A stretch of 27,852 bases of DNA. Origin: a virus. Where the stretch lies: IMG/VR virus record IMGVR_UViG_3300031697_000021, positions 1 through 27,852 of that record. One strand, 5' to 3'. A model generated the notes under the pieces. It made no database searches and was not told the origin of the DNA. It was given only the letters and a program-made list of their open reading frames with translations. The translations under genes were made by a program, and so were the position numbers. Positions 1-27,852 of the stretch are shown in pieces. Within the stretch, counting starts at the first letter, position 1. Every line of letters starts with the position of its first letter.

Positions 1-110
1 TGCTCCGGGTGCTCCATCAGCTCCATCCTGTCCATCTGCGCCGGGATCACCTTGAATGCCGGGTTCTCCTTGATCGCCTTTTGCCCCGGGTGCTCCATCT
101 GCGCCTTTAA
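1..110 (-). repeat. Collagen-like G-X-Y coding repeat
   Basis: Read on the minus strand, the codons spell Gly at every third position (GAD GAP GAK GDQ GEP GIQ GDP GAD GQD GAD GAP). The DNA is correspondingly repetitive (recurrent gcwccdgg-like units), and the window stops inside it. Confidence 0.85.
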
Positions 111-645
111 TGCTAAACAAATCCCATTTTTCGGAAGTATTTGGATTTTCTCCGGTAACTGATTCGAGAGCAATATACGCGCTTCCCTGGTATTCGACCT
201 TATTATTTTTAAGGTATGTGGTTAGTGGGTTATAAGTACCTTTCCACGCCTCTAATTGATCGTAAATATCATCCAAAGCCCCATGAACATCTGTTTCGTC
301 ATAAGCTATGTCGAAAGCTGTAAGATTGGTTATAGTATCCTCAATCGAGGAAATAGCACTTAAAATAGAATCCAAATCAGTCTGAACATCACCTTCTTCG
401 CTGGTGGTATCAATGTCCGAGGCATCCTTAAACCATTTAATTTCCTTAGCAGTCAAATTTTCAAGAAAGACATAGAATTTTTTCACTCCGTCCGTGTTAT
501 CAAAAACTACTTTGCCGGGGTACTTCAAAATTGGCGGATAAGATGCAATATTAGCAATATCCGTTCCGGTTCCTATGATTTTTGCAGATTCGAGTGGTTC
601 GTTCGAATTGTAGTATTTTTCTCCGTATTGATTATTATCAGCCAT
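1..645 (-). CDS. Tail fibre protein with collagen-like repeats (3' end beyond window)
   Basis: The frame is open from an ATG at 645 down to base 1, giving 215 codons with no stop, so the C-terminus lies outside the window. The N-terminal half begins MADNNQYGEKYYNSNEPL and resembles an attachment region. Around residues 138-180 a segment with W-K-G-x-Y, a later V-x-Y-x-G-x-x-Y-I-A, and P-N-T-S-E-K-W matches the small aromatic-rich modules (CBM5/12-like) common in phage fibres. From about residue 180 the protein is G-X-Y repeats (GADGAPGAKGDQGEPGIQGD), which form a collagen-like triple helix in phage fibres. It is the last gene of the tail block, where receptor-binding fibres normally sit. Host-receptor binding is inferred from position and domains. 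Confidence 0.85.
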   Translation of the reverse strand, partial: MADNNQYGEKYYNSNEPLESAKIIGTGTDIANIASYPPILKYPGKVVFDNTDGVKKFYVFLENLTAKEIKWFKDASDIDTTSEEGDVQTDLDSILSAISSIEDTITNLTAFDIAYDETDVHGALDDIYDQLEAWKGTYNPLTTYLKNNKVEYQGSAYIALESVTGENPNTSEKWDLFSIKGADGAPGAKGDQGEPGIQGDPGADGQDGADGAPGA

Positions 646-651
646 AATATT

Positions 652-1746
652 TTAGTTAATTGTGTTAACACTAAATGTCCAGTTTCCGCTTACATCGAAT
701 AATAAGCGATATAAATTATAATTTTCGCCATCAACTATCACGTCCACGGGGTCGCCGCTTATTATTTTTGTCGCAATAGACTTCGGTGTACCCAGGTTGC
801 CTACCCAGTCGCACCAGTTATATTCTGCCACAGTTGCCGGAACAAGGAGCCAATGCCACGATTGAGTAAATTGATCTATACCAAAATCTTTGAAATTTAT
901 ATTTACTAATTCCGGGGTGGTATCATCAATATTATCATTTTGCGATGAGTTAATCGTACCAAGCACAATTCCATCAAAGTCGGGGTCGTCTTTCGATAAA
1001 GAACCCTGCAACGATGTGCGATAGCCGAACCTGATGCGGGTAGTTGGTACGGGTTGCTCTACTGTAATATCCACTTCGTACTCCTTCTCATCCCCGTTTT
1101 CGGCTGTAACAAAATATGACCTAACCCCTGTTAAATCCACCGGAGTACCTTGGCTGGGTAATATTGAGGCACCTGCTGAAATAGTGATTTGCGGGGTTAC
1201 TGGATTTAAAATCGTCCCAAATGGGACAGTTCCTAATATATCCCCTGTTGAGTGATTAATGGTACAAGACGTGCCAGCAACGCGGAATGACTGTATCTGA
1301 TTTTCAGCAGAAGGCTCCATGGAAACTGTAATAAACCCTGATACTACTTTCATAGCAACACTTGAATTATCAACTTTCAAGATTGAACAACTTACATTGA
1401 AAACGCCCTCGACAGGGATTATGGCAGTAACATTCTGACCGTATAATATTAAAGAATAGTCCGCTGGCTCTTGAAAAATAGTCCACCTAACCTGCGCATA
1501 AGGCTCGGTAGCAACCGGGTAGGCTTCGAGAGTAATGGGGGTGTTGGGTTCGGCTGATATGCTGCTATTTGATAGTACCTGCTCACCATCAACGAAGGCG
1601 GCGAAGTTGACGGAGCTACTGCCTACAGGCATATCATCATCAATAAAGTTAAAGACGCTATCAATGAAGTCGGCAAATTGCTCCTGTGTAGGCTTTTTGC
1701 CAGATTCCATGTATGCCTTTAGTGTTGTTCTGTTTCGTTGTGCCAT
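652..1746 (-). CDS. Tail-tip / adhesin-like protein with a DUF5018-like Ig domain
   Basis: This is a 364-residue protein placed between the baseplate genes and the terminal fibre. The N-terminus (RTTLKAYMESGKKPTQEQFADFIDS) is a short helical attachment module seen in Bacteroidota phage tail appendages. Residues about 150-232 (IQSFRVAGTSC, P-x-G-T, an ITISAGASILPSQG stretch, then YFVTAENGDEKEYEVDITV) match the pattern of DUF5018-like immunoglobulin-type domains found in Bacteroidota surface proteins. The preceding 60-150 segment is also beta-rich and Ig-like. There is no signal peptide, as expected for a virion protein. A role in surface recognition or as a fibre connector is inferred. The start at 1746 leaves 5 bp to the upstream gene. 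Confidence 0.7.
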   Translation of the reverse strand: MAQRNRTTLKAYMESGKKPTQEQFADFIDSVFNFIDDDMPVGSSSVNFAAFVDGEQVLSNSSISAEPNTPITLEAYPVATEPYAQVRWTIFQEPADYSLILYGQNVTAIIPVEGVFNVSCSILKVDNSSVAMKVVSGFITVSMEPSAENQIQSFRVAGTSCTINHSTGDILGTVPFGTILNPVTPQITISAGASILPSQGTPVDLTGVRSYFVTAENGDEKEYEVDITVEQPVPTTRIRFGYRTSLQGSLSKDDPDFDGIVLGTINSSQNDNIDDTTPELVNINFKDFGIDQFTQSWHWLLVPATVAEYNWCDWVGNLGTPKSIATKIISGDPVDVIVDGENYNLYRLLFDVSGNWTFSVNTIN

Positions 1747-1751
1747 TTTCG

Positions 1752-2039
1752 CTAACTAATTATAAAGTCTTGTCCTATTATCCAAAAACCTATGCCCTGC
1801 CCGGATGGCTGCACGGCAGCGAGCCCTGTTGCCGGGGTGATGGCGTTGCGGGTGTAGTATTGTTTGACCATCATCTCACCTGAAATATTTGTATCAATAA
1901 ACAATTTACGCCCTGCGCTAAGAGAATCATCAATTTTGTCTGTCGCTTGCATCAATGCAAAAACATTTTCGATACTGCCCGTTTCCTGTATCGCAATATC
2001 AAACCATGATTGAGTATCTCTTATCGTTACCTGCTTCAT
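1752..2039 (-). CDS. LysM-like small tail protein
   Basis: This 95-residue protein has an N-terminal segment (VTIRDTQSWFDIAIQETGS, then N-V-F-A-L-M, and S-L-S-A-G-R-K-L-F-I) that follows the LysM plan of an aromatic/DIA helix, a second helix and a G-x-x-L-x-I strand. Tail protein X of P2 and related baseplate-hub proteins carry a comparable module. Its start overlaps the stop of the gp25-like gene by 4 bp (ATGA), so the two are probably translationally coupled. A structural or cell-wall-contact role at the baseplate is inferred. The C-terminal third is unrecognised. Confidence 0.6.
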   Translation of the reverse strand: MKQVTIRDTQSWFDIAIQETGSIENVFALMQATDKIDDSLSAGRKLFIDTNISGEMMVKQYYTRNAITPATGLAAVQPSGQGIGFWIIGQDFIIS

Positions 2040-2317
2040 ATCTCAACTCTCACTTTACCGTTTGCGATGCTTAGCTTTTTTACATTGTAACCATCGCTGT
2101 GCAGTTGCAGCCGCACATTTCTTTTCAAATCAGCACTATTGCCCCCAACAAAAGCTATTGCATTTGCACCCAATATTGGATGCTGTTTATAATGCCCCGG
2201 TGCAGCCTGCAAAATGTGCAGTATGTGCTGCTGGTCACTTTGTCCAACTACGAAGTCGCCATCCTCAATAAGCAAGTCGCCGGTATCGTCTAATAGTATG
2301 TCTTTCCTTCCTGTCAT
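2036..2317 (-). CDS. Baseplate wedge protein, GPW/gp25-like (Mu gp46-like)
   Basis: This 93-residue protein has DILLDDTGDLLIEDGDFVVG followed by a conserved Q-x-x-x-x-I-L and P-G-H-Y-K-x-x-P-x-x-G-A. This matches the small gp25/W family of contractile-tail baseplate wedges, which polymerise around the hub and nucleate sheath assembly. Length and position next to hub and spike genes agree with that role. It overlaps the following LysM-like gene by 4 bp. Confidence 0.75.
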   Translation of the reverse strand: MTGRKDILLDDTGDLLIEDGDFVVGQSDQQHILHILQAAPGHYKQHPILGANAIAFVGGNSADLKRNVRLQLHSDGYNVKKLSIANGKVRVEI

Positions 2318-2322
2318 TACTT

Positions 2323-2553
2323 TTAACTTATTGTACCTATGCCGTTTGCCGTAGTCGCTCCTGTGCCTGTAGCCGGTGCAACTGTTACCGGTATCGGAAA
2401 GGCAACCGTTACGCTTGCTGATTTGATGTAATTGTCGATAGCCGTTGCCAGCTTATCGGCAAACTTGTCCAGGGCCACAGCCTGGTCGGTTTCTGTAGTC
2501 ATCACCTGGAGGATTGCCATTATTTCGGCCTTTAATGTTTTTTTAACCAGCAT
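2323..2553 (-). CDS. Small baseplate-region protein, function unknown
   Basis: The protein has 76 residues. The first half is helical (AVALDKFADKLATAIDNYIK). The second half is a beta/low-complexity stretch rich in P, V, T and G (FPIPVTVAPATGTGATTANG). Small proteins with a helix plus a GT-rich tail often sit beside the spike in Bacteroidota contractile phages, but I cannot assign a family. It lies 6 bp upstream of the gp25-like gene and 8 bp downstream of the spike gene, in the same operon. Confidence 0.6.
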   Translation of the reverse strand: MLVKKTLKAEIMAILQVMTTETDQAVALDKFADKLATAIDNYIKSASVTVAFPIPVTVAPATGTGATTANGIGTIS

Positions 2554-2560
2554 TTTAATA

Positions 2561-2995
2561 TTATTTAAAAAGCGTTTTTATATCATTTTCAAACTGCAAT
2601 ATGGCCTGCACTGTGGGTGGTAGTGGTGTACCAGAAGGCCCCGCCGGTGTGCTTACCGTTAGCTGTTTTATTATGTTAGCCATACTTAGTAATACATCTT
2701 TAAAATTAAGGCTCTTGTTTTTCAGCACGAAGTTTTCAGCCCTATCCACCATTGTTATTATACCATCGTTGGCACTAAGCATCATCACCAGGACCCAACT
2801 ACCCTTTACAGGGATGGGAGTAAAAGCAGCGTTGCCAGCCAGGGGTGTAAGCCTTACCCCCAGCATGGGGGCAGTTCCATCCGAAGGACTTACATCGCAA
2901 GTTAGTTTTGATGCGTCCACAATATCCACCTTACACACCTTCGCATACACTTCGCTGTTGCCTACAATCTTTTTAAGTATCTCGCGAATTTCCAT
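2561..2995 (-). CDS. Baseplate spike protein, gpV-like (Mu gp45-like)
   Basis: The product has 144 residues. The frame stays open upstream to 3073, but I place the start at 2995 because that ATG overlaps the hub gene's stop (TGATG), the usual coupling pattern here, and the extra 26 residues look like out-of-frame hub sequence. The N-terminal helix (EIREILKKIVG) is followed by an OB-like beta domain (VYAKVCKVDIVDASKLTCDV, then PIPVKGSWVLVMML) and a C-terminal tail with an amphipathic helix, the layout of central spike/puncturing proteins in P2/Mu-like baseplates. The short C-terminus lacks a clear metal-binding HxH tip, so a separate tip protein may exist. Confidence 0.7.
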   Translation of the reverse strand: MEIREILKKIVGNSEVYAKVCKVDIVDASKLTCDVSPSDGTAPMLGVRLTPLAGNAAFTPIPVKGSWVLVMMLSANDGIITMVDRAENFVLKNKSLNFKDVLLSMANIIKQLTVSTPAGPSGTPLPPTVQAILQFENDIKTLFK

Positions 2996-3954
2996 CAGCC
3001 GTTCCTCCCTATCGTTACAATTTGTTGCATAAAGGACTGGTTCATCTGGTAGTTCACCTTTTCTACCTGGCACAGCTTGTCGTTGCGCTCCTGATTATCG
3101 GCATCAAAAAATTTCATAAAATCGCCCGGCTCTACAAGTGGGCGGCCATACAAGGTTAAGCTGCCTTGCAGGTTGCCAGGTTTGTAGGTGGCCAGTAGGT
3201 TGCGGGCATAGTCGCGCAACTCTTTTTCGGTTTTCTTTTCTAAAGCCAAAAAGGTATGTACTTCGCCGCCTGTGGCTTTCTCTGGTTCCTGAACCTCCAG
3301 CTTGGTGTTGTCGGGTAGCACAGTTTTTACTTTAATAATAAGGTTTACATCCTCATCACTTACATATTGCAAATTGTCCGCTTTAACATGCACCGCAAAA
3401 TCAATATCCAAGCTGTCGGCGTTAGAGGCAAGCTGCGTGGATGGCATCACTCCGAACAGTTGCTTATTTTTGAAGTAAAATAAAAGGCCGTAGTTCTGCC
3501 TGATGTAATCGAGGATGGCCGCCAGACTGGGATTGTTGCTGACGCGAAATGTACCGAGGCTTGCATCTGTTACCCGGTTTTCGATGTCGGCAGGTAGGTA
3601 TTGACCCAGTAGTGTGTTGATATGCAAATCGGGGTATTGCATGGTTTCGCATGGTATTTGCTTTAGCCGGTACATCTCATCCTCGCCATGCACCTCGATG
3701 GGAGTGCCCAGGGTAATATTTTTTACATAGCCAGAAAACAACAAGCTGTTATTATCATCATACCCGGCTTCTATTGTTATTGCATCTCCTTTTTTTATCA
3801 GGTCGGATACTTTTGTGCCGTTGTAAGCAATGTTTCGCGGTATGGTAATGCTACACAATCCTGTAAGACTAACCATCGAGCGGTCGATAGTAAAGCCCGA
3901 CACCTGTGGAAGGCGGTAATTACCTACTTGTATGTTGTGTGTAATACGAAACAT
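2995..3954 (-). CDS. Baseplate hub protein, gpD-like (Mu gp44-like)
   Basis: This 319-residue protein has the composition and order of the gpD/gp27-type hub: an N-terminal barrel with G-D-A-I-T-I-E-A-G-Y and L-L-F-S-G-Y-V-K-N-I, a middle domain with the F-R-V-S-N-N-P-S-L-A-A-I-L-D-Y-I-R motif and a Y-G-L-L-F-Y-F-K strand, and a C-terminal barrel with G-S-L-T-L-Y-G-R-P-L-V-E-P-G-D. The trimeric hub sits on the spike and joins it to the tail tube. It is directly coupled to the spike gene. Its start faces a divergent plus-strand gene, and the two starts are only about 30 bp apart. Confidence 0.75.
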   Translation of the reverse strand: MFRITHNIQVGNYRLPQVSGFTIDRSMVSLTGLCSITIPRNIAYNGTKVSDLIKKGDAITIEAGYDDNNSLLFSGYVKNITLGTPIEVHGEDEMYRLKQIPCETMQYPDLHINTLLGQYLPADIENRVTDASLGTFRVSNNPSLAAILDYIRQNYGLLFYFKNKQLFGVMPSTQLASNADSLDIDFAVHVKADNLQYVSDEDVNLIIKVKTVLPDNTKLEVQEPEKATGGEVHTFLALEKKTEKELRDYARNLLATYKPGNLQGSLTLYGRPLVEPGDFMKFFDADNQERNDKLCQVEKVNYQMNQSFMQQIVTIGRNG

Positions 3955-3966
3955 TTTATATCTTTA
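3935..3966 (+). promoter_or_regulatory. Candidate promoter of the plus-strand cargo gene
   Basis: TTG at 3935-3937 and TATCTTTA at 3959-3966 are separated by 21 bp. This is close to the Bacteroidota sigma-70 plan (TTTG, about 20 bp, TAnnTTTG), with one mismatch in the -7 box. It overlaps the start of the hub gene on the other strand and would give the plus-strand gene a very short leader. Confidence 0.35.
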
Positions 3967-3982
3967 TCGAAAATTTTATCTT

Positions 3983-4288
3983 ATGAAATATTTAATCTTA
4001 CTATCATTCCTTTTCATCTTTACCTCCTCCGAACCTATTGCGAAGGATTGTAAGTGCGATGACACTGAACTCTTTGGCCGTGTTCGTTTCGTTAATGACG
4101 GCGGCGACTTCCGCATCAGATTTGTACAAAACAATCCCGATTTACGCATCCAATTCGTTGCCCGACCTGCCAGCAAATGCGGACAGTGGCAGATTGTTGA
4201 TGGTGGCGAAGACTTCACCGTGTACGTGGTTGAAGGCGGCGAAGACTTTACTGTGCAATACAGCGAATCGAACCCTGGTATTAATTAA
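3983..4288 (+). CDS. Secreted DUF6150-like repeat protein (moron)
   Basis: This gene encodes 101 residues and is the only plus-strand gene within the minus-strand tail block. The start at 3983 gives a typical signal sequence (MKYLILLSFLFIFTSS) followed by a Cys-containing junction (KDCKCDD). The mature part is short repeats of the form F/V-V-x-x-G-G/N-x-D-F/L-x-I/V-x-F/Y-V (for example VRFVNDGGDFRIRFVQ, then DLRIQFVA, and twice GGEDFTV), plus C-G-Q-W. This matches what I know of DUF6150, a small secreted family in Bacteroidota with no known biochemical role. It converges on the DUF6046 gene with an 8-bp overlap and has its own candidate promoter. It is likely a lysogenic-conversion or cargo gene. 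Confidence 0.7.
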   Translation: MKYLILLSFLFIFTSSEPIAKDCKCDDTELFGRVRFVNDGGDFRIRFVQNNPDLRIQFVARPASKCGQWQIVDGGEDFTVYVVEGGEDFTVQYSESNPGIN

Positions 4289-4898
4289 CTTTTTCAAGCT
4301 CTATGGGCAGGTCGCTGTACATTTTTAAATGAAAGAACTGTTGGTTTTGGTAACCAGCTTTTTGATCAAATTTGTAATTATAAATTACTGTATTGTAAAT
4401 ATTAAACATTTCGAGAAAGGGGCTTGAAACCTCCATAGCTTCCGCTAATTCGCAAACTTTAATAAGTGTGTTAACTTGCTCCATTGGATACCTGGTGGCA
4501 TTTTCATCTGCTATGCTACCGCTAATTTCTATGTTATAATCATCCAGGGAGTAGTATTCCTTTACACTTCCATTGCGTCCGGTTACATTAGTTCGTCCAA
4601 TGTTTTTGTTTTGCTCGATGATTAAAAGAACGCTATCCAATTTAATAGTCAACGATTTATCCGATGTGCTTTTAAGCACAACATCGGCAAACACCGGCGT
4701 TCCTAACATGCTCACAGGCCATTCGGTAAACCCCTCATCATCCATACGCTTGTATATCTCTATCTGCTTGAGTATGCTCTTGTAAAGACCTGTTCTTGCA
4801 GTATTTACTAAGCCAGCTTCGATACCCAGGCTGTCTGGAACCGGAAAACTGATTCGCCTTGCCAACAAGGGGCCGTTGAAGTCGAAATTATAGTGCAT
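4281..4898 (-). CDS. DUF6046-like tail/baseplate adaptor protein
   Basis: The product has 205 residues. The core segment has TPVFADVVLK, a hydrophobic D-S-V-L-L-I-I-E strand, G-R-T-N-V-T-G-R-N-G-S-V-K-E-Y and DDYNIEISGSI, which fits the DUF6046 family found next to tape-measure genes in Bacteroidota contractile phages. By position between tape measure and hub it occupies the slot of Mu gp43 (a DNA-circularisation/N-like tail protein). It is therefore probably a tail-to-baseplate connector, an inference from order. Its start overlaps the tape-measure stop by 11 bp. Confidence 0.65.
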   Translation of the reverse strand: MHYNFDFNGPLLARRISFPVPDSLGIEAGLVNTARTGLYKSILKQIEIYKRMDDEGFTEWPVSMLGTPVFADVVLKSTSDKSLTIKLDSVLLIIEQNKNIGRTNVTGRNGSVKEYYSLDDYNIEISGSIADENATRYPMEQVNTLIKVCELAEAMEVSSPFLEMFNIYNTVIYNYKFDQKAGYQNQQFFHLKMYSDLPIELEKVN

Positions 4899-6681
4899 AG
4901 TTTACATCGTTTAGTACGCTCTGCAAGGCCATTTTTAGCTTGTCTTTAAAGCTCGAAACATCGGCATCTTTGGCGTTATCAAAGAAGTTGTTGTTTTCGC
5001 CAATTAGGCTATCCAGGTTGATGGTAATGTTTTTGGCCGCCCGCACATCGCCACTAATACTGTCGATACCGCTTTTAATGCCACCGCCGGTTCCACCCGT
5101 TCCTCCATCTCCACCAGTAGCGGTTCCGCCGGGTTCAGTCCCGGTGCCTTCTTGCGAGGATGGGCTGAATAGCCCAAACATTTTTTCCATGTGGCTGATA
5201 CCCTTCTGGAATTTCAGGGCAATTTCTTTCGAAGCATCCTCCGCCCGGCGCGATGCGTACAGCGTGGTCATAGCATCTTTGATGCCTGCCAGGTTGTCTT
5301 TAAAAAACCTACTGTCATAGCCACCTTTTTCAAGCGATTGCATCACCTTCATGGTTGATGATGATCCGCCTTCATAGTTCTTTTCTATAAATCTCCCGAT
5401 GCTTTCGCGGATGGTTTGGTCGCTTAAGGCATTAATCTGGTAATTCTTATCTGCCCGGCTCATCTTTGGGTCTATGCGTATCTTATCCTGAATAGCCCCA
5501 AACTCAGCTCCCATTTTGCGCTGTGCTTCCCATTGCAGGGTTTCTGCTGCTGCGGCTTCTTTATTGAGCTCTCCCAGCACATCTTTTTGTTTTTCGATAG
5601 CTATTCGGTGGATGGCCTGCCGGTTGTATTCCTCCATATTGGAAGCAAGCTGCCCAAGGCTTATTTTTTCGGCATCCAGCCCTTTTACAATGTCACCGTT
5701 TATTTCGCGCAGTTCTGCAAGTATGGTCTTACGCCGCTCGTAGGGTGTTAGGCTATTGCTTAGCTCCATGGCCAGGGCATTCACCTTTTGACGCTCGTCC
5801 TCGAGGGTACGTGCCAGAGGCACCCTAATCATATCCTTTGCTTTAGAAACCATGCCCGACATACCACTTATGGCCGCGCTAAATACGCCCTTGCCACGGT
5901 CGCCAATTACTTTGAGTAGTTGATCCCAGCTATCTTTCAGGTTGCTGATTTGCCCACCGGTGGTTTTGCTAATCTTGGCCATTGCACCCTCCACACCCTG
6001 TAGCTTGCCCAGGCTCAACATATATTCGCGGATGGCTTTGCCGGTAAAGTTTACGGTTTTGGCCTGGCCTTTAAACATAAAGGTAACTTTGTCCCCTTCT
6101 TTACTGGCGCGGATACCAAATTCTTTGAGACGCTCAAACTCCCCGGTTTGTGCATCAATAATAGCCTCGGTAAGCATGTCGAAACCTTTGCCCGTTGACG
6201 ATGCAAGGTCGCCCAGGTTAGTCATTTGGCTCATGGTTGGGCTAAAGCCCTGGTTGGTAAGTTTTACAAAGCTGTCGGTAAGTTCATCTACCTGAAAAGG
6301 GGTGCGGCTTGCAAAGGCCGTAATGTTAGTAAATGCCTGCTGTGCTTTGCCACGGTTGCCAAAGGTATTTTCAAGCACAGCCTGCATACGCTGATATTTG
6401 GCCGAGGTATCCATAGCAGCCTGGCCAAAACGGCGTAGCCCATCAATGGCAAAAAAGCCGGCAGCAAGACCACCCACTTTTTTCATCATACTTTTGCCCA
6501 GCGACCCTACCCTGTTTTCAATACTACCCACATCGGTGGCTGCCTTTTTTGCCGAGCGGCCTACACGATTAAAATCATGCACGGCATTGTCGGCAAAATC
6601 ATCGGCGGCCTTTTCGGCTTTAATCATTTTGGGCGTAAATCCATCCTGGAGTACAATTTCATATTTTACCTTTTCAGACAT
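4888..6681 (-). CDS. Tail tape measure protein
   Basis: This 597-residue protein is the largest of the tail block and directly follows the frameshifted chaperone, the invariant order for tape measures. Residues about 65-280 form the tape-measure N-terminal domain (GLRRFGQAAMDTSAKYQRMQ, F-A-S-R-T-P-F-Q-V-D-E-L, F-D-M-L-T-E-A-I-I-D-A-Q-T-G-E-F, F-G-I-R-A-S-K-E-G-D). The middle is charged and helical. Near residue 525 there is a Gly/Thr-rich linker (GTGTEPGGTATGGDGGTGGT). The length suggests a tail of medium length, by the general rule of about 0.15 nm per residue. The ATG at 6681 overlaps the end of the frameshift product (stop at 6674). Confidence 0.9.
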   Translation of the reverse strand: MSEKVKYEIVLQDGFTPKMIKAEKAADDFADNAVHDFNRVGRSAKKAATDVGSIENRVGSLGKSMMKKVGGLAAGFFAIDGLRRFGQAAMDTSAKYQRMQAVLENTFGNRGKAQQAFTNITAFASRTPFQVDELTDSFVKLTNQGFSPTMSQMTNLGDLASSTGKGFDMLTEAIIDAQTGEFERLKEFGIRASKEGDKVTFMFKGQAKTVNFTGKAIREYMLSLGKLQGVEGAMAKISKTTGGQISNLKDSWDQLLKVIGDRGKGVFSAAISGMSGMVSKAKDMIRVPLARTLEDERQKVNALAMELSNSLTPYERRKTILAELREINGDIVKGLDAEKISLGQLASNMEEYNRQAIHRIAIEKQKDVLGELNKEAAAAETLQWEAQRKMGAEFGAIQDKIRIDPKMSRADKNYQINALSDQTIRESIGRFIEKNYEGGSSSTMKVMQSLEKGGYDSRFFKDNLAGIKDAMTTLYASRRAEDASKEIALKFQKGISHMEKMFGLFSPSSQEGTGTEPGGTATGGDGGTGGTGGGIKSGIDSISGDVRAAKNITINLDSLIGENNNFFDNAKDADVSSFKDKLKMALQSVLNDVNYAL

Positions 6682-7221
6682 TCTCCACTATCACTTTAGG
6701 ATGACCATTTTTAAGCAACCATTTCAACTCGTTCCACCGTGCTGCCCATTCATCTTCCGAAAGATTGGATGGCTCAATATTGAAGTACAGGCGAAGCATT
6801 GCGTTTATCTTCCTTACCTCTTGTTTACCATCGTTTGGATCGACAGCCGTTTCTTTTAATTTTTTTTTAACACAGCCTGGTAAACGGCTATTATGTCATC
6901 GGTAACGGTGGTGGCATTGTCCAGTGTCCACTCATCGTCAACAATGCGCTGATCCCCGTCCAGGAAGCAGCTTTTGATAATGAACTTTTTGGCCGAGTTG
7001 GGTTTTGTTTCGCGCATTATCGTGCCAATATCCATCATGGTGGTAGTAGGTCGGCGGAAATAGCCTGTAACAACTTCATCGGTTTCACCTACCTGTACGG
7101 CCACTATCCATACTTTGCTAATGCCGTGTTTTTTTTGAAGTTCTTCAACCTTTGCTTTGTCCTCAACGCTTATTTTGTCGAAAGGCACAATACCGGTATT
7201 CTTATTTTTCTTTTCAGCCAT
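6674..7221 (-). CDS. Tail assembly chaperone, -1 frameshift product (gpGT-like)
   Basis: Reading 120 codons from 7221 to the AAA ending at 6862, slipping back one base and continuing from 6862 gives 62 more residues before a TGA at 6676-6674, for a 182-residue fusion. The extension (KLKETAVDPNDGKQEVRKIN, M-L-R-L-Y-F-N-I-E-P-S, D-E-W-A-A-R-W-N-E-L-K-W-L-L) is protein-like and is not reached from any good start of its own. Its stop overlaps the tape-measure start (AATGTCTGA). In lambda and Mu the T extension binds the tape measure while G binds tail-tube monomers. The equivalent role here is inferred. Confidence 0.75.
6856..7221 (-). CDS. Tail assembly chaperone, zero-frame product (gpG-like)
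   Basis: The product has 121 residues. The frame is open to 7233, but I prefer the ATG at 7221 because it overlaps the tail-tube stop (TAATG). The sequence (MAEKKNKNTGIVPFDKIS, then G-I-S-K-V-W-I-V-A-V, Y-F-R-R-P, D-D-I-I-A-V-Y-Q-A-V) is a small acidic alpha/beta protein in the lambda gpG / Mu gp41 position, between tail tube and tape measure. It ends within an A-rich slippery run, and a -1 shift there gives the longer form. The chaperone coats the tape measure during tail assembly and is absent from virions in studied phages. Confidence 0.75.
   Translation of the reverse strand: MAEKKNKNTGIVPFDKISVEDKAKVEELQKKHGISKVWIVAVQVGETDEVVTGYFRRPTTTMMDIGTIMRETKPNSAKKFIIKSCFLDGDQRIVDDEWTLDNATTVTDDIIAVYQAVLKKN
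6859..6870 (-). promoter_or_regulatory. Programmed -1 ribosomal frameshift site
   Basis: On the minus strand the zero-frame codons are TTA AAA AAA AAT TAA, a run of nine A residues (6868-6860) in front of the stop. A-AAA-AAA fits the X-XXY-YYZ slippery heptamer, and after a -1 slip the frame is open for 62 codons. I could not identify a downstream pseudoknot by eye. Confidence 0.7.
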
Positions 7222-7640
7222 TACGCATTCCATGTTATGTGCGAAATAATGAGGTCGAGCTTAATATCAAAACCTAAATCGCCCTCATTCATACTGCGGG
7301 CATTGTTTTTAAACTGGCAGTTGTGCAACCGGTGTGTTCTCATTACATTACCTGCGCCGAGAAACACAACATTGATGTCGAAGGGTGATATGGCTTGAAG
7401 TCTGCCACCGGGTGCAGCTTTTGCAAGAGATTCTACCTCTTCGCTTTTTAGGTTTAGGTCGCCGGTAGCTTTTATCCGTCCATATCCACGGCTCACGGGG
7501 TAGTTGCCAGCACCATACATATCCTCCATATCCTGCTCTTCGGAGTAGTTGATGGATTTGATGCCGCTAAGCGGTACACCGGTTAAATTTACGATAACAT
7601 CGCCCCAGGCGTAGTTAGTTCCGTTGATTAGTGGTGTCAT
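7221..7640 (-). CDS. Tail tube protein
   Basis: The product has 139 residues and lies directly after the sheath gene. It begins MTPLINGTNYAWGDVIVNLT, with a later I-N-Y-S-E-E-Q-D-M-E-D-M-Y-G-A-G-N-Y-P-V-S-R-G-Y-G motif. It has the compact beta-sandwich look of contractile-phage tube proteins, which stack as hexamers inside the sheath. Size and sheath-tube-chaperone order match Mu gp39/gp40. The stop overlaps the chaperone start. Confidence 0.8.
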   Translation of the reverse strand: MTPLINGTNYAWGDVIVNLTGVPLSGIKSINYSEEQDMEDMYGAGNYPVSRGYGRIKATGDLNLKSEEVESLAKAAPGGRLQAISPFDINVVFLGAGNVMRTHRLHNCQFKNNARSMNEGDLGFDIKLDLIISHITWNA

Positions 7641-7652
7641 TTTTGTTTGTGT

Positions 7653-8822
7653 TTAAATACTTAATCCAAATCCAATGGTTATTTCAATTTTCCTGTTAAC
7701 CCCTACCGGAACCAGCACTACCGTTACTTCAAGTTTAGAAGTGCTCAAGACATCCTGGTCAGGATTAATACTAATGTAAAAGGCTGACAGTTCGCCATTG
7801 CGCTCCATCTGCACCAATGCTTTTGAGGCAACGCTTTCCATGTACTTCACATAGTCGGGGGCAAGTTTTCCATCGCCAGATACTCTGGCAGGGCTGTTAA
7901 CTTCGGGCAGCATATAGGCGTACATACCACGGATGGCTTTATCGATAGTACGGTTGTTTTCGATGTATGCGTAATCGCTGGTGGCCACTATGCAGGTAGG
8001 CGAATCGTAGAACCATGAGCCGCTCAACCCGATACGCTTGGTAACTACCAGATACCCTTTTGCATTTAGGGTGTCAATTTCGGTATCAGTAAGCGTTTTT
8101 ATCAGGGTTCCATCCCCCAGTGCTGGAATGTCCCATGCGCCATTAGCTCCGGTAATATCAAAGCGGCCTACCCAACCGATACATTCGTTTACTGCTGCCA
8201 GGCTTATAATACCCAATGCAGTACCCAAAGCCCCAGGCGATGTGTCTGATCCCATCAATTCTATAACCTCATCGGTGCTATCCTGTGCAATACAAACCGC
8301 TACTTTCGGCGATGTAAGTAAACGTAAATCGTCCAACACACCAATGGATATTGTATGCCACGTGGGTTGTAATACAATCTGTATTGGTTTGTGTGCAGCC
8401 TCCATGCTTTCGGCTTTCGCCTGTAAGGAGCCTACCATTGTGCTTGCAAAAGCCATAGGAATATATACACCTATCTGCCTAATGTCGGCCTTTTCATTCA
8501 TCAGGTCATCAATCTCTGCATAGTCCGGCTGCCCGCTTTCGGGCATATCCTGCAAAACTATCCATAGCGATGCGCCGGGGTTGATGCTGAAAAACGCTTT
8601 AACATGATAATGCAAAACCGCAAAGCCAGAAGTTTCCGCATTTATACCTTTAGCAGCCATATCTGGCAGGCTAAATACCTGCTGTGGCTCACCGTAATTC
8701 CAGCCTGCAGGTGCTGTAGTGCCTTCCTCTGCATAATAGGCAATGCCGCTGTAATGGTCTTTGCCGGGCAATGGGCGGGCAAGCCCACCCTCACCTTTTA
8801 TAAATCGAATGTCGTTATCCAT
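7653..8822 (-). CDS. Tail sheath protein (DUF2586-like)
   Basis: This 389-residue protein begins MDNDIRFIKGEGGLARPLPG and K-D-H-Y-S-G-I-A-Y-Y, with later G-V-Y-I-P-M-A-F-A and V-N-E-C-I-G-W-V-G-R-F. The C-terminal half carries G-S-W-F-Y-D-S-P-T-C and Y-A-Y-I-E-N-N-R-T-I-D-K-A-I-R-G, the segment where sheath families have their conserved N-R-T/D-K-A motif. The family fits the DUF2586 sheaths of Bacteroidota contractile phages. It forms the contractile outer layer of the tail. The ATG overlaps the stop of the upstream 93-residue gene by 8 bp. Confidence 0.8.
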   Translation of the reverse strand: MDNDIRFIKGEGGLARPLPGKDHYSGIAYYAEEGTTAPAGWNYGEPQQVFSLPDMAAKGINAETSGFAVLHYHVKAFFSINPGASLWIVLQDMPESGQPDYAEIDDLMNEKADIRQIGVYIPMAFASTMVGSLQAKAESMEAAHKPIQIVLQPTWHTISIGVLDDLRLLTSPKVAVCIAQDSTDEVIELMGSDTSPGALGTALGIISLAAVNECIGWVGRFDITGANGAWDIPALGDGTLIKTLTDTEIDTLNAKGYLVVTKRIGLSGSWFYDSPTCIVATSDYAYIENNRTIDKAIRGMYAYMLPEVNSPARVSGDGKLAPDYVKYMESVASKALVQMERNGELSAFYISINPDQDVLSTSKLEVTVVLVPVGVNRKIEITIGFGLSI

Positions 8823-9096
8823 TTTTCCTCATTGATTTGTTGAAAAATATTACTTTGATGATGCTGGCCATCAGGTCTGCGGCTTCGTCAACCATGCCCA
8901 AGCTGTCGGCTGTCAGGTAGGCTTCCACCAGTTCCAAAAACTCTTTGGCCAGCTCGGGGCTTTTACGTAGCATTGAATCATAGCCTTGATTCAGAGTAAA
9001 TTTAATAATCGGGCCGTCAATCCTTTCCCAGATCCCATTTACTTTGATATGCTCATCCAGGTTAGCGGCCAGTTGTGCGATTAGTTCGTTTTCCAT
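8815..9096 (-). CDS. Small helical protein upstream of the sheath, unknown
   Basis: This 93-residue, largely helical and acidic protein (AQLAANLDEHIKVNGIWERI, then E-L-A-K-E-F-L-E-L-V-E-A-Y-L) ends in a basic tail (FFNKSMRKNG). It is tightly packed between the secreted 369-residue gene (6 bp away) and the sheath (8-bp overlap). No family is recognised. Position suggests a late, virion-related or assembly role, but nothing in the sequence proves it. Confidence 0.6.
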   Translation of the reverse strand: MENELIAQLAANLDEHIKVNGIWERIDGPIIKFTLNQGYDSMLRKSPELAKEFLELVEAYLTADSLGMVDEAADLMASIIKVIFFNKSMRKNG

Positions 9097-9102
9097 GATT
9101 GT

Positions 9103-10212
9103 TTATTCATAAAACCTGAATATCAGCCTATGCCCGTGATAAATGCTTGTAACTTCGACGAGGATGTACGCCCATCCCTCCGGTATCTCAAACACTTCGT
9201 TTGGATAATCCACGTAGGTTTTGCGCTCGCCAATGATCTTGGATCTTGGGGTGTACCGGGATGTTTTATAAGTTACTTTTATATTCAAGGCAGGGAGCTT
9301 CCTATCCCCCCATCCTCGTTTCTCGCGCTCCTTATTTATATAAAAAGCTGTTACCGTATTGCCTTCTAATTTTACATCGAAGTAATATTTCATATAAATC
9401 TGCCATGCTCGTAATGACAGTGTTTCGTAATTAGCTTCCTCAGTGGCGGTTCTCTCGATAGGAATCGTCATAACATCAAAAACATCATCTTCGAGACAGC
9501 CGGGCTTAGGATTGGCTTTTATTTTTAATTGAATTTCATCCAAATCCAAATCGCCTGCACCTATTTTGTAATAATTATGAAATAAACCGTCACGAAATGT
9601 TTTCCCGGTTCCCTTCACAACCTCGATGCTATACCCTTGAGCATAATATACCCCAACGGGTAGCCTGATAGCCTGACCTGAGTATGGGTCTTTAATTTTC
9701 GGAATATCAAAAGAAATAATAGGGCATAATGATGCAAAATAGGCAAGCCACGGGACAGGGTGCAATAGAACCCGTTCATCTGTGATTAAAACTTCATTCA
9801 CATTCACTAATTCCAAACCACGGGCTTTGAGCGTGTAGGGTCTATTATATGAATCGGTAACATCAAGTAAGTTTAGTTTATAGGTTCCGGTATCGGTTTT
9901 TGCGGCTAAATGTATGTCGGAGTTAAAAGGCGCGCCGTTAAGCGGTGTTTCTGTTTGATTTTCGGCACTGATAATAAACCCTTTATACCCCTCGCTTATA
10001 GCTACAGAGCCAATTTCATACGCGGTGTCATTCAGCATGTAATATGCTTTGATTTCATCGCCTGCTTGGAATTTTTCAACATCCAGAAATACGATCCCGG
10101 TAATGGCTGCTTCACCACCAGCCCCCGGTGGCTGCGCAAAAGATTTTGTAAAGTTTAACGCCCCGAATATGAACAGGACGGCTAAAATATTAATTTTTGT
10201 TAATCGTTTCAT
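9103..10212 (-). CDS. Secreted protein of unknown function inside the late operon
   Basis: This 369-residue protein has a clear Sec signal peptide: basic KRLTK, then INILAVLFIFGALNF, with a likely cleavage after SFA at residue 26. The mature protein is beta-rich, with several YxxxxDV/Y-E-V type strands, and has few cysteines (around residues 165 and 241). No transmembrane helix follows the signal. I do not recognise the family. Virion structural proteins do not carry signal peptides, so this is likely an exported cargo, lysis-associated or surface-modifying protein expressed with the late genes. Its start overlaps the stop of the holin-like gene (ATGA), indicating coupling. Confidence 0.7.
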   Translation of the reverse strand: MKRLTKINILAVLFIFGALNFTKSFAQPPGAGGEAAITGIVFLDVEKFQAGDEIKAYYMLNDTAYEIGSVAISEGYKGFIISAENQTETPLNGAPFNSDIHLAAKTDTGTYKLNLLDVTDSYNRPYTLKARGLELVNVNEVLITDERVLLHPVPWLAYFASLCPIISFDIPKIKDPYSGQAIRLPVGVYYAQGYSIEVVKGTGKTFRDGLFHNYYKIGAGDLDLDEIQLKIKANPKPGCLEDDVFDVMTIPIERTATEEANYETLSLRAWQIYMKYYFDVKLEGNTVTAFYINKEREKRGWGDRKLPALNIKVTYKTSRYTPRSKIIGERKTYVDYPNEVFEIPEGWAYILVEVTSIYHGHRLIFRFYE

Positions 10213-10382
10213 TTTGTGTGTTTCTTTAATGATTTATGAATTTGACAGAGCAGGTACACGGCTGTAAGAATCCCTACTATTATCGCCATCCCCTCGTTTA
10301 TGCTGTGCATGTTAACCGAAGCGTTAATCCACGTTACCACACCACCCATCGCCGTGTTCAGGCTCGTTTTTAATCCTTCCAT
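10209..10382 (-). CDS. Holin-like small membrane protein
   Basis: This 57-residue reading frame starts MEGLKTSLNTAMGGVVTWIN. It has one hydrophobic segment at residues about 31-48 (GMAIIVGILTAVYLLCQI), an N-terminal amphipathic stretch and a basic C-terminus (HKSLKKHTK). This resembles small one-span holins or holin-like proteins. The stop overlaps the next gene's ATG, which encodes the secreted protein. A lysis role is inferred from topology and position; a signal-anchor chaperone or plain membrane protein is equally possible. No endolysin is adjacent. Confidence 0.55.
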   Translation of the reverse strand: MEGLKTSLNTAMGGVVTWINASVNMHSINEGMAIIVGILTAVYLLCQIHKSLKKHTK

Positions 10383-10389
10383 TTAATTC

Positions 10390-10434
10390 AAATTTTTTCA
10401 AAAATATAACCCCGGGCCCGGTCTGCCCGGGGTT
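10390..10434 (-). terminator. Rho-independent terminator downstream of the capsid gene
   Basis: A perfect 10-bp stem, 10408-10417 (AACCCCGGGC) paired with 10425-10434 (GCCCGGGGTT), encloses a 7-nt loop and is followed on the minus strand by ATATTTTTG. It lies 22 bp after the capsid stop. It probably lowers transcription of the downstream tail genes relative to the capsid gene. Confidence 0.8.
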
Positions 10435-10455
10435 CTTCATGGTATGGTTTTCGAT

Positions 10456-11409
10456 TTAGCTGGCGGCGGCCTGCACAATAGGTATTACCCCTTTGGCATC
10501 AGCCCAACGGGCACGGCCTGCAGCACGTACCAGTGCGCTGTAAATGTCGCCGTAGTAGGTGGGGTCGTTTACGTTCTCAAACATTTTAATCTCGCCAATG
10601 GCCGATTCCACTATATCTTTTTGCCAGCACACAGCTCCGTAGGCATGGGTGTTGGCTTCGGTAGTTCCCGGTGCTACCACGGTTGGGGTAGCCTTGGTCA
10701 TCAGTGCCACGCTGCTGCGCTCCATAATATTGAAGCCGTACAGGCGGGTAAGCACACCGTCAGGTAGGTTTACCGATTTTAGCAGTTCCAGGTTTGCCAT
10801 TCCACTGTTGGCCATCTCGGCCATCAGCTCATCGTACATGATGGATGGCAACAGGCAGAACCGGTTTTCTTTGGGTACGTTCAGCTTGTTCATCATCAGG
10901 CGGGCAGCCCGTAGGTTGTCGGCGGTAAATTTTGCCAAACCCTGGCTGTTGGGGCCGTTGCCGCTTCCGGCAGCTCCACTGGTGGCAATGTACTTGCCTG
11001 CTCCCCAGGCTACCGGGGTATTGGCCGAGGTACTTACGTTTTTTGTAAGCCAGTCAAACAGTGTCCAGTCGCCAATGGCTTCGCGCAGTGCCCGCACATG
11101 TCCGCCCAGCACGCTTTCTATTTTGTTGTAGCTCAATTCCACCTTTTCCACATCGGTAATGTTTACCGGTACGGTGGTGAACTCATCGAGCAGATATACC
11201 ACATCGGTGTCGGTGCGACTTACTACCGTTGCCGGCAGCGAAGATCGATTTTTGGTTACCGTTGGGTTTGCCCCGGCGTTGGGCATGTGTACTACCTTGC
11301 CGTTGATGATGTTGTCCTCGTCCACGCGGTAGGCGTGTGCCAGGAACTCGCTGCTGCTTTCCAGTTGCTCGAGGATATATTTCCTCCAAATTTCTTTATT
11401 CAGTGCCAT
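10456..11409 (-). CDS. Major capsid protein
   Basis: This 317-residue protein follows the protease/scaffold gene by 4 bp and precedes a strong terminator, as expected for the most abundant head protein. It begins MALNKEIWRKYILEQLESSS. Conserved-looking segments include V-H-M-P-N-A-G-A-N-P and S-R-T-D-T-D-V-V-Y-L-L-D-E-F-T-T-V-P (E-loop/P-domain area), L-P-S-I-M-Y-D-E-L-M-A-E, and a C-terminal Y-G-A-V-C-W-Q-K-D-I-V-E-S-A-I-G. This is the plan of the Bacteroidota phage capsid family with an HK97-type fold (the fold is inferred). It forms the icosahedral shell. Confidence 0.8.
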   Translation of the reverse strand: MALNKEIWRKYILEQLESSSEFLAHAYRVDEDNIINGKVVHMPNAGANPTVTKNRSSLPATVVSRTDTDVVYLLDEFTTVPVNITDVEKVELSYNKIESVLGGHVRALREAIGDWTLFDWLTKNVSTSANTPVAWGAGKYIATSGAAGSGNGPNSQGLAKFTADNLRAARLMMNKLNVPKENRFCLLPSIMYDELMAEMANSGMANLELLKSVNLPDGVLTRLYGFNIMERSSVALMTKATPTVVAPGTTEANTHAYGAVCWQKDIVESAIGEIKMFENVNDPTYYGDIYSALVRAAGRARWADAKGVIPIVQAAAS

Positions 11410-11413
11410 TTTT

Positions 11414-11908
11414 TTACAATTTTATTTCGGTTCCAAATTCTTGTTTGTACAGTGCCTTGAACTGCTCGGGGTCCTTGCTTTTCATAGCGGCCAAAGCTTT
11501 GGGGTCTTTACGCTGGAAGTCGTCAAATGTCCAGTCTTTGCGCTGGCCGGTGGCGGGGTCGCCAATCTCGTTTACCATCCGGCGCATGGCCGGCAGGCTC
11601 TCGATAATGGTTTTGCCATTGTCGAAGTCTTTTTCCAAAATGGCTTTGTAGGTGTCCTTATGCTCCGCTTTGATGCGACCGGTGCCAATGGCATTGGTAA
11701 GCATATTGTCGATGGCCTCGGTGTGCGCCTGCTTTTCTTTGTCTTCAAAGTCGGCTACCTTAGCTTTCAGGGCTTTGTTTTCGGCTTCCAGGGCATCGGC
11801 ACGGCTCTTTTCGGTATCGGCAGCATCCTGTATGCTTTCTACAACCTTCACGGCTTCGTCCTCGTTGGCTTCGTTTTTCAAACCCAGTTTTTGAAATAGG
11901 TTTTTCAT
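11414..11908 (-). CDS. Putative internally initiated scaffold protein (gpZ-like)
   Basis: An in-frame ATG at 11908 (Met212 of the protease) begins MKNLFQKLGLKNEANEDEAV and would give a 164-residue scaffold lacking the protease domain. It follows directly after a linker (NQYNYLITEN) encoded by AT-rich DNA, the composition usually seen before starts in Bacteroidota. The nested I/Z plan of Mu makes it plausible. No Shine-Dalgarno sequence is present, and none is expected. Confidence 0.5.
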   Translation of the reverse strand: MKNLFQKLGLKNEANEDEAVKVVESIQDAADTEKSRADALEAENKALKAKVADFEDKEKQAHTEAIDNMLTNAIGTGRIKAEHKDTYKAILEKDFDNGKTIIESLPAMRRMVNEIGDPATGQRKDWTFDDFQRKDPKALAAMKSKDPEQFKALYKQEFGTEIKL

Positions 11909-12541
11909 CTTGTTTTCTGTTATTAAATAATTGTATTGATTCATAATCACGGCTGCTTTGCTACGGTTGTCGAGTTCGGCGGGAACCTTTACCTTAACGC
12001 CGTCATAAATTTCGTTGATGATCCCGGCTTTCATTGCCTCCTCGGCGGTAAGCCAGTGGTCTTGCCCATCCATGTACAGTGCTTTCACCTCATCGCTGCT
12101 AAGTTTCATACCGGCAGCCAGGATGTCGGAAAGGATGTTTTCTACCTTTTCCAGGTCGGCAGCGGCCTTGGCCATTTCGGTGGCGTTGCCATAGCCGCCG
12201 CCCGATGCACGGTGCAGCATTAGCATGGCGTAGCGGTTCATCTTTACCGGCTTGCCACACAGGGCAATGATGGCGGCCATGCTGGCGGCCACCCCATCGA
12301 TGTAAATGGTGATGTTGGCCTCGCTGTTGCGAATTACGTTAAAAATGGCAATGCCCTCGAATACCTCACCCCCGTTACTGTTGATGTGTACGTTAATGTT
12401 GCGGTAGCGGCTTTCGGCCTCGGCAAATTCGTTGGCAAAGCTCCGGCTGTTCACATCTTCACTGTACGAGCTAATGATGCCGTAGAGCAATATCTTGCAG
12501 GTGTCTGCCGAGGTAGCCAGTATGTTATAGTATTTTGCCAT
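11414..12541 (-). CDS. ClpP-like prohead protease fused to scaffold (Mu gpI-like)
   Basis: The protein has 375 residues. Residues 1-190 form a ClpP/crotonase-fold S14-type protease: VHINSNGGEVFEG near 51-63 (oxyanion region), IDGVAASMAA at 81-90 with the likely nucleophile Ser87, and MLMLHRASGG with likely His110. Residues 212-375 are a charged coiled-coil scaffold (SRADALEAENKALKAKVADF) ending E-F-G-T-E-I-K-L. In Mu, gpI cleaves the scaffold during prohead maturation and the scaffold (gpZ) is also made from an internal start. The same arrangement is suggested by Met212. The gene is the first major one of the minus-strand late block. Confidence 0.85.
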   Translation of the reverse strand: MAKYYNILATSADTCKILLYGIISSYSEDVNSRSFANEFAEAESRYRNINVHINSNGGEVFEGIAIFNVIRNSEANITIYIDGVAASMAAIIALCGKPVKMNRYAMLMLHRASGGGYGNATEMAKAAADLEKVENILSDILAAGMKLSSDEVKALYMDGQDHWLTAEEAMKAGIINEIYDGVKVKVPAELDNRSKAAVIMNQYNYLITENKMKNLFQKLGLKNEANEDEAVKVVESIQDAADTEKSRADALEAENKALKAKVADFEDKEKQAHTEAIDNMLTNAIGTGRIKAEHKDTYKAILEKDFDNGKTIIESLPAMRRMVNEIGDPATGQRKDWTFDDFQRKDPKALAAMKSKDPEQFKALYKQEFGTEIKL

Positions 12542-12544
12542 CGT

Positions 12545-12607
12545 TTAATTTACTTCGCAAGCGGCTTCGCAACCTTCGCATTTTATTATCTTCTTTTTTA
12601 CGTCCAT
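12545..12607 (-). CDS. Possible Cys-motif micropeptide upstream of the protease
   Basis: A 20-residue frame, MDVKKKIIKCEGCEAACEVN, starts at 12607 and stops 3 bp before the protease ATG. It has a C-x-x-C-x-x-x-C pattern. The frame remains open upstream and contains another Cys/His cluster (F-C-K-K-H-D), so a longer protein with a non-ATG start is possible. Mu and many of its relatives carry small zinc-finger proteins (Com) in head-region loci, but similarity is not demonstrable at this length. It could also be a leader peptide. Confidence 0.3.
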   Translation of the reverse strand: MDVKKKIIKCEGCEAACEVN

Positions 12608-12702
12608 CTTATCATGCTTTTTACAAAATGCGGCAAATCGCTTTATTTCGCCTCGCGTATGTGGCTGCAAATATGATATACATTGAGCTTTATTTGCAAA
12701 TC

Positions 12703-12765
12703 GTTAGTTTGCCATTTAGTTAAATCACTAAATGGTTTAGTTAAATCCCGAAATGACAAACTAAC
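12703..12765. promoter_or_regulatory. Divergent late-gene control region with nested repeats
   Basis: Three kinds of repeat overlap in this 63-bp block. A 9-bp inverted repeat, GTTAGTTTG at 12703-12711 and CAAACTAAC at 12757-12765, bounds it. Inside, CCATTTAGT (12712-12720) is inverted at 12727-12735. The 12-mer TTTAGTTAAATC occurs twice, at 12715-12726 and 12736-12747, with starts 21 bp apart (two helical turns). It lies between the two diverging late blocks and just upstream of a consensus promoter, so it is a strong candidate operator or activator site. No other copy of the 12-mer was noticed in the window. Confidence 0.7.
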
Positions 12766-12767
12766 AA

Positions 12768-12799
12768 TTTGTGCGCAAACCCTTATGCAGCTATGTTTG
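12768..12799 (+). promoter_or_regulatory. Bacteroidota-type promoter of the packaging/head block
   Basis: TTTG at 12768-12771, a 20-bp spacer, and TATGTTTG at 12792-12799 match the Bacteroidota -33/-7 consensus (TTTG, TAnnTTTG) exactly. The small terminase ATG is 20 bp downstream. The adjoining repeat block lies immediately upstream, in the position of an activator site. Confidence 0.75.
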
Positions 12800-12818
12800 T
12801 GGAAAATTTTAAAACAAA

Positions 12819-13298
12819 ATGGCACAATTCAGCAAGGCAGAGCGTGAAAATAAGATTAGCTACGCCAAAAAGCTCTATGTAAAAGGTTTCGACTACCACA
12901 CCATTGCCGACATGCTTGGCGTGTCGGAGGCAACGGTAAGCAAGTGGTCGCAGGAGCGCGATTTTGAAACCGCCCGCCGGGCTTCGCTCATCAGCCTGGG
13001 CGAAATACGCAACGCCATCCTGAACACCTACGACCAGATGCAGCGTGGCGAAAAACCCACCTTCTCGCCCGACCAAATCGTTAAGCTCACCTCCTCGCTC
13101 GAAAAGCTCTCGCCGGTTAACAAATCGCTGGCATGGGTGGCCGAGGGTTTCGACCAGCTCGCCGACAGCTTCCTGGCCGAGGTGCAACGCACCAAAAGCG
13201 AAAAGGGCAAACAAAGGATTTTTGAAGAGCTTAAATCCGTGCGCCGCCACATGGACAGGGTGATGGACAAAATAAACAAGGAGGTGCTGGATGGATAG
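12819..13298 (+). CDS. Terminase small subunit (Mu gp27-like, DUF3486-like)
   Basis: The product has 159 residues. Residues about 10-45 form a helix-turn-helix: basic KLYVKGFDYHTIADMLGVSE followed by A-T-V-S-K-W-S-Q-E-R-D-F. The rest is helical and charged (IVKLTSSLEKLSPVNKSLAW, then E-E-L-K-S-V-R-R-H-M-D-R-V). This is the arrangement of small terminases, which bind phage DNA as a ring and recruit the large subunit. It overlaps the large terminase start by 8 bp and is the first gene after the consensus promoter. In Mu, packaging starts at the phage end and proceeds headful; the same is assumed here. Confidence 0.8.
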   Translation: MAQFSKAERENKISYAKKLYVKGFDYHTIADMLGVSEATVSKWSQERDFETARRASLISLGEIRNAILNTYDQMQRGEKPTFSPDQIVKLTSSLEKLSPVNKSLAWVAEGFDQLADSFLAEVQRTKSEKGKQRIFEELKSVRRHMDRVMDKINKEVLDG

Positions 13299-14799
13299 CG
13301 TTAAGGAAATACGCGCACGCTTCGCCGCCCGTTCGCAGGAAATATACGAAAGCACCTGGAAAAGCTTCGTGCAGGAATCCGAAGAGGATAAACAAAAGCG
13401 CATCGCTTCCCTGCTTAAAGACTATGGGGCTTTCGTTTCGTACTACTTCCCGGCATGGGCTACTTCGGGTAGTGGCAAATTTCATATCGCCGCCGCCAAC
13501 CGAACCGCCCGCGAAGGCAAATTGATGGGTGTATTCGAGTGGGCTCGCGGCCACGCAAAAAGCACCCACTTCGATATTATGATACCGCTGTGGCTGAAAG
13601 CTAAAAAGATGCTGCATGTGATGGTGCTGGTAGGCAAAAACGAAAAGAACGCCCAAACTCTGCTTAGCGACCTGCAGGCCGAACTGCAAAACAACCGCCG
13701 CTATATTGCCGACTTTGGCGAACAACTGCTGTGGGGCAACTGGGAGGAAGGCCGCTTTGCCACCCAGGACGGTTGCGGCTTTTTTGCCTTAGGGCGTGGC
13801 CAAAGCCCCAGGGGCTTGCGCTACCGCCAGCACCGCCCCGATTACATAGTACTTGACGATGTGGACGATGACGAGCTGTGCCGCAACCCCGACCGGGTAA
13901 CACAAATAACCGACTGGGCACTCAAAGCCCTCTACTTTGCCATGGACATGGGCAGGGGCAGGTTTATAGTGGTAGGTAACCGCATTAGCCACAACAGCCT
14001 GGTGGCTCGCCTATCCGATATGCCCGGCGTTTACCACGACCGCGTGAATGCCATTGACGATAAAGGAAACCCGGCATGGCCGGAGAAATACAGCAAAGAA
14101 GAAATACAAGCCGTGGCCGATAAACTTGGCTACCGCGCCTCACAGCAGGAACTCTTTAACAACCCCATCACCGAGGGTGCCGTTTTTAAGCGCGATTGGA
14201 TTATCTACGCACCGGCCCCGCGCATCAATACCTATAATAGTATTATCAGCTACTGCGACCCCAGTTTTAAAAACAGCCGCACCAGCGACTACAAGGCCAT
14301 CATTACCATTGGGCGCAAGGATAAGAACTACTACATCATCAACAGCTTTGTGCGTAAATGCTCCATTGGCGAAATGGTGCGCTACTGGCTCGACTTCCAC
14401 CAGAACCTGCCGCAAACGGCTGTGGTGGGTTACTATATGGAAGCTAACTTTTTGCAGGATTTAATCCTGGACGAGTTCCAGAAGGAAGGAGTTACCCGGG
14501 GCTGGCAGTTCCCGGTAAGAGCCGATGCCCGAAAAAAACCGGATAAGTTTGCCCGCATCGAAGCCATAAGCCCCCTGTTTGAACGCAACCTGGTGCTGAT
14601 TGACGAACGCCTTAAAACCTGCCCCGACACCGAACGCCTCATCGACCAGCTTTTGAGCTTCGAGAAAGGAAGCCGCTCCCACGATGACGGCCCCGATGCA
14701 GTGGAAGGTGCCGTGTGGATTATCAATAACAAGCTCCGCGAATCAACGCCACCGGTGTATATCAAACGAAACCCATTCTCTAACCCAAAAAGATTCTAA
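13291..14799 (+). CDS. Terminase large subunit (Mu gp28-like)
   Basis: The product has 502 residues. The ATPase half has a Walker A-like ARGHAKST at 85-92, a Walker B strand YIVLDDVDDD at 185-194, and a motif-III-like VVGNRI at 227-232. The C-terminal RNase H-like nuclease has candidate metal ligands Asp323 (SYCDPSF), Glu384 (YYMEANF) and Asp466/Asp469 (HDDGPDA). It translocates DNA into the prohead and cuts it. The full family length is present with no frameshift. The stop codon is followed immediately by a 20-bp palindrome. Confidence 0.9.
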   Translation: MDSVKEIRARFAARSQEIYESTWKSFVQESEEDKQKRIASLLKDYGAFVSYYFPAWATSGSGKFHIAAANRTAREGKLMGVFEWARGHAKSTHFDIMIPLWLKAKKMLHVMVLVGKNEKNAQTLLSDLQAELQNNRRYIADFGEQLLWGNWEEGRFATQDGCGFFALGRGQSPRGLRYRQHRPDYIVLDDVDDDELCRNPDRVTQITDWALKALYFAMDMGRGRFIVVGNRISHNSLVARLSDMPGVYHDRVNAIDDKGNPAWPEKYSKEEIQAVADKLGYRASQQELFNNPITEGAVFKRDWIIYAPAPRINTYNSIISYCDPSFKNSRTSDYKAIITIGRKDKNYYIINSFVRKCSIGEMVRYWLDFHQNLPQTAVVGYYMEANFLQDLILDEFQKEGVTRGWQFPVRADARKKPDKFARIEAISPLFERNLVLIDERLKTCPDTERLIDQLLSFEKGSRSHDDGPDAVEGAVWIINNKLRESTPPVYIKRNPFSNPKRF

Positions 14800-14819
14800 C
14801 GGTGGAGCATACTCCGCCG
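14800..14819. repeat. 20-nt imperfect palindrome after the terminase stop
   Basis: CGGTGGAGCATACTCCGCCG begins at the base after the TAA. It folds on itself with two G-T type mismatches and shares the AGCAT-type centre with the other 20-nt units in the window. Confidence 0.6.
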
Positions 14820-14834
14820 CAAATAACAGACACT

Positions 14835-15266
14835 ATGAACACATTCATCACCGAAACCGACTACGATGCCGCCATCCATATCGAGATACTCAACGCCATC
14901 ACGCGCACCGAGAGCGGGCTGCTCGAAATAATCGAAGCCCAGGCCGTAGAAGAGATGGCCGGCTACCTCGCCTCGCGCTACGATACCGCCGCCATATTCA
15001 ACAAAACAGGCACCGAACGCCACAGCCTTCTGCTCATGTTCGCCATCGACATTACCCTCTACCACCTCCACGCCATCCACAACCCCGTAAAGTTCCCATT
15101 GGTGCGCAAGGACAGGTACGAACGTGCCATCGACTGGCTAAAGCAGGTGCAGGACGGACAGATTAACCCAACAGGCCTGCCACTGGCCACCAGCACAAAC
15201 GGCGACCAGGGCGGAGCTATCAACTATGCTATTGCATCAAACCCAAAACGAAACAATCATTACTAA
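14835..15266 (+). CDS. DUF1320-like head-tail protein (Mu gp36-like)
   Basis: The product has 143 residues. I choose the ATG at 14835 because MNTFITETDYDAAIHIEILN starts exactly at the family's conserved F-I-T-x-x-D motif. An ATG at 14802 lies inside a palindrome and would add unrelated residues. The helical body includes I-E-A-Q-A-V-E-E-M-A-G-Y-L-A-S-R-Y-D and R-H-S-L-L-L-M-F-A-I-D-I-T-L-Y-H-L, followed by a flexible tail. DUF1320 proteins are thought to be head-tail connectors (gp36 in Mu). Here the gene sits between terminase and portal rather than after the capsid as in Mu. Confidence 0.75.
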   Translation: MNTFITETDYDAAIHIEILNAITRTESGLLEIIEAQAVEEMAGYLASRYDTAAIFNKTGTERHSLLLMFAIDITLYHLHAIHNPVKFPLVRKDRYERAIDWLKQVQDGQINPTGLPLATSTNGDQGGAINYAIASNPKRNNHY

Positions 15267-15328
15267 CAGTGGAGCATGCTCCGCTGCAGTAGGGCATACC
15301 CCGCTGCACAGTGGTGCATGCCCTACTG
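15267..15328. repeat. Three tandem 20-nt palindromic units
   Basis: Units lie at 15267-15286 (CAGTGGAGCATGCTCCGCTG), 15287-15306 and 15309-15328. All follow the plan CAG-T-R-G-x-GCAT-x-C-x-C-x-CTG. The half-sites at 15287-15297 and 15318-15328 are also perfect 11-bp complements, so alternative hairpins are possible. The cluster begins at the base after the gp36 stop and fills most of the gap before the portal gene. Confidence 0.75.
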
Positions 15329-15343
15329 CAAAACAAAACTAAC

Positions 15344-16594
15344 ATGGCAACAACTCGGAACGTAAAGACGCACGGCCGTGCGTCTCAACAAAAAAACCTG
15401 GTTATACAACAGGTCATATTTTCGCAGCCCAAACGCGACAATCTCGACATAGCCAAATGGCGCAACGCCATCAAAAGCGCGGAGAGCATGAACTTGCCCC
15501 GCCGACACGACCTCTACGACATCTACAACGATGTGCTGATAGATGCACACCTGTCGGCGGTAATTCAAAAACGCAAAACCGCCGTACTCAATGCTAACAT
15601 TAACTACGTGAACAATGGCAAGGTGGACGAAAAGATAATGGAGCAAATCGACAGCCCCTGGTTCAGGGAGTTTATCAGCGACCTGCTCGACACCCGGCTA
15701 TGGGGCCATAGCGTATTCCAGTTTTACCGCCTGGCCAATTGGATTGCCTACGACCTGATTCCCCGTAAGCACATCAATCCGATGGCTGGCACTTTGCTAC
15801 GCACACAAACCGATACTACCGGCCTGCCCTACCGCGATGGGGCATATCCAAACCTGTTGGAGGTGGGCAGACCACGCGACCTGGGCTTGCTGTGCAAAGC
15901 GGCTCCCCACATCATTTACAAACGCAACGGCATGGGCGACTTTGCACAGTTTGCAGAGCTGTTTGGCCAGCCCATGCGCGAGGGCATCTACGATGGCTAC
16001 GATGAACTGGCAAGGCAAAAGCTGCGCGAAGATTTAGAAAATATGGGTTCGTCCGGCGTGTTTATCCATCCCGAAAACACGCAGATTAACCTGATAGATG
16101 CACCAGATAAATCAGGAAACAGCGATTTGTACATCGACCTGATAGCACTGTGCAACGCCGAGGTGAGCAAACTAATCCTGGGCAACACCCTCACTACCGA
16201 CCAGGGCGACAAAGGCACACAGGCACTGGGTACAGTACACCAGGATGTGGAAGATAAAATAGCATACAGCGACCGGCGATTTATACTCGACACCCTCAAC
16301 TACGACCTGGCCGACATCTTTGCCAGCCTGGGCATCAACACCACCAACGGCGAGTTTGTGTTTGAGGAAAAAACACAGGTTGACCTCTCGCAGCGCGTAA
16401 TCATCGACATGCAACTGGCCAGTCGCGTACCCATAGATGACGACTACTGGTACGAAACCTACGACATTCCAAAACCTAAGAACTATGTCAAGCTGAAAAA
16501 AGAGCAGGAAACACGGCAGCAAACTGCAGCACAGAAACCCGACCCGGCGCAGACCGAAAACGCTTTCAAACGCTTTTTCAATTTTTTCGCATAA
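15344..16594 (+). CDS. Portal protein (DUF935, Mu gp29-like)
   Basis: The product has 416 residues from the ATG at 15344; an earlier in-frame start at 15311 falls inside a palindrome. DUF935 landmarks are present: R-R-H-D-L-Y-D-I-Y-N-D-V-L-I-D-A-H-L-S-A-V near 52-72, RLWGHSVFQFYRL, a FAQFAELFGQPMREGIYDGY motif, and K-L-I-L-G-N-T-L-T-T-D. It forms the dodecameric channel through which DNA enters the head. Codons for K-T-H-G-R-A-S near residue 8 derive from a perfect palindrome, so the extreme N-terminus looks altered by a repeat insertion. The stop overlaps the first base of the next hairpin. Confidence 0.85.
   Translation: MATTRNVKTHGRASQQKNLVIQQVIFSQPKRDNLDIAKWRNAIKSAESMNLPRRHDLYDIYNDVLIDAHLSAVIQKRKTAVLNANINYVNNGKVDEKIMEQIDSPWFREFISDLLDTRLWGHSVFQFYRLANWIAYDLIPRKHINPMAGTLLRTQTDTTGLPYRDGAYPNLLEVGRPRDLGLLCKAAPHIIYKRNGMGDFAQFAELFGQPMREGIYDGYDELARQKLREDLENMGSSGVFIHPENTQINLIDAPDKSGNSDLYIDLIALCNAEVSKLILGNTLTTDQGDKGTQALGTVHQDVEDKIAYSDRRFILDTLNYDLADIFASLGINTTNGEFVFEEKTQVDLSQRVIIDMQLASRVPIDDDYWYETYDIPKPKNYVKLKKEQETRQQTAAQKPDPAQTENAFKRFFNFFA
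15366..15385. repeat. Perfect 20-nt palindrome inside the portal gene
   Basis: AGACGCACGGCCGTGCGTCT is fully self-complementary and lies in frame within the first 15 codons of the portal gene. Palindromes with this CGCACGG half-site recur in many bacterial genomes as small mobile repeats, from general knowledge and not a search. Confidence 0.8.
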
Positions 16595-16644
16595 GCCCCG
16601 GCGGTAGAGGCCGCACGGATGTGCGCCTTAACTTTACCGGGGCT
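16594..16644 (+). repeat. Hairpin covering the MuF gene start
   Basis: AGCCCCGG (16594-16601) pairs with CCGGGGCT (16637-16644). Inside, GGCCGCAC (16609-16616) pairs with GTGCGCC (16621-16627) with one bulge. The inner part is a diverged copy of the CGCACGG palindrome in the portal gene. The proposed GTG start (16621) is within the stem, so the structure could limit translation. Confidence 0.55.
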
Positions 16645-17790
16645 GAAATAGCAGCCCTGTACCACAACCATAGCGGATGCCCGATACATGGCACCACGGG
16701 TTTTGTTAACGTGGAACTGCCACAGCCGCCTGCAACGGGCATTGATGAAAAGACTATGCTCGAGATTTACATAGATGTGCGCAACAATGATAGGCTCCTG
16801 GTAAATACCGACCTCTACCGATACACCCGCGACAACCTGACGAGTGCTATTAATAAGGTGTATCCGGGATTAAAGTACGACCATCCGGACTTTGATATGG
16901 CCATGAATCTGCGCAACAACGCCAGCCGCTTTGCCGGATACAAAACAGCCTGGCAGGTGGCCGAGCTGCGCGATGTTGACGATACCGACAGCATCAACAG
17001 CATCAACAAAAAGTACAACACGAACTACATGCGAAGCGAGTACGAACACACCGTGCGCAGTACCCGTGCCGCCAAAAACTGGCAGAAGTTCGACCAGGAC
17101 AAAGACCTATACCCCTTCCTGGAGTACATGCCCAGCACTTCCGGAACTCCCCGCAGCGAGCATAAGAAATTATATGGCGTAATTAAAGCCCTGGATGACC
17201 CCTTTTGGGATACCTGGCTGCCACCCGCTGACTGGGGCTGCAAGTGCAGTGTGCAGCAACGCCGCAGCGACAAGGGCACTACCGAACCCCCCGAGGAGAT
17301 AAAGCTGCCACCCCAGGCGATGCGCAACAACCCCGGTAAGGACGGACATATTTTTACCGATAAACACCCCATGATTGGGGATGTGGGGAAAAAAGAGGCA
17401 AAGGAAATTGATGCAGAAACTGAAAGATTAGAGCGGAAAACAGTTAGAAATGAGGCATTCGGTTTTATGAGAACCAACTTTGCAGGAAAATCTTTTAAAT
17501 TGGAAACTAATGCCGGTATGATTAGAACCATCCCGCTTACTAACACGAATATCAAGGAGATACTCAATCAACCTACAAACAATATCAACTTAAAAAATGA
17601 ACTGGGCAAGCAACTTGACCATTTGATTGATAAGGCCACTTACTTATTTGATGCTCCCAGTGAAAAAGTAAAGTACAAGCATTTCTATTATTTCAAAATT
17701 GATAAGCTCGATTTGATGATTAATGTTGCCTTACGGGAGAGTGGTGAGTATGTACTTTACACAATCACAGACGTAAAAAATCCTGTTTAA
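16621..17790 (+). CDS. MuF head morphogenesis protein with a distinct C-terminal domain
   Basis: The product has about 389 residues. No ATG exists near the family N-terminus, so a GTG at 16621 giving V/M-R-L-N-F-T-G-A-E-I-A-A-L-Y is the best start. Residues about 45-255 are the MuF (Mu gp30) core, with N-A-S-R-F-A-G-Y-K-T-A and the signature W-L-P-P-A-D-W-G-C-K-C-S-V, then G-K-D-G-H-I-F. From about residue 259 the DNA becomes clearly AT-richer and the protein changes to K-x-F-K-L-E-T-N-A-G-M-I-R-T-I-P-L, Y-K-H-F-Y-Y-F-K and G-E-Y-V-L-Y-T-I-T-D-V. That resembles the nuclease-like toxin domains (PBECR group) often fused to MuF. Core function: minor head protein acting in assembly and possibly injected. 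Confidence 0.75.
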   Translation: MRLNFTGAEIAALYHNHSGCPIHGTTGFVNVELPQPPATGIDEKTMLEIYIDVRNNDRLLVNTDLYRYTRDNLTSAINKVYPGLKYDHPDFDMAMNLRNNASRFAGYKTAWQVAELRDVDDTDSINSINKKYNTNYMRSEYEHTVRSTRAAKNWQKFDQDKDLYPFLEYMPSTSGTPRSEHKKLYGVIKALDDPFWDTWLPPADWGCKCSVQQRRSDKGTTEPPEEIKLPPQAMRNNPGKDGHIFTDKHPMIGDVGKKEAKEIDAETERLERKTVRNEAFGFMRTNFAGKSFKLETNAGMIRTIPLTNTNIKEILNQPTNNINLKNELGKQLDHLIDKATYLFDAPSEKVKYKHFYYFKIDKLDLMINVALRESGEYVLYTITDVKNPV

Positions 17791-17837
17791 ACATGGCCTC
17801 CCGGATCTACAGTCCGGCAGTGTATTTAAACAGGATT
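17779..17837 (+). repeat. 13-bp inverted repeat across the MuF stop codon
   Basis: AATCCTGTTTAAA (17779-17791), which encodes the last codons and stop of the MuF gene, recurs inverted as TTTAAACAGGATT at 17825-17837. An inner CCGGA/TCCGG pair lies at 17801-17805 and 17813-17817. There is no T-run, so it is not a standard terminator. It may be a duplication scar or an mRNA-stabilising hairpin. Confidence 0.65.
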
Positions 17838-17859
17838 CAGCCACAAAGATAATAAAACT

Positions 17860-18432
17860 ATGACACCGCAACAATTTTCGCAAAAAATTAAGCAGCAGCA
17901 GGTCAGGCTAAAGCAGTACATCGAACGCGATGCCCCGCGTATCATGGGCATTGAGGCCGTAAACCACTTTAAAAAAAGTTTTCTTGATGGTGGCTTTACC
18001 GACAGCAGTACAGTGCCGTGGAAACCCGCAAAACGCACCGTAAGCAATAGCTACTGGTACGGCTTCGAGTACGGTTCGCATGTGGCCACACCCGATAACC
18101 ACCCGCGCCGCTGGCGCGCTAAGGGTAAGTATAAGCCCCGCAAAGCCAATCCGGTAACCAACTACAGCCCGGCAGCCACCAAGCGCAAAGCCCTTAGCGG
18201 ACGTACAGGCGACCTAAAAGACAGCATACAGTACCGCACCGAAAAAGGCCGTGCCATCGTATTCAGCGACCAGGCCTATGCCGCCGTTCACAACGATGGC
18301 GGACAAGCCAAAGTATTTGGCCGCAAAAACACCACCATGCCCAAACGCCAGTTCATCGGCGACAGCATAAAGCTGAAAGCAAAAATAAAACACGAACTCA
18401 TTAAAGACATAAACCGCATACTAACGGCGTAG
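17860..18432 (+). CDS. Virion morphogenesis protein (Mu gpG / P2 gpS-like)
   Basis: The product has 190 residues. The N-terminal helices are followed by G-I-E-A-V-N-H-F-K-K-S-F-L-D-G-G-F-T-D and V-P-W-K-P-A-K-R. The middle has L-S-G-R-T-G-D-L-K-D-S-I-Q-Y, and the C-terminus has Y-A-A-V-H-N-D-G-G then M-P-K-R-Q-F-I-G-D-S. These are the conserved features of the phage virion morphogenesis/tail completion family (R-T-G-x-L, H-N-x-G, R-x-F-I-G). It is strongly basic and thought to act at the head-tail joint. The stop codon lies within a perfect 20-bp palindrome. Confidence 0.85.
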   Translation: MTPQQFSQKIKQQQVRLKQYIERDAPRIMGIEAVNHFKKSFLDGGFTDSSTVPWKPAKRTVSNSYWYGFEYGSHVATPDNHPRRWRAKGKYKPRKANPVTNYSPAATKRKALSGRTGDLKDSIQYRTEKGRAIVFSDQAYAAVHNDGGQAKVFGRKNTTMPKRQFIGDSIKLKAKIKHELIKDINRILTA

Positions 18433-18444
18433 CATGCTACGCCG
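18425..18444. repeat. Perfect 20-nt palindrome at the gpG-like stop
   Basis: CGGCGTAGCATGCTACGCCG is fully self-complementary with a GCATGC centre. It contains the TAG stop (18430-18432) and the last codons of the upstream gene. Confidence 0.8.
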
Positions 18445-18467
18445 CTTAGTGCATACATACACTTACA

Positions 18468-18983
18468 ATGGACATACTATATCAATCGATCGTAAGCCGC
18501 CTGCAAAGCAAAATTGCAGGCCCCCTGTGGATAGACCTGGAAGCAGGACAGATAGACATGCTCGACGAGAGCTACCCCGTGCAGTTCCCCGCCATCTTCA
18601 TCGACCTGGCCAACTGCCAGTGGAACAACCTGGGGCAAGGCCACCAGCAGGGCGAAATAACCATAGGCATTCGCCTGGCACTCGACATCTATGCCGACTT
18701 CCACGCCGGCAGCCCCACCCTGGCCGATGCCGCCCAACAGCTAAAGCTGCTCAACGAGGTACACGCCGCCCTGCACACCTTTGGCGGCCACGTGCTAAGC
18801 GATGGTAACGGGGGTTTTGAAGATACCCACTTTGGCAAGCTCATGCGCACGGGCTTCAACACCGAACGCCGCGCCGATGGCCTGCGGGTGTTTAATATGA
18901 CCTACACCACCGCCATTTACGACAGCCATGCCGCCGCGCAGTACCAGCAGGTAATGCTTACGCCACAGGTGCTTGTACAATAA
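18468..18983 (+). CDS. Tail terminator-like protein (DUF1834-like, Mu gp37-like)
   Basis: The product has 171 residues. The sequence starts MDILYQSIVSRLQSKIAGPL, has Y-P-V-Q-F-P-A-I-F-I-D-L, and a helical A-A-Q-Q-L-K-L-L-N-E-V-H-A-A-L-H segment, then a C-terminal F-N-M-T-Y-T-T-A-I-Y. This fold pattern (strand, long helix, final strand) fits gp37/U-type tail terminators that cap the tail tube and join it to the head. It is the last gene of the plus-strand block, followed by a strong terminator. Assignment is by pattern and gene order. Confidence 0.65.
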   Translation: MDILYQSIVSRLQSKIAGPLWIDLEAGQIDMLDESYPVQFPAIFIDLANCQWNNLGQGHQQGEITIGIRLALDIYADFHAGSPTLADAAQQLKLLNEVHAALHTFGGHVLSDGNGGFEDTHFGKLMRTGFNTERRADGLRVFNMTYTTAIYDSHAAAQYQQVMLTPQVLVQ

Positions 18984-18984
18984 A

Positions 18985-19013
18985 AAAAGCCCCGGATCCA
19001 GTCCGGGGCTTTT
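18985..19013. terminator. Bidirectional terminator between converging blocks
   Basis: AAAAGCCCCGGA (18985-18996) pairs perfectly with TCCGGGGCTTTT (19002-19013) around a 5-nt loop. Flanking A and T runs make it work in both directions: it ends the plus-strand head block and the minus-strand early block. Confidence 0.85.
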
Positions 19014-19057
19014 CAACTTAAAATCAATAAATGTGACGGTGCAAATATACTTATAAA

Positions 19058-19285
19058 TTACTTACCATCGTGCACCTGCAACTTTACCAGCAGTTGCTGC
19101 ATGTTGCGGTAGTGGCTAAGCACCGTAGAGCGGTACTCTTTGTTGTAGCACAAATCATCGGGGTAGCATATCCAGGCATCGAAAAGCATGTCGAGGGTTT
19201 CGATGTAGTTTTGGGGCTCGTCCCAGGCGGTAATGTACTCTTTTACCAGGGCGGCCACTTCGGCTTGTTTGCATTGTGCTTCCAT
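19058..19285 (-). CDS. Small acidic protein, last gene of the early block
   Basis: The product is 75 residues, helical and acidic: AEVAALVKEYITAWDEPQNY, then L-D-M-L-F-D-A-W-I-C-Y-P and L-S-H-Y-R-N-M-Q-Q-L-L-V-K-L. It overlaps the antirepressor-like gene at a single base (TAATG-type junction) and is probably translated together with it. No family is recognised. Its place at the end of the early operon suggests a regulatory or accessory role. Confidence 0.6.
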   Translation of the reverse strand: MEAQCKQAEVAALVKEYITAWDEPQNYIETLDMLFDAWICYPDDLCYNKEYRSTVLSHYRNMQQLLVKLQVHDGK

Positions 19286-19815
19286 TAGGCTTGTCCTCCT
19301 ATCAGTTTATGGGTAATGCTAAGGCGCACTTCGCGGTTATCAATTTGGGCCACATCGGCCAGTATGCTTACCAGGCGCGTGGGCGTAAGGCGGTTGTGGC
19401 TGCGTGGCTTGGGTAGTGCTTTTGCCGCTTGCGGCCACAGGGTGGTTTGCTTGCCTGCCTCCAGGCGGCTTATCACCAGTTCCTCTGCCCAGTCCCTAAA
19501 CAGGCGGGCTTGCTTACTCTTAATAAAAAAGCCCAGGCGAACTATGCCGCGCTTAGTCCAGTAAACTTTGTTGTGGGGCGCGTTTGGCTCGCTGTGACAA
19601 ATAGTCACAGCGGAAACAAAATGCTTACCATGAATAAGTTCACTTGAATTTCTGATTTTTGCCTGTCGAATTGAATATTCAGAAGTTCCATATCCAATCG
19701 CAACCTCTTTCATCGACATTAAGAACTCGTGGTTCTCATCGGGAATGATTTTTACAGTAACTTCATCAGTTACTTTTAATGGCAGTAAGTTGCCGGCTTT
19801 TTGTGAATTTTGCAT
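19285..19815 (-). CDS. Antirepressor-like (BRO/ORF6N-type) DNA-binding regulator
   Basis: The product has 176 residues. Residues about 30-115 contain F-L-M-S-M-K-E-V-A-I-G-Y-G, S-E-Y-S-I-R-Q-A-K-I-R-N and H-G-K-H-F-V, then V-Y-W-T-K-R-G-I-V-R-L-G-F-F-I and A-R-L-F-R-D-W-A-E-E-L-V. This matches the phage antirepressor N-domain plan (a helix-turn-helix followed by the T-x-R-G-x-x-R-L/F-x-R-D-W segment). The C-terminal part is basic and helical. It may counter the repressor or control the switch to late genes. No Mor/C-type late activator was recognised elsewhere, so it is a candidate for that role (inference). Confidence 0.65.
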   Translation of the reverse strand: MQNSQKAGNLLPLKVTDEVTVKIIPDENHEFLMSMKEVAIGYGTSEYSIRQAKIRNSSELIHGKHFVSAVTICHSEPNAPHNKVYWTKRGIVRLGFFIKSKQARLFRDWAEELVISRLEAGKQTTLWPQAAKALPKPRSHNRLTPTRLVSILADVAQIDNREVRLSITHKLIGGQA

Positions 19816-20037
19816 TTACTTTTGATTTAGACTTGCGGGCATAAAAAACGGCAGCCCACTTCCCGTTGTCTAAGCTCAAAAGTGGGCTTGCAATGGCCAT
19901 TACAACCAAGGCACGGGGTTAGGCTGCCGAATATCATCAGGGCATAAAAAAAGCCCTAAACAGTGTTTGGGCAGCTTTACTACCCACTTTTGAAATACTT
20001 AGACACTGCAATAGTACGATATTTTTTTAAAGTAGCA
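19816..20037 (-). other. Structured 222-bp intergenic region
   Basis: No convincing gene is seen here. GTCTAAG-TCAAAAGTGGG (19868-19886) recurs inverted as CCCACTTTTGA and CTTAGAC (19983-20004), 18 matched positions in all, flanking a segment that also contains AGCCCACTT/AAGTGGGCT (19853-19861, 19880-19888) and the terminator of the upstream cargo gene. The region could be a structured RNA leader for the antirepressor-like gene, or the remains of a mobile insertion. Confidence 0.5.
19941..19972 (-). terminator. Terminator of the TPR-like cargo gene
   Basis: On the minus strand, GCCCAAAC and GTTTAGGGC form a stem with a 3-nt loop and one bulge (19953-19972), followed by seven T residues. It lies about 65 bp after the stop of the gene at 20038-20709. 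Confidence 0.7.
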
Positions 20038-20709
20038 TCAATTATCTAAAATTTTCAGCATATCAAATTCTAATATTCTAACTTGATCATCAATTCGACA
20101 GAAAAGACTATTTAAAGTATCATTTTTCACTCTAATGTATCTATCGAATTCACGAGAACTATTGAAATTATGTGTTCGCTCATTCTTTGCTTTTACCTGT
20201 TTTTCTTTTTTAATCTCTAATTGAACCTCATCATAGGTATCTTTTAGCCATAATAAAAACTCATTTACCATTGGTTTTAAATTTGAATCCAATATTTCTT
20301 GCATAAATTCATTTGATAAATAGTATTCCATCATGTTAAATTCACCTCTATAAAGATTAATCAAAATTAAATATATTTGACATAAATTATAATGGATGGC
20401 ACTTTCTTTTTCATAACCTTTTTCTCGGTGATAAACACTGGATTTGGATCCATTAATGAAAATTTCATACTTGTATCTTTCAATTATTGAATCATAATGG
20501 TCTTTTGGAAATACCTCAATTTCGGATAATGCCTTATTAAAATATCCTTTTCTTGAAAGATAATTCACTTTTTTAGCGTACCAATCTGGGTTGAAATGTT
20601 TGTCAAGAGCTTTGTTAATAAGGCCTATTGATTCCGCCAAATTACCTTGGTTAAAATTCATTGTTGCTTCACGAATAATATCGTTTGCTTCATTGTAATT
20701 ATTTTCCAT
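20038..20709 (-). CDS. AT-rich TPR-like protein, cargo gene (moron)
   Basis: The product has 223 residues. The N-terminal 60 residues look like tetratricopeptide helices (IIREATMNFNQGNLAESIGL, then L-I-N-K-A-L-D-K, Y-F-N-K-A-L-S-E-I-E). The remainder is helical, and the C-terminus is charged. There is no signal peptide or catalytic motif. Base composition is much more AT-rich than both neighbours. It has its own -7 box upstream and its own terminator downstream, which together mark a transferable cargo unit inside the early operon. Host-interaction or phage-exclusion roles are possible from the context only. Confidence 0.75.
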   Translation of the reverse strand: MENNYNEANDIIREATMNFNQGNLAESIGLINKALDKHFNPDWYAKKVNYLSRKGYFNKALSEIEVFPKDHYDSIIERYKYEIFINGSKSSVYHREKGYEKESAIHYNLCQIYLILINLYRGEFNMMEYYLSNEFMQEILDSNLKPMVNEFLLWLKDTYDEVQLEIKKEKQVKAKNERTHNFNSSREFDRYIRVKNDTLNSLFCRIDDQVRILEFDMLKILDN

Positions 20710-20733
20710 ATTTTAAATTTTAAATTTATACGA

Positions 20734-20741
20734 CAAACATA
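20734..20741 (-). promoter_or_regulatory. -7 box of the cargo gene promoter
   Basis: TATGTTTG on the minus strand (20741-20734) is a perfect TAnnTTTG, 24 bp before the ATG at 20709. No clear TTTG is present about 20 bp further upstream, where the 3' end of the previous gene lies. Confidence 0.55.
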
Positions 20742-20752
20742 CTAAATATGAT

Positions 20753-21280
20753 TTACAAGTTGTTCGACATCTTCTCCAGTTCCCACTGGTGCTTAAAGGC
20801 TTTAAAGTCGCCCTCCTTGCTGCGGCCTTCGCTGCGCGGCTCCTGCCTGGCCAGGTGCTCGTTTAGGCTTTGCTGCGCAGCAAGCTCCAGGCGGCGATCC
20901 ATGTACTTTTTCATTGCGCTAAGTACCTTGTTGCTGGTTAGCTTGCCGTAAATCTCGCTACTCTTTAGCTCGTTCAGGCACACCCACACATCTTCCAGCT
21001 TTACCCCGGCATACTTCCCGGTAAGCTCGGCGGCAATGTCCACGGCCTGCTCCTTGCCCATCTGCTCATCAAAGTAGGCCGAGGTTTCCTGCACCATCAC
21101 CGCCACCACCTTTTCTACCTTCGCGCGGCCTTCGCGGCGCATCATTTGCCCGATGCCGGGAACACGTTTGTCGATGGCCTGCTGCATGGTCATGCTGCCC
21201 AGTTGGCGCACCAGGTCGCGGTTAGAGTTCCCCTCTAAGATCAGTTGCATTATGCCCTTTTCGTGCTTTATCGGTAACAT
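20753..21280 (-). CDS. Early-region protein, possibly DUF6633-like
   Basis: The product has 175 residues. Notable segments are Q-A-I-D-K-R-V-P-G-I-G-Q-M-M-R-R-E-G-R-A-K, L-T-G-K-Y-A-G-V-K-L-E-D-V-W-V-C-L-N-E-L-K, and E-I-Y-G-K-L-T-S-N-K-V-L-S-A-M-K-K-Y-M-D-R-R. The middle (an L-x-D-V-x-x-C-x-x-x-x-K run followed by Y-G-K) resembles proteins of the DUF6633 type from Bacteroidota mobile elements. A DNA-replication accessory role is only a guess. The 5' end overlaps the upstream gene by 59 bp from this start, or 29 bp if an internal ATG at 21250 is used. Confidence 0.6.
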   Translation of the reverse strand: MLPIKHEKGIMQLILEGNSNRDLVRQLGSMTMQQAIDKRVPGIGQMMRREGRAKVEKVVAVMVQETSAYFDEQMGKEQAVDIAAELTGKYAGVKLEDVWVCLNELKSSEIYGKLTSNKVLSAMKKYMDRRLELAAQQSLNEHLARQEPRSEGRSKEGDFKAFKHQWELEKMSNNL

Positions 21281-21680
21281 GCTTTAGCTGGCTTATTATT
21301 TTGTTCAGTTGTCCGTTTATAAATTTCAAATCCAGGTTGAGCCTAAAAAACGGCTCCAGGGTGTGGTAGCCTGCAAGTATGGCATGCCAGGTGGCCAATG
21401 CGGTATCGGCATCGGTGCTTACCTTTTCCAGGTAGGCCATTACCTGCTTTAGTGCGGTGCCGTCCGAGGGGCCAAACTTGGGGGCTATGCCATTGGTGCG
21501 CACGTAAAAGGCAAACCAGGCACTTACATAGTCCTGGTACCGCCCGGCAGGCTTGCTGCGCTTTTGCCGCAGGTGCTGCACTATTTCCTTTGCCGCCTGC
21601 CTGAACCGCTCCAAGTCCATCGGGTGCGCCCCGTTCCAGGTGGCGGTATTGTAGATGCTGTCGATTTGCTTAATGGTCAT
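21222..21680 (-). CDS. Early-region protein, possible replication accessory factor
   Basis: The product has 152 residues and is helical. Segments: R-Y-Q-D-Y-V-S-A-W-F-A-F-Y-V-R-T-N-G, K-F-G-P-S-D-G-T-A-L-K-Q-V, A-L-A-T-W-H-A-I-L-A-G-Y-H-T-L and F-I-N-G-Q-L-N-K-I-I-S-Q-L-K. The W-x-x-I-L-x-x-Y-x-x-L plus a final I-N-x-x-L-x-x-I-I pattern is reminiscent of C-terminal domains of Bacteroidota phage replication proteins, without being diagnostic. It overlaps both neighbours (11 bp upstream, 59 bp downstream), so it is co-translated with them. Confidence 0.6.
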   Translation of the reverse strand: MTIKQIDSIYNTATWNGAHPMDLERFRQAAKEIVQHLRQKRSKPAGRYQDYVSAWFAFYVRTNGIAPKFGPSDGTALKQVMAYLEKVSTDADTALATWHAILAGYHTLEPFFRLNLDLKFINGQLNKIISQLKHVTDKARKGHNATDLRGEL

Positions 21681-21873
21681 GGCTTATTATTTTGCTATCC
21701 ATCGTGGTCTGTTTGGCTTCCAGTACATCAATATCATGCTGCACCTGGAGGCAGCGCAGCAGCCACTTGTAGCTATCGTTAAATACCTCATCAAAGTCGC
21801 GTTTGTACTTATGTAGCATATCCTTGCGCTCGTATAGCAGGTCTAATTCTGTGTCGATGTTGTATTCTGTCAT
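21670..21873 (-). CDS. Small charged coiled-coil protein, unknown
   Basis: The product has 67 residues. The pattern of charged and hydrophobic residues (LDLLYERKDMLHKYKRDFDE, then L-L-R-C-L-Q-V-Q-H-D-I-D-V-L-E) suggests a long helix or coiled coil. It overlaps the following gene by 11 bp. No family is recognised. Confidence 0.55.
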   Translation of the reverse strand: MTEYNIDTELDLLYERKDMLHKYKRDFDEVFNDSYKWLLRCLQVQHDIDVLEAKQTTMDSKIISHDH

Positions 21874-21902
21874 TGTTGTTGATTTATTTGTTACCCTTAA
21901 TA

Positions 21903-22325
21903 CTAATCTTCGTCTTTGTTAGTAAATGGTTCGCTATCAAATCGCCAATTATTGATTTTACCATCTTTATCAACTTTCATAATAATATAGTCACCATATC
22001 CACTATCGTCAATTGCTAAAAAGTCAGGCACATAATATCCTTTTGCTTTTACAATCTTTTCACCATTTTCATCTTGTAGCCAATACTCACCAGCATCGCA
22101 AACTTTGTAATGGATATTTGCTTCCTTTCCTTTTTCCCAATTTGTAATTAATCCAGTATCTAAATCAATAATTGGCTTCCAAGTATCGCCTACTTTACAA
22201 GGTATCAAATCACCGTTTTCATCTTCAACCCCATTTACAGTTGCATCTTCCCAATATCTTACATCGGCTTCAACTAATAATGTTTTTACTTCAAATTCCT
22301 TTTTTACTGTTAATTCAATTTTCAT
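21903..22325 (-). CDS. Acidic AT-rich protein of unknown function
   Basis: This 140-residue protein is strongly acidic, beginning MKIELTVKKEFEVKTLLVEA, with V-R-Y-W-E-D-A-T-V-N-G-V-E-D, I-D-L-D-T-G-L-I-T-N-W-E-K-G, H-Y-K-V-C-D-A-G-E-Y-W-L, Y-Y-V-P-D-F-L and Y-G-D-Y-I-I-M-K-V. I recognise the pattern as a family that recurs in many phages and mobile elements but know of no proven role. Small size, acidity and early location are the traits of inhibitors of host systems (DNA-mimic or anti-defence proteins); that is speculation. It is more AT-rich than its neighbours. Confidence 0.65.
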   Translation of the reverse strand: MKIELTVKKEFEVKTLLVEADVRYWEDATVNGVEDENGDLIPCKVGDTWKPIIDLDTGLITNWEKGKEANIHYKVCDAGEYWLQDENGEKIVKAKGYYVPDFLAIDDSGYGDYIIMKVDKDGKINNWRFDSEPFTNKDED

Positions 22326-22337
22326 CTTTGTTTATTT

Positions 22338-22481
22338 TTAAGTTAATTTATTTAAACCCGCACTAAGGGTAACAATGTATTTAAAAAACAAGGCAGATAT
22401 TAAGTCTTTCGTGTGGTCTGTCTGTACACAACATTTTATCCTGTCCACTTTGCCAGCTCTTTCGAGTGCCTTGCATTTCAT
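22338..22481 (-). CDS. Doubtful 47-residue reading frame in a 231-bp gap
   Basis: This frame (MKCKALERAGKVDRIKCCVQ, ending L-S-A-G-L-N-K-L-T) is the only sizeable one in the gap at 22326-22556. It begins just inside a REP-like repeat and has no recognised relative. Strand and spacing fit the early operon, but chance is a real alternative. Confidence 0.25.
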   Translation of the reverse strand: MKCKALERAGKVDRIKCCVQTDHTKDLISALFFKYIVTLSAGLNKLT

Positions 22482-22491
22482 AAACTTTGCC

Positions 22492-22570
22492 GTTAATGGT
22501 TCATTGCTAGCGAAGCCCTGCCTGCATGATGCAGTCAGGCATGGAAGCAATCTGCCTTAGGCTTCCTTTT
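22492..22570 (-). repeat. REP-like repeat, long copy
   Basis: This copy starts GTTAATGGTTCATTGC, continues with an AGCGAAGC half, and ends GCAATCTGCCT and CTTCCTTTT, matching a second copy at 24421-24470. It differs by an extra, itself palindromic insert of about 28 bp (GCCTG, CAGGC arms) between the ATTGC and GCAAT half-sites. It overlaps the stop of the 68-residue gene. Confidence 0.65.
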
Positions 22571-22763
22571 GGTAAATATCAGGATACGAATCGCATATCC
22601 GCTCGATGCTTCGCAAGCATTCATCTTTGCGCAAGTATTCCTTGCCGCCAAATCGTTTCCAGCCTCCCGATCCGGAGTGGGTTTTCTTTACAATTTTCCA
22701 TATTTGCTTACGGCTGTCAAACTGCTCGCGTAAGGTTTCGATTATTCGTGTTTCATTTTCCAT
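22557..22763 (-). CDS. Small basic protein, unknown
   Basis: The product has 68 residues: a helical start (MENETRIIETLREQFDSRKQ), a basic middle (WKIVKKTHSGSGGWKRFGGK), then E-Y-L-R-K-D-E-C-L-R-S-I-E-R-I-C. No family is recognised. The last codons and stop overlap a REP-like repeat, so the C-terminus may have been modified by it. It lies in the early operon between the 140-residue gene and GemA. Confidence 0.55.
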   Translation of the reverse strand: MENETRIIETLREQFDSRKQIWKIVKKTHSGSGGWKRFGGKEYLRKDECLRSIERICDSYPDIYQKEA

Positions 22764-22809
22764 TGTATAAAGATTTTGCTTGATAAAATTCGTGAATTTT
22801 ATTTACCAT

Positions 22810-22847
22810 ACTGCCTACTACCCACTGCTTACTGCCTACTGCTTACT
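22810..22847 (-). repeat. Five 7-nt tandem repeats (ACTGCYT)
   Basis: Units at 22810, 22817 (degenerate, ACTACCC), 22824, 22831 and 22838 run in phase and overlap the end of the GemA-like gene. The remainder of the 72-bp gap to 22764 shows nothing. Confidence 0.75.
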
Positions 22848-23279
22848 ATAATGCTCCCCCCACCGTTTCATTATCGCTATCAGGCGGCCAAGCTCTTTAA
22901 TACTAAGCTGGTTGAGCCGCTTGCCAGGGTAGGGGCTGTGCTTGCCTTCCACCAAAAATCGGTCGTAAACCCCGGCATCAAACTGCTTTTTGTCGCCATC
23001 CTGTTTGTAAAAACCAAAGCCTGCCGGCAACTGGTACACGAAACTGATGAGGGTTTTGCGCAGCCGGTCGCGGCGCATATCTTCCACATTAAACTTACAC
23101 GCCACCAGGTGTGCCAGGTAGCCTGTCATATTGTTGCACTCCTCTATGGTAAGGTCGCTGCTGCTGCCGCTGCGCCCGCCGGTGTAGTGCAGCACCATAC
23201 GCCGCCGCTCATCGGCATCGAAGCCAAGTTTGTTAATCAGGCCGAACAAGCGGCGGTTTTGTGCGTTGGTGCGTTGCAT
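22836..23279 (-). CDS. GemA-like protein (DUF1018, Mu gp16-like)
   Basis: The product has 147 residues. The pattern R-L-F-G-L-I-N-K-L-G-F-D-A-D-E-R-R-R-M-V-L, then S-S-D-L-T-I-E-E-C-N-N-M and a C-terminal I-K-E-L-G-R-L-I-A-I-M-K-R-W is that of the DUF1018/GemA family found in the early region of Mu and its relatives. In Mu, GemA alters host and phage gene expression and is linked to DNA supercoiling. The middle (F-V-Y-Q-L-P-A-G-F-G-F-Y-K-Q) is longer than the minimal domain. The 3' end coincides with a 7-nt tandem repeat. Confidence 0.75.
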   Translation of the reverse strand: MQRTNAQNRRLFGLINKLGFDADERRRMVLHYTGGRSGSSSDLTIEECNNMTGYLAHLVACKFNVEDMRRDRLRKTLISFVYQLPAGFGFYKQDGDKKQFDAGVYDRFLVEGKHSPYPGKRLNQLSIKELGRLIAIMKRWGEHYSKQ

Positions 23280-23304
23280 GGGGCTGGGGGTTAATTGTTA
23301 TCAG

Positions 23305-23517
23305 TTAATGGTTTGTAAATCTTGTTACTAAATCGTACCAATCATTCTGACTTGTGCGCCCAGTTCTCCGCCTATCTTTGCCAAACTCATATAACTTATT
23401 TTGCAAATCTTCGAGTTTCTCCATGAAATTAAAATTATTATAATCTTTAACCATTTCGTACTTACCTTCACTAAGTACTTCGGATAAAATCCTTGCTTCG
23501 TCTTTAGTTAGTTTCAT
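23305..23517 (-). CDS. Small charged protein, unknown
   Basis: The product has 70 residues, starts MKLTKDEARILSEVLSEGKY, and continues with a helical F-M-E-K-L-E-D-L-Q-N-K-L-Y-E-F-G. Short proteins with a K-L-T-x-x-E-A-x-x-L-x-x-x-L opening are frequent in Bacteroidota phages, with no known role. It is moderately AT-rich and 25 bp from GemA. Confidence 0.55.
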   Translation of the reverse strand: MKLTKDEARILSEVLSEGKYEMVKDYNNFNFMEKLEDLQNKLYEFGKDRRRTGRTSQNDWYDLVTRFTNH

Positions 23518-23546
23518 TTATTCAATCATTTAACTGTTTCAATCAT

Positions 23547-23744
23547 TTAATCAATTAGTATAAATACAATCCCAATTACTATTAGCAGGCCTACACCTAC
23601 CAAAAAGGCGAAGTGTGCCAGGCTCATCGTTAGCTCGAAATGGTCATCCGAAAAGGCCACCAATACATGCGCCACCCACTTGAAAGCTACCATGGCCAGC
23701 GCACCAAGCATAAAGGCTTTTAAAGTGTAAAGTTTTATTTTCAT
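23547..23744 (-). CDS. Small two-span membrane protein
   Basis: The product has 65 residues and two hydrophobic segments: about residues 10-30 (AFMLGALAMVAFKWVAHVLV) and 43-64 (FAFLVGVGLLIVIGIVFILI), joined by an acidic loop (SDDHFE). It could act as a superinfection-exclusion protein or a holin-like protein. The early location favours the former, but this is inference. Confidence 0.55.
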   Translation of the reverse strand: MKIKLYTLKAFMLGALAMVAFKWVAHVLVAFSDDHFELTMSLAHFAFLVGVGLLIVIGIVFILID

Positions 23745-23761
23745 AATCTAAAATGCGTTAA

Positions 23762-23791
23762 TGTATAGCAGCGATGCATCGCTGCTATACA
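23762..23791. repeat. Perfect 30-nt palindrome
   Basis: TGTATAGCAGCGATG (23762-23776) is followed by its exact complement to 23791, with an ATGCAT centre. It lies between the DUF3164 stop and the start of the two-span membrane gene. Confidence 0.85.
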
Positions 23792-23794
23792 GGT

Positions 23795-24388
23795 TTAAAT
23801 GCTACTGAAATTCAATTCGATGTTGCGGTATTCGCCGTTGCTGTCCTTTTCCCAAATCCGTGCATAACGCTTGCTATTATTGCGCGTGATGCTGCTTTTG
23901 ATGAGTTCCATCGCTTCGACCCACAGCGGGTGCTTTATCTGCAAACGAAACAAGCCCAGAATGCGCTTCACGTCCATGCGCCCTTTACGGGTTTCAAATG
24001 CCTGGTTGATGAGTTGCTGCAGGTCGTTGTCGATGCCCTGTGTCTTTTCTTCCAGGTACAGCTTTATCTTTTCGTGTGCAACGCTTATCAGGTCATCAAA
24101 CTCGATGCGCTCCTGTATGCTGATCTCAATTTTTGCAGAACGGTCGAAAGTGGAGAGTGAAAACCCACCTTTAGAGTTGCCTGGCACGTTGTTATCTGCC
24201 AGCATACCTTCATATACTGCATCGCAGTCTTCGAGTAGGTCTGTTTTAAATTTCTCAAGCTGTTTGCTTAGTTTCTTTGCTCTCGCCAGGTACTTTAGCG
24301 TTACCCGTTCGCGATCTTTGTCGAGTTTTGGCACATACTGTGCAGGCACCTCGTTGCCGGCCAGGTCAATCCATTGTTTCTTTGCCAT
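23795..24388 (-). CDS. DUF3164 protein (Mu-like early protein)
   Basis: The product has 197 residues. Family features: W-I-D-L-A-G-N-E-V-P-A-Q-Y-V at the N-terminus, Y-E-G-M-L-A-D then G-G-F-S-L-S-T-F-D-R-S-A-K-I, a conserved R-I-E-F-D-D-L segment, L-I-N-Q-A-F-E-T-R-K-G-R-M-D-V-K-R-I-L-G-L, and the C-terminal W-V-E-A-M-E-L-I and S-K-R-Y-A-R-I-W-E. Nearly every Mu-like prophage has this gene in the early cluster next to transposition or gam functions. Its role is unknown, though DNA-related work is likely. Confidence 0.8.
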   Translation of the reverse strand: MAKKQWIDLAGNEVPAQYVPKLDKDRERVTLKYLARAKKLSKQLEKFKTDLLEDCDAVYEGMLADNNVPGNSKGGFSLSTFDRSAKIEISIQERIEFDDLISVAHEKIKLYLEEKTQGIDNDLQQLINQAFETRKGRMDVKRILGLFRLQIKHPLWVEAMELIKSSITRNNSKRYARIWEKDSNGEYRNIELNFSSI

Positions 24389-24420
24389 AATTGTAAATTG
24401 TTAATTGTTATTAGTTCATT

Positions 24421-24470
24421 GTTAATGGTTCATTGCGAGCGAAGCGCGGCAATCTGCCTACTTCCTTTTT
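24421..24470 (-). repeat. REP-like repeat, short copy
   Basis: GTTAATGGTTCATTGCGAGC continues GAAGCGCGGCAATCTGCCTA and CTTCC, forming a hairpin (ATTGC/GCAAT arms). It matches the longer copy at 22492-22570. Repeats with this CATTGCGAGCGAAGC core are common in Bacteroidota chromosomes (general knowledge). It overlaps or adjoins the stop of the 67-residue gene. Confidence 0.7.
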
Positions 24471-24672
24471 ATTTTACTTTTAATTCTTTGTAAAATTTTT
24501 TATAAAACCTTATTAAGCCGTGTGCCTGCTTTAAGGTCATGCCTGATAAAGCTAATTTTTCAGGGTCAATTTCATAGATCCCTTTTGAGTTCATTACACC
24601 TACTCTATTAAGTAAATGTGCGCTAACATTTATTAAAACATGAGCGGTTTCTTTATTAACAGTAATATTCAT
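24469..24672 (-). CDS. Small early protein, unknown
   Basis: The product has 67 residues and begins MNITVNKETAHVLINVSAHL, with a C-terminal L-K-Q-A-H-G-L-I-R-F-Y-K-K-F-Y-K-E-L. The ATG overlaps the end of the membrane protein gene by 17 bp in another frame. No family is recognised. The C-terminal helix is strongly basic. Confidence 0.55.
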   Translation of the reverse strand: MNITVNKETAHVLINVSAHLLNRVGVMNSKGIYEIDPEKLALSGMTLKQAHGLIRFYKKFYKELKVK

Positions 24673-24826
24673 CTGTACTCCTTTCTGTTTGTTTGTAATT
24701 GTGTCTGTCCCGGTTGATGATGTCGTCCATCACCTCGCCATCCCATTTGCTTACTGCCGCCACCAGCCAGGCTATGCCTGCGATGATGACGATAATTATT
24801 GCAATAATGCTGATTAGTGTTGTCAT
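24656..24826 (-). CDS. Small one-span membrane protein
   Basis: The product has 56 residues, begins MTTLISIIAIIIVIIAGIAW and continues L-V-A-A-V-S-K-W-D-G-E-V-M-D-D. One membrane segment lies at residues about 4-24, with a hydrophilic, charged cytoplasmic-type tail ending Y-Y-C. It overlaps the next gene by 17 bp. A longer minus-strand frame over the same bases (ending at 24669) is rich in His and Arg and is rejected. A role in exclusion or membrane anchoring is possible. Confidence 0.6.
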   Translation of the reverse strand: MTTLISIIAIIIVIIAGIAWLVAAVSKWDGEVMDDIINRDRHNYKQTERSTDEYYC

Positions 24827-24842
24827 TGTGTGTTATTTTGTG

Positions 24843-24862
24843 CGGTGGTGCATGCACCACCG
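24843..24862. repeat. Perfect 20-nt palindrome
   Basis: CGGTGGTGCATGCACCACCG is fully self-complementary around GCATGC. It lies between the 97-residue gene and the small membrane protein. Confidence 0.85.
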
Positions 24863-24873
24863 TTGGTTATTAC

Positions 24874-25167
24874 TTAGTCCATCGCCGGCATCCGCGTGCT
24901 ATGCCCGTAGTTGTCGCCATACTCTGGCTCGCCGTTGGGTTTTTTGCCCTGCCTTATGTTAGTTAGCTTACGCTTTGCCAGTGCAATATCGGTAAGCAGG
25001 CTGTTAATTTTTCCAGTGATGGCGGAGTACTCGCTCAGCGGCATATTGGCCTTGCGCGTGCGTAGCAATAGGCCTATTTCAAGCTGCGCAGTCTCAATCT
25101 TATAATTAAGGTCTTTAATCATGTCAGGCCTTGTTTTGTAGCTGTTTATCAATTCCTTGCCATTCAT
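24874..25167 (-). CDS. Coiled-coil early protein, unknown
   Basis: The product has 97 residues with heptad-like helices (IKDLNYKIETAQLEIGLLLR, then I-N-S-L-L-T-D-I-A-L-A-K-R-K-L) and a flexible G/D-rich tail. It follows the small helix-turn-helix gene by 11 bp. No enzymatic motif is visible. Confidence 0.6.
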   Translation of the reverse strand: MNGKELINSYKTRPDMIKDLNYKIETAQLEIGLLLRTRKANMPLSEYSAITGKINSLLTDIALAKRKLTNIRQGKKPNGEPEYGDNYGHSTRMPAMD

Positions 25168-25178
25168 AGTTTCAGTTT

Positions 25179-25370
25179 TTATTTATCCCTGTAATAGCCG
25201 TAGCGGTTTATGATTGCCCACAGCGTGCCGTTGCTCAATCCGTAGCGGTTCATCAGCGTTAGCATAGCAAACTGCAGGCTGATGTTACGCTTCATAAGCG
25301 TATCAAAATCGGCACGTATCTGTGTGTTTCGGCTGCGCTTGGCCGCGCTAAGCTCACAGGGTATCTTCAT
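25179..25370 (-). CDS. Small helix-turn-helix-like early protein
   Basis: The product is 63 residues and basic. The C-terminal half (FAMLTLMNRYGLSNGTLWAI, then I-N-R-Y-G-Y) has the helix-turn-helix look of a DNA-binding peptide, with G-L-S as the turn. It starts 3 bp after the ATPase stop, so it is coupled to the transposition genes. It may bind phage or host DNA, but there is no close family match by eye. Confidence 0.55.
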   Translation of the reverse strand: MKIPCELSAAKRSRNTQIRADFDTLMKRNISLQFAMLTLMNRYGLSNGTLWAIINRYGYYRDK

Positions 25371-25373
25371 AAA

Positions 25374-26351
25374 TTACAAAGCGTTAAATTCGTTGATATT
25401 CAATTTGCCCATATCAAAGCCAAAAGCGTGGGCCCGTTTTACGGCGCGTTCGGCCTCCTCGTAGTTCCACCATTGGCGGCGGGCTGCCACTATCACCTCC
25501 GGGCTGCTAATGCCGCGAGCCCGGCAATACATATCCATGTCGTGTACGCCACCTTTATCGTCGGCCTTGTTCCACCCTATATTGGGTATGCGGTGTACTT
25601 TGAGGCGGCGGGCAAACGTGGTATATTGGTTGCTGTCATCGCGCACGGGTAGCCAACTATCGCTATCCAGGCCGCTAATGCGGGCTATGCGGCTTTTAAC
25701 CTCAGTAATGCCAATGATGATTATACCCAAAAGCCCCTCGGTAGCAGTGTATAGGTTTTTGATGTTTTTGTAAATGGCGTTGCTCAATACTTCGCTTTCG
25801 TCGATGATGAGTAGTGGGTTGCTGCCACTGGTGTTTTCGATGTGGCGGATAATTTTGTCGTAAAGATAGGTGGTGGTGTAGATGCTACCGGGCTTTTTCA
25901 GTTTTTTAAGGCCAATGCCCATTGTCTGGCTCATTTTTAGCAAGAGCTTATTCCAGGTATAGCGTCTGTCAATCTTTAGGTAATACACATGGCTATGCTC
26001 CTCGGCAAATTTACGGTAAACCACGCTCTTGCCTATGCCCGTGTTACCAACTACCAGGCGCATATCGCTGCTTTCTTTGCAACTCCTTGCCAGGCTCCAC
26101 ATAATGCTGTACTGCCGCAATGAAGTTACCAAGTTTCCAGCCACAATATATTCGGTTAGTTTAGCTTCGATGTTGCTGATTAGTTTAGGCGTTAAACTCC
26201 TGCTATTGTTCAGCAAGTCGCTGATGGTTCCCTCGCTGCGCCCAAATATGGCAGCTACCTCATTGTTGCGCAGCTTCTTTTGCGTCTTCAAATGGTTTAG
26301 CCTTGCGCTAAGCTCGGCCTGCTTTTCGCTTATTTGTACTTTTGTTTTCAT
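25374..26351 (-). CDS. MuB-like AAA+ transposition ATPase
   Basis: The product has 325 residues. An N-terminal helix-turn-helix at about 25-55 (LRNNEVAAIFGRSEGTISDL) is as in MuB. Walker A is GNTGIGKS at 102-109; Walker B is LLIIDESE at 180-187. Later landmarks are G-I-I-I-I-G-I-T-E-V-K-S-R-I and R-R-L-K-V-H. MuB binds target DNA as ATP filaments, stimulates the transposase and sets target choice and immunity. The stop codon is 3 bp from the small helix-turn-helix gene. The region between it and the transposase (26352-26378) contains no site I could identify. Confidence 0.9.
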   Translation of the reverse strand: MKTKVQISEKQAELSARLNHLKTQKKLRNNEVAAIFGRSEGTISDLLNNSRSLTPKLISNIEAKLTEYIVAGNLVTSLRQYSIMWSLARSCKESSDMRLVVGNTGIGKSVVYRKFAEEHSHVYYLKIDRRYTWNKLLLKMSQTMGIGLKKLKKPGSIYTTTYLYDKIIRHIENTSGSNPLLIIDESEVLSNAIYKNIKNLYTATEGLLGIIIIGITEVKSRIARISGLDSDSWLPVRDDSNQYTTFARRLKVHRIPNIGWNKADDKGGVHDMDMYCRARGISSPEVIVAARRQWWNYEEAERAVKRAHAFGFDMGKLNINEFNAL

Positions 26352-26378
26352 TTGTTGTATGTATTTGGTGAATAAATT

Positions 26379-27737
26379 CTAATCTGCTATTGGAATTTCA
26401 AATGCTTCGCCAGTGTCAGGGTCAACCAGTGTGCGGTACTTTACCTCTTTCTTGGCCGATTCGGCCTGCGCTACCAGCCTCTTGAACTCGGCCACCGCAT
26501 CCGGGCTTTGCACACCGGCCTTGTCCATCATCTCCTCGGCATTCAGCGTGGCCTTGTCTAAGCGACCCGTAAATTTGCGTCCTACCAGCGGCTCGTTTAT
26601 CAGCTTCTCAACGCCTTCGGTGTCGGGCTGCTGCTTGTAGGTGTTCTCTACCTCCGCGTTGCGGCGTTTGGCCTGGTCAATCACGGCGTTTTGGAATGCA
26701 CGCTGCTTGTTGTACTCCGTAGTGTCGCCCTCGAAGGTGGCAAACATCGGAACCCGCTGTTTTAACTCCCACAGGCCGTGGCAGCTATGCCCCTGCCACA
26801 CTGCCACCGGCTGCCCGTATTGGCCGGCATACACCAGCACCTCAGTTCCGGTGGGTATGGCCAGCCAGGTAGCGGCAGCCGCATCCGGCTTGCTTGCGTT
26901 GGGCATATAGCGGTATTTATAGCCATCGGCATGGATGTCCACCCCGTTGATGGTCTTTTTTACCTCGTGCAGGGTGCCTGCCAGCCATAGCAGGGTGGCA
27001 TAGTCCAGTTGCGGGGTCTTGCTTTGCTTTTCGTCCCACAGTTGCGCCGGGCTTTTGCCCAGGGGCTTATCTTCGTAGGTATCTATAATGTGGCTGTTCC
27101 AGTCGCTGATGCACTCGGTGCGAAGCCATGCCGAAGCCTGTGCGATGCTGCGGCTGTTGCGCTTGCCCTTGTCCAAAAAGCTGTCGCCGGGGCGGCTGTT
27201 GCGGCTTGTAGCCGTACGGTTCATGCCGTTCCAGCCTTTGAGGTGGCGCAGATATACGTTGTCCATCATTCCAATCAATGCCTCCACAAACTTGGTGCGG
27301 GCTATGCCCTTTTGGCTGGGCAGCACGTGTATCTTGTTGTCCTCGCACCAGCGTTTCAATTCGGTGCTTCCGGGGCCGTCATCCATCTGCACAATATAGG
27401 GCTTATACCCGGCCTGCAGTATGGCTCCTTTCAGGGCGGTAATCATCAGGTCGCCGCTTTCGCTTACGCCGTGGTGCAGTTCCTGGTGGAGCAGGGCAAA
27501 GGTGGCATAATCGAATACCTTAACCACATATATATGCTGCATTACTTTTTTGCTAACTGGGTCGAACACGTTTTCGTTGTGCGCCGTGCCATCTATGCCC
27601 CAGCAGTAGTTTTTTTGCGTGGGGTAGCGGCGGTCGATGGTGGGAACCACGCCGTGGTAAAAACCGGCATAGCTGCTGCGCTTCAATTCCAGGCGGTCGC
27701 GGTTGCGGCGCAGGTAGCCGCTTATCCCAGCTTGCAT
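26379..27737 (-). CDS. MuA-type DDE transposase, N-terminally truncated
   Basis: The product has 452 residues. The catalytic core has Asp49 (CWGIDGT), Asp119 or Asp120 (QMDDGPGS) and Glu152 (KFVEALIG), the DDE triad of the MuA/retroviral integrase fold, and a later beta-barrel-like region with T-G-T-E-V-L-V-Y-A. A C-terminal helical part (A-E-F-K-R-L-V-A-Q-A-E) may interact with the ATPase. MuA-type proteins usually have about 200 more residues of end-binding and enhancer-binding domains before the first Asp; here only 48 are present. An in-frame stop (near 27793) precedes the ATG. It may be inactive alone. The enzyme would join phage ends to target DNA for lysogeny and replication. Confidence 0.85.
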   Translation of the reverse strand: MQAGISGYLRRNRDRLELKRSSYAGFYHGVVPTIDRRYPTQKNYCWGIDGTAHNENVFDPVSKKVMQHIYVVKVFDYATFALLHQELHHGVSESGDLMITALKGAILQAGYKPYIVQMDDGPGSTELKRWCEDNKIHVLPSQKGIARTKFVEALIGMMDNVYLRHLKGWNGMNRTATSRNSRPGDSFLDKGKRNSRSIAQASAWLRTECISDWNSHIIDTYEDKPLGKSPAQLWDEKQSKTPQLDYATLLWLAGTLHEVKKTINGVDIHADGYKYRYMPNASKPDAAAATWLAIPTGTEVLVYAGQYGQPVAVWQGHSCHGLWELKQRVPMFATFEGDTTEYNKQRAFQNAVIDQAKRRNAEVENTYKQQPDTEGVEKLINEPLVGRKFTGRLDKATLNAEEMMDKAGVQSPDAVAEFKRLVAQAESAKKEVKYRTLVDPDTGEAFEIPIAD

Positions 27738-27852
27738 TTTCCGAATTGTAACAATTTGATAATTAGCTATCGACAGACGGGGTAGTCGTTTTCTGGGACT
27801 ACACTTTTGCGTATCTCCTAATTTTCATTCAGAAATATTGGGGCATGGTTTG
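27738..27852. other. AT-rich right-edge segment, likely junction
   Basis: No gene is seen. The sequence is AT-rich compared with the transposase gene and contains GTAGTC (27782-27787) and its complement GACTAC (27797-27802) near CCCAGAAAAC. This could be an insertion-sequence end or unrelated flanking DNA. The phage's own terminal sequence cannot be identified. Confidence 0.4.

Follow-up and report, generated by a model that had tools for sequence, protein, structure and literature searches.

A mirror-symmetric promoter pair lies between the two late gene blocks

By its gene content, the window (the whole stretch of viral DNA analyzed here, 27,852 nucleotides) is a Mu-like, transposable phage of Bacteroidota, with matches to Portal_Mu (1.6e-80), Phage_Mu_F (2.7e-8), and AAA_22 (2.5e-12). 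The rve match is weak (1.3e-3), yet the window transposase clusters with the transposases of 19 other genomes. Early genes, including those for MuA/MuB-type proteins, are on the minus strand and run from the far end of the window. The late genes form two diverging blocks: the protease of the minus block is followed by capsid and tail genes, and the plus block encodes a TerS-like protein, the large terminase, a Mu-type portal, and an F-like protein. The genes nearest the divide are as follows.

11414..12541, minus strand: ClpP-like head maturation protease, first gene of the minus late block (Pfam CLP_protease, 4e-30; PHROG head maturation protease, 1.7e-78)
12819..13298, plus strand: small HTH protein, TerS-like, first gene of the plus late block (Pfam Terminase_5, 2.7e-6; PHROG DNA binding protein, 2.1e-12)
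13291..14799, plus strand: large terminase (PHROG terminase large subunit, 1.5e-79)

Elsewhere in the window, the MuA-like transposase frame (26379-27852) has its start at 27737 with a stop just upstream, and the protein lacks ~200 N-terminal residues present in relatives; a frameshift, a truncation, or the contig end may each account for this. The early operon also encodes a 223-aa protein (20038-20709) without a PHROG match, possibly cargo.

Between the diverging blocks, positions 12668-12799 form a mirror-symmetric divergent promoter pair with two dyad operators, spaced by 21 bp, at its center.

12668..12675, minus strand (read 12675 to 12668): -7 box of the minus promoter, CATATTTG, one mismatch to TAnnTTTG
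12697..12700, minus strand: -33 box of the minus promoter, TTTG, spacer 21 bp
12697..12711: left outer arm, CAAATCGTTAGTTTG, complementary to the right outer arm at 14/15 bases
12703..12711 and 12757..12765: outer 9-bp inverted repeat, GTTAGTTTG/CAAACTAAC
12712..12720 and 12727..12735: inner 9-bp inverted repeat, CCATTTAGT/ACTAAATGG
12712..12735: putative operator unit 1, dyad CCATTTAGT-TAAATC-ACTAAATGG (9-N6-9)
12715 and 12736 (starts): 12-bp direct repeats, TTTAGTTAAATC, spacing exactly 21 bp
12736..12755: putative operator unit 2, TTTAGTTAAATCCCGAAATG, a weaker dyad 21 bp beyond unit 1
12757..12771: right outer arm, CAAACTAACAATTTG
12768..12771, plus strand: -33 box of the plus promoter, TTTG, spacer 20 bp
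12792..12799, plus strand: -7 box of the plus promoter, TATGTTTG, perfect

Promoters of the Bacteroidota primary sigma factor (sigma-ABfr) consist of a -7 TAnnTTTG and a -33 TTTG element (PMC7366714). The perfect plus-strand copy named in a preliminary description of this DNA, TTTG-N20-TATGTTTG downstream of the repeats, is present at 12768-12799, and a scan of both strands returned it as the only perfect promoter in the window. Because 0.56 perfect promoters are expected in each shuffled window, this promoter alone is not significant. The same description saw no equally good promoter for the minus-strand block, a statement that is literally correct but misleading, as TTTG-N21-CATATTTG, with a single mismatch, sits at the mirror position. 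Given this placement, the element is a symmetric divergent promoter with facing -7 boxes that span 132 bp from outer edge to outer edge, rather than a one-way promoter with a helper site. The window holds a single divergent pair of such quality, and none arose in 200 shuffles. Transcription is predicted to start at ~12803 (plus) and ~12664 (minus). The proposal of a control site between diverging late blocks, served by one regulator, is retained; the accompanying idea that the minus block is promoterless and merely "enabled" is not, since both directions have promoters of equal -33/-7 geometry placed symmetrically about the operators.

The repeats themselves agree base for base with those first described: the 12-bp direct copies and both 9-bp inverted repeats, inner (12712/12727) and outer (12703/12757). 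At 90% identity, the direct repeats reach a length of 20 bp, and the outer 9-bp pair lies inside a 36-nt inverted repeat (12697-12771, 78% complementary). Both the inverted-repeat and the direct-repeat scores exceed those of all 200 dinucleotide shuffles (p = 0.005 each), and the operator motif is found at only these two places in the window, against 0.04 expected with up to three mismatches allowed. Unit 1 has the form of a Mor/C-type site, that is, a dyad with a ~6-bp spacer upstream of a promoter, and the predicted minus start is roughly 59 bp downstream of it. We rejected a four-unit reading of the outer arms (GCAAA-N7-TTTGC, ACAAA-N7-TTTGT): they share bases with the -33 boxes, and the palindrome signal, when averaged as described below, cannot tell the two apart. 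The sole Rfam match, to a miRNA precursor, is far under its cut-off and arises from the hairpin.

The spacing between facing promoters is quantized in related phages

Terminase, capsid, and portal served as queries to gather relatives, and we also examined annotated phages; TerS as the sole query found no relatives. The protease and terminase blocks point away from each other in 41 of the 43 scorable related loci (window excluded), and the divergent protease/TerS order recurs in nearly all of ~65 further loci. The gap between the blocks is usually 130-240 bp.

Across 93 non-redundant gaps, we tallied the outer-edge distance between facing -7 boxes. Distances of 131-133 bp occur in 23 gaps (1.3 expected, maximum of 5 in 200 shuffles) and distances of 109-112 bp in 25 (1.9 expected, maximum of 6), and the 89-bp bin holds 8, the largest bin in 200 shuffles being 6. 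The distance between facing -7 boxes is quantized at about 89, 110, or 131-133 bp, and the 21-22 bp steps between these classes equal the operator period. A strict -7 pair at any of the three spacings is absent from 38 of the 93 gaps; relaxing the box rule recovers more pairs at 110 bp. The loci of the 132-bp class were picked by their -7 boxes only, yet a TTTG at -33 recurs among them at exactly N20.

Sequences of the 132-bp class are essentially unalignable between their -33 boxes (mean identity of 0.45 versus 0.40 for shuffles), indicating that spacing is conserved without sequence. The exact window operator is found in none of the relatives, and a search of 2.9 million viral contigs with the exact operator motif gave 12 matches, about chance level and with no clear kin. 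A motif search in related prophages, suggested earlier as a check on the site, is thus borne out for the architecture, which recurs, and not for the operator sequence, which is not kept. Significant direct repeats with a spacing of 21-22 bp are present in the window, L043, L013, L060, L002, and L049, and strong central dyads are seen in the window, L004, L019, L038, L039, L040, L042, L043, and others. Averaged palindrome centers fall at 0 and ±10.5 bp from the axis in the 110-bp class, at 0 and ±11 bp in the 132-bp class, and at 0 in the 89-bp class. Together with the spacings, these centers suggest that each promoter is shifted about one helical turn outward in the 132-bp relative to the 110-bp class; the 89-bp class may have one operator fewer.

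Two smaller features of the related gaps were also observed. The dyads of L039 and L040 differ at symmetric positions (CCTCTGC..GCAGAGG versus CCTATG..CATAGG), as if both sides change together, and the TerS N-termini of these two loci are identical across the aligned HTH region. Gaps of the 89-bp class and its kin contain a minus-strand tRNA-Met (CAT) gene, placed ahead of the protease gene and after the late promoter (L096:2697-2769, L120:2687-2759, L143:2705-2779, L097:2705-2778, L117:2668-2740); given this position inside the gap, the tRNA may be made within the late leader.

In a sister group, operator sequence tracks a small early HTH protein

That each lineage has an operator sequence of its own suggests a co-evolving, phage-encoded binder. 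We examined this in a sister group with the 110-bp spacing, whose operator, TGmAAcnnTTGCACAC, is present as two copies 21 bp apart. The pattern is matched in 12 of 18 genomes and, in those 12, at this site only. A closer look at individual sister-group genomes showed an HTH protein of 94-96 aa as the product of the last early gene, with homologues found in 20 of 34 records. Among 18 phages, operator similarity tracks this early HTH protein (rho 0.51; partial on TerS 0.47, Mantel p = 0.002, a p-value that is indicative because the operators were extracted partly by eye). The test was also run on a smaller first set. In L115 (helix ERAMYK) and L242 (ESTMYR), the recognition helix and the operator are both changed.

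The adjacent TerS-like HTH protein (12819-13298) might instead bind the site and control its own divergent operons. It has a DNA-binding domain, its gene adjoins the site, and it is universal (21/21 genomes); moreover, the TerS helices of the window and L089 differ, as do the operators of the two. In the sister group, however, after correction for the early HTH protein, similarity of the TerS HTH does not track that of the operators (partial 0.16, p = 0.20, 18 phages). Individual phages separate the two proteins as well: L115 keeps an ordinary TerS helix while its operator and early HTH protein are both changed, and L266 has a diverged TerS helix with an ordinary operator. We consider TerS an unlikely binder.

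The antirepressor-like Bro-N protein (19285-19815), put forward in the preliminary description, is a still poorer fit. In the window (19058-19815) and in the L013 and L081 contigs, a Bro-N-like gene and then a small gene close the early operon. This placement at the operon end, shared in part by Peternella_1, speaks for such a role, but Bro-N occurs in only 3 of 22 related genomes though the site architecture is widespread, and L081 carries the HTH family besides Bro-N. A role for Bro-N as the regulator is accordingly very improbable. The alternative named alongside it, a Mor-like regulator, fits better, with an HTH family in the relatives and weak matches to Mor and to PHROG activators.

The dyad could also serve DNA topology, as a central gyrase site or a packaging start. 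Phage Mu has a strong gyrase site (SGS) at its genome center (PMC3820752), and the site described here is near the middle of many of these genomes. The site of a conserved host enzyme should neither differ in sequence between phages nor covary with one of their proteins, however, and the related hankyphage is packaged from its left, repressor end (PMC12135933), which makes a packaging role unlikely. Either function would leave the fixed spacing to the promoter boxes unexplained, and we give this reading almost no credence.

A Mor-like candidate is encoded in the early operon

The likely regulator is a small phage-encoded early HTH protein. In the window, the binder is probably the following gene product.

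25179..25370, minus strand: candidate regulator, 63-aa HTH protein of the early operon, adjoining the MuB-like gene

This protein matches Pfam Mor (PF08765) with E = 0.0018 and 18.7 bits; as the gathering cut-off is 24.9, it is not filed as a member of PF08765. PHROG late transcriptional activators are matched at 0.0018 and 0.01. The alignment covers only the C-terminal part of the Mor profile (50-94 of 107), and the N-terminal dimerization domain of Mor is absent from the 63-aa protein. Its predicted structure is a helix plus an HTH (pLDDT 83), with helices at 5-27, 32-43, and 47-55 that follow the same pattern as those of the sister-group protein (8-26, 32-44, and 48-58). Foldseek returned no significant match for the window protein; weak matches included Mor (1rr7, TMq 0.53, E = 3.9) and C (9l0x, TMq 0.62, E = 4.5), with the MuA I-beta domain ranked above both. 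For the sister-group protein there was likewise no significant Foldseek match, and the MuA I-beta domain, Mor, and C were all absent. With a Mor match under the cut-off and no significant fold match, we regard 25179-25370 as a Mor-like candidate rather than a demonstrated member of the Mor family.

A search for relatives of the window protein found only the contig of L089, whose homologue is 44% identical and itself matches Mor (0.0011). The homologue also matches PHROG 17154 (1.7e-4), a family of unknown function that contains the hankyphage p00 protein (3.8e-46) and is matched by L091 (2.8e-12) and a P. gingivalis phage protein (1e-11). Between the window protein and PHROG 17154 there is no match at E up to 1, so that the link runs via L089; profile comparison of the window/L089 family with the p00 family gives a probability of 74% (E = 2.8e-5). 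By profile, the sister-group HTH family is weakly linked to the window regulator. In the wider group of the window, the small HTH family is found in p00, the P. gingivalis phage, TCUEAP3, L046, L048, and L054, often as the last early gene; the gene for the window candidate adjoins the MuB-like gene instead of closing the early operon.

Several of these phages also encode, away from the early operon and mostly near a contig end, a second family of small HTH proteins (80 aa, ...YIVALLxxKYxVSERKVYxLIKRF): L173-L174 (39276-39518, L048 contig), L181-L182 (32884-33135, L054 contig), L177-L178 (28282-28524, L104 contig), and L192-L193 (1562-1807, L110 contig).

Activation from a shared center could start both late blocks together

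We think it reasonably probable that 12668-12799 is the late control center, at which the early HTH protein binds the operators, recruits polymerase in both directions, and makes the two blocks start together. Early transcription would supply the small HTH protein, probably 25179-25370, dimers of which would occupy the two operators between the -33 boxes; at a spacing of 21 bp, or two helical turns, they would lie on one face of the helix. The bound protein would then recruit RNA polymerase to both promoters. With polymerase brought to both, the protease/capsid/tail and terminase/portal blocks would begin to be transcribed at the same time. Activation rather than repression, as well as the timing, is what we infer from the sequence; both promoters lie close to the consensus and may not require an activator.

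The same near-consensus promoters could fire unaided, as expected if the site were an operator for repression, at which an early or lysogenic repressor holds both late promoters shut until removed. In the 110-bp class, the operators directly adjoin the -33 boxes, and in the related hankyphage, silencing of the CI-like repressor raises the expression of most phage genes (PMC12135933). A lysogenic repressor should bind the early promoter too, however, and the sister-group operator has no second location in the genome, the early region included, which makes such a repressor unlikely. Furthermore, the candidate binder is an early protein whose nearest named family, Mor/C, activates. Repression is therefore a reading to which we assign a rather low probability, and we retain activation by the early HTH protein.

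Late control of this kind would be a new variant form of the Mor/C type. Like the Mor and C proteins of phage Mu, which act at Pm and at Plys, PI, PP, and Pmom, the candidate is a small phage HTH protein from the early/middle part of the genome, with a dyad upstream of the promoter on which it would act. Mor binds a 16-bp 5-N6-5 element centered at -43.5 at one middle promoter (PMC4390567); this element and unit 1 share a 6-bp spacer. The Mu C protein acts at four separate late promoters (PMC4461284). Mu thus has several one-way late promoters, whereas the window has one site with two diverging promoters and tandem operators. Mor has 129 aa, as opposed to the 63 aa of the window candidate, which is a helix plus HTH only, and Pm is without a -35 box, unlike the window promoters with their -33 boxes.

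The genome plan of the window, with divergent protease/terminase blocks, is shared by hankyphage p00, Peternella_1, fF4, TCUEAP3, and P. gingivalis prophages. Hankyphage p00 has the HTH family as its last early gene, but its gap differs in sequence, with boxes 146 bp apart. In the text of the hankyphage paper, which studied only the lysogeny repressor, we found no late-gene activator (PMC12135933), nor did we find in the literature a description of late-gene activation in transposable Bacteroidota phages, including the widespread gut hankyphage. With the site, its geometry, and a candidate regulator now named, the model is testable in the existing B. thetaiotaomicron hankyphage system. In a broader form, to which we give even weight for and against, one central symmetric element would switch both virion-gene blocks across the transposable Bacteroidota phages, with spacing quantized by two helical turns (~89, 110, 132 bp) and a dedicated early HTH protein and its operators co-evolving into many recognition pairs; this would be a class of bidirectional late activator, naturally varied into orthogonal forms, that has not been described before. 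Matched regulator/operator pairs would supply compact two-way promoters for Bacteroides genetics.

The late blocks on either side of the site have different nearest relatives

Across 11414-14799, the two late blocks differ in their closest kin. The large terminase of the window is 75% identical to that of L089, while the capsids of the two share 28%; conversely, the window capsid is 68% identical to that of L033, and the large terminases 33%. These different affinities indicate that the control gap is a recombination junction at which the two blocks have been swapped. With a two-way switch in common, either late block could be replaced without loss of co-regulation.
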